A stretch of DNA of 64,000 bases from a virus, in the IMG/VR virus record IMGVR_UViG_3300040811_000825, positions 1 through 64,000 of that record, one strand, 5' to 3'. Positions 1 through 64,000 of the stretch are shown one piece after another (the stretch's first letter is position 1; the number at the start of each line of letters is the position of its first letter). The notes under the pieces are model-generated. The model ran no database searches and was not told where the DNA came from. It saw only the letters and a program-made list of their open reading frames with translations. Position numbers and translations under genes: made by a program.

Positions 1-30
1 TGTGAATTCATTTTTTTTTTTAACTTCCAT
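1..30 (-). CDS. Start of a gene leaving the left edge (partial)
   Basis: An ATG at 30-28 opens a lysine-rich reading frame that runs off the window after ten codons. It lies just downstream of a terminator and a T4-type late promoter (36-43), which is the usual arrangement before a new transcription unit here. Only the position supports the call; no product can be named and no clear ribosome binding site is seen. Confidence 0.3.
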   Translation of the reverse strand, partial: MEVKKKNEFT

Positions 31-35
31 AGATT

Positions 36-43
36 TATTTATA
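36..43 (-). promoter_or_regulatory. T4-type late promoter (TATAAATA)
   Basis: TATAAATA on the minus strand directly follows the U-run of the terminator at 43-69 and precedes the partial gene at 30-1. The octamer matches the T4-like late promoter consensus recognised by gp55-type late sigma factors. Confidence 0.55.
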
Positions 44-69
44 AAAAAGCACCCCATGCAAGGAGTGCT
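43..69 (-). terminator. Rho-independent terminator after the HNH gene
   Basis: A minus-strand hairpin (arms GCACTCC and GGGGTGC, loop about five bases) is followed by six U residues. It ends the transcript of the HNH-like gene at 129-689. Confidence 0.7.
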
Positions 70-128
70 GTGACGGTTTAGAAGGTGGTCTGAAGGGACA
101 GTCAGGACATCCTGCCCCACAACATCCA

Positions 129-689
129 TTAGATTTTTTCAAGATTTTCAACCAGTGTTTTGAGTTCTTGTAGGGTGGCATCGGACTTAATCCAATTTGC
201 CCGTGATGATACTACCCATATATTATCTGGAGTATATCCTTCACCAGGAACTTTTTGGTCTAAGCTTGGATTTCTTGGGTCTCTCTTATTATTTGTAGAT
301 ACTAATGGTATTCCAAGTAGAGGACAAGTTTCTGGTATTATAATGTCTTCTATAGAAATTGTAAAGGGTATTCCTTTTTTCTTTGCTCTGTGTTGGGCAT
401 TGTGATACATCTTATATCTACGATCGTCTTGTTTACGAGTTCCAGGTTCTTTCCTACTTCTTGGATTATTAGGAGAAACTTCTCTCAATCTTTCCAATCT
501 CAAACATCCACAAGAAATTATTTTTCCAGATACAATATCGTGCCTTCTTGTTTTGGTGGTCTTTCCTCCACAAGAACAAGAACATTCACATAGAACATAT
601 TTTTTACAATGGGATTGATACTCCTTTTCAATCGTCAATCTATTAAAAGTTTGCCCAACTCTACTTTTCCTTACCATACCTTCATTCAT
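129..689 (-). CDS. HNH-family homing-endonuclease-like protein
   Basis: The 186-residue protein has an N-terminal Cys-rich module (CECSCSCGGKTT around residues 34-45 and SCGC near residue 60), which resembles the zinc-binding domain of free-standing phage homing enzymes. The C-terminal half has CPLLGIPL, then SLDQKVPGEGY and DNIWVVSSRANWIKSD, the pattern of HNH/endonuclease-VII-like nucleases in which the Asp-Asn pair and the following Asn sit in the metal site. It lies immediately downstream of psbD behind that gene's terminator. Homing endonucleases are known beside cyanophage photosystem genes, so a free-standing endonuclease that cuts psbD of competing phages is a reasonable inference. 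It could also be a non-mobile HNH nuclease. It has its own extended -10 element and a late promoter. Confidence 0.7.
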   Translation of the reverse strand: MNEGMVRKSRVGQTFNRLTIEKEYQSHCKKYVLCECSCSCGGKTTKTRRHDIVSGKIISCGCLRLERLREVSPNNPRSRKEPGTRKQDDRRYKMYHNAQHRAKKKGIPFTISIEDIIIPETCPLLGIPLVSTNNKRDPRNPSLDQKVPGEGYTPDNIWVVSSRANWIKSDATLQELKTLVENLEKI

Positions 690-698
690 AACTATTAT

Positions 699-740
699 TA
701 TTTATACATTTTAGTTTTTCTAAACGAAGGTATTATAGCA
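699..740 (-). promoter_or_regulatory. Extended -10 promoter plus late promoter for the HNH gene
   Basis: On the minus strand TGCTATAAT (740-732), an extended -10 box, directly follows the psbD terminator U-run. About 25 bases on, TATAAATA (706-699) matches the late consensus. The HNH gene start follows at 689. No good -35 box is present, so the TG extension would have to compensate. Confidence 0.55.
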
Positions 741-765
741 TAAAAAAGAGACCCGAAGGTCTCTT
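741..765 (-). terminator. Rho-independent terminator after psbD
   Basis: Minus-strand hairpin AGAGACC-TTCG-GGTCTCT followed by six U residues, 28 bases past the psbD stop codon. Confidence 0.85.
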
Positions 766-792
766 GAATTACCGCAGGGTAATGTATTTTTA

Positions 793-1854
793 TCACAAAG
801 CATTGCCTCGTGGTAATACTTCCTCTGGCAGCACAAATCGCTCATGTGGTTGGTCTACTGGTGCCATCCAAGCACGAATGCCTTCGTTGAGCAGTATATT
901 TTTTGAATAAAAGGTCTCAAATTCCGGATCTTCTGCTGCACGAATCTCCTGACTTACGAAATCATAAGCACGAAGGTTAAGAGCAAGACCGATAATACCA
1001 ATGGATGAGGTCCAAAGACCCATAACAGGAACAAAGAGCATAAAGAAATGAAGCCACCTCTTGTTACTAAAAGCGATGCCGAAGATCTGGGACCAAAATC
1101 TATTCGCCGTAACCATCGAATAAGTCTCTTCCTCTTGGGTAGAGTCGAATGCCTTGAAAGTATTTGCTTGCTCACCATCTTCATACAAGGTATTCTCTAC
1201 TGTAACACCATGAATTGCAGAAAGCAAGGCTCCTCCCAAGATACCTGCAACACCCATCATGTGGAAGGGGTTGAGTGTCCAGTTATGGAAACCTTGGAGG
1301 AACAAGAGGAAACGGAAGATCGCCGCGACGCCAAACGAGGGGGCAAAGAACCAACTAGATTGCCCGAGAGGGTAGATAAGGAAAACGCTGACAAAGACAG
1401 CAATCGGACCAGAGAACGCAATAGCATTGTACGGGCGGATACCTACAAGACGGGCAATCTCAAATTGCCTAAGCATGAAACCTATGAGAGCAAAGGCTCC
1501 GTGGAGCGCCACAAAATTCCAGAGTCCCCCAAGTTGGAGCCAACGCTGGAAATCTCCCTGAGACTCAGGACCCCAAAGTAGAAGAAGAGAATGACCCATA
1601 GCATCAGCAGGCGTTGACACAGCCGCTGTGAGAAAATTAGCACCTTCAAGGTAGGAAGACGCCAATCCGTGGGTATACCAGCTTGTAACAAACGTTGTGC
1701 CAGTAAGCCAGCCACCAATTGCCAGATAAGCAGTGGGAAAAAGAAGTAATCCAGACCAACCCACAAAGACAAAGCGGTCGCGTTTAAGCCAGTCATCCAG
1801 GACATCAAACCATCCTCTCTGTGAAATGGGCGGTGAAAGAGTTGAAGAAGCCAT
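793..1854 (-). CDS. psbD: Photosystem II reaction centre protein D2
   Basis: The 353-residue protein is collinear with cyanobacterial D2. Visible landmarks are [19 protein letters not shown] at the N terminus, the special-pair and non-haem-iron region ([12 protein letters not shown], His ligands), the QA region ([20 protein letters not shown]) and the end [10 protein letters not shown]. The ATG at 1854 is preferred over an in-frame TTG three codons upstream because it matches the family length and lies just after GGAGG. The first ten residues ([10 protein letters not shown]) replace the host N terminus, whereas the rest is highly conserved. Phage D2 is known to replace turning-over host D2 in the thylakoid during infection. 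The gene has its own composite promoter at 1876-1909 and a terminator at 741-765. Confidence 0.98.
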
Positions 1855-1875
1855 AACCTCCAATCGTATTTCTCA

Positions 1876-1909
1876 TATTTAGTTTACATAAATTTACAAA
1901 ACATGTCAA
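1876..1909 (-). promoter_or_regulatory. Composite early/late promoter of psbD
   Basis: On the minus strand TTGACA (1909-1904), exactly 17 bp, then TAAACT (1886-1881) form a sigma70-type promoter. The -10 box runs into CTAAATA (1882-1876), a T4-type late promoter variant. The same overlap is seen at psbA and at the gene at 17389-17760. Confidence 0.7.
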
Positions 1910-1963
1910 TAGGAAATTATACTTGGTGAACATTACAGAAACAAAAATAATAAGTTAAGGATT

Positions 1964-2119
1964 TCATGTTTTCCAAGGGTCGGAATTATGCACACAGGAT
2001 TTTGGATGTGCCCAATCTTCTTCACGCACTTGTAATTCTAACTTTAGTTTTTCGTTTTCAACCTCAAGCACAAAGATTCTATCTTTGAGTTTTTCAATCT
2101 CTACCTTTAAATTCTTCAT
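1964..2119 (-). CDS. Small coiled-coil protein
   Basis: A 51-residue reading frame starts at MKNLKVEIEKLKDR. Residues 1-30 show a leucine heptad pattern rich in Glu and Lys, as in a short parallel coiled coil; the C terminus is polar with single Cys and His residues. Its start overlaps the end of the preceding gene (2094-2321) by 26 bases, which implies translational coupling. An upstream in-frame TTG (2158) would add 13 residues but lies deep in the previous gene. Function unknown. Confidence 0.6.
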   Translation of the reverse strand: MKNLKVEIEKLKDRIFVLEVENEKLKLELQVREEDWAHPKSCVHNSDPWKT

Positions 2120-2321
2120 AGCATTTCCGAAAATAAACATCGACTTTTCTAAGATCATCTAAATGAATATCACAAATATAATTATGATCATCACACCATT
2201 CTAATGCCAGATAATGAAAGTCTTCATCCCCTACAACCTTCTTAATCCCATAAGAACGAACAAATGAAGACATTATAAAGTTCCAGCATTGTTGATTAGT
2301 GCGCTGTTCCATTTCCATCAT
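2094..2321 (-). CDS. Conserved-looking small hypothetical protein
   Basis: The 75-residue frame begins MMEMEQRTNQQ and contains a Trp/Cys/His-rich centre (LALEWCDDHNYICDIH). The frame stays open upstream to a GTG at 2417, but that part is better explained by the overlapping 42-residue gene at 2296-2424, so the ATG at 2321 is chosen. It sits in the gnd-psbD interval as the second of three tightly overlapping small genes. No family is recognised. Confidence 0.55.
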   Translation of the reverse strand: MMEMEQRTNQQCWNFIMSSFVRSYGIKKVVGDEDFHYLALEWCDDHNYICDIHLDDLRKVDVYFRKCYEEFKGRD

Positions 2322-2424
2322 AGTCGTCCGAGTCGTAGTAATTATTTTCACCTTTTCGTAACCCGAAGTATATCGTGGCCAATACAAATGGTATTGCCAC
2401 CCACTTGAGTGCTTCACCTAACAT
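2296..2424 (-). CDS. 42-residue single-pass membrane peptide
   Basis: An ATG at 2424, eight bases before the end of gnd, opens a 42-codon frame. It has a hydrophobic segment at residues 8-21 (WVAIPFVLATIYFGLR) and an acidic tail (YYDSDDYDGNG). It overlaps gnd at its start and the next gene at its end, and GGTGG lies just upstream. The amphipathic layout and overlap chain suggest a real micro-gene rather than a chance frame. Function unknown. Confidence 0.5.
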   Translation of the reverse strand: MLGEALKWVAIPFVLATIYFGLRKGENNYYDSDDYDGNGTAH

Positions 2425-3451
2425 CGTGACCACCAAACATTGCTCTCATACCATTCAAGACTTTGTTTGCAAATCGTCCAAGTCTTCTGGACTCGAATCT
2501 TGAGTAGAGAGCAGAAGTAATAACAGGGGCTGGAACACCGAGATCCACAGCAGCGTGAACAGTCCAACGACCCTCACCACTGTCTGATACTCCACCATCG
2601 AATTTGCTAAGCTCTCTATCGCTCCGTAGAACATCAGCGGTAAGATCAAGTAACCAAGAACCAACCACGCTACCACGACGCCAAAGCTCAGCCACTTCAG
2701 CAACATTAATGTCGTAGCAATAGTCTTCTGGATTGTCCATTGGAGCAACTTCAGCATCACCTGCAGCAACGTATGCTGACCCAGTATTTGCTTCATGCAG
2801 GATATTAAATCCTTCTGCATATGCTTGCATGATTCCGTATTCGATTCCATTGTGAACCATCTTTACAAAGTGACCAGCGCCTGGACCACCACAGTGCAAC
2901 CAACCTAATTCAGACTGCCTAACATAGTCATTAGGTTGTGTACGTTCGGCGGTAGAGATACCTGGTGAGAGGGCATTGAAAATTGGCGCACAAGAGGCGA
3001 CTGCAGTATCTCCGCCCCCAACCATAAGACAGTATCCACGCTCCAGACCATAAACACCACCACTAGTACCACAGTCAATATACGCGATGCCAAGTTTAGA
3101 TAACCGTTCTGCCCTGCGTCTAGAGTCTTTAAAATTGGAATTGCCATGATCAATAATAATGTCGCCTTCACGACAATATCGTAGTAAGTCATTAATGGTA
3201 TCCTCTACGGTTTCTGCTGGCACAACCATCATAAACACTCCTGGTTTTCTGTCAGAAATGTTTTTATGACTATGAATCATTTGAACAAGGCTTTCCAGAG
3301 AAGTGGTAACTCCACTAATATAACCTTTTTCATATTGTTCACAAGCCTTTTCATAGTTGTTTCTATAACCCCACACTTCGTGTCCGTGTTTGATAAGACG
3401 GCGAGACATACCCTCGCCCATCCTACCAAGCCCTATAATACCTACTTTCAT
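2414..3451 (-). CDS. gnd: 6-phosphogluconate dehydrogenase (decarboxylating)
   Basis: The 345-residue enzyme belongs to the short bacterial class. It has the Rossmann dinucleotide motif VGIIGLGRMGEGMSRRL at the N terminus, IIDHGNSNF and the substrate-binding stretch FVKMVHNGIEYG with the catalytic Lys-His-Asn trio. It oxidises 6-phosphogluconate to ribulose 5-phosphate, making NADPH in the host cytoplasm. Together with talC ten bases upstream it biases host carbon flow to the pentose phosphate pathway, which feeds nucleotide synthesis. ATG at 3451 is preferred over the TTG two codons earlier because AAAGG sits upstream. zwf and cp12 are not in the window. Confidence 0.95.
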   Translation of the reverse strand: MKVGIIGLGRMGEGMSRRLIKHGHEVWGYRNNYEKACEQYEKGYISGVTTSLESLVQMIHSHKNISDRKPGVFMMVVPAETVEDTINDLLRYCREGDIIIDHGNSNFKDSRRRAERLSKLGIAYIDCGTSGGVYGLERGYCLMVGGGDTAVASCAPIFNALSPGISTAERTQPNDYVRQSELGWLHCGGPGAGHFVKMVHNGIEYGIMQAYAEGFNILHEANTGSAYVAAGDAEVAPMDNPEDYCYDINVAEVAELWRRGSVVGSWLLDLTADVLRSDRELSKFDGGVSDSGEGRWTVHAAVDLGVPAPVITSALYSRFESRRLGRFANKVLNGMRAMFGGHDVR

Positions 3452-3461
3452 TGACAACCTT

Positions 3462-4115
3462 TTAGAGTTTTGATTCTACTGATTTCCAGTCATTATCAAA
3501 AATTTCAAGACCTTTATCAGTTAAAATATGATTATACATCTGTTCAAAAACCTTTGGTGGCATTGTAACGATTTGTGCTCCATTATACCAAGACCTCAAT
3601 GCTCTATGAACACTACGAATTGATGCTGACAAGACTTGAGTTTGAATTCCATGAATGCGATAGATATCAGCAATACCACGAACGACTTCAAGACCAGCAA
3701 CTTGCTGATCATCAAGTCTTCCAACAAAAGGAGAAACATATGTTGCCCCCGCTTTAGCAGCAAGAACTGCTTGCGCCATGCTGAAGATAAGTGTGACGTT
3801 GGTGCGAATACCTCTTTCAGAAAGGAATTTACAAACTTTCAGACCATCTTTAGTCATAGGAAGTTTGATAGTAGCGATGTCACCAAACTTTTCAGAAAGT
3901 CTAAGACCTTCTGCAGCCATTTGATCAGCATCGCCAACAACTTCCATGCTGAGGTCTTTAACACCAATGCCCTTAATATATTCGTAAACCTCTTCAGGAT
4001 CTCTGCCTGATTTTTTAATCAAAGTTGGATTAGTTGTTACTCCATCAATCAATCCAGTATCAAAATAATCTTTAATTGCCCAGTGGTCGGCGGTGTCTAA
4101 AAAAATCTTCATCAT
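3462..4115 (-). CDS. talC: Transaldolase (TalC/MipB type)
   Basis: The 217-residue protein starts MKIFLDTADHW and has DGVTTNPTLIKKSG, KLPMTKDGLK (Schiff-base lysine on strand 4) and TYVSPFVGRLDD, all hallmarks of the short fructose-6-phosphate-aldolase/TalC family. Cyanophage TalC is the well-known phage-type transaldolase of the pentose phosphate pathway. It overlaps petE by four bases (ATGA type) and lies ten bases before gnd, so the three are co-translated. Confidence 0.96.
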   Translation of the reverse strand: MMKIFLDTADHWAIKDYFDTGLIDGVTTNPTLIKKSGRDPEEVYEYIKGIGVKDLSMEVVGDADQMAAEGLRLSEKFGDIATIKLPMTKDGLKVCKFLSERGIRTNVTLIFSMAQAVLAAKAGATYVSPFVGRLDDQQVAGLEVVRGIADIYRIHGIQTQVLSASIRSVHRALRSWYNGAQIVTMPPKVFEQMYNHILTDKGLEIFDNDWKSVESKL

Positions 4116-4435
4116 TCAACGTGTACAGTACCAATCATACCCGCACCCTTATGGGGGGCGCACCAATATGTATAATCACCTGCTTCAGGGAAGGTGACAT
4201 CAAACTCCTCACCAGGCATCATTGCTAATGCCTCATGAGAGATTTCAGGATGGTCTTCTACCACAACATTATGTGGGGGAAGCATATTATTCACAAAGTG
4301 AACAGACTCTCCTGCTGATATTGTAACCTCTGCTGGGTCAAAAATCAAGTCTCCATTTGAACCCATTTGAACATCCACTGCCCATGCTGGTGCAGCTAGA
4401 AAAAGTGTAGCAAGAAGTGCGAAAAAGAACTTCAT
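4112..4435 (-). CDS. petE: Plastocyanin
   Basis: The 107-residue precursor has a Sec signal peptide (MKFFFALLATLFLAAPAWA, cleavage after AWA) and a mature type-1 copper domain. The four copper ligands are visible: His in PPHNVVV, Cys and His in YWCAPHKG, and Met in GAGMIG. It carries electrons from cytochrome b6f to photosystem I in the thylakoid lumen. An ATG three codons upstream (4444) is an alternative start; neither has a good ribosome binding site. It heads the petE-talC-gnd overlap chain. Confidence 0.93.
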   Translation of the reverse strand: MKFFFALLATLFLAAPAWAVDVQMGSNGDLIFDPAEVTISAGESVHFVNNMLPPHNVVVEDHPEISHEALAMMPGEEFDVTFPEAGDYTYWCAPHKGAGMIGTVHVE

Positions 4436-4457
4436 ATAAGTCATGCGACTACATTAT

Positions 4458-4664
4458 CTATGGCAACTTACGTCCTATGTAACGAGGATTTGTCTTGACT
4501 TCCTCACTTATCATCTCACCAAAATCATCACAACATTGACACCATTGTTGCCTTGCAATTTTAGATTTTTGCACATCTTTCATCTCATACTTCCAGTACC
4601 ACCATTCATAATACAATTCCTTACATTCATCAGATTTTTTTTGAAGATGTGGTTCCCTATACAT
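4458..4664 (-). CDS. Small Cys/Trp-rich hypothetical protein
   Basis: A 68-residue frame lies between the 57-residue gene and petE, with Trp/Tyr clusters (YYEWWYWKYE) and a close Cys trio (QWCQCCDD). The protein is basic at both ends and has no membrane segment. The Cys cluster could bind a metal, but only one compact group is seen. It is in the same orientation and interval spacing as its neighbours. Family not recognised. Confidence 0.5.
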   Translation of the reverse strand: MYREPHLQKKSDECKELYYEWWYWKYEMKDVQKSKIARQQWCQCCDDFGEMISEEVKTNPRYIGRKLP

Positions 4665-4691
4665 TAGGAACCTGCCCAGTAGATTACTACA

Positions 4692-4865
4692 CTATTTATT
4701 TTTCCATTCCCACATACCTTTACATTCAATTCCCATTCTCATCATCTTTACAAGAGCCTCTTGTGCTGATTCCATTTGAAAGAATGTTGCTACTTTATCT
4801 TCACCATTAAGAACATATCCAACACAATAGAATCCATACTTCAGCGGGTCTAGAACTTTTGCCAT
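4692..4865 (-). CDS. Small hypothetical protein downstream of psbA
   Basis: The 57-residue protein starts MAKVLDPLKYGF and reads as a compact alpha/beta fold (YCVGYVLNGEDKVATFF, then a helix, then ECKGMWEW). The frame is open further upstream to 4976, but that part crosses the psbA terminator, so the ATG at 4865 is chosen. Its promoter would be the extended -10 box at 4887-4895. The end carries AATAAATA, a possible late promoter for the genes beyond. Function unknown. Confidence 0.6.
   Translation of the reverse strand: MAKVLDPLKYGFYCVGYVLNGEDKVATFFQMESAQEALVKMMRMGIECKGMWEWKNK
4693..4700 (-). promoter_or_regulatory. Possible late promoter before the petE operon
   Basis: AATAAATA on the minus strand fits the late consensus. 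It overlaps the last codons of the gene at 4692-4865 and is the only late-type site ahead of the petE-talC-gnd group. Confidence 0.4.
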
Positions 4866-4886
4866 AAGTTGCCATCGAACTTTTTT

Positions 4887-4895
4887 ATTATAGCA
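4887..4895 (-). promoter_or_regulatory. Extended -10 promoter after the psbA terminator
   Basis: TGCTATAAT on the minus strand abuts the terminator U-run, the same junction as behind psbD. The gene at 4692-4865 starts 22 bases downstream. There is no recognisable -35 box. Confidence 0.5.
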
Positions 4896-4922
4896 TAAAA
4901 AAAGGACCTCACTTGGAGGTCC
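4896..4922 (-). terminator. Rho-independent terminator after psbA
   Basis: Perfect 7-bp stem GGACCTC/GAGGTCC with a five-base loop and seven U residues on the minus strand. It lies about 95 bases beyond the psbA stop, leaving a long 3' untranslated region (4923-5015) in which no gene is seen. Confidence 0.9.
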
Positions 4923-5015
4923 CTTCTTTTTTCTTATTCTGTTTTTGTGGTCTGTATATTTGAGGCCAAGTATCACGGATGATCTCGGCCAGTTTGTATG
5001 GTGTATCGGAAGATA

Positions 5016-6098
5016 TCAACCGATGCTAGGAGCGGTGAGTGCAACAGGAGTGGACTCAGCAGCAGCAAGATCCAGAGGGAAATTGTGTGCGTTCCTCTCG
5101 TGCATTACTTCCATACCCAAACCAGCACGGTTGAGAACGTCTGCCCAAGTGTTGAGCACATGTCCTTGATTATCCATGATGGACTGGTTGAAGTTGAAAC
5201 CGTTCAGGTTGAATGCCATGGTGCTAACACCAAGTGCGGTGAACCAGATACCGATAACAGGCCAAGCAGCGAGGAAGAAGTGGAGCGAACGGGAGTTGTT
5301 GAACGAGGCATATTGGAAGATCAGACGACCAAAGTAACCGTGTGCAGCAACGATGTTATAGGTCTCTTCTTCTTGACCAAACTTGTAACCATAGTTCTGG
5401 GACTCGTTTTCGGTGGTTTCACGAACCAGCGAAGAAGTAACCAGAGAGCCGTGCATTGCACTGAACAGAGAACCACCGAAGACACCTGCGACGCCCAGCA
5501 TGTGGAAGGGGTGCATCAGGATGTTGTGCTCTGCTTGGAAAACAAGCATGTAGTTGAAGGTGCCACTGATACCGAGAGGCATTGCGTCAGAGAAAGAACC
5601 CTGACCGAAAGGATAGACAAGGAAAACTGCGGATGCTGCTGCAACAGGAGCAGAGTAAGCAACACAGATCCAAGGACGCATACCTAGGCGGTAAGACAGT
5701 TCCCACTCACGACCCATGTAAGCATAGATGCCGATAAGGAAGTGGAAGACTACGAGTTGGAAAGGACCACCGTTGTAAAGCCATTCATCCAGAGATGCAG
5801 CTTCCCAAATGGGGTAGAAGTGAAGACCAATTGCGTTTGAAGAAGGGACAACAGCACCAGAAATGATGTTGTTACCATACATGAGTGAACCAGCAACGGG
5901 TTCACGGATGCCATCAATGTCCACAGGGGGAGCACCGATAAAGGCGATGATGAAACAAGTAGTAGCAGCAAGCAGGCAAGGAATCATCAGGACTCCGAAC
6001 CAACCAACATACAGACGGTTATCTGTGCTGGTGACCCACTGACAAAATTGTTCCCAAGTATTCGATTGTTGTTGACGTGAAAGAGTAGCGTTAGCCAT
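5016..6098 (-). CDS. psbA: Photosystem II reaction centre protein D1
   Basis: The 360-residue full-length D1 has all landmarks: the TyrZ region ([14 protein letters not shown]), the iron/QB region ([18 protein letters not shown]), [20 protein letters not shown] and the C-terminal extension after DLAAAES. The Glu in GREWE is the position equivalent to D1 residue 130; Glu there marks the high-light D1 type, Gln the low-light type. No intron interrupts the gene, unlike the known S-PM2 psbA. The protein replaces photodamaged host D1 in the thylakoid during infection. A composite promoter (6260-6293) and a hairpin-rich leader precede it; a terminator is at 4896-4922. Confidence 0.99.
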
Positions 6099-6125
6099 TT
6101 GTTTGTACGAAAAGTAAGACCATCA

Positions 6126-6169
6126 GGGAAATGGTGGAGTTACTATTTCCCAAGACCCCTCGCCTTGGG
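6126..6169 (-). promoter_or_regulatory. psbA leader with two mutually exclusive hairpins
   Basis: In the leader, CCCAAG...CTTGGG (6149-6169) and ATTTCCC/GGGAAAT arms (6126-6151) share the three bases 6149-6151, so only one hairpin can form at a time. The second ends 28 bases before the start codon. The remaining leader (6099-6259) shows no gene and no strong Shine-Dalgarno sequence. Confidence 0.4.
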
Positions 6170-6259
6170 ATATGAGAGACGTGATTTATACACCCTATAG
6201 GTCTCGGTTTGGGGTGTTCGACAACGGTTAAGAAATGTTTCATTTCTGCGTCGTTGATG

Positions 6260-6293
6260 TATTTATATTACTACGGTTTCCCGCCCCCGTCAA
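6260..6293 (-). promoter_or_regulatory. Composite early/late promoter of psbA
   Basis: Minus-strand TTGACG (6293-6288), exactly 17 bp, then TAATAT (6270-6265) make a sigma70-type promoter. The -10 box overlaps TATAAATA (6267-6260), a perfect T4-type late promoter. The promoter starts only a few bases after the end of the preceding structural gene. Confidence 0.75.
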
Positions 6294-6297
6294 GGCC

Positions 6298-8925
6298 CTA
6301 CTTTGGTTTTTTGTCTGAAGAAGTCATATCTTCCCCTAAATCAAATCTCCAGTTAGAAAATTTCTCCGAAGAAACATCAACTTTAAAACTTTCTTTAATT
6401 TCAGTATTGCTCTTTTTAACAGACTGCTTCACCCATCTAAGTTTGGAAGTATCCTTTTTCTTTTTCTTCTTAAGATACTTACTGACAGATAACTTTTTGG
6501 TAGACCTTTCCAATTTAATTTTTCTGTCTGCCATGACATCACCAAATACTTGATGAAAATTAACAGGTTTCTTTGGATCACTATAAGTTTTTGGATCTGT
6601 AAGCGCGATAGTTTTCTTTGTTGCTTGAGTAATTTTATTAAATAATCTTTGGTTTTCTGGGAATTGAGTTTCAATATATTCATCAGCAGCTGCAAGTTGC
6701 TGATCCATTTTCCAATTCAGTTCTGCAAGTCTTGGATCATGTTTGGGATACCGTGTCTGTGCATGAATCAATTCCTCTGGATGAGCAGCAAGAAAAGCAT
6801 TGATTCTATTGATTGTATCCATCATCCCAGAAATTTCACTATCCTTCAGTTTATGATTTCTAACCAAATCTTTTTTTGTAATCTTGATTACAGGCTCTCT
6901 GTCAATTGGTTTTGGTGCCAGTAAAGACTTGGAACTATATCCACCGACCATTGGTGCAGGTGGTTTCTTAGGATACTCTGGTGCAATATCATTTGGGTTA
7001 AACCAACGCTTCGCTTGATTTTTTTCAATATTAGTATGCTTTGGAGATTCCCACCCTTCAGAGAGGGTAAATGATTCTTTAATTTGCGAAGCAGGAATAA
7101 CAATTCTTATATTAACTAAAGGGTCTTTTCTTCCAGGAGTGCCTGGCATAATAGCACCAATAGATTGATCAAACTTAGTAAGTATATCTTTCTCCAGTTC
7201 TTTATTACCAAGAGAAACTGTTTTTGCAAAATCTCCAGTTGTACCTCCAAAAAGAAATGGTTTTTTACCGACATCTCCACCCGCATCAAACGCATAAGTA
7301 TCATCTATAACCAAATCTCCCTTTTCATTAAAATAAGGATCGGAGGTTAAGTTATTAAGTGTACCTTTAGCACCAAAATTAAAATCGGTATTAATATTAT
7401 TTTGAACTGCCCGCCTAAGTTCAGGTCCAGTCATGTTGCGATTAATACCTTTGACCAATGTTTTATTGGTAGATGAAGAAAGAGTTCTTGGAACTGGATT
7501 TTCTTTAGATCCAGGAATTCCAGGTCTCAAAGTTGGTCTATCTTCACCTTGTTTTGGAGGTTTAAGACCACCATATTTCTCTGCAGTTTTAATTGCACTC
7601 TTAACATCACTAAGAACTTGCAATCCATCAGTAACTCCATTAAAAATTTTGGAACCTTCACCAGCAACTTTTTTAATAATGTTAGTCAGTCCCCGAGATT
7701 GTACCATTACTGAAGTAGTATTAGCATACCCCTGCCTCATAACATCTCCGAAAGATTTCCCACTATTAATAGCAGCTTCTCCACCACCTGCTCTATACGC
7801 AGCAAGTTGACTTGCATTTAAAACTGTATATCCACTATCAGTCTTAACTATAGCACCTCCAGGTGGAACCTTTGGAGTTTCATCTGGTCTTGGAGTTGGT
7901 GTAGGTCTTGGAGTTGGTGTAGGTCTTGGAGTTGGTGTAGGTGTAGGTGTAGGTCTTGGAGTTGGTGTAGGTTCCGAATCTCCACCAGACATTGCTTGTC
8001 TTATGTAATCATATCCTCTTTTTCCAAGATTAAGTAGATCCATAAGAAAGTTAGAAGGATCTCCTGGATAATAATTTGGATCTCCAAGATCATTTGTGCG
8101 TATGAGTATTGGTCTTGGAGGAATAGCTGGGTCTCCAGGAATAAGAGGAGAACCAGGATCCGTTTGAACTCTATTTCTCAAAAGATTGCCGTCGGCATCT
8201 GCTGGAAGCCACACTGTCCATGCATATAAAACACGATCGGCAAGTGGACTACCATCAGAACTTGAACTGCTTGTACCTGATGGATAGTATTGAGAACCTC
8301 CCTTACAAGATCCAAACAAACAATCAATCGATTGCCATTGATAAACTTGTTTTACAATTTTTCCTTCAAATGGCCAGTTACTATAAGCAGCACTAATTGC
8401 ATTACCAATGTCACCATTAGGATATGCGGTAGTACCTGTACCCCTAATACCAGATCCGCCAACATAACCAATATAATTCCACCCCAACCAACCACTACGA
8501 AAAGCTACAGCACCAATTGGGAGATCATCTCCATAGTCAAGTGTTTCGCCATTATAAGTTTCGATATAACGAAGTGCAGGAACTTGTTCACCATTATAGG
8601 TAGAATATAAATTACTTGGTATTACAGGGTCATTGTCTGGATTACCATCACCCTGATCAGGCCAAGAAAAATCATCACCATTACCACTAAGTCCGCCTTC
8701 ATCAACATCCACATATGTTGGGGGAACTGCAGGAGTATCTGGTGTTGCAGGCGTTCCCCCATCATCACCATAAAGAGAATAAACCATGGTTATGCTATTA
8801 GTAGGAGCTTCCGATAGCACACCAGTTTTTTCTAATTCTTTATCTAAGTTTGCAATTTTTTCATTAATAATATCAAGAGATGATTTTTTCTTTTTGTATT
8901 TTTTCTTCCAAGATCTCTTTGTCAC
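6298..8925 (-). CDS. Large Pro/Thr-repeat virion structural protein
   Basis: The 875-residue protein has a basic coiled N terminus (residues 1-30), a Gly/Asp/Pro-rich region, a low-complexity PTPTPRP stretch (about residues 318-347), an Ala/Gly-rich central part and a basic C terminus ([12 protein letters not shown]). No catalytic motif is evident. The size, composition, late promoter (8949-8956) and position fit the large cyanomyovirus virion proteins; the repeat looks like a flexible linker between two domains. It could be a fibre- or baseplate-associated protein. The stop lies five bases before the psbA promoter. Confidence 0.75.
7886..7971 (-). repeat. In-frame short tandem repeats coding PTPRP units
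   Basis: The 18-base unit ACCAACTCCAAGACCTAC recurs imperfectly about four to five times within the structural gene, together with shorter 6-base ACCTAC steps. It is in frame, so copy-number change would alter linker length without breaking the protein. Confidence 0.85.
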
Positions 8926-8948
8926 TTCAATCTTTTAAACTTTTTATA

Positions 8949-8956
8949 TATTTATT
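8949..8956 (-). promoter_or_regulatory. Late promoter of the structural gene
   Basis: AATAAATA on the minus strand, 24 bases upstream of the start at 8925, in the divergent interval 8926-9003. Confidence 0.65.
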
Positions 8957-8971
8957 CTACCATATCTTTTC

Positions 8972-8993
8972 CTAAATACTTACAGTGTAAATA
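8972..8993 (+). promoter_or_regulatory. Two tandem late-type promoters for the plus-strand genes
   Basis: CTAAATA (8972-8978) and GTAAATA (8987-8993) lie 15 bp apart on the plus strand. They face away from the late promoter of the minus-strand structural gene. The downstream copy would start transcription only a few bases before the ATG at 9004. Confidence 0.55.
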
Positions 8994-9003
8994 CTCTAGG
9001 TTA

Positions 9004-9462
9004 ATGAAGAAAGCGTTAATAGCTTTTGGAATGTTACTGATGACCGCAGGTGCAGCAAATGCAGGCGGACTTGTTACTAAACATGCTTCTTCAGTCCAAC
9101 TGACTGTTGATGCTGCTCGCTCTACTGCTGTAAGAATTGGTGGTAGTTATTCTGCCTCTGGTTCTAACATCACGGCAGGCACGATGGGTGGCGTTTCCAC
9201 TGGTGCTGGCACATACACTGTCACTACATCTGGTCAAGATTGGTCGTTGAGTGAAACATACAACGCAGCAGATAGTGTCCCTGCCGCTGCTGTTAGCACA
9301 GGTGATGTTCCTAACTTCGGTAACCTTACCTCTTATGCTGCTGGTTCTGCTGGCACACTCGCAGGTACGATTGACAGAACTCATGCTATCACGCTGACTG
9401 CTGGTGGTGCTGGTTCATCTGCTACAGGACAGTTCGTTACCGAAATCACCGTTATTGATTGA
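9004..9462 (+). CDS. Exported Gly/Ser/Thr-rich protein
   Basis: The 152-residue protein begins with a clear Sec signal peptide (MKKALIAFGMLLMTAGAANA, cleavage after ANA). The mature part is rich in Gly, Ala, Ser and Thr with alternating beta-type residues, without Cys, as in secreted beta-solenoid or fibre-like proteins. It is first of three plus-strand genes in an otherwise minus-strand window. Signal peptides are unusual for virion proteins, so it may act in the periplasm or outer membrane of the infected cell. No family is recognised with confidence. Confidence 0.75.
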   Translation: MKKALIAFGMLLMTAGAANAGGLVTKHASSVQLTVDAARSTAVRIGGSYSASGSNITAGTMGGVSTGAGTYTVTTSGQDWSLSETYNAADSVPAAAVSTGDVPNFGNLTSYAAGSAGTLAGTIDRTHAITLTAGGAGSSATGQFVTEITVID

Positions 9463-9470
9463 TAATAAAT

Positions 9471-9914
9471 ATGACTAGATTATCAGAAGCAATCGGTCTC
9501 GGATTGGTTCTTGGTGCAATACACGGTTTGGTACAACCAGCATATTCAGTTCCGGTTGTACCAAATTTCACACAAGGCTCCATGACCAGTCATACAGAGA
9601 CGACACAAAAAATTACAGAGACCATCAACTCGATGGACTATAACACAGGGTATCAATACTCTGTAACAGGTAGTGGAATTTCAGCATCAGGTAACTTATC
9701 TCCTGAAACATCCGAATCTTCATCAAACATTGAAGGAGTGACATCAAAATGGGTTGGACTCAACAGCAGACCAAACTTTACACAGACAGCACCAGGAGCA
9801 GCGTTTCAGTTCACAGAAACGTACATGGGTCCTGGTTTAAGCAATCAAACAATCATTCAAAGAGAGACAATAATAGAAAGCGTAACAGACACTACATCCA
9901 TCTTCAGTCAGTAA
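9471..9914 (+). CDS. Exported hypothetical protein
   Basis: From the ATG at 9471 the protein is 147 residues with an N-terminal hydrophobic signal (MTRLSEAIGLGLVLGAIHGL, plausible cleavage after AYS). The mature part is Thr/Ser/Asn-rich with repeated short beta-like strands (YQYSVTGSGISASGN). It starts eight bases after the previous gene. AATAAATA overlaps the start codon, but transcription from it would begin inside the gene. It resembles its upstream neighbour in composition. Function unknown. Confidence 0.65.
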   Translation: MTRLSEAIGLGLVLGAIHGLVQPAYSVPVVPNFTQGSMTSHTETTQKITETINSMDYNTGYQYSVTGSGISASGNLSPETSESSSNIEGVTSKWVGLNSRPNFTQTAPGAAFQFTETYMGPGLSNQTIIQRETIIESVTDTTSIFSQ

Positions 9915-10681
9915 TAGGATCACTTCTTCTTGGACTTCTATCCCCGACTAATGCATTGGCTGAAACTGTCGGTGGTGTTAGTGCCACTGCTAGTCCTGTT
10001 GCTAACTCTTCAGGGAGTGTTACTAACCAGGCGATACAGGTGTTGCAGGGCCCGTATATTACGAATACATACGGCGGCGGGATCCAGTGTCAGGGTCCTA
10101 CGCTAAATTTCACACCATATGTAACAGGTGCAGTATCTGCTGCCAAACCATATGAGGGTTATTATAACGATCCAGTTTATGATGTGACAGATAACTTTGG
10201 TGCTTTTGATGATGATGGAAGGCCAATTGGTGATGGTGTTTTAGACAATCCTGGTGATGTTATCTTCTATAAAAGAACCAGGACTGGACAAAAAGATAAC
10301 TATAATCTGAGTGTTGGTTTCTCTGCTACTTGGAGTAGGCCATTAGATGAAAAACTACAAGACCAATGTAAACAAGCAGCAGCAACTCAAATTGCACTAC
10401 AACAGCAGATTACTGCAAATAAAAGATTAGATTTTGAAATTGCCAGACTAAAAAATTGTGGAGAATTAAAACTCAAAGGAATACAATTTCACCCCAAGTC
10501 TCCTTATTATAAAGTGTGTGCAGATGTGGTAGTAAATAATCCTCCAGGACATACTCACCCACATTATCATACTATCCCTTCCGTTTCTTCTTCCTCGGGA
10601 ACACAGAACGCAACTCCCGAACAGCGTGGTTCATCTGACGCTGCGCTGCTCGGCGCTCCCCTGACGACAGGACGGGAATAG
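9749..10681 (+). CDS. Exported protein with C-terminal His-rich tail; start uncertain
   Basis: The frame encodes up to 310 residues. The only NTG-type start near the N terminus is the ATG at 9749, which has AAGGAG ten bases upstream but would overlap the previous gene by 166 bases. Residues 1-50 then look like out-of-frame sequence (Gln, Ser, His and Arg-rich). A signal-peptide core follows at about residues 54-71 (SVIGSLLLGLLSPTNALA). The mature part has VGFSATWSRP, Cys residues near KNCGELKL and the His-rich GHTHPHYH. Alternatives are a -1 frameshift from the upstream gene or a non-standard start near 9915. The last 110 bases overlap the convergent gene at 10572-11378. Confidence 0.6.
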   Translation: MGWTQQQTKLYTDSTRSSVSVHRNVHGSWFKQSNNHSKRDNNRKRNRHYIHLQSVIGSLLLGLLSPTNALAETVGGVSATASPVANSSGSVTNQAIQVLQGPYITNTYGGGIQCQGPTLNFTPYVTGAVSAAKPYEGYYNDPVYDVTDNFGAFDDDGRPIGDGVLDNPGDVIFYKRTRTGQKDNYNLSVGFSATWSRPLDEKLQDQCKQAAATQIALQQQITANKRLDFEIARLKNCGELKLKGIQFHPKSPYYKVCADVVVNNPPGHTHPHYHTIPSVSSSSGTQNATPEQRGSSDAALLGAPLTTGRE

Positions 10682-11378
10682 GTTTCTTCCTGATCGTAGC
10701 AATCTTCTTCATCACTTTCTTAACCGTTGGTTTGACTGCTTTCAATAGCAGATCTGCCAACGGTTTTGCTAATAGTGCTGATGCTGTAGCAATCACAGCA
10801 ACACCACCTACCTGAACAACCTGACCACCACTAGGCAGTCCAGCTACTATCTGTTGAGGTAGTGGGACTGCTTCTGTTATCTGGACACACTCGTTGCCTA
10901 TCAGTTTATATTCAACAACCTTCTTTCGGAAACCCTCTACATATGTTCCGACAGGTTCTTTGGCATTCTGTGCTGGTGTAGGACAATCTACCTTTACTGT
11001 ATTAACTGGAGGGGTTACTTCTGGTGCTTTAGGTAACTCTGGTGGTAATGGTTTATCTGGTGTATCAGTTTTTGGAACAGGAGCAGGACGAGTAATCGTC
11101 ATCTGTTCAGGTTCAAAAGAAATAGGATTAAAACTGGGAATACCAGAATCACAATACGTAACCAGTCCTGCTTCGTCATCTTGACCTACAGTTTTAGATT
11201 TGTTGTTGCTCTCATGGGCTTCAACGCAACCAGGAACATCAACAATTGGTACACCAATATTTACCACTACAGGTGGTGCTAGTGGAGTTGATGTGTAATA
11301 TTCGTTAGCAGTTACAACCTGTGGAATGTCAATCTCCCTAACATTGATGTTGGGAGAAGTGATGTTAGGTATCTCCAT
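10572..11378 (-). CDS. Pro-rich protein with C-terminal membrane segment
   Basis: The 268-residue protein has a beta-rich N terminus (NINVREIDIPQVV), a Pro/Thr/Val-rich middle with four Cys residues, a hydrophobic segment near residues 195-220 (GGVAVIATASALLAKPLADLLL) and a strongly basic end (RSVFPRKKKRKG). It starts at the last base of the 37-residue gene upstream (TAATG overlap). Its end overlaps the plus-strand gene by 110 bases. Likely a virion or membrane-associated protein; family not recognised. Confidence 0.65.
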   Translation of the reverse strand: MEIPNITSPNINVREIDIPQVVTANEYYTSTPLAPPVVVNIGVPIVDVPGCVEAHESNNKSKTVGQDDEAGLVTYCDSGIPSFNPISFEPEQMTITRPAPVPKTDTPDKPLPPELPKAPEVTPPVNTVKVDCPTPAQNAKEPVGTYVEGFRKKVVEYKLIGNECVQITEAVPLPQQIVAGLPSGGQVVQVGGVAVIATASALLAKPLADLLLKAVKPTVKKVMKKIATIRKKPIPVLSSGERRAAQRQMNHAVRELRSVFPRKKKRKG

Positions 11379-11491
11379 TAGTCCTCAAAGAATTTAAAAA
11401 TACCAGTCCAAATAGAATGGAAGAAAACATATAGAAAGAAAGTTTCAGATGCTTCTTTCTTTACTCTCTTTTTGTAGGTTGATTGTGCCAT
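11378..11491 (-). CDS. 37-residue membrane peptide
   Basis: ATG at 11491 opens 37 codons: a basic N terminus (MAQSTYKKRVKKEAS), an aromatic hydrophobic segment (FFLYVFFHSIWTGIFKFF) and ED at the end. Its TAA shares its last base with the ATG of the next gene, the arrangement of translational coupling. The start codon falls within the proximal copy of a 40-bp tandem repeat. Function unknown; a small membrane-acting peptide is likely. Confidence 0.6.
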   Translation of the reverse strand: MAQSTYKKRVKKEASETFFLYVFFHSIWTGIFKFFED

Positions 11492-11561
11492 ATCTTTTAA
11501 TAACGATACCCCTTATTTAACTTTGTGCCGTATCTTTTAATAACGGTATACCTTATTTAAC
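11483..11561. repeat. Two tandem copies of a 40-bp AT-rich unit
   Basis: Positions 11483-11521 and 11523-11561 are near-identical 39-base copies with a period of 40. Read on the minus strand each contains TTAAATAAGG (resembling a late promoter) and AAAAGATANGGCACAA; only the proximal copy carries the ATG of the 37-residue gene, the distal copy having ACG. It looks like a duplicated promoter/start region. Confidence 0.85.
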
Positions 11562-11580
11562 AAAACTCATCAAATTTTAA

Positions 11581-11679
11581 TTAATTTATATCACCACTTC
11601 GATATCTTACTGGCCAAGTTCTGTCTAGAGTAAAGGACAATAGAAATATAAATCCAAAAATAAAAATGCTAGCAATCAT
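11581..11679 (-). CDS. 32-residue membrane peptide
   Basis: ATG at 11679 overlaps the nuclease stop codon (ATGA). The 32 residues comprise an N-terminal hydrophobic helix (MIASIFIFGFIFLLSFTL) and a polar, basic tail ending GDIN. The overlap and composition argue for a real micro-gene. Function unknown. Confidence 0.55.
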   Translation of the reverse strand: MIASIFIFGFIFLLSFTLDRTWPVRYRSGDIN

Positions 11680-12134
11680 ACTAATGTCCCATGTTGTCTA
11701 CGAATTTCTCTGAGTTCCTCAAAGTTCTTCTGCTTAGTACCACCGTCGTATGCCCAGGCATATCCTTCGGTAATCATTTGTTCGTTGAGGGAGAGTTCTG
11801 CGTCACCAATGTACAACCACCCAAGTAAGCGACCATACTTACCCATGCCGCCGACAAGCTCAGTACGAATAATAAGGTCATCATCACCACTAATTGCCCC
11901 CTCTAATTTTTCTTTTAACCAATTTGTTGCATCATAACCTAATGCTTTCTCTTCTTCATCTCTTGTTCTCTTCTCAGGTGTATCAACTCCTGCAACTCTA
12001 ACTCTTTCTTTCTTGTATAGATCAAACCCGAGATCAATAGTAACGTCAATAGTATCACCATCGACAACACGATTAATTTCTATAACTCGGAAGTTGTAAC
12101 AACTCTTCCGACTTGGTGGGGTCATTGCTCCCAT
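11676..12134 (-). CDS. Staphylococcal-nuclease-type thermonuclease
   Basis: The 152-residue protein has the SNase fold signatures: RVVDGDTIDVTIDLGF (calcium Asp), VRVAGVDTPEKRTRDEEE (catalytic Arg and Glu region), GKYGRLLGWLYI (second catalytic Arg) and LNEQMITEGYAWAY. Such enzymes hydrolyse DNA or RNA with Ca2+. No signal peptide is seen, so it probably acts in the cytoplasm, for example on host nucleic acid. The start at 12134 is fixed by AGGAGG seven bases upstream, even though it overlaps the preceding gene by 62 bases. Confidence 0.92.
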   Translation of the reverse strand: MGAMTPPSRKSCYNFRVIEINRVVDGDTIDVTIDLGFDLYKKERVRVAGVDTPEKRTRDEEEKALGYDATNWLKEKLEGAISGDDDLIIRTELVGGMGKYGRLLGWLYIGDAELSLNEQMITEGYAWAYDGGTKQKNFEELREIRRQHGTLV

Positions 12135-12417
12135 GATTTACCTCCTGTGCGTTTGCTGCAATACCAATCACAAAAGCACCAACCGCAATAACTGCAGCAG
12201 CACCCCATACCCAACGTTCTAGTTGTCTGACCCTATTCTTAAGGTCATCATTTTGTTTTTCAATACGACTTGCAAAAGAATCCAACTCACTCATTTGAGG
12301 AACTTCTTTCATACGTTCCTCTAAAGAAATAACTCTTTCTCTAAAACTTTCTACTCTACTTTCTAGAACAGCAAGTTTAGAATCCTGTTCGGCATCCTTA
12401 TTCGTCAGGTCGCTCAT
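12073..12417 (-). CDS. Coiled-coil protein with C-terminal membrane anchor
   Basis: The 114-residue protein has a long heptad region (residues 10-68: LAVLESRVESFRERVISLEE and on), one transmembrane segment (VWGAAAVIAVGAFVIGIAA, about 70-88) and a short outside tail. The plan resembles XhlA/haemolysin-like phage membrane proteins and the gene at 39435-39836 of this genome. A role in lysis or membrane remodelling is inferred only. It overlaps neighbours on both sides. Confidence 0.65.
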   Translation of the reverse strand: MSDLTNKDAEQDSKLAVLESRVESFRERVISLEERMKEVPQMSELDSFASRIEKQNDDLKNRVRQLERWVWGAAAVIAVGAFVIGIAANAQEVNHGSNDPTKSEELLQLPSYRN

Positions 12418-12553
12418 CTTTCATTTCATTATTTGCCATACGAAGTATATATGCAACATAATACAAAACCCCTGCCAAAAGAATGGCAAGGGAAACAATT
12501 ACACTCCACGTTGGGTCATTTATATCCGCGAGGGGGCGAAGGAACAGTTCCAT
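12398..12553 (-). CDS. 51-residue single-pass membrane protein
   Basis: ATG at 12553 lies within the end of the preceding gene. The frame gives 51 residues with a strong membrane segment (WSVIVSLAILLAGVLYYVAY, residues 16-35) and a charged C terminus (NNEMKDERPDE). Its stop lies 20 bases inside the next gene. It fills what would otherwise be a gap in a fully packed operon, which supports it. Possible holin/antiholin-like membrane peptide, by context only. Confidence 0.6.
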   Translation of the reverse strand: MELFLRPLADINDPTWSVIVSLAILLAGVLYYVAYILRMANNEMKDERPDE

Positions 12554-12719
12554 CTTTACTATTCATACTAGGTATCATTTGATAAGAGAGTTTATCTCTC
12601 AACCTATTTACACGCTCTTCATCAAACTTAGAGAAATGTCCGCGTTTCTCAACATGTTTATAATAATGTAAAGCATTTTGGAGGATTGTAAAATCTTCCA
12701 TATCTAAATCAAATTTCAT
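12516..12719 (-). CDS. Small helical hypothetical protein
   Basis: The 67-residue protein starts MKFDLDMEDFTILQNALHYY, with the ATG overlapping the stop of the upstream gene (TAATG). It is mostly helical and charged, with a Pro-rich tail (TVPSPPRGYK). The core MEDF..LQNALHYYKH is of a type common among small cyanophage proteins. Function unknown. Confidence 0.65.
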   Translation of the reverse strand: MKFDLDMEDFTILQNALHYYKHVEKRGHFSKFDEERVNRLRDKLSYQMIPSMNSKDGTVPSPPRGYK

Positions 12720-13348
12720 TAGCAATCATTAATCATAGATCCAACTTCAGAACCAAGTTCCGAGCCAACATTTTGTCCTAGAAGAGTTGCCCATCCTGCA
12801 GCTAACCACCCAATGTAGGGAATATTAATTACAGCAGGAACAATAACTCCAGCAGAAATAGCACTACCTGCCATCGCACCTTGTGACCGTGCTCCAGCGT
12901 CCGCCACGATGCACTCTATGTCTTTTGCAGACTTTCCCTCTTCACCTGTTGCACCTCCCATATTTCTCACACCTTCCATAGTATATTGATCGCGACGATA
13001 TTCATCACGTTTTTCTGTACCACCACCAAACCACCCCTGTCTAGTTCTATTAAGATTCATCGATCTTTCAGATTCCAAAACTTTGGGATCATTTGCACGA
13101 TATTCAATTTCATACCCATCCTTACCTGCCTTAATTCGATAAGATGAATATGGGCCGCGAGGAAGATTAAATGTAGGTGGTTGTTGAGTAGCAGGTTCTT
13201 TCTTTATCAAATGACCAAGAACACCAATGTGCGCTACAGCAATAACCCCACCAACACCAATAACAAACCACTTGAATGGAGAGATTTGTTTTGATGTTGA
13301 TGGGGTTTCACCTACAGTTTCTGTAGATTGTTTTAGTATTTTATTCAT
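12719..13348 (-). CDS. Membrane protein with Gly-zipper C terminus
   Basis: The 209-residue protein has an N-terminal transmembrane segment (FKWFVIGVGGVIAVAHIGVL, about 25-44), a polar middle and a C-terminal Gly/Ala-rich hydrophobic region (ARSQGAMAGSAISAGVIVPA and on, LGQNVGSELGSEVGS). The last part has the small-residue spacing of glycine-zipper membrane domains. It shares ATGA overlaps with both neighbours. A membrane-disturbing or spanin-like role is inference from context. Confidence 0.6.
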   Translation of the reverse strand: MNKILKQSTETVGETPSTSKQISPFKWFVIGVGGVIAVAHIGVLGHLIKKEPATQQPPTFNLPRGPYSSYRIKAGKDGYEIEYRANDPKVLESERSMNLNRTRQGWFGGGTEKRDEYRRDQYTMEGVRNMGGATGEEGKSAKDIECIVADAGARSQGAMAGSAISAGVIVPAVINIPYIGWLAAGWATLLGQNVGSELGSEVGSMINDC

Positions 13349-13665
13349 GGTTTCTTAGGTTCAACCGCAGACACTACAGATGGTTCTTCTTTTTTTATCG
13401 CTGGTGCAGTTTTAGCAGCGGCACCACCTGCTTTAGCAGGAGACAATCCAAATGCAGCTAGTGAGCCGGAGAATACCGAAGCGATGAATGTAGGGTCAAA
13501 GTCAAGAATCTTTTGACCGTTAGGTAAGCGAACGTAACTAAAGGTTAGGAGAGAAGCGGACCAAATAAGTACAACAACTTTCACCAAATTACCAAGAACT
13601 TCACTTTTATCTTCATGCTGGTCGTCTTTCTCTTCTACCTTTGCTTTAGATTTATTTCCGAGCAT
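13345..13665 (-). CDS. Two-pass membrane protein, holin candidate
   Basis: The 106-residue protein has a charged N terminus (KSKAKVEEKDDQHEDKSE) and two hydrophobic stretches (LVKVVVLIWSASLLTFSYV about 26-45; FIASVFSGSLAAFGLS about 61-76), then an Ala/Pro/Lys tail. Size, topology and position amid lytic-type enzymes fit a class II holin, but many cyanophage holins are unidentified, so this stays a candidate. Confidence 0.5.
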   Translation of the reverse strand: MLGNKSKAKVEEKDDQHEDKSEVLGNLVKVVVLIWSASLLTFSYVRLPNGQKILDFDPTFIASVFSGSLAAFGLSPAKAGGAAAKTAPAIKKEEPSVVSAVEPKKP

Positions 13666-13686
13666 TGAGTAGAAGACAAGGCATCT

Positions 13687-14361
13687 CTATTTAGGAAGAT
13701 GTCCGTTCTCGACCAACCATTTGCGAGTCAATGGTGTTGGAGGATAAACTTTCCACATCTCGCCCTTAGCACATGCCTGAAGTGCTTTCATTGTCATACC
13801 TTCAGTAAGTCCAGCCCATTTTGCTTCTGCTTCCCAAGGCACAGCAGATGATGGATAAGTTTTTTCAACCATCTCTCGCCAAACCTTAGGAACATCCTCT
13901 TCTGGTTTGATGATAGCAATCAGACTATTCTTAATACTGCCTGCCATACAATCTTGTGCTGCGTGCCATCCTTCATGACGCATCACAGTCATAAGTGTAG
14001 ATGGGCGACCCATATATGCTTTGTTCAAGAAAAAGTTATTACTTACAGTATGATAGACACCACGATGTCCTACTGGGAAATACTTTTGATCTGCTAGAAA
14101 CACCTTAACTCCGACTTGATTAAGGGAAACAAGCATGTTGTTGAACTCACCAGAAACATGTGTAAAAGACTCAGTATTGGAATACTGACTAGAAACATCC
14201 AAAAGACTAAAGACTTCTTCGACTCCATCGGTGCATTCTCGTAGAATCATACACCCCATGGAATCCATAGTATTATAACCCTTGGTGATTTTAGAGTTAT
14301 CCGCCAATGCTGGAGCAGTTAGTGATGCTGCTGCCAACAAACTCATAATGATTTTCTTCAT
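13687..14361 (-). CDS. Exported zinc metallopeptidase-like protein
   Basis: The 224-residue protein has a Sec signal peptide (MKKIIMSLLAAASLTAPALA) and an HExxH zinc motif (MRHEGWHAAQDC, about residues 130-141), followed by WEAEAKW about 45 residues on, which could give the third, gluzincin-type Glu ligand. Paired Cys residues suggest periplasmic disulfides. Substrate unknown; cleavage of envelope or cell-wall-linked protein during exit or entry fits the setting beside the lysozyme-like gene. It is coupled to the upstream membrane gene by an ATGA overlap. Confidence 0.7.
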   Translation of the reverse strand: MKKIIMSLLAAASLTAPALADNSKITKGYNTMDSMGCMILRECTDGVEEVFSLLDVSSQYSNTESFTHVSGEFNNMLVSLNQVGVKVFLADQKYFPVGHRGVYHTVSNNFFLNKAYMGRPSTLMTVMRHEGWHAAQDCMAGSIKNSLIAIIKPEEDVPKVWREMVEKTYPSSAVPWEAEAKWAGLTEGMTMKALQACAKGEMWKVYPPTPLTRKWLVENGHLPK

Positions 14362-14609
14362 GGTAGATTAATATTAGGTCCTGTTGTAGATGGAAGAGCT
14401 GGTCCTGTAACTTCTGGGACACTTGGCATAGAAGAATCAATCAATCCAGGAAGTGCTTCTGAAATTGCTTCAACTGCAGCATTAGCAAGATTTTCCTTTG
14501 CCTCTTCTTTCCACTTATCCATATTACTATAAACAAAAACTCCGCCACCAATGACTGCCAATGAAGTCAGTCCTGATAGCAGAGCAATAACATTAATTAC
14601 TTTTTGCAT
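14358..14609 (-). CDS. Small membrane-anchored protein
   Basis: The 83-residue protein has an N-terminal membrane segment (VIALLSGLTSLAVIGGGVFVY, residues 6-26), a helical middle (WKEEAKENLANAAVEAIS) and a Pro/Thr-rich end. GAGG precedes the ATG. The plan (anchor plus extended tail) is like an inner-membrane spanin or a virion membrane protein; no lipobox is present. Confidence 0.6.
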   Translation of the reverse strand: MQKVINVIALLSGLTSLAVIGGGVFVYSNMDKWKEEAKENLANAAVEAISEALPGLIDSSMPSVPEVTGPALPSTTGPNINLP

Positions 14610-14814
14610 AATATGCCTCGTAGTATTTTACAATCCCTGCAGTGTGCATATTGCCTTGAGAAACCCAGTCATGGGCACACTCGTAGATAGATTGGTTTGA
14701 ATATTTAGGTGTTACTCCCTCCATTTGATGACCAAACTTTGCTAACAAGACTTTAAGTGCTTGTTCTCGCACTTTCATTTTATCACCACTATAACGCCAA
14801 TCATCAAGACTCAT
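14593..14814 (-). CDS. Small hypothetical protein
   Basis: The 73-residue protein starts MSLDDWRYSGDKMKVREQ at the ATG overlapping the upstream stop codon. It contains NQSIYECAHDWVSQGN and ends in YYEAYYAKSN; it is soluble and helical. Family not recognised. An in-frame GTG or TTG further up would lie inside the previous gene and is rejected. Confidence 0.6.
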   Translation of the reverse strand: MSLDDWRYSGDKMKVREQALKVLLAKFGHQMEGVTPKYSNQSIYECAHDWVSQGNMHTAGIVKYYEAYYAKSN

Positions 14815-15203
14815 CGAAATTGCCCCAATCCAGTACCAGATTGCCAAACATTTTCGGAGCCACCTTGAGTTTCTCCCACAGTAGTCCAGGAAGAAGTGGC
14901 CATTTCATACATCACTTGATGAATGTTTTCTGGTTCATTATTTTGATTGTTTTCTTCTTCACGACGTGCTGCTTCCTCAAGCATTTCCTCATGAGTAATT
15001 TGCTTTTCAGTTTTTACAGGCTCAATACTAGAGTCAACAAACCATTCATCGATAGGCATAATCACTGGAGCAGGAACTCCCAGATAAGGAGGTTCTGGAT
15101 CATTTAGTTGATCGCAGTCAACTTTTTCTTCATCAATTGTACATTCCAATTCACTTTTAGAAATGAAGAAGGATTTAATGAAGTTTGTAACGGTGTTAAT
15201 CAT
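14811..15203 (-). CDS. Acidic hypothetical protein
   Basis: The 130-residue protein has a short hydrophobic N terminus (INTVTNFIKSFFI), two Cys residues (ELECTIDEEKVDCD), a Pro-rich stretch and a Glu-rich helix (EEMLEEAARREEENN). It shares ATGA overlaps with the lysozyme-like gene and the next gene. Possibly a chaperone or inhibitor of its neighbours, which is speculation. Confidence 0.55.
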   Translation of the reverse strand: MINTVTNFIKSFFISKSELECTIDEEKVDCDQLNDPEPPYLGVPAPVIMPIDEWFVDSSIEPVKTEKQITHEEMLEEAARREEENNQNNEPENIHQVMYEMATSSWTTVGETQGGSENVWQSGTGLGQFR

Positions 15204-15805
15204 GCAAATACCATCTTTTTAGTATAATCATATGCGTACAGTTCACGATGACCTTTGATTCCCCATCCTAACCAATAATAGGCAGGAACCATATATTGAG
15301 AAACTGTACGACCAGTACCTTCAAACTCTGGAAGGTAACGTTGGAACACAGATTCGTTGATCATGTATGCCGTTTGTCCCTCTAGTGAAGAAGGATCATA
15401 ACCATATTTAGTAGCAAACTTGCCAAGATTATTGTAGCGTCCTATTGAGGTCCACTGAATAAGACCATAACCCCCACTATGGCAAGCGTTGTAAGGAACT
15501 CTAGCCCCTCCCTCGCATATGTTGGGATGGAAGTTGCTTTCCGATTTAATGTTTCCCATGATCGTAGCAAGTGCATTGCGATCTGTGATTCGGGTTTTCT
15601 CTTGGAGTTGTTCAAGAACATATTGCTCATTTTTATTGCAAGTAGGACACTTCCACTCCTTCTCTACCACCTCAATGGTGACTGCTTTCTCCTCATTAAC
15701 AGTCACGTCAACGGTGGGAGGATTCTTAATCTCACTGATACTTGGATAAGCACAAGCAGCAGGGATAGATGTGATCAAAGCAAGTGGAAGAATTTTGTTA
15801 AGCAT
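15200..15805 (-). CDS. Phage tail-lysozyme-like exported cell-wall hydrolase
   Basis: The 201-residue protein has an N-terminal signal (MLNKILPLALITSIPAACA; the Cys could allow lipidation but there is no strict lipobox). It then has CPTCNKNEQ and a lysozyme-like domain: ALATIMGNIKSESNF (catalytic Glu candidate in KSESNF), CHSGGYGLIQWTS and a C-terminal YYWLGWGIKGHRELY. The GNI.SES..P...GYGLIQW pattern is that of the phage tail lysozyme family, which cleaves peptidoglycan. It heads a run of genes with membrane proteins, a metallopeptidase and a holin candidate, so it may be the endolysin or an entry enzyme. Confidence 0.8.
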   Translation of the reverse strand: MLNKILPLALITSIPAACAYPSISEIKNPPTVDVTVNEEKAVTIEVVEKEWKCPTCNKNEQYVLEQLQEKTRITDRNALATIMGNIKSESNFHPNICEGGARVPYNACHSGGYGLIQWTSIGRYNNLGKFATKYGYDPSSLEGQTAYMINESVFQRYLPEFEGTGRTVSQYMVPAYYWLGWGIKGHRELYAYDYTKKMVFA

Positions 15806-15865
15806 AAAAATGAATAGAATTCGACATCCGTTATAGAGATTTTACACCCCTTACAGTACAATAAA

Positions 15866-15885
15866 AAGGAGGCGACTAACCTCCC
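15866..15885 (-). terminator. Terminator hairpin right at a promoter start site
   Basis: GGGAGG-loop-CCTCC followed by UUUUU on the minus strand. It ends the hli/42-residue operon, but it also begins at the predicted start site of the promoter at 15890-15918. Confidence 0.8.
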
Positions 15886-15889
15886 AGGA

Positions 15890-15918
15890 ATTATAGTCTA
15901 TTTGATTATGTTTGTCAA
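15890..15918 (-). promoter_or_regulatory. Perfect-consensus sigma70 promoter
   Basis: TTGACA (15918-15913), 17 bp, TATAAT (15895-15890) on the minus strand. TTGACA overlaps the stop codon of the 42-residue gene. The next gene downstream is the tail-lysozyme-like gene at 15805, but a terminator hairpin lies between them. Confidence 0.75.
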
Positions 15919-16043
15919 GGAGTGGGGACAGTGGCAGGAATCATCATCCCACCACTCATGTCGTCGTCATCATCAACGTCAGTATCGCTAAATGCAGAAT
16001 GAATTATAAATGCACCTAACATACAGGTCGCTAACAACAACAT
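15915..16043 (-). CDS. 42-residue membrane peptide with acidic tail
   Basis: ATG at 16043 overlaps the hli stop (TGATG). The 42 residues start with a hydrophobic helix (MLLLATCMLGAFIIHSAF), followed by DTDVDDDDD and a Met/Pro-rich end. The overlap with hli implies joint translation, so the peptide may act in or near the thylakoid membrane. Function unknown. Confidence 0.65.
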   Translation of the reverse strand: MLLLATCMLGAFIIHSAFSDTDVDDDDDMSGGMMIPATVPTP

Positions 16044-16153
16044 CACCATACTCCTGGAATGACCTGGCCAGTGCTGAAGTAAGATACTACTGCCGCAACG
16101 AATCCAATCATCGCTGCGCGACCATTCAATTTTTCTGCTTTGTCATTAAACAT
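16043..16153 (-). CDS. hli: High-light-inducible protein (Hli), minimal
   Basis: A 36-codon gene encodes the core of the HLIP/chlorophyll-binding family: AEKLNGRAAMIGFVAAVVSY, with the diagnostic Glu...Asn-Gly-Arg-Ala-Ala-Met-Ile-Gly pattern of the single transmembrane helix, then GQVIPGVW. Such proteins bind chlorophyll and carotenoid and protect photosystem II during light stress. The start overlaps the end of the 51-residue gene. It is among the shortest Hli forms. Confidence 0.9.
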   Translation of the reverse strand: MFNDKAEKLNGRAAMIGFVAAVVSYFSTGQVIPGVW

Positions 16154-16301
16154 TGTTTTTTTCCTCTAGTGTTTTGTTTGTAATGATGATTTTATTACCA
16201 TCATGAGTGAATTGTAGATCATCATCAGGATGCCACAGTAACTCTTGATACATGTCATCGAGTTTCTGCATATCCTGATAAAGTGCGTTTGGATTAGGCA
16301 T
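16146..16301 (-). CDS. 51-residue hypothetical protein
   Basis: The frame starts MPNPNALYQDMQKLDDMYQE at an ATG overlapping the thioredoxin-like gene by eight bases. It is a helical segment followed by a small beta part (DLQFTHDGNKIIITNKTL). No membrane segment. It sits between the thioredoxin-like gene and hli with overlaps on both sides. Function unknown. Confidence 0.6.
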   Translation of the reverse strand: MPNPNALYQDMQKLDDMYQELLWHPDDDLQFTHDGNKIIITNKTLEEKNNV

Positions 16302-16584
16302 ACTGATCGAATAACTTTCTAATGTTTTGAGTGATTTGCATACCTCCAATTTTTTCTTCAAGTTTCAATCCAGAGGGCGATGCAATAATTAATACTGGTG
16401 TAGCCGTAACACCGTACTTGGATGCAAGGTCAAGATTCTCTTGAGGGATTGGGGTATCACTAAAATCTTCAAGGTCTACTTTCTCTAAAAGAGAAGTGCG
16501 TTCATCTTTGATGGAGGACATGTATTTATCCACCAACTTACAAGGTCCACAAGATTCTTTTGAAAAAAGATAAAATTTATTCAT
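16294..16584 (-). CDS. Thioredoxin-like protein (CGPC)
   Basis: The 96-residue protein has the active site KESCGPCKLVDKYM at residues 9-22, a cis-Pro element (GVTATPVLIIASP) and a C-terminal helix, i.e. a complete minimal thioredoxin fold. It could reduce phage NrdAB or chloroplast-type redox targets. The CGPC sequence is of thioredoxin rather than glutaredoxin type. It overlaps the 72-residue membrane gene by four bases. Confidence 0.88.
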   Translation of the reverse strand: MNKFYLFSKESCGPCKLVDKYMSSIKDERTSLLEKVDLEDFSDTPIPQENLDLASKYGVTATPVLIIASPSGLKLEEKIGGMQITQNIRKLFDQYA

Positions 16585-16799
16585 GGGAGTTCAAGAAAAA
16601 ATTTGGTATTATCACCACGGGTATTTTCATAGAGAGAACTGTCACCATAGATTTTATGATCTTTGTATCCTACCATACGACCCTTTGTATTTTGAAGGGC
16701 TGGCATAAATGCGATAATAAAAAATACTGCAGGAGCACCAACTAAAAGTGCTCCACCAATAACATAATAAGTCAGAAGTTCAATCAAAGAAGTTTCCAT
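16581..16799 (-). CDS. 72-residue membrane protein
   Basis: The protein begins METSLIELLTYYVIGGALLV and has one or two membrane segments (residues 8-32), followed by a polar tail (GRMVGYKDHKIYGDSS). It follows the 28-residue peptide gene with a TGATG overlap and precedes the thioredoxin-like gene. Association with hli genes suggests a thylakoid location, but no photosystem subunit is recognised. Confidence 0.65.
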   Translation of the reverse strand: METSLIELLTYYVIGGALLVGAPAVFFIIAFMPALQNTKGRMVGYKDHKIYGDSSLYENTRGDNTKFFLELP

Positions 16800-16885
16800 C
16801 AATAAGTCTCACAAAGTTGTTGTACTGAATAACCTAAAAGGACAAAAAATGCAACTGAAGTTGCAGTAAAAAGTGTTGCTGTCAT
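16799..16885 (-). CDS. 28-residue membrane peptide
   Basis: ATG at 16885 overlaps the stop of hli (TGATG) and the stop at 16801-16799 overlaps the next ATG in the same way. The peptide is essentially a single helix (MTATLFTATSVAFFVLLGYS) with a short polar end. Size and topology resemble the tiny single-helix photosystem or cytochrome subunits, but no family match is claimed. The two exact TGATG junctions strongly support it as a gene. Confidence 0.6.
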   Translation of the reverse strand: MTATLFTATSVAFFVLLGYSVQQLCETY

Positions 16886-17088
16886 CAGAAGATGCCAAAG
16901 AAAAACTTGCCAGTGATAGCGTATGAAAGGAAACCAGAGATGATACCCATCATCGCCCAGCGACCATTGTAACGCTCGATATATTCATAAGGAGTATCCA
17001 GACCTTTGGAATGATAGGACTCGATTACCATTTCGGGCTCTTTTGCCCACATGTTCATCTGTCCTTGATCGTTAGTTGTTACAGTCAT
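16885..17088 (-). CDS. hli: High-light-inducible protein (Hli) with N-terminal extension
   Basis: The 67-residue protein has a polar extension (residues 1-37) and then the HLIP helix: EYIERYNGRWAMMGIISGF, with the family's Glu-Arg/Asn-Gly-Arg-Trp-Ala-Met pattern, ending in TGKFFFGIF. It should bind chlorophyll in the thylakoid and protect photosystem II. It is the first gene after the fused terminator/promoter at 17116-17154. Confidence 0.92.
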   Translation of the reverse strand: MTVTTNDQGQMNMWAKEPEMVIESYHSKGLDTPYEYIERYNGRWAMMGIISGFLSYAITGKFFFGIF

Positions 17089-17115
17089 GTTACATCCTGT
17101 TATAAATCTTTACAT

Positions 17116-17144
17116 ATTATATATTAAAAAAGAACCTCTGTCAA
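17116..17144 (-). promoter_or_regulatory. Perfect-consensus sigma70 promoter with -35 in a terminator loop
   Basis: TTGACA (17144-17139), 17 bp, TATAAT (17121-17116) on the minus strand. TTGACA is the loop of the terminator hairpin at 17126-17154. The promoter would drive hli and the overlapping genes after it. Confidence 0.8.
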
Positions 17145-17154
17145 GAGGCTCTTT
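17126..17154 (-). terminator. Terminator whose loop is the next promoter's -35 box
   Basis: Arms AGAGCCTC and GAGGTTCT enclose the loop TTGACA, followed by a U-run, on the minus strand, three bases after the stop codon of the gene at 17158-17343. Confidence 0.8.
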
Positions 17155-17157
17155 GTG

Positions 17158-17343
17158 TCAATTATAACCATTTACGATATTTTTACAAGTTTTCATGTTC
17201 TTTTTACAGAATGCCCTGACATAACTATCAGTGTCAAATTCCATTGTGTAATGGGCATGAGTGTGAAGTCCCTGAACTAAAATCAAAAAACCCACAATCA
17301 AAAGATTAAGGTGAGTTACTGGGGAAAAAAGAAATCTTTTCAT
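17158..17343 (-). CDS. Exported or membrane-anchored small protein
   Basis: From the ATG at 17343 the 61-residue protein has an N-terminal hydrophobic segment (LNLLIVGFLILVQGL, residues 12-26), then a polar part with two Cys residues (FCKKNMKTCKN). The ATG directly follows the U-run of the terminator at 17343-17371, so there is no room for a normal ribosome binding site. A frame extension upstream would be translated terminator sequence and is rejected. Function unknown. Confidence 0.55.
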   Translation of the reverse strand: MKRFLFSPVTHLNLLIVGFLILVQGLHTHAHYTMEFDTDSYVRAFCKKNMKTCKNIVNGYN

Positions 17344-17371
17344 AAAAAAAGAGGGGCCTTGAAGACCCCTC
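17343..17371 (-). terminator. Rho-independent terminator after the outer-membrane gene
   Basis: Arms GAGGGGTCTT and AAGGCCCCTC with a short loop, then UUUUUUUAUG on the minus strand. The AUG is the start codon of the next gene. Confidence 0.85.
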
Positions 17372-17388
17372 AATTTTAGCATGGTTTA

Positions 17389-17760
17389 TCAGAAGGAGTA
17401 CTTCAGACCCAGCTTAGCACCGTAACCACGGTCGATGTCCTTGTCGCCAGAACCAACGAACGAAACTTCGCCGTAAGCACCCAGTGCATCAGTTACAGCA
17501 ACGCCAAGACCTGCCTTACCAGAAGGAACGGTATCGCTTTCGCCACCATCAGGGGAGACGATTGTAGCGCCACCTTGGACATAGTAAGAAGTCTTCTCGC
17601 CAAGAGCACCTTCGTAACCAACATGAAGGTCGGTAGCAGTGCCGTTGTAGTCGCTACCGGTCCAACCAGAGTTAGCTTCCACATTGACATAAGGACCTGC
17701 AAAAGCAGCGCCGGCAGACATGGACAGAGCAGCAGTCGCTGCGAATACAGATTTGATCAT
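17389..17760 (-). CDS. Small outer-membrane beta-barrel-like protein
   Basis: The 123-residue precursor has a Sec signal (MIKSVFAATAALSMSAGAAFA) and a mature part of alternating strands (YVNVEANSGW, TDLHVGYEGAL, SYYVQGGATIV, GKAGLGVAVT, AYGEVSFVG, GAKLGLKYSF) ending in Phe. That is the signature of outer-membrane beta barrels recognised by the BAM complex. It would make about eight strands. It has a composite promoter and a long leader with a palindrome, so it is likely made strongly. Possible role: changing the host outer surface during infection. Confidence 0.7.
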   Translation of the reverse strand: MIKSVFAATAALSMSAGAAFAGPYVNVEANSGWTGSDYNGTATDLHVGYEGALGEKTSYYVQGGATIVSPDGGESDTVPSGKAGLGVAVTDALGAYGEVSFVGSGDKDIDRGYGAKLGLKYSF

Positions 17761-17903
17761 TTTAGATACCTCTTAAATTTACTTGCGGAATGATTACCCG
17801 CAGATGAAGGGGGAGTTCGACTTTCCCCGCTTGAACATTATAACACAGAACCGTTGCGAGTAGTTGAGGCATTGGTCGGTGAACTGGCACATGTGCCAAT
17901 TGT
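17761..17903 (-). promoter_or_regulatory. Long leader with 14-bp perfect palindrome
   Basis: The roughly 140-base leader contains TGGCACATGTGCCA (17898-17885), a perfect palindrome just after the predicted start site. It also has a second -10-like TATAAT (17842-17837), and no gene. The palindrome may be a repressor operator or an RNA hairpin. Confidence 0.5.
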
Positions 17904-17937
17904 TATTTATCTTAACAGATTTTTAGATGTCTGTCAA
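17904..17937 (-). promoter_or_regulatory. Composite early/late promoter of the outer-membrane gene
   Basis: TTGACA (17937-17932), 17 bp, TAAGAT (17914-17909) on the minus strand, with the -10 box running into GATAAATA (17911-17904), a T4-type late promoter. The -35 box lies on the end of the glycosyltransferase gene. Confidence 0.75.
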
Positions 17938-18752
17938 GTTGGTGGGTTTCCCGAATTTTGTGCTGCTTTCGCGGCAGAGTTTTCAGTAATCCGACCAAGA
18001 TAAGGATCATAGTTCATATGGTCCCTAATGTCAATACTAGCACCACTTTGTTGCCACCAGTTAAGAAGAGCATCATGTGGTGCCTTGTGGAACACGCCAA
18101 CATGTTCCTGATGTATTGTAGAACCAAAGTTCAAATTATACAGAAAAATGGGAATCGTATAAGTTCTACCAGTCTCAAGAATAACATCTTCAGACACGGC
18201 TCTGGGTTTGACTCCATTGTCCAATTTAAACTTATCACCACGAACGTGGTTCTTAATAATCTTAGCGGCATGATGCCTAGAAATTAAGTAGACCGCTGCA
18301 GAGAAGTCATTGATAAACTTAAGGTGCAGTTTAACATGAATATCTCCTGTACAAATAGTAGTCAACTGAAGACAGTCCCAATCATATGGGACAAGACTGA
18401 AAAATTCTTTCCAGGTGAAGTTCCAGTATCTTGCAATATCAAAATTAACATCATCCTCAACAATCATACAATAATCATCGTCGGTCTCTTCATAGAAATG
18501 CTTGATTGCTTTAAGATGACTCAGACAACAACCAAGTTCTCCAGGAGTAATGTTATCAGGAACTCTACCTTTTAGGTGATAAGCAACATCGTCATCACGG
18601 CCATCAAAACCAGAAATGCGAGTATGATTAGTGATTTTCCAATAATCAAACTGTTGTTCCATATAAATGCGACGTTGTTCGTCAGCATCAAGGTTTAACC
18701 AATAGATGTGTGGAATACCTTGTAACTTGAAAGCAGATTTATTTTTATCCAT
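17934..18752 (-). CDS. Family-25 glycosyltransferase
   Basis: The 272-residue protein starts MDKNKSAFKLQGIPHIYWLNLD and shows the GT25 lipooligosaccharide-galactosyltransferase pattern: IYWLNLDADEQRR, RISGFDGRDD, GELGCCLSHLKAIKHF and YCMIVEDDVNF (Asp-rich metal/nucleotide-sugar site). It transfers a sugar onto surface polysaccharide or a protein. It is the last gene of the sugar operon. An in-frame TTG two codons upstream is less likely than the ATG. Confidence 0.88.
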   Translation of the reverse strand: MDKNKSAFKLQGIPHIYWLNLDADEQRRIYMEQQFDYWKITNHTRISGFDGRDDDVAYHLKGRVPDNITPGELGCCLSHLKAIKHFYEETDDDYCMIVEDDVNFDIARYWNFTWKEFFSLVPYDWDCLQLTTICTGDIHVKLHLKFINDFSAAVYLISRHHAAKIIKNHVRGDKFKLDNGVKPRAVSEDVILETGRTYTIPIFLYNLNFGSTIHQEHVGVFHKAPHDALLNWWQQSGASIDIRDHMNYDPYLGRITENSAAKAAQNSGNPPT

Positions 18753-18754
18753 TA

Positions 18755-20299
18755 TCAAAAATACTTGGTCAGTTTTTCTCTATCTCCTTTGATGTAAGAG
18801 ATACATTCCTTCAGATCGTCTTGGAGACTATTCCAAAGTCCTGCCATCTCTTCGCCTGCAGAATTCTTATTGTAGTTAGTTCCTTTGGCGTGTTGAATCT
18901 GGTGGGCATAGTCACGGATGACTGGTCTACCTTTTAAGAAGGAGATACCGTTCATCACTAGATCCCATCCCCAACCCATCTTCATGCGTTCGTGGGTCAT
19001 AACGTCAGGTAGGCCTCTTTCATAGTATTCATCAATGATGTCTCTATGCACAAACCATACCGTCTCGTCAGTGCAAGCAACCATCTTGATATTTTCATCT
19101 TCCGATTCAATACCATCGATATCGGTGTGCTCAGGCGTATACCAGACGTTTGTTACATCAGGGGCATACACACCCCACTCATACAGATTATAATACTTTC
19201 TTGCGTCTTTTACAAGTTGTTCGTAATTATCGAATACTGTATCGCCCTGACAATGCATTAGAACTTTTTTGTCGGGTTTTAAAAGAGCAAGTGCCGTTCT
19301 GAATTGCATTGTAAAATATGCTTCATCACCAAGATTAATCCAACCTTCGCGAGTATTCTCTTCGTCACTATTGATAACAGTCACTTCACCAAAGATTTCT
19401 TTCAGAGAATCTTCAATCGCGCAAGTCTTCTCAAACTGATTTCTCCAGTTAAAGATGAATGGTTGAATGTCCTTGGTTCTAATCTGTGGGAACCTTTCAA
19501 TATATCCGTGCTCACTAAAGTCACGATGATCTCCGTGGTCATTACTACTATCCAAATCCTGATAAAGAGTCTCCAGGAATGGATTCAGAATGCGTGCATA
19601 GTTTGTGATGTTGGATGACTTTCCAATCATCGTCCTACACATCGACAGAGTAGTTGCATCAATCAAAACCTCATCTCCAGCCAGAATCCTCTCAGGAGAG
19701 TTTGGTTGTGCCTGAATGGAATAGTGTAGGCCTGCCCTACTCATCGTTCTCTGGTGGTCATAGCAGTGAATCTCAACATCCTTAAATCTTTCTTTGAAGA
19801 TGTCAACAATATCTGTCTGGTCTGTGGCAAGAAAGATGCCTTCATAATCACCAGACTCAAGTTCTTCTGCTGCTGCATTCAGATACTTTTCTACACCAAC
19901 AAACTCAGTATGGCCAACTCCATCAGTGCCGCGATAGTGTACACCCAAACAATTTGCATATTTCTCTGTTGGAATACCATCAATGATTGATTGCATTCTA
20001 TCATTGAAGGGGAGATATTGTCTGTATTTGTTAAGATCAAAGTCTCTGAAAGAACCCCAAGGATAATCACAATCAAACAAGTCTTGCGTATTTGCTACCT
20101 GCGGTGCATCATCAGATACCTTGTCAGAATCAAACCAGTTGTTTGGATTGCCATACAACATAAACATTGAAGGATCAACACAGACCTTATTCAGATCTAC
20201 TCCTGCTCTCTCAAGTGCTCTGTATCCAGTCAAAATAGTGATAAAGTTGGAAAGGAAACCTCGATGATTACCCTCCGTCAATCTAATCTCAAAAGTCAT
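18755..20299 (-). CDS. Two-domain glycosyltransferase
   Basis: The 514-residue protein has an N-terminal half with NCLGVHYRGTDGVGHTEF and GIFLATDQTDIV, the H-x-R-G-T-D loop of fucosyltransferase-like (NodZ/GT-B) enzymes. The C-terminal half, from about residue 270, has INLGDEAYFTMQFRTAL and ends in a region with VMNGISFLKGRPVIRDYAHQ. The gene at 27428-28294 has the same RGTD...LQTDQTQV layout, so the two N-terminal domains look paralogous. It probably adds two sugars in sequence or pairs a catalytic with a binding domain. Confidence 0.75.
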   Translation of the reverse strand: MTFEIRLTEGNHRGFLSNFITILTGYRALERAGVDLNKVCVDPSMFMLYGNPNNWFDSDKVSDDAPQVANTQDLFDCDYPWGSFRDFDLNKYRQYLPFNDRMQSIIDGIPTEKYANCLGVHYRGTDGVGHTEFVGVEKYLNAAAEELESGDYEGIFLATDQTDIVDIFKERFKDVEIHCYDHQRTMSRAGLHYSIQAQPNSPERILAGDEVLIDATTLSMCRTMIGKSSNITNYARILNPFLETLYQDLDSSNDHGDHRDFSEHGYIERFPQIRTKDIQPFIFNWRNQFEKTCAIEDSLKEIFGEVTVINSDEENTREGWINLGDEAYFTMQFRTALALLKPDKKVLMHCQGDTVFDNYEQLVKDARKYYNLYEWGVYAPDVTNVWYTPEHTDIDGIESEDENIKMVACTDETVWFVHRDIIDEYYERGLPDVMTHERMKMGWGWDLVMNGISFLKGRPVIRDYAHQIQHAKGTNYNKNSAGEEMAGLWNSLQDDLKECISYIKGDREKLTKYF

Positions 20300-20300
20300 T

Positions 20301-20657
20301 TCAGTCTCCTTTTAATACGCGATAACTATCTTCTTCAAAATGTTGTGTAGAAAATTCAAATAATTCAGATGGTTCAATAGCAATCATCTGATGTCTAAGG
20401 CCACGATAGATGTGAAACTTGTCTCCTGGTGAAAGAACAATATCCTTTGCGCCCTCAAGACTATCAGTCTCTCCATAATACAAAAGAAGTTTACCAGATT
20501 GGAGGTAAAATGTCTCGTCCTTAAGTTTGTGATAATGCCAAGAGCATCTCTTCCCCTCTTCAAAGAAGAGAAGTTTGCCACAATACTCATCAGTATTGAC
20601 AATCCACTTTTCGTGTCCCCATCCTTTGGGAACAAACTTAATCTCCGAAGAAGTCAT
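20301..20657 (-). CDS. Cupin-fold protein (sugar isomerase/epimerase type)
   Basis: The 118-residue single-domain cupin has the metal-binding motif GKRCSWHYHKLKDETFYLQSG (HxH...E) and the second motif PGDKFHIYRGLRHQM. The sequence WGHEKWIVNTDEYCGK at the start resembles the C-terminal cupin of type II phosphomannose isomerases and nucleotide-sugar-linked cupins. It probably binds or isomerises a sugar phosphate or NDP-sugar. It overlaps the HAD gene by 20 bases. Confidence 0.8.
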   Translation of the reverse strand: MTSSEIKFVPKGWGHEKWIVNTDEYCGKLLFFEEGKRCSWHYHKLKDETFYLQSGKLLLYYGETDSLEGAKDIVLSPGDKFHIYRGLRHQMIAIEPSELFEFSTQHFEEDSYRVLKGD

Positions 20658-20970
20658 CAGAGTTTACCCCTTTATCGTCAATGTAATAGTCACCAGAGGG
20701 CTTACCTAAGAATAATTGATGATACTTACATCCCCACAATCTTAGTTGTATTTCTGTAAATTCGTAGAATTCTTTCTTTGCCAGATCAGCATTATTTTTA
20801 TACCGACCCATTCCTCTGGCAGTGAGATATACGATGGTGTGTCCCTCGTCGTATAGTTTATTTATTCTATCAATTCTACCTTGAATCGGCAACGCTTCAG
20901 TGTAGCGTGTCTCTTCAGTTGTACCAGGTGTACAAATAGTTCCGTCAATGTCTACAACGTATCTCATCAA
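20638..20970 (-). CDS. HAD-family sugar phosphatase-like protein
   Basis: The 110-residue protein has HAD motif I (YVVDIDGTICTPG), motif II (VYLTARGMGRYK) and motif IV (DYYIDDKGVN), but no cap domain. Short HAD enzymes of this type occur in capsule and LPS clusters. Next to the heptose-type kinase it could remove a phosphate in an activated-sugar pathway (GmhB-like step), which is inference. It overlaps the kinase gene by 26 bases. Confidence 0.8.
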   Translation of the reverse strand: MMRYVVDIDGTICTPGTTEETRYTEALPIQGRIDRINKLYDEGHTIVYLTARGMGRYKNNADLAKKEFYEFTEIQLRLWGCKYHQLFLGKPSGDYYIDDKGVNSDDFFGD

Positions 20971-21742
20971 TATCTTTTTGATTTAGTATGTAAGTCCCAA
21001 AATTAGATACAGCAATTGATGCTGCTTTGTTTGCATATGGTATGGCAATTTCTATTTTACCATATAAAAGATAAAAGTAAACTAAAGCAGATAAGAAAGT
21101 ATCACCCGCACCACATACATCGTATGTACTTACATTTTCTCCTGGATATAGTGTGCCTCGATATTCTGCGCCTTTAGATCCTCTTGTAATAATCAAATTA
21201 TCATGGTTAGCATTTTGCAACTTGTCATACTCATGATTGTTGATTTTGATAAAAGCATCATCTACTGGAAGAACTGTTTTCTTACTATCAATAAAGATAG
21301 GGCCATCAAACCATTCTACCAATTCAAATAATCGTCTAGATGTGATAAATCCCTTATCATAATCGGATATGACAAGGGCATTGAATCTTTCTTGTGGGAG
21401 ATCATACCCCAAAGGTTTGAGTTCTCCTTCAGTATCAACTCTCAATATCTGTTGACTATATCGCTCATCAATATATCGTGTCTTGAAGATATTCTCTTTC
21501 TGAGTAATTGTAGTAACATCCAGACCAAATGCCTGAAGGTTGTTCCTGACGTTATACACCATTCCATCTACACGTTCCTGCCTTGTATATTTGAGGATAG
21601 GAACAGGTGCCTCTGGGTTGATTCTATCGCAGGTTCCATAGACATATTGGTCTATGCAACTATCACCGATAAGAAGAACCTTGAATTGTTTTTGTAGTGG
21701 AGTAATCTCCGATCCTATCGAAGAATCTGACTTCTTTTGCAT
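20945..21742 (-). CDS. PfkB-family sugar kinase, HldE/RfaE kinase-domain type
   Basis: The 265-residue protein has LLIGDSCIDQYVYG, RINPEAPVPILKYT (typical of D-glycero-D-manno-heptose-7-phosphate kinase domains), LVISDYDKGF and the PfkB signature VCGAGDTFLSALVY with the catalytic Asp. It phosphorylates a sugar phosphate at C1. In bacteria this domain is usually fused to a nucleotidyltransferase; here that domain is a separate gene overlapping its start by 80 bases. The ATG at 21742 is the only good start, although the first 20 residues look non-conserved. Confidence 0.85.
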   Translation of the reverse strand: MQKKSDSSIGSEITPLQKQFKVLLIGDSCIDQYVYGTCDRINPEAPVPILKYTRQERVDGMVYNVRNNLQAFGLDVTTITQKENIFKTRYIDERYSQQILRVDTEGELKPLGYDLPQERFNALVISDYDKGFITSRRLFELVEWFDGPIFIDSKKTVLPVDDAFIKINNHEYDKLQNANHDNLIITRGSKGAEYRGTLYPGENVSTYDVCGAGDTFLSALVYFYLLYGKIEIAIPYANKAASIAVSNFGTYILNQKDIDEIRCRH

Positions 21743-22055
21743 ATTGAGAACCTACGACTTCCTTACCTTTCCAATCAGAACCAACAACCATTATATCAGG
21801 TTTAATAGCCTCAACCAATCTTTCCAATTCTTCTTTCGTATTAAAAGTGTATACCGTATCAACACCTTTAATGCAACACATTTGATAGACTCTATCTTCA
21901 AGAGGATAAATTGGTCTATCAGAACCTTTTGCCTGTGCTACTTTTTCATCAGTATCTAGAGCAACAGAAAGTTGCCCCAAACTAGAAGCATATTGAAGCA
22001 TTGAGAAATGTCCCTTATGTAGAACATCAAAACAACCATTAACGAAGACTTTCAT
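21663..22055 (-). CDS. Sugar-phosphate nucleotidyltransferase, HldE/RfaE C-domain type
   Basis: The 130-residue protein has the cytidylyltransferase-like signature FVNGCFDVLHKGHFSMLQ (HxGH) at the N terminus and PDIMVVGSDWKGKEVVG near the end, as in the ADP-heptose synthase half of HldE. It activates a sugar 1-phosphate with a nucleotide. Together with the overlapping kinase it re-creates a bifunctional HldE as two polypeptides in reverse order. Confidence 0.88.
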   Translation of the reverse strand: MKVFVNGCFDVLHKGHFSMLQYASSLGQLSVALDTDEKVAQAKGSDRPIYPLEDRVYQMCCIKGVDTVYTFNTKEELERLVEAIKPDIMVVGSDWKGKEVVGSQYAKEVRFFDRIGDYSTTKTIQGSSYR

Positions 22056-22824
22056 ATACCTCCATAATACCTTGTTCTAGTCCAATATAGTTTAAATCAA
22101 TACTGTAATTTCCGCAATAGGCATTTCCCTTCTCATTTTTTTGGATGAGAATAGGAACCTGATGAGAATCGAGTCCATTCACCATCTCTGCAATATCACT
22201 CAAATAATATTTACGATCATATACACAGTTTAAGTTCTTTGGTTGAATTCCAGATGACACTTCCAAACTATACTTCAGAACTTTATACAAATCCTTCACA
22301 TAGAACAAGTCAAAGAGTTTATCTTGGAAGATTGTAATTGGCTCTTTGTTCTTATAATTTTTGATTGCTGTTTTTAAGAATCTATGTTCATCTTCAAGAG
22401 CACCAAAGCATCCATAGATTTTTAAATTAGTTCCTCCAGGATGTTCTTCGGTAGACCTAGACATACAATACTTTGAAAATCCATATGGTGTATGTGCAAT
22501 TTTTCCACTACCGTACAAAGATGCTCCACTATCAAAATGAATAAAACGATCAACTTTATATGAGATGATGTTTTCAAACATTCTCATATTATCAAAGTAA
22601 ACTAACAAGTCATCTTGAGAAACTCTGCGGCCACCCAAAACGGCAGCATGAACAACCGCATCATATTCAAAACCATTCTTATCAAAATATTCTCTTACTG
22701 ACTTATTATCAATTAAATTGAGTTCTCTTGAAGATGGTGCAGTTACTTCAAATCCATCTCTTTTAAGAAGAGGAATAACTTCTCTGCCAATAAAACCGTT
22801 ACCACCAGTAAAGAGAATTTTCAT
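22039..22824 (-). CDS. NAD(P)-dependent nucleotide-sugar epimerase/dehydratase-reductase
   Basis: The 261-residue extended SDR has ILFTGGNGFIGREV (Rossmann GxxGxxG), VVHAAVLGGRR, FDSGASLYG and the catalytic TPYGFSKYCM (YxxxK). The compact size and HAAVLGG segment recall GDP-fucose/colitose-synthase-like reductases. It may reduce or epimerise the keto-sugar made by the neighbouring dehydratase. It overlaps genes on both sides by 4-17 bases. Confidence 0.82.
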   Translation of the reverse strand: MKILFTGGNGFIGREVIPLLKRDGFEVTAPSSRELNLIDNKSVREYFDKNGFEYDAVVHAAVLGGRRVSQDDLLVYFDNMRMFENIISYKVDRFIHFDSGASLYGSGKIAHTPYGFSKYCMSRSTEEHPGGTNLKIYGCFGALEDEHRFLKTAIKNYKNKEPITIFQDKLFDLFYVKDLYKVLKYSLEVSSGIQPKNLNCVYDRKYYLSDIAEMVNGLDSHQVPILIQKNEKGNAYCGNYSIDLNYIGLEQGIMEVYESLR

Positions 22825-23291
22825 CGTTTGAGATTAATATAAGATGGTGACTTTGAATAAAGAAACTTTTCAATATCTACTTCTTCTTTTGATTCTGGTC
22901 GGAAGACTTCAATATTGGGAAGAGACTCAAGGACTTTCATATCCTCACAGGCATAGTGTGAGAATCCGCAGGGCCCATAATCATCATTACGACCACTACC
23001 AACCAACTTAACGGGAATCTTTTCGTTATGCAAGAAGTTGCGAATAAATTCAAAGGGACGATACAGAACAAAAGGAGTAATGGAATAGCAAACAGGAATC
23101 TTACCTTCCATGGCAAGACCAACAGCCATACCCAACATTAATTGTTCTGCTGCGCCAGGATTAATTACTCGGTCTGGATAATCTTCACGCAAATGGTCAA
23201 AGATTTTATATCCAACATCCCCAACTAGAAGATAGATATTTTCATTTTTTTTCATCTCCTCTGTAAGGAGTTCTTGAAATCTGCGTCTCAT
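22821..23291 (-). CDS. Transketolase-like subunit, pyrimidine-binding half
   Basis: The 156-residue protein corresponds to the transketolase Pyr domain: NIYLLVGDVGYK, INPGAAEQLMLGMAVGLAMEG (with the Glu that activates TPP) and ACEDMKVLESLPNIEVFRP. The C-terminal domain of full transketolase is missing. With the gene just upstream it forms a split two-subunit TPP enzyme. It overlaps that gene by four bases. Confidence 0.85.
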   Translation of the reverse strand: MRRRFQELLTEEMKKNENIYLLVGDVGYKIFDHLREDYPDRVINPGAAEQLMLGMAVGLAMEGKIPVCYSITPFVLYRPFEFIRNFLHNEKIPVKLVGSGRNDDYGPCGFSHYACEDMKVLESLPNIEVFRPESKEEVDIEKFLYSKSPSYINLKR

Positions 23292-23911
23292 AATCCTGCT
23301 ACTGCCTCCGTATATTGTTCTTCTGTAAGGTTAGTATAGTGTGCGTCTAATCCAGAAAGACCAAACTGGTCCACAGTAGTCCTCACATAGACTACATCGG
23401 GGTGGAATGCCTTGACTCGTTTTTCCAGCACATCAACATCTACAGCGTCATAGGCTGCCCAACCATTAGCATTCAGGTAAATCTTCAGGTTATCTACCTT
23501 TGCATCATAGGCATAACGAAGTGCTTCCCATACAGAACCTTCTGCACACTCACCATCAGAAATAAGACAATATACATTCCGATTTGGGTTAGCAACTGCT
23601 CTACCGACTGCAACAGTAATACCTTGTCCCAGGCTTCCAGTAGAACAATGCAACTTATTAAGTTCGTCTCTATGTGGATGATGTCCGTGCTTCTCTAAAA
23701 GTTCTTCAGCATCAATACCAAAGTATTTTTCAATAACAACATATAAAGCAGTTACACAGTGGCCACTAGAAAGGATGAAGATATCGTCCTCACCCATTTT
23801 ACTGTAAATGTCGTCAATAATTTCTAGGGAAGAGAAGTAACTTCCCAGATGATGGAGTTTGTGCTTGTAACAAACATCCAGTAGTCGTCTTTGTAGTTTT
23901 TTGTCCGTCAT
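23288..23911 (-). CDS. Transketolase-like subunit, TPP-binding half
   Basis: The 207-residue protein corresponds to the transketolase PP domain: ILSSGHCVTALY, HCSTGSLGQGITVAVG, LISDGECAEGSVWEALRYA (GDG-type Mg/TPP motif, here SDGE) and LNANGWAAY. It should work with the Pyr-half protein to move a two-carbon unit. Split transketolases occur in sugar-biosynthesis clusters and in archaea. In this operon it sits directly after the E1-type dehydratase. Confidence 0.87.
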   Translation of the reverse strand: MTDKKLQRRLLDVCYKHKLHHLGSYFSSLEIIDDIYSKMGEDDIFILSSGHCVTALYVVIEKYFGIDAEELLEKHGHHPHRDELNKLHCSTGSLGQGITVAVGRAVANPNRNVYCLISDGECAEGSVWEALRYAYDAKVDNLKIYLNANGWAAYDAVDVDVLEKRVKAFHPDVVYVRTTVDQFGLSGLDAHYTNLTEEQYTEAVAGL

Positions 23912-25197
23912 TCAAATTTACCAACAGTATCTGCAATATAAGCAATCATCTCTTCAGTGATTGTGGGGGAACATCCAACGAAGAATACAAGGTCAAGAAC
24001 CTCACAAGCATTTGGATACCTCTTGTAGTAATCAAGATGACTATATCCTGGGTGCATCAAGATATTACCAGCAAAGTAGTTACGAGTTTGAATCTTATTT
24101 TCTTCAAGATACTTAGTTAACCTTTCTTTCAGGTCACCATTATCACAAATGATAGGAACACCAAACCAACTAGTCTCTGCCTCAGGTCGTTCATTCACGC
24201 TGCGAACACCAGGAATCTTCTCAAAGATTTCTTGAATCGCAAACTTATTCTTACGACGGAGAGCATGAATCTCATCTTGCTTATCCATCTGAACGGAACC
24301 AAGAGCACCTTGAAAGTCCATGGGTTTGAGATTGTATCCCATCGTACTGTAGACATACTTATGGTCCACAATACCATCATACCTATCAATCCATTTATCA
24401 AATCGTTTTCCACAAACTCCACAAGAGAGAAGGTTCTGCTGACCAACACAATAGCAATCACGACCCCACCAAGCAATACTGCGAGCAATATTAATAATCT
24501 CTGGATTGTTAGAAGAGACCATACCACCTTCACCAGTACAAATATGGTGAGCTGGATAGAAAGAGCAAGAAGCAGCAACAGAATTATCAGTCAGATAATT
24601 TCCCTTCCACTTACTACCAAGACTATCGCAGTTGTCAGAAATCAGTTCAAGTTTATGACGATCGCAGATATCAAGGATGATGTCATAATCAAATGGATTA
24701 CCTAGAACTGGAGATGTAAAAAGTGCTTTAGTCCGTGGAGTAATCTTCTTCTCAATTTGGTCAATATTCCAGTTCAGGTCTTCCCAATTAATATCAACAA
24801 AGACTGGAGTCAGGCCATTCTGAACAATCGGAGCAATGGTAGTTGGAAACCCAACACATGAAACAATAATTTCATCTCCATCCTGCCAACCAAAATACTT
24901 TTTAAGGGCAGCAATCATTACAAGGTTTGCAGATGAACCAGAGTTCACCATCAAAGAATTTCCAAAATTAAACTTCTTGGAGAATAGTCTCTCAAACTTC
25001 TCAACTTCTTCACCAGAAGCCAACCACTTACCTTTCAGAAAGCAGTTAAAGATTGCTTCAATTTCTTTATTGTCCCAGAAAGGACCAGAGTAATATACGG
25101 AAGACTTTCCTGGAACAAACGGTCTCCCGTTGGCCATATAAGGATAAAGACCTTCTTCACCAGAGATGGACTCTAAAAAATCTTGTACTTGTTTCAT
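23908..25197 (-). CDS. RfbH/E1-type PLP-dependent NDP-sugar 3-dehydratase
   Basis: The 429-residue DegT/DnrJ-fold protein has SGSSANLVMIAAL and SCSFYPAHHICTGEGGMV, where the usual PLP lysine is replaced by His. That replacement is the mark of the C3 dehydratases (RfbH/E1, ColD). DCYCVGQQNLLSCGVCGKRFD supplies a Cys cluster as in the [2Fe-2S] site of E1 (ColD lacks it), so the CDP-sugar E1 type is favoured. It removes the C3 hydroxyl of a 4-keto-6-deoxyhexose. The E1 partner reductase is not seen in the window. It overlaps its neighbours by 1-4 bases. Confidence 0.85.
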   Translation of the reverse strand: MKQVQDFLESISGEEGLYPYMANGRPFVPGKSSVYYSGPFWDNKEIEAIFNCFLKGKWLASGEEVEKFERLFSKKFNFGNSLMVNSGSSANLVMIAALKKYFGWQDGDEIIVSCVGFPTTIAPIVQNGLTPVFVDINWEDLNWNIDQIEKKITPRTKALFTSPVLGNPFDYDIILDICDRHKLELISDNCDSLGSKWKGNYLTDNSVAASCSFYPAHHICTGEGGMVSSNNPEIINIARSIAWWGRDCYCVGQQNLLSCGVCGKRFDKWIDRYDGIVDHKYVYSTMGYNLKPMDFQGALGSVQMDKQDEIHALRRKNKFAIQEIFEKIPGVRSVNERPEAETSWFGVPIICDNGDLKERLTKYLEENKIQTRNYFAGNILMHPGYSHLDYYKRYPNACEVLDLVFFVGCSPTITEEMIAYIADTVGKFE

Positions 25198-26075
25198 CAG
25201 TCTCCTACAATAGAGCGAATGTGGTCTGCAACATCTTCACTAATTATACCATACAACCACTGATATTGGTCACCATATTCCTTAATGGTTTCCATAGTTC
25301 CCACACCAGCGGCATGAAGGACACTGGTTCTCAAAGGTTCTTTAGTCAGAGGATGATCAATATAAACTTCTCCATCTTTCATGTAAAGTTCTTTCCAACT
25401 CTCACAATGGCCAGTCTGTCCCCACTGGTTATAAATTCCATAAGTAACACCACTACCATCTCTATCTACAATCTCACTGGTGTATTTCTCCTTAGCATGA
25501 AAAATATGATTCCAAGTATCTTGTTCATTACGAATCATAGGCCAAGGTTGATAGTTGAAAGTCCGACCATCACTCTGCTCAGCAACAAACTTATTAAAAT
25601 CTCTCCACTCATACCAGAATGCTTTATCGTTTGATGCAACAAAACCTGCATTCAAAAACTCATTGACACCAATTGTTCCATTGTCTCCATAAGGAGCATA
25701 GAAAGGACTCACACAAGGACTGGCAGCACCTGCCTTACCATATGGATTATTGTTACGAACACCAATCAGTTCTGCTTCGGAGTTAATTACACGGTCAAGG
25801 CTGCCGATACAGAAAGAGTCAGCATCCATATGAATGACCATATCATAGTCTTCCACAAAGGGCAGACAAGACATCACCATCATCCAATCTGGATATCTAA
25901 CGGTCTCAGCAAGCATCCAAGGATTCTCTTTCTTGATCTCCTCAGTCTGTGCTGTATCTACAATATGAAAATCAATCTCTGGATGAAAGTGATTTACAAG
26001 TTTTTTAAGTTTGTCGGGACGAAGATGTACTGCATAGTCATCAGTACACCAAGTTGATACTGCGATCTTTTTCAT
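25197..26075 (-). CDS. Glycosyltransferase with DxD motif
   Basis: The 292-residue protein opens MKKIAVSTWCTDDYAVHLRP and has MVIHMDADSFCIGSLDR (DxD metal/sugar-nucleotide site) and LNAGFVASNDKAFW, the layout of GT-A, GT8-like enzymes. HAAGVGTMETIK near the end supplies a late His. It transfers a hexose from a nucleotide donor, probably to surface glycan. TGATG overlap with the next gene. Confidence 0.75.
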   Translation of the reverse strand: MKKIAVSTWCTDDYAVHLRPDKLKKLVNHFHPEIDFHIVDTAQTEEIKKENPWMLAETVRYPDWMMVMSCLPFVEDYDMVIHMDADSFCIGSLDRVINSEAELIGVRNNNPYGKAGAASPCVSPFYAPYGDNGTIGVNEFLNAGFVASNDKAFWYEWRDFNKFVAEQSDGRTFNYQPWPMIRNEQDTWNHIFHAKEKYTSEIVDRDGSGVTYGIYNQWGQTGHCESWKELYMKDGEVYIDHPLTKEPLRTSVLHAAGVGTMETIKEYGDQYQWLYGIISEDVADHIRSIVGD

Positions 26076-26866
26076 TTTTTAAATGGATAATCAATAACCA
26101 ACCAGCGGTTGCCATTAGCGGCACAATTTGTTTGTGTAATGTTATTCATACGAATATCATGATAGAAGAGTTTTGGTTGAATCCTCTTCGCCACACTATC
26201 GACAAGGCAGAAGAAACTGCTGTTGACACAGTGAATCTCTTTTGCATTCTCAATCAGTTTCATATAGGCCAACATATTAGTTGTCTGACCTAGAGCAATC
26301 TCAATGATCTTAGTATCGGGAATAGCACCAATCTGATTGCGTCTCCAACTCCAGAGATCGATGGGATAGTCTCCCTCTGCACTAGAGTTCTTATGTACGA
26401 TAATATACTCCTCTTCACCCTGAGTCAAGTTCTCATAGACCTCATCAGAACCAGGAATTTCTTTGGGAAGAGTGAACTTATCATATCGTTCTTTGAAGAG
26501 AATGTTTGCTTCTTCATAGAACTGTCTATCAAAGTTTACTGCAAAGAATTCTGGTGGAGTATTTTCTCTCTTTAGATGACGATAGTAAACTTTCTCAAAT
26601 CCAATACGTGTGACGGGCCATCCTTTCTCTTGTGCCCAAGGAAACATCTCTCGCTCAAGAGTTGCCCAATCATCATTAAATGGATGGATAATGATATTGT
26701 CAAAATCCTGATAGAGACATTCAATTGTCTCCTGATACCTACGATGAATGGGAATGTGAAGTCTATCGCAGAGTTGTTCTGCATAGGTATGAACAATACC
26801 ATTACAGATAAAATTGTCACCAAGTGATGTATGGTGATGAAAAACTAAGTCAGGTACTTTATTCAT
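26072..26866 (-). CDS. Glycosyltransferase-like protein (GT-B fold, putative)
   Basis: The 264-residue protein begins VFHHHTSLGDNFICNGIVHTYAEQ (split here: HTSLGDNFICNGIVHTYAEQ), where GD and the following helix resemble GT9/heptosyltransferase-like starts. It later has YIIVHKNSSAEG and KEIHCVNSSFFCLVDSVAKR, the acceptor/donor Ser-Ser-x-x-x-x-Asp pattern of GT-B enzymes. Function is inferred from the fold pattern and operon. Four-base overlaps on both sides. Confidence 0.6.
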   Translation of the reverse strand: MNKVPDLVFHHHTSLGDNFICNGIVHTYAEQLCDRLHIPIHRRYQETIECLYQDFDNIIIHPFNDDWATLEREMFPWAQEKGWPVTRIGFEKVYYRHLKRENTPPEFFAVNFDRQFYEEANILFKERYDKFTLPKEIPGSDEVYENLTQGEEEYIIVHKNSSAEGDYPIDLWSWRRNQIGAIPDTKIIEIALGQTTNMLAYMKLIENAKEIHCVNSSFFCLVDSVAKRIQPKLFYHDIRMNNITQTNCAANGNRWLVIDYPFKK

Positions 26867-27435
26867 AAGATTATTAATGATGCTTGTTCATACGATGTTC
26901 GGGAAATCCACTTATACTTTATATTAGTTCTTTCTACAAATTCTGTCCAGGCTTTCATTTCACTATTCAGATAAACTGGATTGTTCCAAATTTCATCAAA
27001 AGATATAACTGTTCCTGAAACAATTCTAGATTCTAATTGATCTAAAACATACTTGGTTGAAGAATACAAGTCACAATCAATATGAATATATGCTGCTGGA
27101 TAAGAGTATTCCTCTAAAAATGATTCCAGAGTGTCTTGGAATAGTCCAACAATTAATTCAACATTATCATTAACTTCTGGAAGTTTTCCATCTTGAGAGA
27201 AAGCACCCTTTGCTTGCCAACCATCATCCCAATCTTCTGGAAGACCTGTAAAGGTGTCAAATCCAAATACTTTACCCTCTGCTTTCTCTGAAATGATGTT
27301 GATAGTTCTACCAGTAGCAACTCCAAACTCCAACCAAAGTCCACCGATTTCTACATTATCAATAGTTTTATAAAAGTATTCTTTACTATTCCAATTGTAT
27401 GGACTTAGTGCTTTAATTTCATCTACGTTATTCAA
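26863..27435 (-). CDS. SAM-dependent sugar methyltransferase (TylF/MycF-like)
   Basis: The 190-residue protein has LWLEFGVATGRTINIIS (SAM motif I), VFGFDTFTGLPEDW, and AAYIHIDCDLYSSTKYVLDQ followed by GTVISFDEIW, the metal-dependent O-methyltransferase pattern of the TylF/MycF family that acts on deoxysugars. It probably methylates a sugar of the glycan built by this operon. It overlaps the next gene by eight bases. Confidence 0.82.
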   Translation of the reverse strand: MNNVDEIKALSPYNWNSKEYFYKTIDNVEIGGLWLEFGVATGRTINIISEKAEGKVFGFDTFTGLPEDWDDGWQAKGAFSQDGKLPEVNDNVELIVGLFQDTLESFLEEYSYPAAYIHIDCDLYSSTKYVLDQLESRIVSGTVISFDEIWNNPVYLNSEMKAWTEFVERTNIKYKWISRTSYEQASLIIL

Positions 27436-28294
27436 GATCTATTGCTCCCACTTCATTGAATTGATAAACGCCATCTAGGTTACCCCGATACAAGTTTGCA
27501 AAGAATGCAACGTTACCAGTGTGATTAACCATGTATCGACAATCAGATACACATCGCAGAGCAGCGTCAAACCACTGCGACCATTCAATACTATCTGCAC
27601 CATTCTTCTCCATCAGATTCCAAATCACACTGTTGGATGTAGTGCTTGGAGTTTCTTCAAAGAAGACTACCTTATCACCCAGTGCCTCAACAAACATTTG
27701 AATGACTTGAGTTTGATCCGTTTGAAGAAGAACCTTGAAATCTGGATTCTTTTCAAGCAGTCTCTGAGTTACATTCAAATAGTCTTGGGGGTGTGCAAGA
27801 ACAAGTTCTGTTCCTTTATCAGTTCCACGATAAAGAACAGAGATTGTCTTATCTGGGTCAAGTGAATACTTAGACTTTAAGACATCAACTTTATCCAAGA
27901 CACTCTTACTAGGGCCAAAAAACCTATCAGTAATTTGATTGTAGATATGAAAATCGTAGATGTTTGGTTCAAACTTATTAGAATCTGGAAGTTCTACACC
28001 TGCATACAATTCCAAATCTACCTTAGGATTAATCTCATGGAAGTCGGGATAGATATCTTGCTCTGGATCTTTCTTGAAATGACGAAACCCCAGAGAGTAA
28101 TCGATTCTCTCTGGGACAATACCATGACTCAAAAGGGTAAGAAGTGAATTGAATACTTGAAATTCATTGGAATAGAATCCACAATTCCAGAGACAATAGA
28201 GTTCATCCAATTCTGGATGAGCCAAAAGGTCACACCCAGCGTATCTACCAGTAGTACCACTGGCAACCACATACTTACAATTCTGAAGTCTCAT
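27428..28294 (-). CDS. Glycosyltransferase related to fucosyltransferases
   Basis: The 288-residue protein has ISVLYRGTDKGTELVLAHP and FKVLLQTDQTQVIQMF, then NHTGNVAFFANLYRG. The RGTD loop and the DQT motif match the N-terminal domain of the 514-residue enzyme at 18755-20299. A deoxyhexose or heptose transferase is likely. The substrate cannot be told from sequence. Confidence 0.65.
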   Translation of the reverse strand: MRLQNCKYVVASGTTGRYAGCDLLAHPELDELYCLWNCGFYSNEFQVFNSLLTLLSHGIVPERIDYSLGFRHFKKDPEQDIYPDFHEINPKVDLELYAGVELPDSNKFEPNIYDFHIYNQITDRFFGPSKSVLDKVDVLKSKYSLDPDKTISVLYRGTDKGTELVLAHPQDYLNVTQRLLEKNPDFKVLLQTDQTQVIQMFVEALGDKVVFFEETPSTTSNSVIWNLMEKNGADSIEWSQWFDAALRCVSDCRYMVNHTGNVAFFANLYRGNLDGVYQFNEVGAIDLE

Positions 28295-28953
28295 TATGCA
28301 CCAACAACGTAATTACGGACTTTCTCCTCTTCAGTAGAGACAGGGAAGCAGATCAGATAACCTTCTTGAAGATAAGACTCAACAATAATGTGAGTGTCAT
28401 CAAGCAGTTCATAAACAAAGTCCAAGTTTGCTCCACCGTGCAGGGCCTTGTTCTCAAAGTTTCCGTTCTCGTAAGGACCATCTTTGTAAATACGGATGTC
28501 ATCAATAACAATAATGTCCTTGCTCACATCACGCTTCTGACACAAGATGCGAAGTTCTCCTTCCAGAGGAATCTTAATGTAGTCAGGATCATCACGAATC
28601 ACTTCACGATGAAACTCATCCCGATATGAATCGGGGAAGTGTGCATCAAGGAAGAACAGTGCAGGATTCTCATCCAGAATATCTAGAACCTTAGGAAGTT
28701 CATCATGGCTGTTGCCCAGATGCATCACCACACGATCATTATCTTTGAAATATTCTGCTGCCTCATCATGAATACGATCAAGAATCTCAATCGAATGCAT
28801 TGTCAAGTCAGGTTTCTGCAGTTGAGACACCTGAAGTAGAGAATTTTGACCATAGGAATCTAGAATACCACCAGTTCCTGTTTCGACATAATGTTGAATA
28901 CCAAAGTCCTCAAAAGTTGGACGAAGGTTAATTGCGTTTTGTAGTTTTGCCAT
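28294..28953 (-). CDS. Rossmann-fold methyltransferase-like protein
   Basis: The 219-residue protein has YVETGTGGILDSYG near the N terminus (motif I position), VVMHLGNSHDELP and PALFFLDAHFPDSYRDEF, then DIIVIDDIRIYKDG. That order fits class I SAM methyltransferases, though motif I is degenerate. It sits between the epimerase and the RGTD glycosyltransferase in the operon. Confidence 0.6.
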   Translation of the reverse strand: MAKLQNAINLRPTFEDFGIQHYVETGTGGILDSYGQNSLLQVSQLQKPDLTMHSIEILDRIHDEAAEYFKDNDRVVMHLGNSHDELPKVLDILDENPALFFLDAHFPDSYRDEFHREVIRDDPDYIKIPLEGELRILCQKRDVSKDIIVIDDIRIYKDGPYENGNFENKALHGGANLDFVYELLDDTHIIVESYLQEGYLICFPVSTEEEKVRNYVVGA

Positions 28954-30008
28954 CAGAGGTGTCCTTTTTTGTTTTCAATTTGTTCTTTGATCCAATTATA
29001 CGTGATACGGATCCCTTCTTCAAGTGTTTGTGAATAGTCCCATCCAAGTTTTTCGCGAATCAGGTCGTTATTAGAGTTCCGACCACGAACACCCAGAGGA
29101 CCATCAATGTGAATCTTTTGAACTTCCTTACCAGATACTTTTGCTGCAGTATCTACAAGTTCGTTGATAGTAACCATCTCTTCAGACCCAATATTCACAG
29201 GACCCATAAAGTCAGAGTCCATCAGTCGTCGAGTTGCTTCAATGCATTCGTCAATGAACAAGAAGGAACGAGTCTGTAAGCCATCTCCCCACACTTCGAT
29301 AGCTCCACCTGCCTCTGGGAGGTAAGCGACTTTACGGCAGATTGCAGCTGGTGCTTTCTCTCTTCCACCGTCCCAGGTTCCTTCAGGGCCAAAGATGTTG
29401 TGATACCTAGCAATGCGAACAGGGATATCGTGGTTCCTATTGTAAGCAAGGTAGAGTCTCTCACTGAAGAGTTTCTCCCATCCATATTCTGAGTCTGGTG
29501 CTGCTGGGTATGCAGATTCTTCACGGCAATCAGGATTATCTGGATCAAGTTGATTATGCTCTGGATACATGCAAGCAGAACCAGAGTAGAAAATCTTTGT
29601 CTTATTTCCTACAACCTCATTAAACTTACGCTGTTCCTCAAGAACATTCAAGTTGATGGTGACAGAGTTATGCATGATGTCCGCATCGTTCTCTCCAGTG
29701 AAAACGAAACCTGCACCACCCATATCAGCTGCAAACTGATAGATCTCATCAAAAGCGAGATGATATCTATCAGGAACAGACTCATAAAAGTTCCCATTGT
29801 CACCTTTGAATCGGATAACACGACGAACAAATTCCACATCACGAAGATCACCTGTGATGAATTCGTTTGCTTCAGATTTAGAAAACTCAGTATGCTTTAG
29901 GTCAACTCCACGAACCCAATATCCCTCTGCGCGTAGTCGTTTGACCATGTGACTTCCAATAAATCCACCAGCACCAAGCACCAGTGCTGTTTTTTTATAT
30001 TCAGACAT
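28953..30008 (-). CDS. GDP-mannose 3,5-epimerase-like SDR enzyme
   Basis: The 351-residue extended SDR has VLGAGGFIGSHMVKRL, YQFAADMGGAGFVF, FYSGSACMYPEHNQ and SEYGWEKLFSERL (YxxxK), then RYHNIFGPEGTWDGGREKAP. The last two with the ACMYPE Cys are the catalytic signature of GDP-mannose 3,5-epimerases. It converts GDP-D-mannose to GDP-L-galactose/gulose. First gene of the sugar operon; promoter at 30033-30061. Confidence 0.88.
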   Translation of the reverse strand: MSEYKKTALVLGAGGFIGSHMVKRLRAEGYWVRGVDLKHTEFSKSEANEFITGDLRDVEFVRRVIRFKGDNGNFYESVPDRYHLAFDEIYQFAADMGGAGFVFTGENDADIMHNSVTINLNVLEEQRKFNEVVGNKTKIFYSGSACMYPEHNQLDPDNPDCREESAYPAAPDSEYGWEKLFSERLYLAYNRNHDIPVRIARYHNIFGPEGTWDGGREKAPAAICRKVAYLPEAGGAIEVWGDGLQTRSFLFIDECIEATRRLMDSDFMGPVNIGSEEMVTINELVDTAAKVSGKEVQKIHIDGPLGVRGRNSNNDLIREKLGWDYSQTLEEGIRITYNWIKEQIENKKGHL

Positions 30009-30032
30009 TATCTAAAAAGTTTCTTCTTATAT

Positions 30033-30061
30033 ATGATACTAAAAAAGACCCTTGTTGTCAA
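30033..30061 (-). promoter_or_regulatory. Promoter of the sugar operon, -35 inside a terminator
   Basis: TTGACA (30061-30056), 17 bp, TATCAT (30038-30033) on the minus strand; the -35 box is in the loop and arm of the terminator at 30041-30069. It is the only good promoter ahead of the 13-gene sugar operon. Confidence 0.7.
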
Positions 30062-30069
30062 GGGTCTTT
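30041..30069 (-). terminator. Terminator overlapping the sugar-operon promoter
   Basis: AAAGACCCTTG and CAAGGGTCTTT arms with a four-base loop, followed by a U-run on the minus strand. The inverted repeat is symmetrical, and on the plus strand it has only a short U-run. Confidence 0.8.
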
Positions 30070-30091
30070 ATAGGTCTTTGCAGGCTCGCCA

Positions 30092-30163
30092 CTTGCTTTT
30101 TATCCTGAAGCAAGAAACAGGGCGGGAGTTATCCCATCCGCACCACTTGCTTTTAGAAGAAGC
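30092..30163. repeat. Two related hairpins in a gene-free interval
   Basis: CTTGCTT...AAGCAAG occurs twice (about 30092-30113 and 30143-30163), each within a repeated context CCACTTGCTTTT...GAAGCAAGAAAC. The interval 30070-30170 holds no gene; a GC-rich segment lies between the hairpins. Possibly a processed or structured RNA. Confidence 0.5.
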
Positions 30164-30170
30164 AAGAAAC

Positions 30171-30368
30171 TCAGAAACTCAGTTTTCTTTGCAATCTTTG
30201 GATTAGGTCCTCAACCTTAGCTTCAAGTGCTGCGAGTCTGTCTCCATCTACTTCTCCACCGCCACCTAGTGCTGCTTCAAGTTTCTGAAGTCTTTCTTCT
30301 ACTTCAACATCATATTTTGACATCGATGCACCACTTGCAGACTTTGCTGCTGTTCCTTTTGTTGCCAT
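30171..30368 (-). CDS. Small coiled-coil protein
   Basis: The 65-residue protein has an Ala/Ser/Thr-rich start (MATKGTAAKSASGASMSKYD), then two heptad helices (VEVEERLQKLEAALGG; LAALEAKVEDLIQRLQ) separated by a Gly-rich turn, suggesting an antiparallel coiled coil or trimeric bundle. CTAAATAA lies about 32 bases upstream as a late promoter. Probably a minor virion component. Confidence 0.65.
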   Translation of the reverse strand: MATKGTAAKSASGASMSKYDVEVEERLQKLEAALGGGGEVDGDRLAALEAKVEDLIQRLQRKLSF

Positions 30369-30488
30369 GTTACTAATGAATTAACTCTGTGTTTATTTAG
30401 TTTTTAGAGGGTCTTATGACTCCACCAGTGCTGTTATAGTCCATCCGTGACTTCGGGATTGAAGGGGTTCCTTCACCGACCAGGGTTT
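30369..30488 (-). other. Gene-free interval with late promoter
   Basis: On the minus strand this 120-base interval holds a TGAAGG-AACC-CCTTCA hairpin without a U-run, and CTAAATAA close to the start of the coiled-coil gene. No open frame of note is seen. Confidence 0.4.
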
Positions 30489-30740
30489 TTAACGACTCTC
30501 CATGTCGGACGAAACTTCGTCTTTAATGTAACAAGGAACACGATCTGGATCTAGCCATTTCGTGTATTCAAAATCTTCTATAGCAGTCAGAAGTTGCATC
30601 TGATTGTCTAGAAGATACATGTCCTTATAACGCTTTGTCCAACTATCTGCTTTTTGAATACGGTAATCTGGCATACCATTGATTTCTAGTGTGCCAGACT
30701 CAACGTAACGATAAGGGAAGCGTTCTAAAAGAACCTTCAC
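30489..30740 (-). CDS. Hypothetical protein
   Basis: The 83-residue soluble protein begins MKVLLERFPYRYVESGTLEI and contains SWTKRYKDMYLLDNQMQLL and FEYTKWLDPDRVP. It overlaps the previous gene by four bases. No known motif or membrane segment. Confidence 0.6.
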   Translation of the reverse strand: MKVLLERFPYRYVESGTLEINGMPDYRIQKADSWTKRYKDMYLLDNQMQLLTAIEDFEYTKWLDPDRVPCYIKDEVSSDMESR

Positions 30741-30952
30741 GCTACCTCCACAGATTCAAGATCAGCGGCAACTTGCTCGATCAGAATATCATAATCATCA
30801 AGGGGATCGCCAGAGAAGACGACTCCTTCATTTTCATAATAACGACGGACCTTTTTGAGAAGTTTCGGATTCTTCACATCCAGGAAGAAGTCACCATTTA
30901 CAGCACCACGAAGGGTTTGAATGTCTTTCTTGAACTTACTAGTCAGTGTCAT
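30737..30952 (-). CDS. Hypothetical protein
   Basis: The 71-residue protein starts MTLTSKFKKDIQTLRGAVNG and is mostly helical with an acidic end (DYDILIEQVAADLESVEVA). The ATG at 30952 fits the TATAAT promoter at 30975; the frame upstream of it crosses that promoter, so the longer version is rejected. Function unknown. Confidence 0.6.
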   Translation of the reverse strand: MTLTSKFKKDIQTLRGAVNGDFFLDVKNPKLLKKVRRYYENEGVVFSGDPLDDYDILIEQVAADLESVEVA

Positions 30953-30974
30953 TGTTTTGTGTGTTGACCTTAGT

Positions 30975-31003
30975 ATTATAAGGGTTTGACAGAGAACTGT
31001 CAA
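30975..31003 (-). promoter_or_regulatory. Perfect-consensus sigma70 promoter
   Basis: TTGACA (31003-30998), 17 bp, TATAAT (30980-30975) on the minus strand, directly after the 3' end of tRNA-Met and 23 bases before the gene at 30952. Confidence 0.85.
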
Positions 31004-31004
31004 T

Positions 31005-31076
31005 GGGGGATGAGGGGATCGAACCCACCTCAGCCGAATTATGAGTTCGGTGCATTCACCAGATTGCTAATCCCCC
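31005..31076 (-). tRNA. tRNA-Met (CAT)
   Basis: A cloverleaf can be drawn: acceptor GGGGGAT/ATCCCCC, anticodon stem CCGAA/TTCGG with loop CTCATAA, and a T-loop TTCGATC. The T-stem has one mismatch. CAT could also be a tRNA-Ile read with lysidine. No encoded CCA. Confidence 0.9.
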
Positions 31077-31079
31077 TGG

Positions 31080-31151
31080 TAGGAATGTCGGGAATTGAAC
31101 CCGATTGACTCCGTTATAAGCAGAGCGCATTAACCAATATGCGACATTCCC
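31080..31151 (-). tRNA. tRNA-Ile (TAT)
   Basis: Acceptor GGGAATG/CATTCCT, D stem GCAT/ATGC, anticodon stem CTCTG/CGGAG with loop CTTATAA, T arm TCGGG/CCCGA. Anticodon TAT reads AUA, a codon favoured by AT-rich phages. The stop codon of the Phd-like gene abuts its 5' end. Confidence 0.88.
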
Positions 31152-31337
31152 TCAAGGAGCTTCATTGTTGGTTTCCATATACATGCGTATGAGTTCATCA
31201 TCCGCAGGAACCATTATACATTTTTCTCCCGTTTCTTTATTTTCTATACCTATCGTTTCTCCATTTTCCACTCTTGCAATCAGCGAATCCCAGTTCTCTT
31301 GCCAGTATTCCACAGAATAAAAATTCATCGTTGTCAT
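31152..31337 (-). CDS. Phd/YefM-like antitoxin-type protein
   Basis: The 61-residue protein (or 58 from the second ATG) has FYSVEYWQENWDSLIARVENG, then ETIGIENKETGEKCIMVPADDEL. This is the short Phd/YefM fold: helix, L..RVENGE, a strand with a basic/acidic turn, then the V-P strand. No toxin gene sits beside it; its neighbours are tRNA-Pro and tRNA-Ile. It may counter a host toxin or act as a DNA-binding autoregulator. Confidence 0.6.
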   Translation of the reverse strand: MTTMNFYSVEYWQENWDSLIARVENGETIGIENKETGEKCIMVPADDELIRMYMETNNEAP

Positions 31338-31346
31338 ATTTAGACA

Positions 31347-31418
31347 TCGGGGTAGCAGGGATCGAACCTGCGACCTGCTGTTCCCAAAACAGCCGCGCTA
31401 CCTCTGCGCTATACCCCG
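31347..31418 (-). tRNA. tRNA-Pro (TGG)
   Basis: Acceptor CGGGGTA/TACCCCG, anticodon stem GCTGT/ACAGC with loop TTTGGGA (anticodon TGG), T arm GCAGG/CCTGC. The consensus promoter at 31436-31464 lies just upstream. Confidence 0.93.
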
Positions 31419-31435
31419 TTATTGTTTATCTGATA

Positions 31436-31464
31436 ATTATAACCCTACTTGTGTCCCTTGTCAA
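31436..31464 (-). promoter_or_regulatory. Perfect-consensus sigma70 promoter for the tRNA-Pro unit
   Basis: TTGACA (31464-31459), 17 bp, TATAAT (31441-31436) on the minus strand. The -35 box lies in the last codons of the 54-residue gene. Confidence 0.85.
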
Positions 31465-31609
31465 ATGGTTCCCAGTGCTGCCAGTTGTATTTGTGGACTG
31501 CCCACATCCCCAGAATAGGAACAAACACTAGTGTCATACACATAGGTGCTAGTGTCCAGGGATTATTTAAAGTCCAAGCAGCAAAGTGTGCAATTTTATG
31601 AATCATCAT
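31445..31609 (-). CDS. 54-residue membrane protein
   Basis: ATG at 31609 (or 31606) overlaps the end of the preceding gene. The protein has a hydrophobic segment (LAPMCMTLVFVPILGMWAV) flanked by Trp/His-rich polar parts (IHKIAHFAAWTLNNPW; YNWQHWEPFDKGHK). It fills a gap in the packed operon and its end contains the -35 box of the tRNA promoter. Function unknown. Confidence 0.6.
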   Translation of the reverse strand: MMIHKIAHFAAWTLNNPWTLAPMCMTLVFVPILGMWAVHKYNWQHWEPFDKGHK

Positions 31610-31736
31610 TCTCTAATTCTCGTAAATATTCTTTCCACCAATCAGGATCTTTTTTCATTCTCCATTGTGGAACTGGTAGACCCCTCTCAGAGTAATACTC
31701 ATCAAGGGCCTTATCGATAGTCTGTGCGATCTCCAT
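31596..31736 (-). CDS. 46-residue hypothetical protein
   Basis: The frame starts MEIAQTIDKALDEYYSERGL and is Trp/Arg/Glu-rich (MKKDPDWWKEYLRELENDD). The ATG at 31736 overlaps the end of the upstream membrane gene by 26 bases. Soluble and helical; function unknown. Confidence 0.55.
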   Translation of the reverse strand: MEIAQTIDKALDEYYSERGLPVPQWRMKKDPDWWKEYLRELENDDS

Positions 31737-31920
31737 ATTCCTCTTCCTCCTCATCAACGTCTTCATATGGGTTTTCCAAATAAGGTCCGTGTGGTTTGAG
31801 TGATTCTGCTCGGACATACTTCTGCTCATCGTTAACTGCTGAAATCCACAGCGAAAGTTTCATAATAATCCAGATCAATGCTAATGGCATAAAACAAGCA
31901 ATGAGAATTACTGGTTTCAT
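31711..31920 (-). CDS. Small membrane protein with acidic tail
   Basis: The 69-residue protein has an N-terminal membrane helix (MKPVILIACFMPLALIWIIM) and a strongly acidic C terminus (ENPYEDVDEEEEEYGD). ATGA overlap with the 56-residue gene upstream. Function unknown. Confidence 0.65.
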   Translation of the reverse strand: MKPVILIACFMPLALIWIIMKLSLWISAVNDEQKYVRAESLKPHGPYLENPYEDVDEEEEEYGDRTDYR

Positions 31921-32087
31921 TGTTCTTCCTCTTCATCGTAATCGTAAGTTAATCTACAATCCCAAAGATCTTCATCCCATTCTGGTTCATACATGGGACA
32001 TGGTTCTTCAAACAAATGGCCCATTCTAAGTTGATTAATTCTTTCCCGCAATGACTTATAAAATTCTCTTTTTTCGTCTGGATCCAT
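31917..32087 (-). CDS. 56-residue acidic hypothetical protein
   Basis: ATG at 32087 opens 56 codons: MDPDEKREFYKSLRERINQL, then Trp/Asp-rich sequence (YEPEWDEDLWDCRL) and an acidic end (YDYDEEEEQ). It fills the interval between two membrane genes and ends in an ATGA overlap. Function unknown. Confidence 0.6.
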   Translation of the reverse strand: MDPDEKREFYKSLRERINQLRMGHLFEEPCPMYEPEWDEDLWDCRLTYDYDEEEEQ

Positions 32088-32093
32088 TTACTT

Positions 32094-32297
32094 TTATAGG
32101 GTAATCTTTAACCAGGGAAACAGAGGATCAATTACTCCAATGAGTCGAAGCAGACCCTCAGCAAAAAGTGCAAGAACAACCCACCCAACACACATACTGA
32201 TAATTGAAGCATTACGATTATGTTGTCGTATGGCATCATCAATCATCTCCTGCACTTCTTCTTTAGTGATGTAATCCTCAGGATTGATCTTGGTCAT
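32094..32297 (-). CDS. Small protein with C-terminal membrane helix
   Basis: The 67-residue protein starts MTKINPEDYITKEEVQEMID, a helical soluble part, followed by a membrane segment (ISMCVGWVVLALFAEGLL). The ATG at 32297 overlaps the zinc-ribbon gene by 20 bases. Function unknown. Confidence 0.6.
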   Translation of the reverse strand: MTKINPEDYITKEEVQEMIDDAIRQHNRNASIISMCVGWVVLALFAEGLLRLIGVIDPLFPWLKITL

Positions 32298-32544
32298 TCT
32301 GTGACTCATCCTCAAGTTTTCCCAAAGTTGTCATTCTATCTTTCCAGGTTACTCCGCCATCCAAACCTTTGCAAGGATTTATGCAGGTTTCGTCACCAAA
32401 ACTATTACAAACTAATCCAGCAAGGTCTAGCTCATTTCCTAACTTACCAGTTCCAGACCAATAGTGCTGTCCCCCTATCCAGGTAGCCCCACACTTAGGA
32501 CAAGTTTTATTATCAGATGACAAAGATGATTGATCATCAGTCAT
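32278..32544 (-). CDS. Zinc-ribbon-like small protein
   Basis: The 88-residue protein has CPKCGATWIGG (residues 15-25) and a second Cys pair (VCNSFGDETCINPCKG), suggesting one zinc site. The rest is polar. It overlaps its neighbours. Function unknown; nucleic-acid or protein binding is possible. Confidence 0.6.
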   Translation of the reverse strand: MTDDQSSLSSDNKTCPKCGATWIGGQHYWSGTGKLGNELDLAGLVCNSFGDETCINPCKGLDGGVTWKDRMTTLGKLEDESQNDQDQS

Positions 32545-32755
32545 TCTTCTTGTACTCCTTGAAAAAACTTTTGTAGTCGGCAGTATCCTTAAGAAGTCTT
32601 CTTCTAAGTTTCTGCTCCATCCACTTCATTTGAACTCTTATCCAAGCATAACGAATTTGGAGATCAATGAATTGGACCAACCTTATAGTAGCATCATACC
32701 CAGCAAAAGCAACTAATGCAATAATTGTCAGCATTAGCAAATAAAAGAAGGTCAT
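32537..32755 (-). CDS. Small membrane protein
   Basis: The 72-residue protein has an N-terminal membrane helix (FFYLLMLTIIALVAFAGYD) and a basic C-terminal part (MEQKLRRRLLKDTADYKS). Starts 62 bases after tRNA-Ser; the interval 32756-32817 shows no other gene. Function unknown. Confidence 0.6.
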   Translation of the reverse strand: MTFFYLLMLTIIALVAFAGYDATIRLVQFIDLQIRYAWIRVQMKWMEQKLRRRLLKDTADYKSFFKEYKKND

Positions 32756-32817
32756 TCGTGAGCTCCATATAATTGTATATAGATGCTACACAAATTCTTA
32801 ATGTTTATTAAAGAAAA

Positions 32818-32904
32818 CGGAGAGTGGGAGAATCGAACTCCCAAGGGCTTTAACACCTCGACGCTTTTCAAGAGCGGTTCCGTCACCTATCGGATTGACT
32901 CTCC
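32818..32904 (-). tRNA. tRNA-Ser (TGA)
   Basis: Acceptor GGAGAGT/ACTCTCC, anticodon loop CTTGAAA (TGA), long variable arm and T arm GGGAG/CTCCC, as expected of class II tRNA-Ser. The upstream gene's stop codon is 19-21 bases into the tRNA. Confidence 0.93.
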
Positions 32905-33083
32905 AGATAATCCTTTTCATTTTGATAAGGATGTTTTTGTTGAGTCCAAATCTGATAACCTTCTATCAAATCTGGAATCAACCATTGTTCCACTCTATAA
33001 CAATACTTCCAATTGACAGGTTGAATGCAATTCATTACAACTACTTGGAAGAATGCTATTAGGTGAATCCAGAAACTAAGCAT
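32883..33083 (-). CDS. Hypothetical protein ending inside tRNA-Ser
   Basis: The 66-residue protein begins with a hydrophobic segment (MLSFWIHLIAFFQVVVMNC) and ends in a charged region. Its last seven codons and stop are the first 22 bases of tRNA-Ser. TAATG overlap with the upstream gene. The shared end suggests the stop came from the tRNA insertion. Function unknown. Confidence 0.5.
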   Translation of the reverse strand: MLSFWIHLIAFFQVVVMNCIQPVNWKYCYRVEQWLIPDLIEGYQIWTQQKHPYQNEKDYLESQSDR

Positions 33084-33331
33084 TAACGAACTTCAAAGTC
33101 TAATCTACGAACTTTACGCTTTCTCCTTTGTTCTTGATAAGCAAGTTCTTCGCGAGAGAAAACACTATCAATTTTTACTTCTCTATCATATGATACCATA
33201 ACAACTTTATCTAAGTCAACAGCTCCAACTTTGTTATTGACAAGATTCATTTGATTTGGACATCCACAGGTTTGTACTTTATTTGTACTAGTTAATTCTG
33301 TGTTGCATTCTTTGCATCTTACGATAATCAT
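33083..33331 (-). CDS. Zinc-ribbon-like hypothetical protein
   Basis: The 82-residue protein has IVRCKECNTEL and VQTCGCPNQMN (four Cys residues, residues 6-27, a single zinc ribbon), then a charged helix with YQEQRRKRKVRRLDF. The plan is seen in other cyanophage small proteins. Late promoter upstream (33347-33358). Confidence 0.65.
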   Translation of the reverse strand: MIIVRCKECNTELTSTNKVQTCGCPNQMNLVNNKVGAVDLDKVVMVSYDREVKIDSVFSREELAYQEQRRKRKVRRLDFEVR

Positions 33332-33346
33332 AATACAGGATGTAAG

Positions 33347-33358
33347 TGATTTATTTAT
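33347..33358 (-). promoter_or_regulatory. Late promoter of the zinc-ribbon gene
   Basis: Minus-strand ATATAAATAAAT, containing TATAAATA, directly after the 3' end of tRNA-Val and about 20 bases before the ATG at 33331. Confidence 0.6.
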
Positions 33359-33359
33359 A

Positions 33360-33431
33360 TGCCCGAAGAGGGGATCGAACCCCCGACAATCTCCGTGTAA
33401 AGGAGGTGCTCTACCGCTGAGCTATTCGGGC
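33360..33431 (-). tRNA. tRNA-Val (TAC)
   Basis: Acceptor GCCCGAA/TTCGGGC, D arm GCTC/GAGC, anticodon loop TTTACAC (TAC), T arm GGGGG/CCCCT. Confidence 0.95.
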
Positions 33432-33434
33432 AGA

Positions 33435-33507
33435 CTCCTCCACCTGGACTCGAACCAGGGACAGGGTGATTAACAGTCACCTGCTCTACCAACTGAGCTA
33501 TAGAGGA
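33435..33507 (-). tRNA. tRNA-Asn (GTT)
   Basis: Acceptor TCCTCTA/TGGAGGA (one G-T pair), D arm GCTC/GAGC, anticodon loop CTGTTAA (GTT), T arm CCTGG/CCAGG. Four bases separate it from tRNA-Val, so the two are probably processed from one transcript. Confidence 0.95.
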
Positions 33508-33665
33508 TTATCTTTTTGTTCTTTCTTGAGTTTAAAGTAGAGTTTATAATATCTCTTCTTCATATCATCAAGAATTTTGTTGTCCTCTTCAAAACCCAAT
33601 CTTTTGGTGTGCATATAGCACCCCTCAAGTTCACCTATCAATAATAAGATTTTTATTGGGTCCAT
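33498..33665 (-). CDS. 55-residue hypothetical protein ending inside tRNA-Asn
   Basis: The frame starts MDPIKILLLIGELEGCYMHT and ends with a charged helix (KLKKEQKDNPL); the stop TAG is in the first ten bases of tRNA-Asn. A longer form from 33680 is possible. Function unknown. Confidence 0.5.
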   Translation of the reverse strand: MDPIKILLLIGELEGCYMHTKRLGFEEDNKILDDMKKRYYKLYFKLKKEQKDNPL

Positions 33666-33681
33666 GATGAAAAAGGACAAG

Positions 33682-33753
33682 AGCGGAGTATCGGATTCGA
33701 ACCGACGACATCTAACTTGGAAGGATAGCGTTCTACCACTGAACTAACTCCGC
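33682..33753 (-). tRNA. tRNA-Gly (TCC)
   Basis: Acceptor GCGGAGT/ACTCCGC, D arm GTTC/GAAC, anticodon loop CTTCCAA (TCC), T arm GTCGG/CCGAT. Confidence 0.94.
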
Positions 33754-33812
33754 AGTGCGGGACTTACACAAGAGAAGAGGTGGTGGTGGTTTCTCTTGAT
33801 GCCCATAAGACA

Positions 33813-33841
33813 ATCATATCAGGTGGTTGATAGATTGTCAA
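33813..33841 (-). promoter_or_regulatory. Sigma70 promoter before tRNA-Gly
   Basis: TTGACA (33841-33836), 17 bp, TATGAT (33818-33813) on the minus strand, starting two bases after the 3' end of tRNA-Arg. Confidence 0.8.
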
Positions 33842-33842
33842 G

Positions 33843-33916
<74 letters not shown>

Positions 33917-33924
33917 ATGAGATA

Positions 33925-33953
33925 ATCATACTAGATGTAGTAGTGATTGTCAA
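33925..33953 (-). promoter_or_regulatory. Sigma70 promoter before tRNA-Arg
   Basis: TTGACA (33953-33948), 17 bp, TATGAT (33930-33925) on the minus strand, directly after tRNA-Tyr. Confidence 0.8.
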
Positions 33954-33954
33954 G

Positions 33955-34036
33955 TGGGCAGGGAGGGATTTGAACCCCCGTAGGCAGAGCCAGCGGATTT
34001 ACAGTCCGCCTCCATTAACCACTCGGACACCTACCC
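33955..34036 (-). tRNA. tRNA-Tyr (GTA)
   Basis: Acceptor GGGTAGG/CCTGCCC (one G-T pair), anticodon stem GCGGA/TCCGC with loop CTGTAAA (GTA), long variable arm and T arm GGGGG/TCCCT. Class II layout. Confidence 0.93.
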
Positions 34037-34120
34037 GATGAACTAATTATAAAGGTTCTTCCTATTTTTGTAAAGAGCTTAAGTAATACTTATAGCTCCC
34101 CTTGGAACCGGACAAGCCAG

Positions 34121-34149
34121 ATTCTACTTATGATTCAGAGTATTGTCAA
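34121..34149 (-). promoter_or_regulatory. Sigma70 promoter of the tRNA-Tyr unit
   Basis: TTGACA (34149-34144), 17 bp, TAGAAT (34126-34121) on the minus strand, starting right after the U-run and AUGC of the terminator at 34151-34180. The interval 34037-34120 is leader without a gene. Confidence 0.75.
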
Positions 34150-34150
34150 G

Positions 34151-34180
34151 CATAAAAAAAGAGGAGTCGTTAGACCCCTC
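34151..34180 (-). terminator. Terminator upstream of the tRNA cluster
   Basis: GAGGGGTCTAACGACTCCTC hairpin followed by seven U residues on the minus strand, 18 bases after the gene at 34198-34392. Confidence 0.8.
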
Positions 34181-34197
34181 TAGAACGCTCTGTAAGA

Positions 34198-34392
34198 CTA
34201 CTCTAGGTAGAGTAGGTCAATCTCTTCACCCTCTGGTTCAATCCACTCTGCGAACTCCTGGTAGATGGCATAGGCATCGTCTAGTTGTCCTGCATCATGC
34301 TGGTGAATAGAGACCAGTTCATGAATCTCTCCAATGCGCTCCAAGGCCCAATCCTTGATGTCACTGATGTTTTCTTCAGTCGTCTTTTCCAT
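34198..34392 (-). CDS. 64-residue acidic hypothetical protein
   Basis: The protein starts MEKTTEENISDIKDWALERI and is helical and acidic to the end (WIEPEGEEIDLLYLE). The ATG at 34392 overlaps the GIY-YIG gene by 17 bases. The frame continues upstream but inside the GIY-YIG gene, so that part is rejected. Function unknown. Confidence 0.6.
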   Translation of the reverse strand: MEKTTEENISDIKDWALERIGEIHELVSIHQHDAGQLDDAYAIYQEFAEWIEPEGEEIDLLYLE

Positions 34393-34813
34393 AATAATCT
34401 TTTCGGTAGTACCTACTGAGGATGTTGCTATTGTAGTAGGCGGGCACTCCTTCGTCAAGGGATTCGGTGAGGACATTGTTTCCAAATAACTGTCGGGTTT
34501 CTTCAAAATTAGTTTTGCCCTTCGTTTTATGAAGGCTGATAATAACTCTACTAAAATTTTGTTTGCCGTATTTGATAATGTCTTCCTTAAGTTCTGGACA
34601 AGACCCATAATACTTTTTCCAATCCGATTCTTGCTTTACTTTTCGTTTCTTACCTTTTGGAGTTCTAAATGACCAGAAGTATTTCCTTCCAATGTACTTG
34701 CGACCGTTTTGTAGATTTGTAATGAGGTAGACAAAACCGAACTTATCGCCAATACTTTCAGATAAAAAAGGTTGTCCTTCAAAAAGCCAGGGATTTTCAT
34801 AATCGATACTCAT
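34376..34813 (-). CDS. GIY-YIG-type endonuclease-like protein
   Basis: The 145-residue protein starts MSIDYENPWLFEGQPF and has GFVYLITNLQNGRKYIGRKYFW (family signature split: FVYLITN, then KYIGRKY), followed by WKKYYGSCPELKEDIIKYGK and a late Glu (NFEE). These match the GIY-YIG nuclease core (GIY strand, YIG strand, catalytic Arg/Tyr, Glu). It lies downstream of nrdB, a favoured site of phage homing enzymes. Whether it homes is unknown. Confidence 0.8.
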   Translation of the reverse strand: MSIDYENPWLFEGQPFLSESIGDKFGFVYLITNLQNGRKYIGRKYFWSFRTPKGKKRKVKQESDWKKYYGSCPELKEDIIKYGKQNFSRVIISLHKTKGKTNFEETRQLFGNNVLTESLDEGVPAYYNSNILSRYYRKDYYGKDD

Positions 34814-34958
34814 CAATAATATCAAATACTTTATTCAGATATTTATGTGCCAGCCCTCTTGCTTCGGATCCATACTTATGTTCTTCCCAATAAAGGTCAT
34901 TCTTTAATCGCTCCAACTTAGTCTTAAGTTCTGCAATTGTTACTTCGTTTCTAGGCAT
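34797..34958 (-). CDS. 53-residue helical protein starting at a terminator
   Basis: ATG at 34958 immediately follows the U-run of the nrdB terminator. The 53 residues are charged and helical (VTIAELKTKLERLKNDLYWE; LNKVFDIIDEYRL). It overlaps the GIY-YIG start by 17 bases. Without a Shine-Dalgarno space its translation would be unusual. Function unknown. Confidence 0.55.
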   Translation of the reverse strand: MPRNEVTIAELKTKLERLKNDLYWEEHKYGSEARGLAHKYLNKVFDIIDEYRL

Positions 34959-34983
34959 AAAAAAAGGGGAGTATTACCTCCCC
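34959..34983 (-). terminator. Terminator after nrdB
   Basis: Stem GGGGAGG/ACTCCCC with a short loop, followed by seven U residues and AUG on the minus strand. Confidence 0.88.
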
Positions 34984-34996
34984 TATCTAGCAATAT

Positions 34997-36163
34997 TTAA
35001 AGTTGGAAACCACTGAATGTGTCCTTTTTCACATCTTGTTTAATTCCACCAACAACATATGATTCAACCTCTGTCTCTTGTGGAGCGACCTGGAGACCCT
35101 TAGAAGAGATCCAGTGCTGCGTCCAAGGCAGCGGATTGTTCTTAGCAGCAATATCATAGACTGGTTTCAGTCCAATTGCTTTGAGTCTTCTATTTGCAAT
35201 CCATTCCACATACTGTTGCAGAAGTTTATCGTTGAGGCCAATCATCGATCCATCCTTAAACAGGTAGTCTGCCCAACGCTTTTCCTCATTTACAGCACGA
35301 TCAAACGCAGCATATGTCCACTCTTCTTCTTCCTTCATGATTTGCTTCATTTCAGGATCATCACCCTGCGCCCACTTATTCAGAATATTCTGAGTGATTG
35401 CTAGGTGTTGGTTTTCGTCTCTTGCGATAAGACTAATGATTTTAGCGGATCCCTCCATAAGCTTAAGTTCACCAAAGGCGAAACTACAAGCAAAACTAAC
35501 GTAGAACCGAATACCTTCAAGAATGTTAACGTTTGCGACTGCTCTATAGAGTTTGCGTTTGACATCTTTGATCTCCCATTGTGCTGATGGTGAATCTTTA
35601 AAGTCTGCCTGCCACATGCTACCATTGCCCCATGTTTGGGCACTACTGATGAAATCATCATATGCCTCTGTAACGCTGCTAGCACGCTCCAGAATACGTG
35701 GGTCAGTTACAATCTTATCAAAGACCTCTGATGGGTCTGAATATACGTTCTTGATAATGTAAGTATATGAACGACTATGGATCATTTCCATAAATCCCCA
35801 AACTTCCATACATGCTTCAAGTTCAGGTAAGGAGCAGTAAGGAATGAAAGCCATTCCAGGCCCACGACCTTGAATTGAATCAAGCATGATCTGATACTTC
35901 AGGTTGGAAGTATAGATGTGTTTCTGTTCGGGGCGAAGTGTCTGATAATCTCCACGATCTTTTTGGAGTGACACTTCTTCAGGTCTCCAGAAGTATCCCA
36001 GTTGTTGTGTTGTAAGTTTATCAAAAACAGGATACTTGTAGGAATCGTACCTCTGGACTCCCAGAGGTTTGCCAAAAAACATTGGCTGCTTTTTAGTGTT
36101 TACTTGTTCTGTATTGAAGACAGTCATGCCTTCAACAGTTTTCACGGATGCTGGTTGATCCAT
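34997..36163 (-). CDS. nrdB: Ribonucleotide reductase class Ia, small subunit
   Basis: From MDQPASVKTV the 388-residue protein has the R2 landmarks: YFWRPEEVSLQKD, LEACMEVWGFMEMIHSRSYT (iron ligands Glu and His), LEGIRFYVSFACSFAFGE and ISLIARDENQHLAIT (Glu-x-x-His). It carries the di-iron tyrosyl radical for NrdA. The ATG at 36163 starts just after nrdA's stop; a GTG at 36193 would overlap nrdA by 20 bases and is less likely. Transcribed together with nrdA; terminator at 34959-34983. Confidence 0.97.
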   Translation of the reverse strand: MDQPASVKTVEGMTVFNTEQVNTKKQPMFFGKPLGVQRYDSYKYPVFDKLTTQQLGYFWRPEEVSLQKDRGDYQTLRPEQKHIYTSNLKYQIMLDSIQGRGPGMAFIPYCSLPELEACMEVWGFMEMIHSRSYTYIIKNVYSDPSEVFDKIVTDPRILERASSVTEAYDDFISSAQTWGNGSMWQADFKDSPSAQWEIKDVKRKLYRAVANVNILEGIRFYVSFACSFAFGELKLMEGSAKIISLIARDENQHLAITQNILNKWAQGDDPEMKQIMKEEEEWTYAAFDRAVNEEKRWADYLFKDGSMIGLNDKLLQQYVEWIANRRLKAIGLKPVYDIAAKNNPLPWTQHWISSKGLQVAPQETEVESYVVGGIKQDVKKDTFSGFQL

Positions 36164-36173
36164 TGACGAAATC

Positions 36174-38474
36174 TTAAACTGCACAGGATTCACACTCTCC
36201 CTCCTCGGCTTGTTCTAACTCATTTAGCAAATTATCTAGTTTGGTATTGTTTTCTTCCTGAACTTCATCAGACTTAAGATCGTTTGTATTCTGATAGTAG
36301 GAAGTCTTCCAACCGTACTTATATGTAGTCAAAAAGTCTTGTGCCATCACGGACACTGGGACTTCATTATCTGGATAGTTCTCTGGATTGTAACTCCAGT
36401 TGCCAGAAATTGCTTGATCAAAGAACTTTTGCATCACAGCAACAATATTAATATAACCACGATTGGACTCCATATCCCAAAGAAGCGTATAATTGTTCTT
36501 AAGAGAATGATATTGAGGAACAATCTGCTTGAGAGGGCCCTTCTTGGATTTTTTAACGGACAGGTAGTCTCTAGGTGGTTCGATTCCGTTGGTTGCATTT
36601 GACACAACGGAACTGCTCTCCGAAGGCATCTGTGCGGACAGAGTGCTGTGTCGGAGGCCGTGCTCCAGGATAGACTGTCTAAGACCCTCCCAATCATGCT
36701 CATACTTGATACTGCTGATCTCATCTACATCCTTCTTGTATGTATCAATTGGCAAGATACCATCCGCATACTTGGTGCGACCAAACTCTTCACACCAACC
36801 CTTTTCTTTAGCAAGTTGGTTGGATGCTTTCAGCAGATAATACTGGAAGGACTCAGTAAGTCCATGAACTGCATCCCATGCCTCTTGGGAGTCATATTTG
36901 TAACCAAGCTTGGCAAGATAGTGTGCCAGTCCGATGAAACCGATTCCAAGCGATCTCCGTGCCTTTGTAGCACGCTCTGCAGCAGCAACTGGATATCCTT
37001 GATAGTCAATCAATTCTTCCAGTCCACGGACAGAAAGATCACAAAGTTCTTCCAACTCTTCGTCAGACTTGACCTTACCCACATTGATGGCAGACAGAAT
37101 ACACAGGGCAATCTCACCAGCAGTATCATCAATGTGGTTGATAGGATCGGTAGGCAGAGTGATCTCTTGACACAGGTTAGACATATTCACCTTATCCTTG
37201 AAGGAAGAGTGAGAGTTACAGTGGTCGATGTTCATCAGGTAAAGACGACCAGTCTCTGCTCTCTCCTTGAGAATATCAAGAATTAGTTTCTGTGCTCCGA
37301 TAGTTTTTCTTGGAATAGACTCATCCGATTCATAGCCCACATAGAGATCGTCAAATGAATCAGTACCAAAAGCATCATACAAACCTGGTACGTCATGCGG
37401 TGAGAAGAGGCTAATCTCTCCATCCTTAATGAAACGTTCGTAGAAAAGTTTTGAAATCTGGATTGAGTAGTCAAGTTTTCTTACGCGATTATCTTCTGTG
37501 CCCTTATTGTTTTTAAGGACAATGATATCTTCTATCTCTTGGTGCCAGATAGGAAAGTGAACTGTAGCAGAACCACCTCTGATGCCGTTTTGTGTGCAGC
37601 ATCGCACAGTTGCTTCAAACTTTTTAAGGAAGGGGACCACGCCTGTGTGTTGTACCTCTCCACCTCTGATTTTAGAATTGATACCACGGATTCTGCCTGC
37701 GTTAATGCCGATACCAGCCCTTTGTGCGACGTATCTGCCAATAGCCATATCACTGCTAAAGATACTATCGAGGGTGTCATCAACATCAACGAGAACACAA
37801 GATGCAAATTGACGAATGGGTGTTCTGACCCCTGCCATGATTGGCGTTGGGATGTTGATCCGATGCTTGGAGATTGCGTCATAATACCTCTTGACATAGG
37901 ACATCCTAGTGTCCTTTGGATACTCAGCAAAGATAGTCAGAGCAATCATGATATACATCTGTTGAGGAGTCTCAAAGACTTCTCCAGATGATCTGTCCTG
38001 TACTAGGTATTTATCTACAACCTGCCTTAAACCAGCATATGTAAACAGAAAGTCACGATCATTATCAATGAAACTTTCTGCCTTCTTAATTTCTTCAATC
38101 GAATACTTAGTGAAGATATCTTTGTCATAAACATCATCATACGCAAGCTTGGTGATGTGATCGGACAGAGAAGGAAACTCTCTCATACGACCATACAACT
38201 GCTTACGAAGTGCAAACAAAAGCAATCGTGCTGCAACGAACTGATAATTAGGGTGCTCAAGGTCAATCAAGTCACTAGCCGACTTAATCAGAATTTCTTG
38301 AATCTCTGCTGTAGTAATGCCGTCATAGAATTGAATTCCAGATTTCATTTCAACTTGACTTGCAGATACTCCTGCAAGACCCTTGGTTGCTTCTTCAACC
38401 ATCAGGTGCATTTTATCTAGATCAAGGGACTCAATTCTTCCATCCCGCTTTTTAACCTTGGTGCCGTTGCTCAT
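36174..38474 (-). CDS. nrdA: Ribonucleotide reductase class Ia, large subunit
   Basis: The 766-residue protein has an ATP cone (VKKRDGRIESLDLDKMHLMV), FASCVLVDVDDTLDSIF (active-site Cys), NMSNLCQEITLPT (catalytic Cys and Glu) and AQMPSESSSVVSNATNGIEP. The C terminus ECESCAV keeps the redox CxxC. It reduces ribonucleoside diphosphates for phage DNA synthesis. It overlaps gp61 by four bases. Confidence 0.98.
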   Translation of the reverse strand: MSNGTKVKKRDGRIESLDLDKMHLMVEEATKGLAGVSASQVEMKSGIQFYDGITTAEIQEILIKSASDLIDLEHPNYQFVAARLLLFALRKQLYGRMREFPSLSDHITKLAYDDVYDKDIFTKYSIEEIKKAESFIDNDRDFLFTYAGLRQVVDKYLVQDRSSGEVFETPQQMYIMIALTIFAEYPKDTRMSYVKRYYDAISKHRINIPTPIMAGVRTPIRQFASCVLVDVDDTLDSIFSSDMAIGRYVAQRAGIGINAGRIRGINSKIRGGEVQHTGVVPFLKKFEATVRCCTQNGIRGGSATVHFPIWHQEIEDIIVLKNNKGTEDNRVRKLDYSIQISKLFYERFIKDGEISLFSPHDVPGLYDAFGTDSFDDLYVGYESDESIPRKTIGAQKLILDILKERAETGRLYLMNIDHCNSHSSFKDKVNMSNLCQEITLPTDPINHIDDTAGEIALCILSAINVGKVKSDEELEELCDLSVRGLEELIDYQGYPVAAAERATKARRSLGIGFIGLAHYLAKLGYKYDSQEAWDAVHGLTESFQYYLLKASNQLAKEKGWCEEFGRTKYADGILPIDTYKKDVDEISSIKYEHDWEGLRQSILEHGLRHSTLSAQMPSESSSVVSNATNGIEPPRDYLSVKKSKKGPLKQIVPQYHSLKNNYTLLWDMESNRGYINIVAVMQKFFDQAISGNWSYNPENYPDNEVPVSVMAQDFLTTYKYGWKTSYYQNTNDLKSDEVQEENNTKLDNLLNELEQAEEGECESCAV

Positions 38475-39448
38475 ATCTTCTTCCAGGTAGTAAATTTAAG
38501 TTTTGCTTCTAAACCAGAGTAAGTATTTAATTCTATCAAATTTTGGACATCATGTCCAGACATAACCATATCATTAATATCCTTATCATCAATGCGTTCG
38601 GGCCAGATAACTACTGACTCACCAGCATCGATGGTTTTTGAGATTCGGTTAACGATTTCTCGATTGCGTGGTTCGTTGTCATAAATCCACACAGGATTGC
38701 TAATCCCCCAGCGACTAACATCAGCATCAGCTCCGCACATAGCAATCGCATTGCGAATGAATGTGCTGTCGAATGGTCCTTCTGTAACATAGACTGGAGC
38801 ATCTGTTCTGATGTTATCAAGTCCGTAGATTTTTGGTGCATCATCATTAAACATCACAGTGATATATTTAACAGACTTAGGATTTGCAAAATCCATAGAT
38901 CTGCCCTGAATTCCAACTAAGTTCTTATTATAGTATAGTGGAATAATAATTCGCGGTTCATCATACTTTGTGTCATCAAAAGTATGCTTGATTCCATTTA
39001 CAAACTTTTTAAAGTGTTCGGCATAATAAAAGTCATCTGGACAGAGTTTCCTTGCCGTAAGGTATCCCTCAGATCTAGCATCCTCCGAACACTTAGGAAG
39101 TTTAATCTTTGCCTTAAACTTGGGAACCTCAAACTTAAATTCAGGTTCCTCCGTAAAGAAGTTCCTGCCAGTATGGCCACTTTTAAATTTCTCCATAATA
39201 TATTGCTTATGGACAGCAGGATCCACCTCCTTCAAGAAGTTGTTGAATGACATCGATGCGCCACAATTATGACACTTGAAGTTGGTATTTGCCTTCACCG
39301 CATACAAATATCCGCGTGTCTTATTTTTGTTCTTCTGTGAGTCTCCACAGATAGGACATCGGAAATTATAGAGGTTTGACTTTACTCTTTTGAATTTTGA
39401 AAGTCTTGGTGATACAAGTCCAATAAACTTGGAATCAATATGATCCAT
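38471..39448 (-). CDS. 61: DNA primase (T4 gp61 type)
   Basis: The 325-residue protein has an N-terminal zinc module (CPICGDSQKNKNK, CHNCGASMSFNNF) and TOPRIM elements: PVYVTEGPFDSTFIRNA (Glu) and VWIYDNEPRN (Asp). LRD of the primase core appears as RIDDKDINDM. It makes RNA primers with the gp41 helicase at the fork. It lies in the T4 core order directly before nrdA. Overlaps the coiled-coil gene by 14 bases. Confidence 0.93.
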   Translation of the reverse strand: MDHIDSKFIGLVSPRLSKFKRVKSNLYNFRCPICGDSQKNKNKTRGYLYAVKANTNFKCHNCGASMSFNNFLKEVDPAVHKQYIMEKFKSGHTGRNFFTEEPEFKFEVPKFKAKIKLPKCSEDARSEGYLTARKLCPDDFYYAEHFKKFVNGIKHTFDDTKYDEPRIIIPLYYNKNLVGIQGRSMDFANPKSVKYITVMFNDDAPKIYGLDNIRTDAPVYVTEGPFDSTFIRNAIAMCGADADVSRWGISNPVWIYDNEPRNREIVNRISKTIDAGESVVIWPERIDDKDINDMVMSGHDVQNLIELNTYSGLEAKLKFTTWKKI

Positions 39449-39836
39449 TCACAAAGGCAACCGCTGGCACTACTATAGCACTTTCTGCGGAAGATAACAA
39501 GGGTTTAACCATTTTTATTGCTTGTGGATTGGACAGTGCTACAACTGCTCCCAGTGCTCCGAGGCCAATCCAAAGTTTTCGTTCCAATAAAGATAATCGT
39601 TTACCAACGCTGTCGTGATCGCTGTCCATTTTATCACGGAGTTTGTCGATCTTATCAAACAATACTGAGTCGATTTCTTCTTGCTTCGATATTCTTTCCT
39701 CATGAACCGCTAACATGCGCGACACATTATTATTTACCTCAGCAATTTTTTCAATAGCAGAATCTAACTTAGAGACAAATGCCTCAAAATTCTCAAGTCT
39801 TTCTTCTAGTACAGCTACCTTAATTTGATCTGCCAT
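39435..39836 (-). CDS. Coiled-coil membrane protein
   Basis: The 133-residue protein has a long heptad region (residues 4-85: VAVLEERLENFEAFVSKLDS onwards), one membrane segment (LWIGLGALGAVVALSN, about 88-103) and an extended tail. The plan is the same as in the protein at 12073-12417, so they may be paralogues. Its place beside primase suggests membrane association of replication or of virion assembly; unproven. Confidence 0.6.
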   Translation of the reverse strand: MADQIKVAVLEERLENFEAFVSKLDSAIEKIAEVNNNVSRMLAVHEERISKQEEIDSVLFDKIDKLRDKMDSDHDSVGKRLSLLERKLWIGLGALGAVVALSNPQAIKMVKPLLSSAESAIVVPAVAFVNGSY

Positions 39837-40032
39837 TTTCAGATTTCCAAATCTTTCGCAATCCCTTCTGGTAAATATATTTCTTTTTCTTTCTTCTTAC
39901 TGGAGGGTCATCACCTGCTTCAGCAGAACCTGCAATCTTGCCACTCGCCATTGAGTTGGTAGGAACATTCGCTCCCACAACGCCCTCTTCGCGAATTTGC
40001 TTTAATCGTTCAAACAGGTTCTTCTTTTCCAT
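39820..40032 (-). CDS. Small basic hypothetical protein
   Basis: The 70-residue protein starts MEKKNLFERLKQIREEGVVG, has a Ser/Ala/Gly segment (PTNSMASGKIAGSAEAGDDP), and then RRKKKKYIYQKGL. The basic motif and overlapping position suggest nucleic-acid binding. It overlaps both neighbours (17-23 bases). No family recognised. Confidence 0.6.
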   Translation of the reverse strand: MEKKNLFERLKQIREEGVVGANVPTNSMASGKIAGSAEAGDDPPVRRKKKKYIYQKGLRKIWKSENGRSN

Positions 40033-40405
40033 TGTAGATTTGATATAAGGACTTCATACATTCAAGATCGACCTTGATGTCATGAATAAAGGTTTTAGGA
40101 TACTCTGGAAATTTATTCAAAAATATTATAAAACTCTTCATCGCAGGCCACAAATCTGAATCAATCTTAAAGAATAACATAGGAGTTGCTGCTTCGCCAA
40201 ATATATTATACAGAATGATAAAGTGATTTACTAACAGGTGAGTTTTAAGCTCACCTGTATTACGATATCGTTTCAGTAGTCGTTTAATATACTTGAAATG
40301 ATTTAAATCTTTTTCAAAGTCTTTTTTAGTGACTGCCTGAGGATTCTGATGATATTTGATGGCAAACAGGAGGAAGTTATCCTCATTCAGTTCATTAAAA
40401 ATCAT
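40010..40405 (-). CDS. Hypothetical helical protein
   Basis: The 131-residue protein is all-helical and aromatic-rich: FLLFAIKYHQNPQAV, HLLVNHFIILYNIFGEAATP, FIIFLNKFPEYPKTF. It is the type of small conserved protein near gp61 in cyanophages. No catalytic motif is seen. Confidence 0.6.
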   Translation of the reverse strand: MIFNELNEDNFLLFAIKYHQNPQAVTKKDFEKDLNHFKYIKRLLKRYRNTGELKTHLLVNHFIILYNIFGEAATPMLFFKIDSDLWPAMKSFIIFLNKFPEYPKTFIHDIKVDLECMKSLYQIYNGKEEPV

Positions 40406-40425
40406 ACTTTAGTTAGATTAGTTTA

Positions 40426-40971
40426 TCAGTCGATTCCGCCATATGCGTTACCAGGTGGGAATGCAGGTGCATTACCAGTGGTGATACCAGACATTGCTAC
40501 CAGAGTTTCAGACTTAACTCTGTAGTTTCCTTCAGTGTCAATGTAGGTTGTAACTCCAACCCAACCACCATGAGTCAGTGCGAATGCAGAAGATTGTGCA
40601 TTATCCAGACCTTCTGATGCGACGCCATAAATGTATGAATCGTCAGCACCTACACCAGACTTCTCACTATACTTGGAATCAAGAATAGAAGACTTGGGAA
40701 GTTGACTTCCAACATAAGTTGTTCCAGCAATCGCTACACCACTCAGACCAGCAGTTGAACCAATCGTCAGAGATTCTGTACTTGCGACACTAACAACAAC
40801 GGCATCACCAAAATACACATTGTCTCTAGTACCAAAGCGAATTACATCTCCTTCTTGGATTGCTCCAGTTTCACCAAAAGTGGTTCCGGATCCAGTAACT
40901 GCTCCAGTCTGATAATTAAGTGATACTGTTCCACCGCCACGGATGGAATCATTATTCCCCCAAAGTGCCAT
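40426..40971 (-). CDS. Virion structural protein (beta-rich)
   Basis: The 181-residue protein is rich in Gly, Ser, Thr, Val with beta periodicity (VSLNYQTGAVTGSGTTFGET, VVVSVASTESLTIGSTAG) and a Pro/Gly end. No signal peptide or enzyme motif. It has a late promoter and terminator/late-promoter junction upstream (40998-41040). A head decoration or tail component is likely. Confidence 0.6.
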   Translation of the reverse strand: MALWGNNDSIRGGGTVSLNYQTGAVTGSGTTFGETGAIQEGDVIRFGTRDNVYFGDAVVVSVASTESLTIGSTAGLSGVAIAGTTYVGSQLPKSSILDSKYSEKSGVGADDSYIYGVASEGLDNAQSSAFALTHGGWVGVTTYIDTEGNYRVKSETLVAMSGITTGNAPAFPPGNAYGGID

Positions 40972-40997
40972 GTCTTTCTTCCGTTGAAATATTTGCT

Positions 40998-41010
40998 AAT
41001 TATATTTATA
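40998..41010 (-). promoter_or_regulatory. Late promoter of the beta-rich virion gene
   Basis: TATAAATATAAT on the minus strand directly after the terminator U-run, about 30 bases before the ATG at 40971. The sequence combines a late octamer and a -10-like TATAAT. Confidence 0.7.
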
Positions 41011-41014
41011 AAAA

Positions 41015-41040
41015 TGGGAGACCTTGAATTTAGTCTCCCA
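41015..41040 (-). terminator. Terminator between two virion genes
   Basis: TGGGAGACTA and the complementary arm ending GTCTCCCA, followed by a short U-run, on the minus strand. Confidence 0.8.
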
Positions 41041-41045
41041 GAGTA

Positions 41046-41249
41046 TCATTCTTCGTCTCTTGCTTTGATTGCCTTAGTGACAACCTCAAGAAGTTGATCG
41101 TCCATATCGGTCTTGGTCAGCTTAACCGCTTTACCCAAGATAACAAGACAGATCTCAACCAACTTTTCACCGAGTTCTTCGTTTTCTGGAATCTTGTTAA
41201 CGGCATCAGAAATTACCTTTGAAGCTAATGGGAGTAAAAATGACAGCAT
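41046..41249 (-). CDS. Small hypothetical protein with hydrophobic N terminus
   Basis: The 67-residue protein starts MLSFLLPLASKVISDAVNKI and has LVEICLVILGKAVKLTK. It may contain two short amphipathic helices. It lies between virion genes, with GAGGA before the ATG. Function unknown. Confidence 0.55.
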   Translation of the reverse strand: MLSFLLPLASKVISDAVNKIPENEELGEKLVEICLVILGKAVKLTKTDMDDQLLEVVTKAIKARDEE

Positions 41250-41278
41250 GATAATCCTCAGTTAATACTAACTATATA

Positions 41279-42037
41279 TCAACTATCAGGAGTAAATACA
41301 CCCTTATTAAAAGTACCCCACTTACCTTTGTGGGTTCCACGCATACCCTTACCCTTTCCTCTAGCAGTTTCTATATCTTTAATAAACTTACCATACTTTT
41401 TGCGTTTGTCATCTTTAGCAAACTGCTTCTTCTCTTTGTCATCTCTAGCATACTTTGCTGAACGACCAGCGTCAGTATTGCTATAAATTTCATTGACTTT
41501 TTCTTTCCCTTGGCAATGTGCTCTCTGAGAAAAACCTTTTGGATTATCGCAGTCAATTGATTTTTTATACTTAGCAGACCACCCTTCACTCTTGATGCCA
41601 CCAATACGATCAATAGCACGACCTAAAGCACGGCCAATCTTGTCACGCTTACGATCTTTTGGTTTTGAAACAGAAGAACTGCCTTTCTGACGCTTGGCAT
41701 AGTCCATATAAGACTCACCCTTGCGAAGTTTCTTAGGATCTGGTTTAGCAGTTGGTTTAGAACTTCCTGCACGATCTTCACGGGCACGGGCTTTATTACC
41801 AGCACCACTAATCTGTGCATCTTTCTTGGGGTCTGGGTGCCAATAATCACCAGCCTCCTTAACTTCCACTTTACTAGGAAGACCTTTATGCTTTGTTGAT
41901 GCAAAGTCTTTTGCATCTTTTTTCTTCATTGATGCTGCTGCTTGAGCAACTTCAGGAGAAGGTGCTGCCATCTCCCCCTTCTTCACGGCATGGACCATAC
42001 CCATAAACCGTTGTTGTGCTTTTGATACTGCTGGCAT
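41279..42037 (-). CDS. Basic Lys/Ala-rich virion-associated protein
   Basis: The 252-residue protein has an N-terminal MPAVSKAQQRFMGMVHAVKKGE module (SKAQQRFMG, a small domain of unknown function) and Lys/Asp/Gly-rich low-complexity sequence. A C-terminal module KYGKFIKDIETARGKG, GTHKGKWGTFNKGVF also recurs in other phage proteins. High charge suggests a DNA-associated or internal head protein. Single-base overlap with the next gene. Confidence 0.6.
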   Translation of the reverse strand: MPAVSKAQQRFMGMVHAVKKGEMAAPSPEVAQAAASMKKKDAKDFASTKHKGLPSKVEVKEAGDYWHPDPKKDAQISGAGNKARAREDRAGSSKPTAKPDPKKLRKGESYMDYAKRQKGSSSVSKPKDRKRDKIGRALGRAIDRIGGIKSEGWSAKYKKSIDCDNPKGFSQRAHCQGKEKVNEIYSNTDAGRSAKYARDDKEKKQFAKDDKRKKYGKFIKDIETARGKGKGMRGTHKGKWGTFNKGVFTPDS

Positions 42038-43545
42038 TACTTTTTCTTCGTATCTATGATAGCACCCTTTCCATACTTGGATTGGATTTGTGCTTTTACA
42101 ATGTCAATTGCTTTAGAAGTACTTGGTGCTTTCTTTGAATTAGTAGCGACATTTTTAGCAGGACGACGATAATCTACATTACCATCAACACCACCACGCT
42201 CTTGACGCATATCCCTCAAACGATCTTCTGCAGACTCACCCATTGCCTTAGCAGGTTGAGCCGCACCAGGTTTTTCTTTACTGAGTTGTTGTGCTCTCTT
42301 CATAGCAATCATTCTATCAATTCTTGCTTTTTTCTTTTGGAGCATCAGTTCCTGAGGAGACATTGATGCCTCTTCACTGGTCATTCCAAGAACAGATGGT
42401 TTGGTCTTCTTGGTAATCTTGTCATGTGCCTTGATTGAATGTGCTTCGTGATCAGCATAAGACTTTCCAGCAGATGGCCCAAGTCTACCAGGAGACTTTG
42501 CCTTGCTTCCTGCCTTTTTTTCTGCTGCCCTTTCTTTAGCAGCAGCTTTTCTCATTGCAGCATCTGCACCATACACACCTTCGCCAACTAATTCCTCACC
42601 AATCTTCTCTTTACGACCCACACCAGCACCTCTATAGGTGGTTGGTTTCTTTTCTACAGGACCTCTACCAGACTTATATCCTGCTTTAGCAATTTTCCTA
42701 ATTTTATCAATCTTTGATTGAATACTTGATTTTGCCTTACCAGGTGCTGCTTGAACTGCTGCCTTTGCTTTTGCTGCTTGACCGACTGCACGACCAGCAC
42801 CAAAAATTGCTTTCTTAGCAGCAGACTTAACTCTATCCTTCAAGGATTTTTTAGGTGCTTCTCCCTTGTTCTTTTCTGCAGCTGCCTTTGATGCTGCTAC
42901 TGCAGAATCATAGTAACCCTCATCCAGAGTATTCAGTGCAGACTCAATACCAAACTCAACATCATCCTCAGAAAATCCTTCTTGAATCAGTTCATCATAC
43001 ACACTTTCGATGACATAATCCATCTCATCGATTTCAATCTGCTCAAGCAGAGTTCCACCCATTTCCTCAACTGCTTCTCCCAGTTTAGGATTAATAACTA
43101 CTTTATTGTTGACTTTCTTTTCTTTAATTGGTTTATCATTCTCATCATTGATAACTTCAGACAGTGACTCTCTTTCTTCTTTGAGTCTCTTCTTCATCGC
43201 ATTACCAATAGCCTTGCGACGCTTATGGAGATACTTGTCAGACTTATCAGTATCACCATCATTATCGATGTCAGCATCTTCTTGACCTACGGGGTCAAGT
43301 TTTTCATCAACATACTTCTTCTTTGGATATTCTGGATGATCGTCCATCTTCTTACCATGCTTCTTCTCAAGTGCTGCTTTCTTCTCAGCAGTCTTCTTCT
43401 TGATACGCTCAGCAGCAGACATTTGATCTGCCTTGGAGATGCCAGTTACAGCGCCAAGTTTCTCCGCAGGTTTACCAGGAACATACGACTCTGCTACGTT
43501 CTCTAAGTATACCTTGGAAATATCATTCAAAGGATTGGTTGACAT
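42037..43545 (-). CDS. Large Lys/Ala-rich internal virion protein
   Basis: The 502-residue protein is highly charged and Ala/Lys-rich and includes DADIDNDGDTDKSDKY (about residues 90-105), a dockerin/EF-hand-like Ca2+ loop. LLEQIEIDEMDYVIESVYDE supplies an acidic middle, and long basic Ala/Lys stretches follow. The lack of hydrophobic core motifs argues for an internal head or scaffold-like protein bound to DNA. It precedes the nucleotidyltransferase-domain head protein. Confidence 0.6.
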   Translation of the reverse strand: MSTNPLNDISKVYLENVAESYVPGKPAEKLGAVTGISKADQMSAAERIKKKTAEKKAALEKKHGKKMDDHPEYPKKKYVDEKLDPVGQEDADIDNDGDTDKSDKYLHKRRKAIGNAMKKRLKEERESLSEVINDENDKPIKEKKVNNKVVINPKLGEAVEEMGGTLLEQIEIDEMDYVIESVYDELIQEGFSEDDVEFGIESALNTLDEGYYDSAVAASKAAAEKNKGEAPKKSLKDRVKSAAKKAIFGAGRAVGQAAKAKAAVQAAPGKAKSSIQSKIDKIRKIAKAGYKSGRGPVEKKPTTYRGAGVGRKEKIGEELVGEGVYGADAAMRKAAAKERAAEKKAGSKAKSPGRLGPSAGKSYADHEAHSIKAHDKITKKTKPSVLGMTSEEASMSPQELMLQKKKARIDRMIAMKRAQQLSKEKPGAAQPAKAMGESAEDRLRDMRQERGGVDGNVDYRRPAKNVATNSKKAPSTSKAIDIVKAQIQSKYGKGAIIDTKKK

Positions 43546-43549
43546 TGTT

Positions 43550-44773
43550 CTACTTTTTTTTCTTATACTTATTTATGAAGTTCTTAATCTCCTGAGTTCC
43601 TGTCATATGCATTGCATATTGACGATAAGAATCAGTTCCAACTTCTCTCCGATCAGCAGAAACACCTGAGGGGCCAGGATAGTTTTGAACTGCTTCCATC
43701 ACATCACGGATCCAAGATTTGAACATTACATTCTCTTTGGTTACACAAATCAAGTGATTTGTTCCTCTGCGAACAATCTCACCAATCAAACCAGTGTTCA
43801 TGTTTTCAACAATATCACCAATGCGATAAATCAAACCATTTACATATTGCTCACGAAGTCCTTTCGCATCAAACTTAGGAGCAATCTCCCACATCTCCGC
43901 GACTTCTTTCTTCTTCTTAATCTTCATTCCAGAACGAACTGCATCAAATAATGCTTGAGTATCGCCATCATCCAGTTCTTTTGGAGTACCGAGACGGAAA
44001 GCATCAAAGTCACCATCAACAACAGCCTTTCTCATCTTAGATGCAGACATACCCTCAACACCTTCAGCATCAGCATCTCTTACACCAGCAGAGATTACAC
44101 GAATGTTCTCAAAGTCATAGAGTTCTCCATTATATTTGGTTGCCAGATTTTCAAACTCTGCCTGACGATCAGAACCAACAATAATGTTAACACTCGTATA
44201 TCCTTGCTCACTTGCAATAGTAAGAACATTAAAGATAGATCTCATATCACCATCATTCACAATATTCTCTGAGTAATCAGGGAACATTTTCTTCATATAC
44301 GAAATCTTCATATCAGGATCAAGTGGATTCTTCTTAGAATCCTGCGTTCTTGAAGGATAGATTTTAAGATCTCCACCAGCAGATGCTTTCTTCGCAGCAC
44401 TCAATAGTTTTCCATGGCCAACAGTAGGTGGATTAAAACGACCAAAAGCAACAGTCAAAGTATCTGCTTGAGTTTCTGTTTCTTGGTCTTGTGGTGTTGC
44501 TGCCTTCTTTGTTGGTTCTTGCTCTTTTGTTGGTGGTTTAGTTTGAGTTCCTGTTGGTTGTTGGTTTGCAGAAGTTCTTACTTGCTTAGGATCTTGCTCA
44601 CCTGGTTTCTGACTTTGATTAAAGAACTTGAGTTTTCCATCTTCAGTCTTCGCAACAAATTCTCCACGGCTATCTAACCAACCACCGTGGCCATCACTCT
44701 TAAGGTTTAACTTCTTCGCCTGCATACTTGCCTGCGATTGTGCCTCACTTAAAAATTGGAAAAAACTTTTCAT
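43550..44773 (-). CDS. Head protein with cytidylyltransferase-like domain
   Basis: The 407-residue protein starts MKSFFQFLSEAQ, resembling the T4 capsid-targeting sequence of internal proteins, with a possible gp21-type cleavage after LSE. A Pro/Thr/Gln-rich linker follows. Residues about 105-280 form a nucleotidyltransferase domain: VAFGRFNPPTVGHGKLL (HxGH), SVNIIVGSDRQAEF and EGMSASKMRKAVV. The C-terminal part is basic. A packaged enzyme acting on a nucleotide or cofactor after injection is inferred. Confidence 0.72.
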   Translation of the reverse strand: MKSFFQFLSEAQSQASMQAKKLNLKSDGHGGWLDSRGEFVAKTEDGKLKFFNQSQKPGEQDPKQVRTSANQQPTGTQTKPPTKEQEPTKKAATPQDQETETQADTLTVAFGRFNPPTVGHGKLLSAAKKASAGGDLKIYPSRTQDSKKNPLDPDMKISYMKKMFPDYSENIVNDGDMRSIFNVLTIASEQGYTSVNIIVGSDRQAEFENLATKYNGELYDFENIRVISAGVRDADAEGVEGMSASKMRKAVVDGDFDAFRLGTPKELDDGDTQALFDAVRSGMKIKKKKEVAEMWEIAPKFDAKGLREQYVNGLIYRIGDIVENMNTGLIGEIVRRGTNHLICVTKENVMFKSWIRDVMEAVQNYPGPSGVSADRREVGTDSYRQYAMHMTGTQEIKNFINKYKKKK

Positions 44774-44794
44774 CTATATTGTTAGTCCTTATAC

Positions 44795-44804
44795 TATATT
44801 TAGT
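44795..44804 (-). promoter_or_regulatory. Late promoter of the cytidylyltransferase-domain gene
   Basis: CTAAATATAG on the minus strand, about 25 bases before the ATG at 44773. Confidence 0.6.
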
Positions 44805-44808
44805 GTTT

Positions 44809-46479
44809 TTACTTCCACCTATCTGGACCAAATGTTTTTTTCGCTGCTTCTTTCTTGTAGAGAGCAGCAAAACTATTCTTCTTAACAGACATAAACACTT
44901 GGAACTGAGGTTCTCCTGTAAGGGCACCTTTATATCTTACTTCAAGCATAACCACACTGATTGGTTTTCCTGGTTTTCCAATCAACATTTCATAAAATAA
45001 TTTAGCAGCTGTTGCAGTTGCCTCAAAAGCATGTGGTTTATCTTTTTGCTGAACAAGTCTATAAGCACTTTGATCTGGGTCAGAAAATATCTTTCTAAAA
45101 ATTTCTGACGTTAATCTACCTTCCTTTTCTAGTGGAGGTTTGACTTCAAATATCTGGCCATTTTTATAATCACCTTCTCCAGTTAAAAGGCTGAAGTGAA
45201 ATGCAGCGTCTGCCAAATAAGTATCAAGATTGATTTTAAATATGGTGTCTAAAAATTCTTTGAAGAACTCCTCATTATTATCAAAGTATTTAATAAAAAC
45301 CCTATCCATTTCCTGGAAATAGATATTTGGATTAACTCTATACTTTCCCTGTCCACGAAGCATTTCACTTTTTTCAGTTCTGTTCGTAAATTCATTATTA
45401 CATGCTTTTAATACTTCCTTTACGGGCATCTTATTAATATCCTTACCCTTATAAGAAGTGTTGCCAACTTTTACCTTGAGTGCTCCTCTAAAAAATTCAA
45501 GTTTTTTATCTTCAATTTTTCTATGTTCTCCCGCAGGAATACTTTTTGTAAGAAATCCTTTAGCACCATATGCGGGTTTATTTAAAAGAGTTGGTTCTGG
45601 TTCTCCAATACCTCTTTTCTTCAAACTCAAACCCCAATAATGAGTTGCCTCATGACTTCCTTTGGTTTGAAATTTAACAATAATATCGGATGAGTTATAG
45701 TTCTGAATAGTCTTTGGTCCAACATTAAACTTCTTGATTTCAGATGCCCATTTTGTACCAGTCTGCCAGACAGTTTCAACATTTGCAGTTCCAATCTCAT
45801 CAATAACATAATTTGAAACAGATACTGCTTTCGCTAAATTTACAAGATCGGGTTCAGTCTGATCACTATCAGTGTAAAAACCATTAAGACCTGCAGCACC
45901 TTCAATCTTACTAGCTTTCTTATACAAAGTATCTACTATTGCTTTATATTCATCTACGGCATTCTTTTTATTGTTTATCTTTTTATAATCAACATAAATT
46001 TTTTCTTGTATGAGAACTGCTGTCATTAACTCATGAGGGTCCTCTCTCTTTCCTGCAGACCCATTAGACATACCCTTTGATTGAAGGAGAATAGTAATGG
46101 CGGCTCTGTTCTTTCCTTCTTCGGTTGCCTTGATTATATAAGACTTAATTCCAGTTCCAGCAACAACTTGCTCGTCATAGGTGAAAGTATATGCAACTTT
46201 CGGTGGAACTTCTTCTACTATTGCTTTCTCTAATTCGGATTGTCTTCCTTCAATATATGACTTGAATTGACCTCTCAACCAATCACGTTCCGTTTTAGAT
46301 CTAATCCTAGGTTTCAAGACAACTGTTGAGCCACTCTTAGCAAAGATCATATCTTCGGATTTATCACTCCACGCATCAATTTCTCTATCACCACCCGGTA
46401 TAGATGTGCTAGAAAAAAACCTACTAAGATCCCCAAAGATCTTCTTGGAATTATTTACTACAGTCTGTGCGGCGGACAT
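44809..46479 (-). CDS. Large virion-associated hypothetical protein
   Basis: The 556-residue protein is soluble, basic and contains IIKATEEGKNRAAITILLQS, FHFSLLTGEGDYKNGQIFEV and YGAKGFLTKSIPAGE. No catalytic signature is recognised. The region KPPLEKEGRLTSE near residue 455 may be a domain edge. Its position with internal head proteins suggests an injected or head protein. tRNA-Ala lies 27 bases upstream of its ATG. Confidence 0.6.
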   Translation of the reverse strand: MSAAQTVVNNSKKIFGDLSRFFSSTSIPGGDREIDAWSDKSEDMIFAKSGSTVVLKPRIRSKTERDWLRGQFKSYIEGRQSELEKAIVEEVPPKVAYTFTYDEQVVAGTGIKSYIIKATEEGKNRAAITILLQSKGMSNGSAGKREDPHELMTAVLIQEKIYVDYKKINNKKNAVDEYKAIVDTLYKKASKIEGAAGLNGFYTDSDQTEPDLVNLAKAVSVSNYVIDEIGTANVETVWQTGTKWASEIKKFNVGPKTIQNYNSSDIIVKFQTKGSHEATHYWGLSLKKRGIGEPEPTLLNKPAYGAKGFLTKSIPAGEHRKIEDKKLEFFRGALKVKVGNTSYKGKDINKMPVKEVLKACNNEFTNRTEKSEMLRGQGKYRVNPNIYFQEMDRVFIKYFDNNEEFFKEFLDTIFKINLDTYLADAAFHFSLLTGEGDYKNGQIFEVKPPLEKEGRLTSEIFRKIFSDPDQSAYRLVQQKDKPHAFEATATAAKLFYEMLIGKPGKPISVVMLEVRYKGALTGEPQFQVFMSVKKNSFAALYKKEAAKKTFGPDRWK

Positions 46480-46506
46480 GCATGAATACTTTCTAAGTAT
46501 TTAGAA

Positions 46507-46579
46507 TGGAGTTAAGGAGACTCGAACTCCTGACATCCTGCTTGCAAAGCAGGCGCTCTACCAACTGAGCTATAACCCC
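46507..46579 (-). tRNA. tRNA-Ala (TGC)
   Basis: Acceptor GGGGTTA/TAACTCC (one G-T pair), D arm GCTC/GAGC, anticodon stem CCTGC/GCAGG with loop TTTGCAA (TGC), T arm AGGAG/CTCCT. It lies alone, away from the other nine tRNA genes. Confidence 0.95.
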
Positions 46580-46589
46580 GAACAAAGAC

Positions 46590-46618
46590 ATTATAAAACC
46601 CACTCAACACAATGTCAA
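46590..46618 (-). promoter_or_regulatory. Perfect-consensus sigma70 promoter for tRNA-Ala
   Basis: TTGACA (46618-46613), 17 bp, TATAAT (46595-46590) on the minus strand, eleven bases before the tRNA. Confidence 0.87.
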
Positions 46619-46652
46619 GTGGGTAATGTCAACTTCCCAAGCAGTTTATTTA

Positions 46653-46982
46653 TCAGTCACACATGATACCAAGGATTCTTTCAATCTCTTCTGCAGTGAA
46701 AAGACCAGTTGCTTCCAGTTCTTCCTTCTTCAGATTTGCCTTGCGACGTTTCTTCTCAATTTGCTTACGAGTAACAACTTCTCCTTTGCCACGATTGGCA
46801 TCAGGATCATAATTACTAGGAGGAGTATAGTTACTTCCAAAAGATTTGATGTTAGCTCTTACACGGGCAGTATGTTGCTTATTGCTAGTGCGCCGTGAAT
46901 CTTCAGCAACATTCTCAACTTCTTGAGGAGCATAAACTTGATTATATGCTTCTTGAAGACCTCTAATCTCTTCGTAGTTCAT
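46653..46982 (-). CDS. Virion-associated hypothetical protein
   Basis: The 109-residue protein starts MNYEEIRGLQEAYNQVYAPQ, has NYDPDANRGKGEVVTRKQIE and ends with EELEATGLFTAEEIERIL. The YEEIRGLQEAYNQVY start also occurs in other cyanophage proteins. It has a late promoter next to a terminator (46999-47035). Function unknown. Confidence 0.6.
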   Translation of the reverse strand: MNYEEIRGLQEAYNQVYAPQEVENVAEDSRRTSNKQHTARVRANIKSFGSNYTPPSNYDPDANRGKGEVVTRKQIEKKRRKANLKKEELEATGLFTAEEIERILGIMCD

Positions 46983-46998
46983 TTTTATAAAGACTTTT

Positions 46999-47010
46999 CA
47001 AATATTTATA
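46999..47010 (-). promoter_or_regulatory. Late promoter after terminator
   Basis: TATAAATATTTG on the minus strand, continuous with the terminator U-run, about 20 bases before the ATG at 46982. Confidence 0.65.
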
Positions 47011-47035
47011 AAAAAAGACCCCCGATTAGGGAGTC
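47011..47035 (-). terminator. Terminator after the gp41-mazG transcript
   Basis: GACTCCC-TAATC-GGGGGTC hairpin followed by seven U residues on the minus strand; it overlaps the last codons of the gene at 47026-47238. Confidence 0.82.
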
Positions 47036-47238
47036 TCAGATTCTTCTTTCTTTTTGTTGAATCCAAAAGGAAGAGTTTCTTCAAGTTTCAGTTTGAGAGC
47101 AACACCACCAACTGCTTCCATTACTTTCAGAACATCTTCTGGTTTAGCATCTTCACCCAGTTCTTTGGCAACATACCAATACTTAGGCCAAAACTCTTCT
47201 CCTGCCCTTTGGTAATCCTCAAGCGTCAGTAGTTTCAT
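47026..47238 (-). CDS. Small hypothetical protein
   Basis: The 70-residue protein starts MKLLTLEDYQRAGEEFWPKY and continues helical (VLKVMEAVGGVALKLKLEET) to KKKEESETP. The terminator hairpin begins in its last codons. Overlaps the upstream gene by 20 bases. Function unknown. Confidence 0.6.
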   Translation of the reverse strand: MKLLTLEDYQRAGEEFWPKYWYVAKELGEDAKPEDVLKVMEAVGGVALKLKLEETLPFGFNKKKEESETP

Positions 47239-47404
47239 TCTTTAATTCCTCTTCAATTTGTTTATCAAGTTCCACAATCAAATTTCTAATGTCAGAGATT
47301 CTTTGTGGGCAGCAAGTTGGGTCAAGTGTATAACCTTTTTGCTCAATAAACAATGCTTGCCTTAGACCAGCAGCTTGTCTTACATCAATTTCAAGTTTGA
47401 TCAC
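47219..47404 (-). CDS. Small hypothetical protein
   Basis: The 61-residue protein starts MIKLEIDVRQAAGLRQALFI and ends ELDKQIEEELKNETTDA; two Cys (TCCPQR) and an amphipathic helix pair. ATGA-type overlap with the mazG-like gene. Function unknown. Confidence 0.6.
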   Translation of the reverse strand: MIKLEIDVRQAAGLRQALFIEQKGYTLDPTCCPQRISDIRNLIVELDKQIEEELKNETTDA

Positions 47405-47811
47405 AGGTCTCCCTCCTTACGATTTTCAGAATAGTGAACATCAAAACTACCACCAGGGTAGCGTGCTTCTAGTTTATCAACATTCATCTCAATGACTTCA
47501 TCAAAGGTGGTGTCAAGTGCCATACATGCTTGAGCAAGATACCAACAGATATCACCTAATTCCCGCTTCATATGAAAGACATTCTCTTCACTGTAAGGTT
47601 TGCCTTGAAAGACAATCTTCTTAACAACCTCAGTGAACTCGCCAGACTCTGCAGTCAAACCGAGTGCAGCAGTCAGAAGTTGAGTAACATTAGCACCATT
47701 GGCTTCCAGTTCAGTCAATCGTGATGACAGAGCAGGATACTCAAGACTAGGAGTGCTAGTCACGCCATGGACAAACTCAAGGTATTTATCAGTGTCAACT
47801 TTTTGGGTCAT
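47401..47811 (-). CDS. MazG-like nucleotide pyrophosphohydrolase
   Basis: From MTQKVDTDKYLEF the 136-residue protein has LTAALGLTAESGEFTEVVKK and MKRELGDICWYLAQACMAL, the two Glu/Asp helices (ExxE, ELGD) that bind Mg2+ in the all-alpha NTP-pyrophosphatase superfamily. Cyanophage MazG was proposed to lower (p)ppGpp, but its demonstrated preference is for dGTP/dCTP-type substrates. The longer frame upstream is inside gp41 and is rejected. Confidence 0.88.
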   Translation of the reverse strand: MTQKVDTDKYLEFVHGVTSTPSLEYPALSSRLTELEANGANVTQLLTAALGLTAESGEFTEVVKKIVFQGKPYSEENVFHMKRELGDICWYLAQACMALDTTFDEVIEMNVDKLEARYPGGSFDVHYSENRKEGDL

Positions 47812-47815
47812 AATT

Positions 47816-49192
47816 TCAAAACTTGAATCCTTCAAAAGATTTTTTTGGTTTGCGTTCTTCAAAATCATACTCTTCTTCTTTGCCTTTGTCAAGAACATCA
47901 TCTTGTGCTGACTGCTCACAATCATACAGTCTCATTTTAGCACGATCAATACCAACAATAAATCTCTTATGGATTGTTGGATCGTTGTAGCGATTCTTCA
48001 ACTGCTTTACCATAATTTGTCCCAAGTCTTCAAGCTCATCTGTAGAAATAAGGGCAAACATAAGATCAGCAGTAGCAGGCAACCCAAAGGACTCAGAAGT
48101 ATCAGTAATGTCAACGTCAGAGCTACCATAACCGCTGCGAGTGGTCTGCGTGGCAGAAACGATAGGGACGTTTGCTTCAACAGCCAATCCTCGAAGCTCT
48201 TCAGCAATTGCTTTGATATAAGAATATGAATTGACAGTGCTATTTCCGCGATACCGTTCGGAAGCACATATATTAAGGTAATCAATGAAAATAATATCAG
48301 GTCTAAATGATTTCTTAAGTGCAAGTTCATTAAGAAGTGACTTAAAGTGTCCACTGTGTGCGCTCGCTGTAGGGTACTCTTTAATAATTAACTGACCTTG
48401 AGTTTTCTTTGCAAGGTTTGTTACTTTATTTTCAAACATCACCTTTGGGAGATCAGTTATCTCTTGGATAGGGACGTTGAGAAGATTAGCATCAATTCTT
48501 TCTGCAATCTTTTCTTCAGCCATTTCCATCGTGATGTATAATACATTGTTTCCGCTGAGGAGAGCCCCAGATGCGACATGACACATAAACAAAGATTTAC
48601 CGACACCAGTGCCAGCGAGAGCAATGTTAAGCGTTTTATTCGGTAGACCACCTTTGGTAATTTTGTTGAAATATTCAAGGTCAAATTCGATCTTGTCTTC
48701 TTTGCGGTGGTATGTCTCATATCTTGCCTCATAATCAAGAAGATAGTCGTGTCCAATGTGAGTGTCAAAGGAGACCGCCAGAGCGTCTGAGAGGATGCTT
48801 GGGATAGCATCACGGTCCTTCTTCTCATCTTTACCATCAGCAAGTGCGATGGACTCCATAAGTGCCAGATAGATAGCACGGTCCCTACACCACTTCTCTG
48901 TAGTATCACATAACCAATCAAAATCTGTAGGGACATCCTCAAGATAACTGATAAGTTTTGTTATCTCTTTAAAAGAAGAGTCGTTGATGTCAGATCTCTT
49001 TTCAGTTTCAATACAAAGAACTTCTTTCGTTGCAGGTTGATTATACTCCTGAACAAAACTAGAAACTTCTTCAAATACAGTTCTCTGAATGGGATCTTCA
49101 AAGTAGTCGGCTTTAATAAAAGGAACTACCTTACGAAGATACTCTTCATTATAGATTAGATTACGAAGAATCAGAATTTCAACTTTGTCCAT
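47816..49192 (-). CDS. 41: Replicative DNA helicase (T4 gp41 type)
   Basis: The 458-residue DnaB-family helicase starts MDKVEILILRNLIYN. It has Walker A (LAGTGVGKSLFM), Walker B (PDIIFIDYLNICAS), the DnaB H3/H4 region (PIVSATQTTRSGYG) and an Arg-rich end (MVKQLKNRYNDP). It moves 5'-3' on the lagging strand with gp61. ATG at 49192; the ORF also has an upstream ATG four codons earlier. Confidence 0.95.
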   Translation of the reverse strand: MDKVEILILRNLIYNEEYLRKVVPFIKADYFEDPIQRTVFEEVSSFVQEYNQPATKEVLCIETEKRSDINDSSFKEITKLISYLEDVPTDFDWLCDTTEKWCRDRAIYLALMESIALADGKDEKKDRDAIPSILSDALAVSFDTHIGHDYLLDYEARYETYHRKEDKIEFDLEYFNKITKGGLPNKTLNIALAGTGVGKSLFMCHVASGALLSGNNVLYITMEMAEEKIAERIDANLLNVPIQEITDLPKVMFENKVTNLAKKTQGQLIIKEYPTASAHSGHFKSLLNELALKKSFRPDIIFIDYLNICASERYRGNSTVNSYSYIKAIAEELRGLAVEANVPIVSATQTTRSGYGSSDVDITDTSESFGLPATADLMFALISTDELEDLGQIMVKQLKNRYNDPTIHKRFIVGIDRAKMRLYDCEQSAQDDVLDKGKEEEYDFEERKPKKSFEGFKF

Positions 49193-49721
49193 GCGGAATA
49201 TCAAAAACGAATGTTATCCTTGTTTCATCACCGACATTCACCGTGCCGTGAGGAAGTTTATTGTTGAACCAAAGAAGAGTTCCTGGTTCAACGATGACAG
49301 TTTCTTTGCCGCAGAAATATTGATATCTTCCAAGTATAGAAAGATGATACCTGTTTCTGCTCAGGTAATAAGTACCTTCATCAATATGAGCACCTACAAT
49401 CTCATCTACAGGAAGTGAAAGAAAACCGCACCGATGAATATCCGCATTCTTAAACTGTTTGCGTATGATCTTTCTGATTTCACTGTGATGAGCATAGGCT
49501 GGAGTTTTAATATTGATCTCCGAGTCTCCCACAAAATCATCTTTGTGTTTGACACCACCTATTATAAGTTGAAGTGCGCTGACTGGCAAGTCTGCGAATC
49601 CCCTATCAACTAAGGATTGGGATCCTTCCAGAGTTTTCTGGTGATCCCAATCCTGTGGATATTTCTTCAGTTGTTGTACTACTTTACTTACATTGATTCC
49701 AGTTTTTAGAATCTTAATCAT
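49179..49721 (-). CDS. Asp/Asn beta-hydroxylase-type 2OG-Fe(II) oxygenase
   Basis: The 180-residue protein has GAHIDEGTYYLSRNRYHLSI (first His and Asp of the iron site, then the Arg region), VEPGTLLWFNNKLPHGTVNVG (distal His) and ETRITFVFDIPHG. This is the HxD...H double-stranded beta-helix of aspartyl/asparaginyl beta-hydroxylases and prolyl-hydroxylase-like enzymes. It hydroxylates a protein or small molecule using 2-oxoglutarate. It sits between uvsX and gp41 with overlaps; no obvious substrate. Confidence 0.78.
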   Translation of the reverse strand: MIKILKTGINVSKVVQQLKKYPQDWDHQKTLEGSQSLVDRGFADLPVSALQLIIGGVKHKDDFVGDSEINIKTPAYAHHSEIRKIIRKQFKNADIHRCGFLSLPVDEIVGAHIDEGTYYLSRNRYHLSILGRYQYFCGKETVIVEPGTLLWFNNKLPHGTVNVGDETRITFVFDIPHGQS

Positions 49722-50734
49722 AGACCATAACTAAACTCTTCACGGGCAACTTCATCCAACTTCTCCATCACCTCAGGAGTAAAGTAGACTTCTGGATCTT
49801 TGAGGATTGCTTTGGCATAGACTTTCTTAGTCTCACCATCAACAGTCATCTCATAACGACCTGCCACATTTTTCCAGAGACCACCAATCTCTCCCAGTTC
49901 AAGAAGGCCATAATATCGATCAAGACCACGCTCATCGTAATAAAGACGCACCGTAACATCCTTGTTCTCCTTGCTCAGACGCGACTTAGCAGTCTTTGCC
50001 TTGATAAGGTTTCCAACGATTTCTGTTCCATCCTTTTCTTTCTTCTTGCTGAGATAGATGATTGTAGATGCAGCATACTTGAGTCCACTGCCTCCACCCA
50101 TTTCTTTTGTAGGGACATAAGCACCAATGACATCGTAGGTATGGTTGGTAACGATCATAGGAATGTTTGCTTGTCCCAGTTTCAGAGTCAGCATTCTGAA
50201 TGCACCTTTGACCAGTTGGGATTTGGTCATGTCACGAACTTGTTTGTCGTTAAGTGCGTCAGTGATCTCCTTTTCTGTGGAAAGCATACCCAGAGAGTCT
50301 AACACAAACATACAAGGTTTGCGTTCTTCTTCAGGTTTTTTTAAATATATATCTACCGCTTTGAGCGCCTTACTGCGAAACTCTTCAATTGTAACAACAT
50401 TAATAACAACAAGACGAGAAGTATCGATGCCACGGGATTCTATGAGCGATTTATTAATAGCTGCCTCAGTATCAAAGTAGAGACAATACCCATCGGGATT
50501 GGAATCAAGAAAATTCTTAACAACGGCGAGACTGAAGAAAGTTTTTCCAGTGCTAGATTCTCCAGCAATAGCAGTAATCTTATTCCCAGATACACCACCA
50601 AAAATGGAACCTGAACAAAGTCCGTTAAAAATATACGAACCCGTGTCCACATAAGACTCCGTTTCATCAATATCAGATGCGAGTTTTGTGAAATCATCAC
50701 CAATCTCTTTTACAATATCTTTCAAAAAGTCCAT
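49718..50734 (-). CDS. uvsX: UvsX RecA-like recombinase
   Basis: The 338-residue protein has AIAGESSTGKTFFSLAVVKN (Walker A), CMFVLDSLGML (Walker B), MIVTNHTYDVIGAYVPTKEM (L1/L2 regions) and GGGSGLKYAASTIIYLSKKK. It forms filaments on single-stranded DNA and drives recombination-dependent replication in T4-like phages. The ATG at 50734 shares a base with the stop of the 56-residue gene (TGATG). Confidence 0.95.
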   Translation of the reverse strand: MDFLKDIVKEIGDDFTKLASDIDETESYVDTGSYIFNGLCSGSIFGGVSGNKITAIAGESSTGKTFFSLAVVKNFLDSNPDGYCLYFDTEAAINKSLIESRGIDTSRLVVINVVTIEEFRSKALKAVDIYLKKPEEERKPCMFVLDSLGMLSTEKEITDALNDKQVRDMTKSQLVKGAFRMLTLKLGQANIPMIVTNHTYDVIGAYVPTKEMGGGSGLKYAASTIIYLSKKKEKDGTEIVGNLIKAKTAKSRLSKENKDVTVRLYYDERGLDRYYGLLELGEIGGLWKNVAGRYEMTVDGETKKVYAKAILKDPEVYFTPEVMEKLDEVAREEFSYGL

Positions 50735-50904
50735 CAAGCAACCATCCCGTATTGTTCACGAAGAATTTTTTTATAAGAACCATTAGGAAATTGTTCCCTA
50801 ATTTCTTTGATAGTATTAAGTTTTTGATAGAGTGCTGCATCTCCACCGAGGCGAAGAGCACTCACAATAGTTTTAAGTTCTTTGTCGTTAATAGGAAGTT
50901 CCAT
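50734..50904 (-). CDS. 56-residue hypothetical protein
   Basis: ATG at 50904 overlaps the stop of the preceding gene (TAATG) and the TGA overlaps uvsX's ATG (TGATG). The 56 residues start MELPINDKELKTIVSALRLG and are helical with a basic end (YKKILREQYGMVA). Exact junctions on both sides support it. Function unknown; possibly a recombination accessory given the coupling to uvsX. Confidence 0.65.
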   Translation of the reverse strand: MELPINDKELKTIVSALRLGGDAALYQKLNTIKEIREQFPNGSYKKILREQYGMVA

Positions 50905-51101
50905 TAATTCCAGCGTAAAGTTTTTAGATAATCAAGAACATTTTTTCTTACATCCATTAGCTCATGGTAACATTTCTGGTTATGAGCACACTGTCGAAGA
51001 GCAGGATCTGGTTTATGCACAGATTCAATGAATATATCAAGTCCGCGATTCCATTTATCTTTTTTAGATTCCCCGTCATCAATTGTATATTGGTCTTTCA
51101 T
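50904..51101 (-). CDS. Small hypothetical protein
   Basis: The 65-residue protein starts MKDQYTIDDGESKKDKWNRG and contains two Cys and two His (QCAHNQKCYHELM) that could form a small metal site. Overlaps the polymerase gene by four bases. Function unknown. Confidence 0.6.
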   Translation of the reverse strand: MKDQYTIDDGESKKDKWNRGLDIFIESVHKPDPALRQCAHNQKCYHELMDVRKNVLDYLKTLRWN

Positions 51102-53593
51102 AAGAAGAATGATTCCAAAGTATTAGTTTTTTCTACAGACCATCCAATGGCATCGAGAATTGCTTTCAGTGGTTCTAGAAAAGCTTTCTCAAATTGTAAG
51201 TCATAGTCAATATATTTGTCAAGATTTAGTTCCTTAGGAAACTCTTGAATAAAAGAAATAATATTTTCATGAATAATGTTTGGTTTTTTCAAATAACAGA
51301 ATTTAATTTTTTCACCATTCTGGATAAGTGAGTATTTGTTGTCGAGTTTGTTTTGTTTAATGTAATGATTAAACAAAAGAGCCCCACGAATATGTATGGG
51401 AGTTCCCTTGATGTAAATATCCGAATGAGACCTATACTTTGCAACATCAGATGCAGAACGTGGAAATGAAATTTGTTCTGGTGGGAGTGATTTAAATTGT
51501 TTCCTTGAATTTTCAATGAAGTCAATTACATCATCTTCAGTTGCAGTCATCAAAAGTTTAAAGGCATCCTTAAGCATCTTTCTACAAGGCGCTGGTGTAG
51601 ATGACTTTACAGATTCAATACCCATCACCTTGAGTTTTGGTTCCGAATATTGAACACCTTCACTATTATGAACATTGAGAATGTATCGCTTCTTCGCAGT
51701 CCAGATACCACGGTCAGCAATATTTTCACGCTTCATTTGCATTTTTTGTTCATATGCCGAAACGTAATTCGCAAGTTCCTGATAAGATTGTTCGATGAAT
51801 GGTTCCAACTTGTCTTGGCAGATCTTATCAAGTAAGGAAACAATCGCTGCTTTATCGTCAGACTTATTACTAAAAAATTTAGCAATAAGAGGTTCAAGAT
51901 TAAGATAGATTGAATCAGTGTCGGATGCGATGACATAATCTACGCTCTCCGTTTGCAAAAGGTTATTTAGATACTTATTCATTTTTCCTTCAATCCATCG
52001 GATACTTACTTGTCCCGACAGGGTGATTGCCTCTGCATTTGCTAGTTTGTAATAGCGGAAATATTGGTTACCAATAGCACCATAAGCAGAGTTAAGAGAA
52101 ATCTTCTTCGCCATTTGAATGTTGTTACATCTGGCGATCTCCTTTTCAAGTGCCTTAGTAGGCGTCTTCTCATACTGCTGTTTGGCTTGAAGCATTCGCT
52201 TCTTGAAGATAACACGGTCGCCATACATCTTCTCCATCAACTCAGGCAAGAACCCACGGACATCCTTACGGTACATTGCACCATTGGCACACACCGCATT
52301 GTCCTTATACATCTCAAAATTTATCTCCTCATTAAGGATTCGGTCAACCGTAGCCGTTGGGTGTCGTTCGTCCAGTAGTGTCTCTGGTGAGATGTTATAC
52401 TGCATAATGAGATGAGGATAAAGAGAGTTGAGGTCAAAAGACACAACCCAATCATACTTTCCTGGAATCGGTTCCTTGACATAGGCACCTGCGTACTTTT
52501 CGTTTTTGTCAGAACGAATCTTTGGGGGAATAACAATGTCACGTTTCTTTAGATAATTGTAAATAATGTTGTCCCACATCCGAACTTGGTAGAAGACATC
52601 ATTATAGTTGACTTTAGCATCATATGCCATCGTGAGCGCAAGCTCAATCAACTTCATTTTATCTTCCAGTCGGTCAACAAGTTCTACGTCAACGATGTTG
52701 TACTCGATGAACTTTTGCCACCCGTGGGTATAGAAATCTTTAAAGGTATCAAATTCACTATGGTCAAGTTTCTTCTGACCAAGTTCTACCTCAGCTATGT
52801 AGTCTAGGCGATATGATTCTTGTGCCTTGTAAGTAAACTTCTTATACAAGTCCAGATAGTCAAGAACAGAGCATCCACCAACATCAAAGACGCTGTGCTC
52901 TCTACCCTTGATAAACTTCTTTGATTCAGTCACAAGACCCCAAGGGGACATACGCTTCATCAACTTCTCTCCAAGCACCCTGTTGAGGCGCTTACAGATG
53001 TATGGGATATCATACAGTTCACAGTTCCAACCTGTAATCACATCGGGCACATCAACCATCCAGTAGTTGATGAAGTGACTTAAGAGTTCCTGCTCTGTAG
53101 GGCAGTGATAGTAAGTTACATTCTTCTGGGTGTTGTGAAATGGTTTCACACCCCAGGTCTTGATTTCTTTGGTATTGTAGTCCTGAATAGTAATTGCAAG
53201 AATCTCTTCCGATGCAGACTCTACATCTGGGAATCCTTGTTCAGATGATACCTCAATATCAATTGTAACAAGTTTGATTTGGCCAATGTCGAACTTGATT
53301 TCTTCTTCAGGATGTTTTTCAGAAATATATTGGTAGATATATCGGTCATTCCCATAGATTTCAAATCCATCAACATCTTCGTATTTTTTGTAGAAGTCAC
53401 GACAATCCCGAACTGTGCCTGGATGAATAGGTTCTACTTGTTCACCACTTAATGTCCGATACTTGGTATCCTTCTTCGATTTTACATAAAGAGTAGGAAA
53501 AAACTCATCTCTGTGTTCATACCTCCTCCCATTCTCAACACCACGAACAAGGAACTGGTTCCCAATCATTTGGACATTCGTGTAAAATTTCAT
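51098..53593 (-). CDS. 43: Family B DNA polymerase (T4 gp43 type)
   Basis: The 831-residue polymerase has the 3'-5' exonuclease motif LVTIDIEVSSEQGF, polymerase motif A SFDLNSLYPHLI, motif B KKISLNSAYGAIGNQYFRYY (split here: NSAYGAIGNQYF) and motif C VIASDTDSIYLNLE with both catalytic Asp residues. It is the replicative polymerase. The last residues (TLESFFL) fit the hydrophobic clamp-binding tail. Overlaps on both sides by four bases. Confidence 0.98.
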   Translation of the reverse strand: MKFYTNVQMIGNQFLVRGVENGRRYEHRDEFFPTLYVKSKKDTKYRTLSGEQVEPIHPGTVRDCRDFYKKYEDVDGFEIYGNDRYIYQYISEKHPEEEIKFDIGQIKLVTIDIEVSSEQGFPDVESASEEILAITIQDYNTKEIKTWGVKPFHNTQKNVTYYHCPTEQELLSHFINYWMVDVPDVITGWNCELYDIPYICKRLNRVLGEKLMKRMSPWGLVTESKKFIKGREHSVFDVGGCSVLDYLDLYKKFTYKAQESYRLDYIAEVELGQKKLDHSEFDTFKDFYTHGWQKFIEYNIVDVELVDRLEDKMKLIELALTMAYDAKVNYNDVFYQVRMWDNIIYNYLKKRDIVIPPKIRSDKNEKYAGAYVKEPIPGKYDWVVSFDLNSLYPHLIMQYNISPETLLDERHPTATVDRILNEEINFEMYKDNAVCANGAMYRKDVRGFLPELMEKMYGDRVIFKKRMLQAKQQYEKTPTKALEKEIARCNNIQMAKKISLNSAYGAIGNQYFRYYKLANAEAITLSGQVSIRWIEGKMNKYLNNLLQTESVDYVIASDTDSIYLNLEPLIAKFFSNKSDDKAAIVSLLDKICQDKLEPFIEQSYQELANYVSAYEQKMQMKRENIADRGIWTAKKRYILNVHNSEGVQYSEPKLKVMGIESVKSSTPAPCRKMLKDAFKLLMTATEDDVIDFIENSRKQFKSLPPEQISFPRSASDVAKYRSHSDIYIKGTPIHIRGALLFNHYIKQNKLDNKYSLIQNGEKIKFCYLKKPNIIHENIISFIQEFPKELNLDKYIDYDLQFEKAFLEPLKAILDAIGWSVEKTNTLESFFL

Positions 53594-53859
53594 CCGTCAG
53601 TTAAGTCCTCGTATTTTTCAAGCAGGGTGGGCGTGGGGTCTGTCAGAGTTAAGATTTTATCAGAACTCATCATAAAAGTATCTGCCCTTGTGACATTAAG
53701 TAACCAGGGCTCTAGCATTCCTTCTTTGGTGACGACATATGGATCTACCAACTTACAATCAGGTTCTCCAATATCAGCACCAACTTCTTCAATCTGACTG
53801 ATCAGAATCTGATTCGTCGTCAACACTAGAATCTTGATCAGTTTCGGTTCGTTTGCCAT
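53590..53859 (-). CDS. Sm-like beta-barrel protein
   Basis: The 89-residue protein starts MANEPKLIKILVLTTNQILI, then ISQIEEVGADIGEPDCKLVD and WLLNVTRADTFMMS, a short strand-rich pattern that resembles the Sm-like proteins described from cyanophages. It overlaps another such gene (53789-54169) by 71 bases. RNA binding is assumed from the family; not shown. Confidence 0.55.
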   Translation of the reverse strand: MANEPKLIKILVLTTNQILISQIEEVGADIGEPDCKLVDPYVVTKEGMLEPWLLNVTRADTFMMSSDKILTLTDPTPTLLEKYEDLTDG

Positions 53860-54169
53860 ATTCCAGAATGTCCTCTACATAAAGTTTAGTAAGTTTGTCA
53901 ATGGGTTCCACCATAGTAACAATCCATTCCATAGTGATTGGAATTACAGGATCTTTTGAAAGAGGAACCCATGGATAGAATTTGATCTGATATGCGTTCT
54001 TTCGTTTTTCTTCAGTCGTTTCATCATCCTCAACTGGAGTATAGTTAGCCATTTTAACTACACACGGTCTATTGAGAAAATATCCAACGACTTTATCTTC
54101 AACAACCATCTCTTGAACATCTGCGACGAGATCTTCTCCAGACTTCAGAACCAACAATTTAATAGTCAT
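53789..54169 (-). CDS. Sm-like protein with acidic tail
   Basis: The 126-residue protein starts MTIKLLVLKSGEDLVADVQE, then NRPCVVKM and YQIKFYPWVPLSKDPVIPIT, and ends in an Asp/Ser-rich tail (DSSVDDESDSDQSD). LLVLKSGEDLVADV matches the Sm1 strand pattern of the cyanophage Sm-like family. It follows the fused terminator/promoter at 54191-54244. The acidic tail is the part that overlaps the next gene. Confidence 0.7.
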   Translation of the reverse strand: MTIKLLVLKSGEDLVADVQEMVVEDKVVGYFLNRPCVVKMANYTPVEDDETTEEKRKNAYQIKFYPWVPLSKDPVIPITMEWIVTMVEPIDKLTKLYVEDILEYGKRTETDQDSSVDDESDSDQSD

Positions 54170-54190
54170 AGTCAGTATTTACCTCTGAGC

Positions 54191-54219
54191 ATTCTAACAA
54201 TAAAAAAGAGGGGCGTCAA
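54191..54219 (-). promoter_or_regulatory. Sigma70 promoter with -35 in a terminator arm
   Basis: TTGACG (54219-54214), 17 bp, TAGAAT (54196-54191) on the minus strand; the -35 box is in the descending arm of the terminator hairpin. GTAAATAC lies just after it as a weak late element. Drives the Sm-like genes and perhaps gp43. Confidence 0.7.
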
Positions 54220-54244
54220 CTGGATTTGGCCAGTTGCCCCTCCG
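54202..54244 (-). terminator. Terminator after the Hsp20 gene
   Basis: Long stem GAGGGGC-AACTGG/CCAGTT-GCCCCTC (with a small internal bulge) followed by a U-run on the minus strand. Confidence 0.85.
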
Positions 54245-54270
54245 TCTGCGACGACGATATTCAATACTAT

Positions 54271-54705
54271 TTAGAACCAATCCTTACGCTGATGATGCTG
54301 CGGAACAATTCTACCAAGAGTAATAGTCAAAAGCCCATCCTCAAAAGTAACTGATCTAACTTCCGTCTCGTCACTGAGGGTCCATGCTCTAGTGAAAGAT
54401 CTTTGAGCCACTCCTCTATGGACATATTCTGTTCCAGTTTCTCCGTCTTCCCTTTGTCCTTCGACAAAGAGTTTTCCATCTTGTGTGTAGACATTTACTT
54501 GTTTCTTTTTGAATCCAGCAAGTGCTAGTTCCAGTCTAGACTCAACATTACTGACTGTCACTAGGTTGTATGGAGGATAACTAGCAGTTGTTTCGTGGAG
54601 GTCAAACACCCTGCTAAGGTAATCGTCCATACCAATACTATTCCTATTTATCTTTTCAAGCAACTTTGGCAAATCGGCTGCATGAAACTTCTGAAGGTTT
54701 CCCAT
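54271..54705 (-). CDS. Hsp20-family small heat-shock protein
   Basis: The 144-residue protein starts MGNLQKFHAADLPKLLEKIN and has the alpha-crystallin domain: PPYNLVTVSNVESRLELALAG (first strands), VNVYTQDGKLFVEGQREDGE, VHRGVAQRSFTRAWTLSDET and GLLTITLGRIVP (LxI/V element). AAAGGAG lies eight bases before the ATG at 54705, which fixes this start over one 17 codons upstream. It prevents protein aggregation. Promoter with late element just upstream. Confidence 0.92.
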   Translation of the reverse strand: MGNLQKFHAADLPKLLEKINRNSIGMDDYLSRVFDLHETTASYPPYNLVTVSNVESRLELALAGFKKKQVNVYTQDGKLFVEGQREDGETGTEYVHRGVAQRSFTRAWTLSDETEVRSVTFEDGLLTITLGRIVPQHHQRKDWF

Positions 54706-54759
54706 TTGTACTTCTCCTTTTAAAGCGAGATTTGATTGTGTGGACCCCGAAGGCATCCG

Positions 54760-54778
54760 ATATATTTATAGCATAAAA
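54760..54778 (-). promoter_or_regulatory. Extended -10/late promoter of hsp20
   Basis: TATGCTATAAATATA on the minus strand after the terminator U-run combines the TG-extended -10 with the late octamer TATAAATA. The ATG at 54705 lies about 60 bases downstream. Confidence 0.65.
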
Positions 54779-54816
54779 CAAAAAAAGGAGATACGGTAAG
54801 AACCGTACCTCCTTAT
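54779..54816 (-). terminator. Terminator after regA
   Basis: Arms AAGGAGGTACGG and CCGTATCTCCTT (one bulge) with a short loop followed by a U-run on the minus strand, about 50 bases past the regA stop. The interval 54817-54864 holds no gene. Confidence 0.85.
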
Positions 54817-54864
54817 AGGGGTTTCCGACTTTTGAAGCGACCGCACGAAAGATCGCAGTATTAT

Positions 54865-55299
54865 TTATTCGGTTTCCTGGGTCTTTCCTTTCTTACCAAT
54901 ATTATATTTCTGCTCCAGAACCCAATCTGCTTTATCCTTGTATGCCAAGACTTTGATTTGATTCAGAGGTGCAATATCAAGAACAAAATCTTCCTTGACA
55001 ATACCAATCAGGCCCCAATCAGCAAGAAGACGCACAATACGATTACGTCTCTGAACATCATTCACAGTTAGGTTGGCGTGCTTACCATCCAGGGCAAACA
55101 GTTCCTTAAAGTGGACGATGAAATACCTGCCCTGCTTGTGTAGGATATGGCAAGACTGATAGAGCTTCTTCTCTTTGCGGGATGCTACTCCAATACGGGT
55201 CAGTGTCTCACGGACTTTCAGGAAGTCATCAGGTTCATTCAAAATCACTTCGATCATTTGGTCCTGAGACCACTGTACCGTAGGTTCAACAGTACTCAT
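54865..55299 (-). CDS. regA: RegA translational repressor
   Basis: The 144-residue protein has MIEVILNEPDDFLKVRETLT, LYQSCHILHKQGRYFIVHFK and IVRLLADWGLIGIV, matching T4 RegA along most of its length. A longer N-terminal and C-terminal end are present (T4 RegA is 122 residues). It binds the ribosome-binding region of early mRNAs and stops their translation. Overlaps gp62 by four bases. Confidence 0.94.
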   Translation of the reverse strand: MSTVEPTVQWSQDQMIEVILNEPDDFLKVRETLTRIGVASRKEKKLYQSCHILHKQGRYFIVHFKELFALDGKHANLTVNDVQRRNRIVRLLADWGLIGIVKEDFVLDIAPLNQIKVLAYKDKADWVLEQKYNIGKKGKTQETE

Positions 55300-55676
55300 T
55301 TTGTTCCTCCAGTGTCAAGTCGTTTTTTAATAAAGTTAAGTTGTTCTTGTGTAAGAATTTTCAGAGCCTGAGATGCCTTCTCGTTACTATAGCCATAGTA
55401 TTGTTTGACACATTCTAAATCCTGGACTTTATCCTTTCGGAGCCAAGGAGAGAATCTCTTTCTTTTCCTCAGACTATTTAGATAAAATGAATATTGCATA
55501 TCTTTGTCAATGTGATGGTGGAGGTTCATCTCATTGGCAAACATAATACAGTCAAGGTGCCCAGAGAGACAACGATTGACAATGTATGGGGGGTATTGTT
55601 TAACGATATCGGGGTTTTCTTTAATAAGGTTTTCCTTATTAAAGTTTATTGAGTTCAACCAGTCTTTGAGTTCCAT
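55296..55676 (-). CDS. 62: Clamp-loader small subunit (gp62)
   Basis: The 126-residue protein lies between gp44-region genes and regA in the T4 core order and contains VNRCLSGHLDCIMFANEMNL and SLRKRKRFSPWLRKDKVQDL, characteristic of cyanophage gp62. It is shorter than T4 gp62. It joins gp44 to load gp45. Confidence 0.88.
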   Translation of the reverse strand: MELKDWLNSINFNKENLIKENPDIVKQYPPYIVNRCLSGHLDCIMFANEMNLHHHIDKDMQYSFYLNSLRKRKRFSPWLRKDKVQDLECVKQYYGYSNEKASQALKILTQEQLNFIKKRLDTGGTK

Positions 55677-56794
55677 TATCTAATAATTTGAATGTCATCA
55701 TCTTCTGTCCAGAGTTCAACCTTGGTCCTGAACCGACCTTCTTGCTTGAGTTTCTCATATCGCTTGGTTGCTTTCTTCTTCCACCAAGCAATGATGTTCT
55801 CCAGATAGAACTTGTCCCAGTTAGGGCCACGAACCAGTTCATCTTGCTCTTCCATAATCACTTCACGGACATTTGAATATCCATAGTCAGAGATATAGAA
55901 CCTCTTCTTCTGAGTAAGTCCGAATGCCATATTGATGACATCATTAAACTCTTTCAGTTTGTCCTCATCCTGCAGAGAGTTCTTGATGATGGAGATCATC
56001 TTAGTCTGGCGTTTCATCTTCTTAGAAGACGCTCTGTTGTCCGTCAGAGGCGTATTGTTGTTCAACAGGGTAAATCGGTCGTGGAGACGGTGAAAGACCT
56101 CCTCATGGAGCAGAGGGAGGAACTTACTCTCCGTAAGACCCTTGTACCTCATAAAGGGTTTGAGGCCATCATATTGTGAGGCATCGGTAGTAGACCCGTA
56201 GAGAGATGTTGTCTCAAAGAGAGCAATGTCCTTCTCAAAAACTTGATTGAGCGTCTCACGGGCATAGTGGGAGCAGCACAGGAGTGCCAACAGTTTGCCA
56301 CCAAGATAGTTGTATCCAAAAGGTTGTGATGGGACAATCACAAATCCCATCGCAGCATGGCGATTGAATACAGATAGATTAGGTGCCTTACCCAACCACA
56401 GGTTTCTAGGCTTCGAATTAATAGTAGGAGAACCAAAGCGAATGAATCCAAGACACCGTTGAGTATTCTTTTCAAAGATCATCCAACGAAGTTCTCTGCC
56501 AGGAATATTGCTTTCGTTGTTATGTGAAGAAACTGCCCTCAACAGATTGCCATAGTGTTCTTGTGGTACTGCCTGTTGAAAGCGAGCACCAACAAACTTA
56601 ATATCAAACTCCATCTCATTGGGATGAATATCTTCATTGAAGAACTCATCCTGAAGTGGAGTAAGTTGACTTGTCTGAGAGATGACTTCTTTTTTCACAT
56701 AACGAAGGTAATCCTCAATAGAGGAAAAGTTTTTGAAGTAATCAATAAATTCATTTGCTGCCCATACAGCATCATCCTCAGATACAATCATCAT
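55676..56794 (-). CDS. DUF4338/DruA-like protein (tentative)
   Basis: The 372-residue protein has ELRWMIFEKNTQRCLGFIRF, FNRHAAMGFVIVPSQPFGYN, KLLALLCCSHYARETLNQVF and DIALFETTSLYGSTTDASQY. This order (G.I.F, R..GF.I.P, LA..L, Y/F.....ETT) resembles the DUF4338 domain found in DruA of the Druantia defence system. The C terminus is Lys/Arg-rich. Alternatively it is just a cyanophage-conserved protein inserted between gp44 and gp62. Overlaps both neighbours by 1-4 bases. Confidence 0.5.
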   Translation of the reverse strand: MMIVSEDDAVWAANEFIDYFKNFSSIEDYLRYVKKEVISQTSQLTPLQDEFFNEDIHPNEMEFDIKFVGARFQQAVPQEHYGNLLRAVSSHNNESNIPGRELRWMIFEKNTQRCLGFIRFGSPTINSKPRNLWLGKAPNLSVFNRHAAMGFVIVPSQPFGYNYLGGKLLALLCCSHYARETLNQVFEKDIALFETTSLYGSTTDASQYDGLKPFMRYKGLTESKFLPLLHEEVFHRLHDRFTLLNNNTPLTDNRASSKKMKRQTKMISIIKNSLQDEDKLKEFNDVINMAFGLTQKKRFYISDYGYSNVREVIMEEQDELVRGPNWDKFYLENIIAWWKKKATKRYEKLKQEGRFRTKVELWTEDDDIQIIR

Positions 56795-57075
56795 AAAATA
56801 AGTTTCTTACTTGGAGTTTCAATTGGGGAAAAGATCTTCTTATAATTGTCTACGATCTCTTCTCTTGTGTCAATCAGATAAACAATATACTGCTTATCAA
56901 CTTTAATACTCTCATCTTCTTTTGAGAGAACTGACCAAGGTGCAAATCCAATCTGGCCTTGAGCACTAGGAACTGCTACAAGAGGATTTTGAACTACAAC
57001 ATAGTCATTGGTTTCTTCAACCAGAGTGAAGATTACTTCTTCACCAGTGTTCATTCGTAATACCTTAATGTCCAT
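56791..57075 (-). CDS. Sm-like beta-barrel protein
   Basis: The 94-residue protein starts MDIKVLRMNTGEEVIFTLVE, then NDYVVVQNPLVAVPSAQGQI and FAPWSVLSKEDESIKVDKQY. The pattern (V.R..TGE.VI..., NPL, PW, VPL/SKED) matches the Sm-like protein described from a cyanophage structure and the gene at 53789-54169. Four-base overlap with the DruA-like gene. Confidence 0.7.
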   Translation of the reverse strand: MDIKVLRMNTGEEVIFTLVEETNDYVVVQNPLVAVPSAQGQIGFAPWSVLSKEDESIKVDKQYIVYLIDTREEIVDNYKKIFSPIETPSKKLIL

Positions 57076-57077
57076 AA

Positions 57078-57281
57078 TCAATAAAATTTAGATTCATTTT
57101 CGAGTGTTGAGTGGAGAAGAACTCCATCAACTTTATTAAGTAGTTCCTGCATACCACTATGTAGTAGACGATATCCAGTTCCAACATATAACTGACCAAA
57201 CACAACTGCGACTGTAGCAGTTCCCCAGAAATAATAGTAGAACCTAGACTTGACTTGGGCCTTTAGTTTCCTTTTTTTCAT
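57078..57281 (-). CDS. Small membrane protein
   Basis: The 67-residue protein has a basic start (MKKRKLKAQVKSRFYYYFWG), a membrane segment (TATVAVVFGQLYVGTGYRLL) and a polar end. Overlaps the upstream gene by 38 bases. Function unknown. Confidence 0.6.
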   Translation of the reverse strand: MKKRKLKAQVKSRFYYYFWGTATVAVVFGQLYVGTGYRLLHSGMQELLNKVDGVLLHSTLENESKFY

Positions 57282-57429
57282 TATAAGTAATAATAATTTG
57301 TTTTGATGCGATTCCTTGGGAGTTTAAGGTTTCTTTGTACTCAACTCTACCGCCAAGAAGTTGGACTGCATCGCGGAGATTGTTTGAGGCAACGATTTGA
57401 TCTGCTTGTTCTTGAGTAATCCTATACAT
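57244..57429 (-). CDS. Small hypothetical protein
   Basis: The 61-residue protein starts MYRITQEQADQIVASNNLRD and has VQLLGGRVEYKETLNSQGIA followed by IIITYNEKK; a compact alpha/beta fold. ATG at 57429 overlaps the upstream gene by eight bases. Function unknown. Confidence 0.6.
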   Translation of the reverse strand: MYRITQEQADQIVASNNLRDAVQLLGGRVEYKETLNSQGIASKQIIITYNEKKETKGPSQV

Positions 57430-57607
57430 TAGTAAGTTTGTCAATGTACTGATAAATCAAACTCCACCCAAATTCATAGGTGTCACCATTCTCATCTTGA
57501 AGAAAGAATGGAATGTTTGGGTGGAAGTATTTAGCCCGATAATAATGGTTGATTACATTATAGTCATCATCCACACACCGTTCGTGTTCTAGTTGTTCTT
57601 CCGTCAT
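57422..57607 (-). CDS. Small hypothetical protein
   Basis: The 61-residue protein starts MTEEQLEHERCVDDDYNVIN and has YYRAKYFHPNIPFFLQDENG. Overlaps gp44 by four bases. Function unknown. Confidence 0.6.
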   Translation of the reverse strand: MTEEQLEHERCVDDDYNVINHYYRAKYFHPNIPFFLQDENGDTYEFGWSLIYQYIDKLTNV

Positions 57608-58548
57608 TTGAATTCACACTCCACCATAAGTTCAGTCAGGCAAGCAAGCATGTTTATTTCTTGATCTGCCACAAATGCCATTTGATACTGATACTTAGCA
57701 AGAGTAAGAACAGCAGCAGGAATACTACTCGGAGCCATGGAATCATAACAAGCATCGTAAATACGACGCAGAAGTACAGAAGTATCATTGTCCAAATTAT
57801 TGACGACCCACTTACGTACCTCAGGAAAGTCCTTTTCCTTAAGTTTCTTAACCAAGTCATTGACCTTGACATCAGAGAATGTAGCGAGGATACCTGCATC
57901 AATTTTACCTCCAGCAGAATATCGTTGACACTCATTTAAAACACGACGCCAGTCTGGGAAGTGCTTATTAATGAGTTCTACCAGGACCTTGTTATCATAT
58001 TCAACACCTTCTGTATCCAGGATTTGTTGGATGCGTTGAAAGAAGGATGCCGCAAGTTTTGGTTTGCTCTTAGAGTTACTGGAGAAATCGATACAGGCAC
58101 ATCGGGAGTGGAGTGGCTCAATGATTTTGTTTTTGAAGTTGCAGGTGAAGATGAACCTGCAGTTGCCACTAAACTCCTCAGTAAACGCCCGTAGGAGGAG
58201 TTGTACATCATTGGTTGTGTTATCTGCCTCATCAATGATGATGACTTTGTGTTTAGCAGTTGACGCAAGCGAGACGGTCGAAGCGAAGTTCTTCGCAGTG
58301 TTTCGGACAGTATCCAAGAATCGACCTTCGTCGGATCCGTTGATGACATAAACATCTACTCCAAGTTCATTACAAAGTGCTTTTGCGACAGTGGTTTTAC
58401 CACATCCAGCGGGCCCAGCCAGAAGTAAATTAGGTACTTCACCTTTATGTAGGAAGTCTTGAAAAGTCTTCTTGATATTCTCTGGGAGAATACAATCTTC
58501 AATAGTTTTGGGTCGATACTTTTCTACCCAAAGAAATTCGTCACGCAT
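57604..58548 (-). CDS. 44: Clamp-loader ATPase (gp44)
   Basis: The 314-residue AAA+ protein has VEKYRPKTIEDCILPENIKK, Walker A LLLAGPAGCGKTTVAKAL, Walker B KVIIIDEADNTTND, sensor 1 CRFIFTCNFKNKI and the SRC motif (LHSRCACIDF). It loads the gp45 clamp with gp62. The ATG at 58548 follows a U-rich stretch. Confidence 0.96.
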   Translation of the reverse strand: MRDEFLWVEKYRPKTIEDCILPENIKKTFQDFLHKGEVPNLLLAGPAGCGKTTVAKALCNELGVDVYVINGSDEGRFLDTVRNTAKNFASTVSLASTAKHKVIIIDEADNTTNDVQLLLRAFTEEFSGNCRFIFTCNFKNKIIEPLHSRCACIDFSSNSKSKPKLAASFFQRIQQILDTEGVEYDNKVLVELINKHFPDWRRVLNECQRYSAGGKIDAGILATFSDVKVNDLVKKLKEKDFPEVRKWVVNNLDNDTSVLLRRIYDACYDSMAPSSIPAAVLTLAKYQYQMAFVADQEINMLACLTELMVECEFK

Positions 58549-58563
58549 GATAAAAAAATAAAA

Positions 58564-58722
58564 TCAGTAGGTCTTCTTGATTGCCAAGAGAGTCTCAAGG
58601 GGAATCCATGCAGGATTCTCATCAGCAAACTGCACTTGAACTTCAGTAATCACTCGTTCAAGATGTTTACTATACATTTGCCTGGTGTTCAATACAGGAC
58701 TTAGAGGATTTTCTACACCCAT
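58564..58722 (-). CDS. 52-residue hypothetical protein
   Basis: ATG at 58722 overlaps the end of the preceding gene (ATGGGTGTAG). The 52 residues start MGVENPLSPVLNTRQMYSKH and form a helix plus a Pro/Trp segment (ENPAWIPLETLLAIKKTY). Fills the interval before gp44. Function unknown. Confidence 0.6.
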   Translation of the reverse strand: MGVENPLSPVLNTRQMYSKHLERVITEVQVQFADENPAWIPLETLLAIKKTY

Positions 58723-59225
58723 TCTGGTTTACGCTCAGGAATACGAAGGTAATTATCGCACACCCACGGTTTAGATGCAATATACATCTTGTAAGCCGTG
58801 AAGGTATCAATACTGGTATCAAGTTTATATTCATCAGGCATTGCCCTTGCAAAGGGTGTTACCTCATCAAGATTTCCCTCTGGAAACAACCTGAGTGCTT
58901 CTACAAGGGTCTTGTAGCAAGAATGTACCTTATCATACCTGAGAGTGTACTCATGGCACATATGAAGACCGTGCTTGATTAACCAGTAAGAATTATGAAT
59001 GCTCTCCGCAGCCCACTTAGTGCAAGGATGATTGCGGAATGCACCTTTTTCAGTTTTGTATGGTTGGCCATCAAGGCGATGGAGTTCACCATATCCATGT
59101 CCCCATTTGTCTGATGCAACGATAGATAGCATCTGACAGCACTCAAGAGGCATCTTGACAATATGCTTGTCGGGCAATACTTGAGCAGACTCCTTAGGAG
59201 ATAAACAAGTTGCGAAGATGTTCAT
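58713..59225 (-). CDS. Conserved phage protein, possible pyrimidine-dimer glycosylase-like
   Basis: The 170-residue protein starts MNIFATCLSPKESAQVLPDK and has HIVKMPLECCQMLSIVASDK, HPCTKWAAESIHNSYWLIKH and PFARAMPDEYK. The pattern M.IF....P...A....DKH.VKM.LE..Q is common to a phage family often labelled pyrimidine-dimer DNA glycosylase, although no catalytic N-terminal Thr is seen. DNA repair is therefore only a possibility. Overlaps the next gene by ten bases. Confidence 0.55.
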   Translation of the reverse strand: MNIFATCLSPKESAQVLPDKHIVKMPLECCQMLSIVASDKWGHGYGELHRLDGQPYKTEKGAFRNHPCTKWAAESIHNSYWLIKHGLHMCHEYTLRYDKVHSCYKTLVEALRLFPEGNLDEVTPFARAMPDEYKLDTSIDTFTAYKMYIASKPWVCDNYLRIPERKPEWV

Positions 59226-59473
59226 GATAAAAGTTTGCTAATGCTGATAGCAAGAAGGAATGATAACATTATAACCACATCCCAAGACTTTGTGCGGACA
59301 AAGTAAGGGATTGAAATAAAGTCGGCAATGAAGTTGATGATAACTCCTGCCAACACATTTACATGGAGAATAATGAAGTAGGCAACAATGACTCCAATGC
59401 TGCCTATGATTCTGAGGGGAATATCAACCGAAACTTGAGTCGGGTTCCAACGCGATGTAATAAGTGAGTTCAT
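59222..59473 (-). CDS. Multi-pass small membrane protein
   Basis: From MNSLITSRWNPTQVSVDIPL the 83-residue protein has three hydrophobic helices (RIIGSIGVIVAYFIILHVNV; GVIINFIADFISIPYFV; WDVVIMLSFLLAISISKLL). The plan of three short helices recalls SemiSWEET-like transporters but no signature is certain. ATG at 59473 overlaps gp45 by 50 bases. Function unknown. Confidence 0.6.
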   Translation of the reverse strand: MNSLITSRWNPTQVSVDIPLRIIGSIGVIVAYFIILHVNVLAGVIINFIADFISIPYFVRTKSWDVVIMLSFLLAISISKLLS

Positions 59474-60092
59474 GATTCTTACTTTCAAAGCGGGAGAGTA
59501 GTTTTTTAGATACAACAACTTCATAAGTTCCAGGGAGAATCTTGATGTTCTCTACTTTAAAGTTAAAGCAGAACTCGGAATCAGTTTCACCAACAATCTC
59601 TTCATGTGTATTAGAGGTATCATTCTTCTTGTCGTGAACAACAAGTTTGACAACTCCAGCTTCACCAATAACAGACAGGTCAGGAACCTGATAGATTGCT
59701 GCTGCTTTCATCAAAGTACCAAGAACCTGAGTGTCAAGTTCAAAGCATACATCCTCAGAAGGAAGAGTGATGGATTTCTCAGGTGGGCTGACAATCACGT
59801 TGGGATCAGCAAAGAAGAAACGATTACGCTTCTTGCCTTCACGAATCAAGAGATATTCGTTGTTGCTGAAGTCCAATTCAGGATTGACGTGAAGAGAAGA
59901 GATGGCATTCAGGAACTGGTTCAGGTCATAGATACCAAAGTCCTTAGGAAACTCTTCAGGGACTTTTGCTTCTGCGAGAATATTCTTCATCACAGAAATG
60001 GTGCGAATACAATCACCTTCCTTAATCAGAATAGATTGATTGATGGAAGAGAAGTTCTTGAGCAGGTTAATAGTTTTATCAGATAGTTTCAT
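59424..60092 (-). CDS. 45: Sliding clamp (gp45)
   Basis: The 222-residue protein starts MKLSDKTINLLKNFSSINQS and follows T4 gp45: MKNILAEAKVPEEFPKDFGI, YDLNQFLNAISSLHVNPELD, and the C-terminal VEVVVSKKLLSRF region (EVVVSKKLLSRFESKNHELT). It forms the trimeric ring for gp43 and, in T4, also activates late transcription with gp33/gp55. ATG at 60092; overlaps the membrane gene at its end. Confidence 0.95.
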   Translation of the reverse strand: MKLSDKTINLLKNFSSINQSILIKEGDCIRTISVMKNILAEAKVPEEFPKDFGIYDLNQFLNAISSLHVNPELDFSNNEYLLIREGKKRNRFFFADPNVIVSPPEKSITLPSEDVCFELDTQVLGTLMKAAAIYQVPDLSVIGEAGVVKLVVHDKKNDTSNTHEEIVGETDSEFCFNFKVENIKILPGTYEVVVSKKLLSRFESKNHELTYYIALEPDSSFG

Positions 60093-60094
60093 AA

Positions 60095-60640
60095 TCACTG
60101 GTTGTAGGTTTCACGTTGAGCGTTCTTGTCGTTGAAATGCATCAGAAGCACAGCATAGTGCAGAATCTTCATAATGTCACGACGTGCAGTGCCTTTCTTA
60201 TCATAACGAGAGGCATACTTGAGGATATTACTACGGCAGAAGGATTCTCCATCACCACAAGCTTCAATCAGATCAAGTGTTTGGACAGCATCATCACCAG
60301 CAGAATAATGCTGATTGTATGTTGTAGAAATATAGTCAGTCAGTTCTTTGATAATCCGCTCTTCACTATACTTAAAGCGATTAGGATTCTTGCTAGTAGT
60401 CATATCAAGGTCAAAAGAAATAGTATCAGTACCATAGGTTCCAAAAAAATCCATTGGAACCGCTTGTGCTGCTTGGAAAGAGATAGTGTCTGTTCCCTCT
60501 CCACCGTAGATTACAGTGTCACCACCAAGGGTAATTGTATCATTGATACTGGTGGTAAAGGCAATTGTATCTTGAGCAGCAACACCAGGGTTACCTGTTA
60601 CACTGAATCCATCTTCTGCCCAGTAGTCTTGATTAGTCAT
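60095..60640 (-). CDS. DUF3310-domain protein
   Basis: From MTNQDYWAEDGFSVTGNPGV the 181-residue protein has a repetitive Gly/Asp/Thr middle (IAFTTSINDTITLGGDTVIY, GGEGTDTISFQAAQ) and a C-terminal DUF3310 domain: LDLIEACGDGESFCRSNILK and YASRYDKKGTARRDIMKILH. DUF3310 proteins are sometimes called nucleotide-kinase-like, unproven. Expressed from the promoter at 60680-60708 with gp45. Confidence 0.75.
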   Translation of the reverse strand: MTNQDYWAEDGFSVTGNPGVAAQDTIAFTTSINDTITLGGDTVIYGGEGTDTISFQAAQAVPMDFFGTYGTDTISFDLDMTTSKNPNRFKYSEERIIKELTDYISTTYNQHYSAGDDAVQTLDLIEACGDGESFCRSNILKYASRYDKKGTARRDIMKILHYAVLLMHFNDKNAQRETYNQ

Positions 60641-60679
60641 GTTCAAATCATCAAATAAAAGGATCAAGAGTTTGTTGTT

Positions 60680-60708
60680 ATTATATCAGAGAATCTCTGA
60701 TTGGTCAA
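60680..60708 (-). promoter_or_regulatory. Sigma70 promoter of the gp45 operon with dyad in spacer
   Basis: TTGACC (60708-60703), 17 bp, TATAAT (60685-60680) on the minus strand. The inverted repeat ATCAGAG-ATT-CTCTGAT (60685-60701) fills the spacer; it also contains the cobS stop codon. It may be an operator. Confidence 0.65.
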
Positions 60709-61798
60709 TGGGAGAAAATTCTTTCATTGCATCTTCGTCAAGTGTGGGAAGATTGAATTCTGCATCAACTTTATCATACAGTTCCAGGAATGCTTGCTTG
60801 GTTTCATCATCAAAACGATTCACACAGACCTGAATAGCCTTTGCCTTATCACCAAAGATGTTGAATGCTTTGGCGATATGAACCAGACGACGAGTGGAGA
60901 TAACTTCATCAATGCCACCATCATAGAAGGTCTTGCGGATGATGTCTGCCCAGTCTGCCAGACGCTTGCAGAAGTCAGCATCATCACAGAGACCAGAGAG
61001 AATCTTCTCTTCAGTCTTGGCAGTCGGATACTCCTGCTCAAAAGTCACAGGGAACCGCTCAAGGAAGGCTTCGTTGAGCACATTAGTTCCAATGAATCGT
61101 CCGTCATCGGAACCTTTGCCTTTGGTGTTAGCAGTGGCGAATACGTTGAAGCCTTCTGAGGGCGTAATGAACTTGCCAATCTTCTTGAGGAAAACTCCTT
61201 TCCCTTCAAGAATCGACTGAAGACAGAGAATTTTGTTTGAGGCAAGATCGATTTCGTCAAGGAGCAATACTGCTCCTCGTTGGAGTGCTTCAATGACTGG
61301 GCCATTGTGCCAGACGGTTTCACCATTAATAAGACGGAAACCGCCAATAAGATCATCTTCATCAGTTTCGATAGTGATGTTTACACGGATGAGTTCTCGG
61401 CCGAGTTGGGCACATGCTTGCTCAACAGAGAACGTTTTACCGTTTCCAGAAAGACCAGTGATGAACGTTGGATAGAATACACGGGACTTAATAATTTTTT
61501 TAATATCACTGAAATTGCCAAACTGGATGAAGGAATCATCTTTCTGAGGGATAAGGTTTTGCTCAACAGCAGGAATTGCTGCAGGTGCATTATAAGTTAC
61601 TTCAAGTTCTTCCACAGTATCTTGTGTTACTTCCAGGTTCCACTTACCGCGACCAACTTTATAGTCAGTCAATTTGTTGGTGACAGTCTGATAGTTAGAA
61701 TCATTCATAGCACACCAGGCACGAATGTCGGCGGCAGTCACAGACTCCCCATACACTGCCTGGAGAGAAGTGCGGATGTAGTCAGCGGACAGAGGCAT
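60686..61798 (-). CDS. cobS: CobS-like AAA+ ATPase
   Basis: The 370-residue MoxR/CobS-family ATPase has YPTFITGLSGNGKTFSVEQA (Walker A), GAVLLLDEIDLASNKILCLQ (Walker B), GFNVFATANTKGKGSDDGRF (sensor 1) and LERFPVTFEQEYP (Arg finger region). The N-terminal part (residues 1-60) is a small helical module. In cyanophages it is labelled CobS, the ATPase subunit of cobaltochelatase for B12 synthesis. Its partner in such systems carries a VWA domain, as does the gene at 62007-64000. Confidence 0.88.
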   Translation of the reverse strand: MPLSADYIRTSLQAVYGESVTAADIRAWCAMNDSNYQTVTNKLTDYKVGRGKWNLEVTQDTVEELEVTYNAPAAIPAVEQNLIPQKDDSFIQFGNFSDIKKIIKSRVFYPTFITGLSGNGKTFSVEQACAQLGRELIRVNITIETDEDDLIGGFRLINGETVWHNGPVIEALQRGAVLLLDEIDLASNKILCLQSILEGKGVFLKKIGKFITPSEGFNVFATANTKGKGSDDGRFIGTNVLNEAFLERFPVTFEQEYPTAKTEEKILSGLCDDADFCKRLADWADIIRKTFYDGGIDEVISTRRLVHIAKAFNIFGDKAKAIQVCVNRFDDETKQAFLELYDKVDAEFNLPTLDEDAMKEFSPIDQSEIL

Positions 61799-61821
61799 TT
61801 GTCTTTTTTTGAACTGAAGTT

Positions 61822-61858
61822 ATTATAGGGCAGAGTGAGGCAGAGTCGGGGGCAGAGT
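61822..61858 (-). promoter_or_regulatory. Iteron-bearing promoter of cobS
   Basis: TATAAT (61827-61822) on the minus strand follows three direct copies of ACTCTGCC (61858-61851, 61846-61839, 61836-61829) about one helical turn apart. No -35 box is recognised, so the repeats may bind an activator. Confidence 0.6.
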
Positions 61859-61860
61859 GG

Positions 61861-62010
61861 TCAGTTGTTAGATTGACCATACTTGTATCGGATTGCTTGA
61901 AGTAGATATGCCTGAGAAAGGGACTTGGGCCCGTTCTCAAGAATATCAATCACCTTGGGGTCTTTTTCTGATGCTCTTGCAATTTCTTTCCAGTTTTCTT
62001 TATAAGTCAT
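61861..62010 (-). CDS. 49-residue hypothetical protein
   Basis: ATG at 62010 overlaps the stop of the VWA gene (ATGA). The 49 residues start MTYKENWKEIARASEKDPKV and are helical (SLSQAYLLQAIRYKYGQSNN). It fills the interval before cobS. Function unknown; coupling to the VWA gene suggests a partner. Confidence 0.6.
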   Translation of the reverse strand: MTYKENWKEIARASEKDPKVIDILENGPKSLSQAYLLQAIRYKYGQSNN

Positions 62011-64000
62011 GCAATCAACTCCACAAACTCCCCAAGAACTTTCTTATTTAGTTTTTTGGTCTTAAGAGACTTCATAAAAGCACTCTTGATTTGAGTTTTA
62101 GTTGCATCTTCCTTAACCTCAAATTCAGTTTCATTAGAAAGAGAGACAGAAGAAAGACCGAAATACTTAGAAAAACCACGAATAGTTACAGACACGGCTC
62201 TTTCCTTTTTCCATTCTTTCTGAAGGTCATTAAGTTCAGAATAAGGAACACTACGACGCATCCAAGCATTTGCATCACGGCTCTCAAGAATGCGAATGCC
62301 AATCACATTAATATCAGGGAAACGGTCACAAAGGTTTTCAACCATCATACCGTTGAATTCATACCACTCACAAGGAATCTTGTATGTCTTACCAATCTTA
62401 CGGTCACGAAGATAACAAAGATCATTGAGACGAATTTTGCCCATAATTTCACAATCCCGACGCTCAACCAACTTGTGACGGGCAAGGTGATTTGCCTCAC
62501 CATCAGTCAAAATCACACAATTAACCTTCTCCAGATTATTTTTTTTCTTGAAGTCGGGGATAATTTTATGAAGTGCAATAATAGATTCATTCAAAGGGGT
62601 GCCAGAGAATCCCAAACGAGGAGGTGTCATAAAATCACCAGAGTAAGAATAATGACAGGCAGAATAAGAAATCCTCCAAATGTTTTTCATCTGATTATCA
62701 AGTTCTTTAGTGGAAGTTTCATTGTTAAAGAACTCCATCATAGAGAACCTACTATCAACATATAGGTATCCTTCTTTTGCCTCATAGTGAGAGGGATTCT
62801 CGCAAATGTATCCTTTGTCATCAAATTTTACATTATACTCTCCAGTAAAAGCAAACACTTTAAAAGGAATAGCAACTTTCTTACAGAACCAAATCAGATT
62901 ATACAGTTGCTTTAAAGTGTCTTCAATGACATTTACCATAGAACCAGACCAGTCAAGAACAAAAACCAGGCCGTGATTCTTGCCGTCAGGAATCACACTG
63001 ACTTTTTTGAACAAGTCTTCATTGTATTTGTAAGTATGGAGTTTAGTGCAATCAAGGACTCCAGTCCGAGATACAGTAGAACGATGATAAGCACTAGCAG
63101 ACTTTCTACACTCGAATTCTTTGACGAGGTAGTTGACTTCTTTCTGTGCGGACTTTTTGAATTTGGCATAAGAGTCATCAGCACTTTGATAAGGTGATTT
63201 ACTTACACCATCCAATCCAATACGGTCTTTATGATATAGAGCGAAGAAATCATTGATATATTCCGAAACCTCCTTATTAGAATTGACGATGGTCTTTAGA
63301 TTAACATCAGGAATCTCAACATATTCATTAGCCTTAGAGTCACTAGAAATTAGGTTCTCAAGATTACTGGAGAGACTGGAGTCAGTCTTGACTTCATCAT
63401 CTTGTTCCGTCTCATCATCTTCAGTAGGAAATTCCTGAGTTGTTTCTGGAGACCCACCACCATTAAACCCACCTTCAGAATCATCCATCTCTGGTTGTTC
63501 TGTGGTATCTGATTGACTCTGACTTTCTTCTTGACCACCGCCTTGCTCCTGTTGAGGAGTCTCTATATTAGCAATTTTCTCCTGTTCCTTTTGTTGCTTA
63601 TGGAGTTGATGCATTGCCCGTGCAGCTTCCTGTGCATCCACGAAAGTTTCTGCATTGGCAATCATATCAACAACCACTTGCTCCTCTTCAGTAAAAGAAA
63701 CAGGGATGAATGAACCAATCTTGAAGTGAAGATTCACACGATCGGCAAGAGACATAGAGTTGACATCTTCGCCATCCAATTCAAAAAAGTCATCTTTATG
63801 AAACTGCTGATATCCACGATAGAAAGTCTTGGCAAGTCCCATAAACTTGCGCTTCATCAGTTTCTCAATACGTGCGTCCTCAGTTACATTCACATATTGA
63901 TGAGGAATATCATCAGCAGGATCTTCGTTAGGAGTAAAGAGCGCATGGCCAACTTCGTGTGCTACCAGCAAGTCATACACATTATTGTCTGCCTTGTCCC
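62007..64000 (-). CDS. HExxH metallopeptidase with VWA domain (partial)
   Basis: The visible 664 codons run off the right edge. The start has LLVAHEVGHALFTPNEDPAD (HExxH zinc motif), then TEDARIEKLMKRKF, a Glu-rich low-complexity linker and a VWA domain: GLVFVLDWSGSMVNV (MIDAS DxSxS), SFSGTPLNESI and CVILTDGEAN. VWA plus an AAA+ ATPase (cobS) is the CobT/CobS and RavA/ViaA-type pairing, so the two probably work together, for example in metal insertion or protein remodelling. The N terminus lies outside the window. Confidence 0.85.
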   Translation of the reverse strand, partial: DKADNNVYDLLVAHEVGHALFTPNEDPADDIPHQYVNVTEDARIEKLMKRKFMGLAKTFYRGYQQFHKDDFFELDGEDVNSMSLADRVNLHFKIGSFIPVSFTEEEQVVVDMIANAETFVDAQEAARAMHQLHKQQKEQEKIANIETPQQEQGGGQEESQSQSDTTEQPEMDDSEGGFNGGGSPETTQEFPTEDDETEQDDEVKTDSSLSSNLENLISSDSKANEYVEIPDVNLKTIVNSNKEVSEYINDFFALYHKDRIGLDGVSKSPYQSADDSYAKFKKSAQKEVNYLVKEFECRKSASAYHRSTVSRTGVLDCTKLHTYKYNEDLFKKVSVIPDGKNHGLVFVLDWSGSMVNVIEDTLKQLYNLIWFCKKVAIPFKVFAFTGEYNVKFDDKGYICENPSHYEAKEGYLYVDSRFSMMEFFNNETSTKELDNQMKNIWRISYSACHYSYSGDFMTPPRLGFSGTPLNESIIALHKIIPDFKKKNNLEKVNCVILTDGEANHLARHKLVERRDCEIMGKIRLNDLCYLRDRKIGKTYKIPCEWYEFNGMMVENLCDRFPDINVIGIRILESRDANAWMRRSVPYSELNDLQKEWKKERAVSVTIRGFSKYFGLSSVSLSNETEFEVKEDATKTQIKSAFMKSLKTKKLNKKVLGEFVELIA

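Follow-up and report, generated by a model that had tools for sequence, protein, structure and literature searches.

Terminator hairpins that carry a promoter -35 box in their loops: a probable stop-start transcription element of cyanomyoviruses

In cyanomyoviruses, the loop of an intrinsic terminator recurrently doubles as the -35 box of the promoter of the next gene. The example dissected here lies on the minus strand at 17116-17154 of the window, i.e. the whole 64,000-nt stretch of DNA that was analysed. The window is part of a 68,183-bp virus record, and its genes and nearest relatives are those of T4-like cyanophages (Kyanoviridae). We consider it likely that such sites are fused stop-start transcription elements, which insulate single phage genes and at the same time promote them separately.

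As read from the sequence, the element would act in two forms. As RNA, it would be an intrinsic terminator that ends transcripts from the upstream gene, with their 3' ends in the T-run. As duplex DNA, it would be read by a host sigma70-type holoenzyme, with the loop as the -35 and the 3' arm plus T-tract as the spacer, and that holoenzyme would start the next transcript from the same 40 bp. Cyanomyoviruses would reuse the element for single genes or small modules, including the genes after psbA and psbD, and where the loop lacks a -35, an extended -10 (TGn-TATAAT) in the same place would often substitute. We infer that both termination and initiation take place at the element in infected cells.

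Anatomy of the site at 17116-17154

On the minus strand, AAAGAGCCTC-TTGACA-GAGGTTCTTTTTT makes up a strong intrinsic-terminator hairpin (-13.9 kcal/mol). Its fold at 17129-17154 has 11 pairs if a T:A pair closes the loop (z = -5.4; 0 of 200 shuffles equally stable); in energy terms, the loop at 17139-17144 can be taken as TGAC with a closing U-A pair or, on a stem of 10 bp, as a TTGACA hexaloop. The 5' arm AAAGAGCCTC (17145-17154), recognized by sequence reading and RNA folding, leads into the TTGACA at 17139-17144, which is hairpin loop and promoter -35 in one and is kept in sequence across relatives. The 3' arm GAGGTTCTTT (17129-17138), supported by folding and covariation, also forms the first 10 bp of the promoter spacer, and the T-run at 17126-17131, whose T columns are invariant in relatives, is the terminator's U-tract inside that same spacer. 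The promoter scan places the TATAAT -10 at 17116-17121, exactly 17 bp from the -35, and scores the promoter (17116-17144) at 12/12 matches to the consensus. After the GAGGTTCTTT arm, the order is TTT, AATA and TATAAT, with the hli03-like start codon 27 nt past the -10 and a transcription start predicted near 17109 (minus strand).

Each of the two signals is complete, i.e. a stable G+C-rich hairpin followed by a U-tract at 17126-17154, as expected of an intrinsic terminator, and a -35 and a -10 separated by a spacer in the range of 16-18 bp at 17116-17144, as expected of a sigma70-type promoter. An earlier note on this DNA, which had suspected a cyanophage setting, gave the same coordinates for a TTGACA loop 17 bp from TATAAT; the setting is right and the description exact. 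The anatomy also bears out its claims that the promoter is a perfect consensus and that termination and initiation share bases, with loop, 3' arm and U-tract also being -35 and spacer.

The element is wedged between two small genes on the minus strand. Upstream, an ORF of 74 aa and unknown function (17158-17382, PHROG 2587) has a stop codon that ends 3 nt before the hairpin; downstream of the promoter lies the gene for an hli03-like high-light-inducible protein of 67 aa (16885-17088, PHROG 178, 5.6e-30). The hairpin at 17129-17154 is directional: on the plus strand no T-run follows it, which rules out a bidirectional terminator. An Rfam search of 17116-17154 at a permissive threshold gave matches only far under the families' own cut-offs.

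Recurrence of fused sites and the choice of loop

The pattern TTGACA-N8-T5-N4-TATAAT was used to scan viral contigs, in which the -35 sits in a hairpin loop at 37 of 117 distinct pattern sites among the matches listed. With a control hexamer of the same composition, none of 21 sites in viral contigs had it in a hairpin loop, and in bacterial genomes the count was 3 of 119 pattern sites among the matches listed. A total of 386 cyanobacterial genomes yielded 19 matching promoters with a hairpin at none of them (0/19), and a host origin of the element was rejected on this count.

A more general view comes from 11 cyanomyovirus genomes (the window together with S-SM2, S-BM3, S-RIM8, S-H9-2, Syn9, S-PM2, S-TIM5, S-RIM32, S-CAM3 and P-SSM2), which contain 297 terminator-like hairpins. 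A promoter with at least 10/12 matches and its -35 in or beside the loop accompanies 25 of these, compared with a mean of 3.7 and a maximum of 9 in 300 rounds in which loops and flanks were shuffled; at 11/12 or better, 16 are observed against 0.78 expected. Binned by position in steps of 6 nt, promoter-grade -35 boxes number 21 in the bin at the loop, compared with a per-bin background of 0.92. Of the 25 fused sites, 7 belong to hli genes, and the remaining 18 by themselves are above the null maximum, with the qualification that the 11 genomes are related, so that the sites are not fully independent and several of the non-hli ones are probable orthologue pairs. The genes downstream are unrelated to each other and include, besides hli, those for a nucleotide-sugar epimerase, a cobS-like protein, PHROG 878, PHROG 431, a DNA methyltransferase and exonuclease-like, RtcB-like and DnaJ-like proteins, as well as small ORFs and genes after regA. 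As to taxonomic spread, locus L010 matches cyanomyovirus replication regions; L018, L065 and L096 match various other phages, and only weakly, so sporadic cases may exist outside cyanophages. A Clostridia-dominated sample of bacterial loci has 3 qualifying terminators among 344 and shows no peak.

These counts leave little room for a chance overlap of a common terminator with a consensus promoter. In favour of such a coincidence, both signals are AT-rich where they join and this phage is rich in perfect consensus promoters; the shuffle nulls, the control hexamer, the bacterial and cyanobacterial controls and the covariation described below all contradict it, and we regard chance as scarcely credible. 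The earlier note had likewise held chance to be unlikely and had proposed comparing TTGACA in cyanophage terminator loops with shuffled sequences, a comparison that the observed 25 passes.

Harder to set aside is the view that short intergenic regions simply force a needed terminator and a needed promoter to overlap, with no regulatory meaning. The start codon lies about 57-66 nt past the hairpin start, the upstream stop codon is often within about 30 nt, and loop and spacer are where the two signals are free in sequence, all of which fits such compaction. On the other hand, T4 is compact too and has no fused site among 31 terminators. Moreover, the tandem spacing, with the promoter just after the terminator, is not enriched among the 297 terminators of the 11 genomes, so where both signals are joined, they are fused; selection for shortness alone would tolerate the tandem form. 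Pure compaction is a serious candidate, if not the one we would choose, and it is the minimal form of the stop-start explanation, from which it is hard to separate.

The fused sites follow a wider rule. Among the 84 terminators with a -10 at the correct spacing, 12 have TTGAC in the loop, compared with 5 of the other 213 (P = 2e-4), in which UUCG loops dominate, which shows that the choice of a TTGAC loop depends on the spaced -10. Across the 11 genomes, the starts of exact TATAAT hexamers peak 18-23 nt past the loop centre, and 44 occur 12-29 nt past it compared with 6.8 expected by shuffling. Of these 44 sites, 39% have a preceding TGn (all TATAAT: 10%) and 32% a -35 with at least 5/6 matches (background: 8%); the negative association between TGn and such a -35 is not significant (P = 0.12). 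Two classes emerge, namely class A, with the -35 in the loop, and class B, with an ordinary loop and often an extended -10, typically TTTTTTATGC-TATAAT. Class A hairpins match the other intergenic hairpins in stability. With 39 of 162 intergenic terminators fused in one way or the other, roughly one in four intrinsic terminators between genes appears to be promoter-fused in these viruses, which are very abundant in the ocean. The Clostridia-dominated bacterial loci have no such TATAAT excess (8 vs 6.3).

The site at 17116-17154 is one of several fused sites in the window and one member of a large class, a point absent from the earlier note. All further sites in the window are on the minus strand. 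A second class A site, upstream of a nucleotide-sugar epimerase gene, has the hairpin AAAGACCCTTG-ACAA-CAAGGGTCTTT at 30044-30069, with TTGACA at 30061-30056, then a T-run and TATCAT at 30038-30033. The third, upstream of tRNA-Ala, has a 12-bp hairpin at 46598-46624, with TTGACA as the -35 at the loop side of the 5' arm (46618-46613) and TATAAT at 46595-46590. Class B is represented after a psbD-like ORF, by a UUCG terminator followed by the extended -10 TTTTTTATGC-TATAAT (732-765) and no -35 in the loop, and after a psbA-like ORF, by a terminator followed by the extended -10 TTTTTTTATGC-TATAAT (4887-4928); both ORFs were named from reading their protein sequences.

A wcaG RNA (RF01761, a candidate riboswitch) at 30174-30078 directly precedes the fused site at 30044-30069. 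The same order, i.e. wcaG RNA, fused element no more than about 10 nt later and epimerase-like gene, is seen in the window (30174-30044) and in S-SM2 (L398:3437-3600). Here, the terminator may be the expression platform of the RNA, with the promoter giving a bypass.

Related arrangements were also observed, those in the window again on the minus strand. At 54219 of the window and in L078, L116, L118 and L120, a recurrent CTGG..CCAGTTGACR precedes a T-rich spacer and a -10, and the hairpin abuts the -35 or takes its TTG into the 3' arm. At 31003, just past tRNA-Met, the -35 of a perfect consensus promoter is part of the inverted repeat TTGACA-GTTCTC-TGTCAA. Finally, at 15918-15867, a perfect consensus promoter has a terminator-like hairpin and T-run about 4 nt past its -10, so its transcript would begin with a terminator.

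Conservation and covariation at hli promoters

A shared -10 context, TATAATRTGTAAAGATTT, served to gather promoters of the hli type from viral contigs and phage genomes, giving 84 distinct sites. In 62 of these, the -35 lies inside the loop of a hairpin of at least 6 bp, and 21 have the same promoter without the hairpin, indicating that termination is not always needed there. One hli promoter (L128, near 3624-3690) is a hybrid, with a left half of the hairpin type and a right half of the non-hairpin type that meet at the -35; it looks like the result of recombination inside TTGACA, or of a chimeric assembly.

Covariation was analysed in 21 diverse sites of the hexaloop type. TTGAC, the T-run (TTTTT) and TATAAT are invariant across these relatives and the arms vary, with the caveat that the set was picked for the presence of TTGAC and for stems of 6 bp or more, which biases the paired fraction and the invariance of TTGAC upward. 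What the selection does not explain is that 8 of 10 base pairs show two-sided changes in the 21 sequences, with 51 compensatory cells compared with 14.6 in shuffles. The covariation score of these sequences is 0.736 in the true register and 0.12-0.24 for slid arms, and the true register also pairs best among 77 sites that were not picked for pairing (0.73 vs 0.44-0.62). The arms are kept as structure, not as sequence, and the loop is kept as sequence; RNA hairpin and DNA promoter, and with them terminator and promoter function, thus both appear to be under selection.

This pattern bears on what else the inverted repeat could be. Palindromes that cover a -35 box are commonly operators, and a protein-binding operator without any terminator would account for the repeat as such. 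An operator would conserve its arms, however, and here the arms vary freely with compensating changes around a fixed loop, and an invariant T-run follows on one side only. With arms that differ between relatives, the operator was rejected and is very improbable. Hairpins can also act as promoters in single-stranded DNA, as in those read by the N4 virion RNA polymerase or in Frpo-type plasmid promoters, where the hairpin sequence is conserved. This type is unlikely here: the arms are not conserved, and a normal duplex consensus promoter is present.

Another feature of many hli promoters is a T4-late-like TATAAAT box at a fixed distance of about 23 nt upstream of the -35 (e.g. in L003, L004 and L001), the window's equivalent of which is TATAATT. 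In the available text of PMC3037559, TATAAAT is the query used for T4 late promoters. The hairpin might then be mainly a 5' leader: a late promoter upstream would start transcription at the hairpin base, and the hairpin would protect or attenuate late hli mRNA. Of 48 hli hairpin sites, 21 have the exact box at -23/-22 relative to the -35, and a relaxed version was counted 37 times at these positions. As the main role of the hairpin we think this quite unlikely, given that the box occurs at 4 of the 25 fused sites, 3 of them hli, and that a leader leaves the spaced -10 and -35 unexplained. As a general part of the element, the box was rejected, since it is found almost only at hli sites. Even so, late hli transcripts may begin with the hairpin, and a pure stop-start reading leaves the TATAAAT box unexplained.

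Mode of action and known systems

Under the stop-start reading, the design would be economical, because the terminator loop and the promoter spacer, each free in sequence within one signal, are fixed by the other. Given the footprint of RNA polymerase, an enzyme that ends at 17131-17123 covers the promoter, and a promoter-bound enzyme covers the hairpin. Terminating and initiating polymerases could therefore not occupy the site together, and upstream transcription would occlude the promoter. The earlier note had instead supposed that an occupied -35 would keep the nascent hairpin from forming on the template strand. As worded, this is not supported, since the hairpin forms in the RNA behind the elongating polymerase; what the geometry implies is that two polymerases are mutually exclusive on the same 50 bp. 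By the same geometry, a polymerase that has terminated would be left lying on the promoter, where a restart could be possible.

This raises the possibility of a hand-over, in which the polymerase that has just terminated stays on the DNA, rebinds sigma and restarts, coupling downstream expression to upstream flux. Single-molecule work on E. coli RNA polymerase found that the enzyme usually stays on the DNA after intrinsic termination, diffuses and can reinitiate nearby (PMC6978380, PMC6978322). Retention and reinitiation near terminators would suit a site whose termination point is about 18 bp from the predicted start, as would the enrichment of the fused but not the tandem spacing. Yet post-termination diffusion spans long distances, which makes fusion unnecessary for recycling, the secondary starts were mostly antisense (PMC6978322) and the evidence stems from E. 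coli, not from cyanobacteria. A hand-over receives a small share of our confidence, and most weight goes to simple insulation and compaction. It is similarly doubtful that the sites form a distinct regulatory class, in which a terminating polymerase would block the promoter or be handed to it and would tie the expression of single genes, hli included, to that of the gene above.

If the stop-start reading is right, it provides a simple rule for locating the boundaries of transcription units in cyanophages. It would also change the annotation of cyanophage operons, in which separate prediction of promoters and terminators misses the fusion. In addition, the element would be a minimal stop-start part of natural origin, about 40 bp long, and could offer a native setting for the post-termination recycling of RNA polymerase, which is known mainly from the E. 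coli enzyme.

Compared with known systems, the hairpin resembles other intrinsic terminators in its G+C-rich stem, short loop, U-tract and position at the 3' end of a gene. It differs from them in having a consensus -35 in its loop, a U-tract that falls within a promoter spacer and a choice of loop that depends on whether a -10 follows. Adjacent transcription units that share regulatory DNA are exemplified by E. coli frd-ampC, where the terminator of one unit serves the other and the shared hairpin is an attenuator downstream of the ampC start; in the present element, the hairpin precedes the start and supplies the -35 with its loop.

For cyanomyoviruses, promoters of the host sigma70 type (T4 'early'-like) were predicted genome-wide by Sullivan et al. 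2010 (PMC3037559), the available text of which handles promoters and terminators separately and does not mention their fusion. The promoters described here are like these in having TTGACA-17-TATAAT and a host holoenzyme as the expected reader. That single genes can have their own promoter and terminator is an old idea from the morons of lambdoid phages (PMC1524935, PMC2784084), which likewise are added single genes that are expressed autonomously. At hli, the promoter is the gene's own and the upstream genes differ between phages, and hli03 is a core gene of cyanomyoviruses according to the available text of PMC3037559. Unlike in morons, a single stretch of 40 bp is both the terminator of one unit and the promoter of the unit that follows.

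With post-termination recycling (PMC6978380, PMC6978322), the element would share a promoter placed where polymerase terminates and could possibly use it; recycling, however, is a biochemical phenomenon of E. coli and not a sequence element, and we infer the link between the two. The literature searched, with subscription journals mostly outside it, held no prior description of terminator loops that carry a -35, which is weak evidence of novelty. Terminator-promoter overlap as such is known, and we file its specific, recurrent and lineage-typical form in cyanomyoviruses as new.
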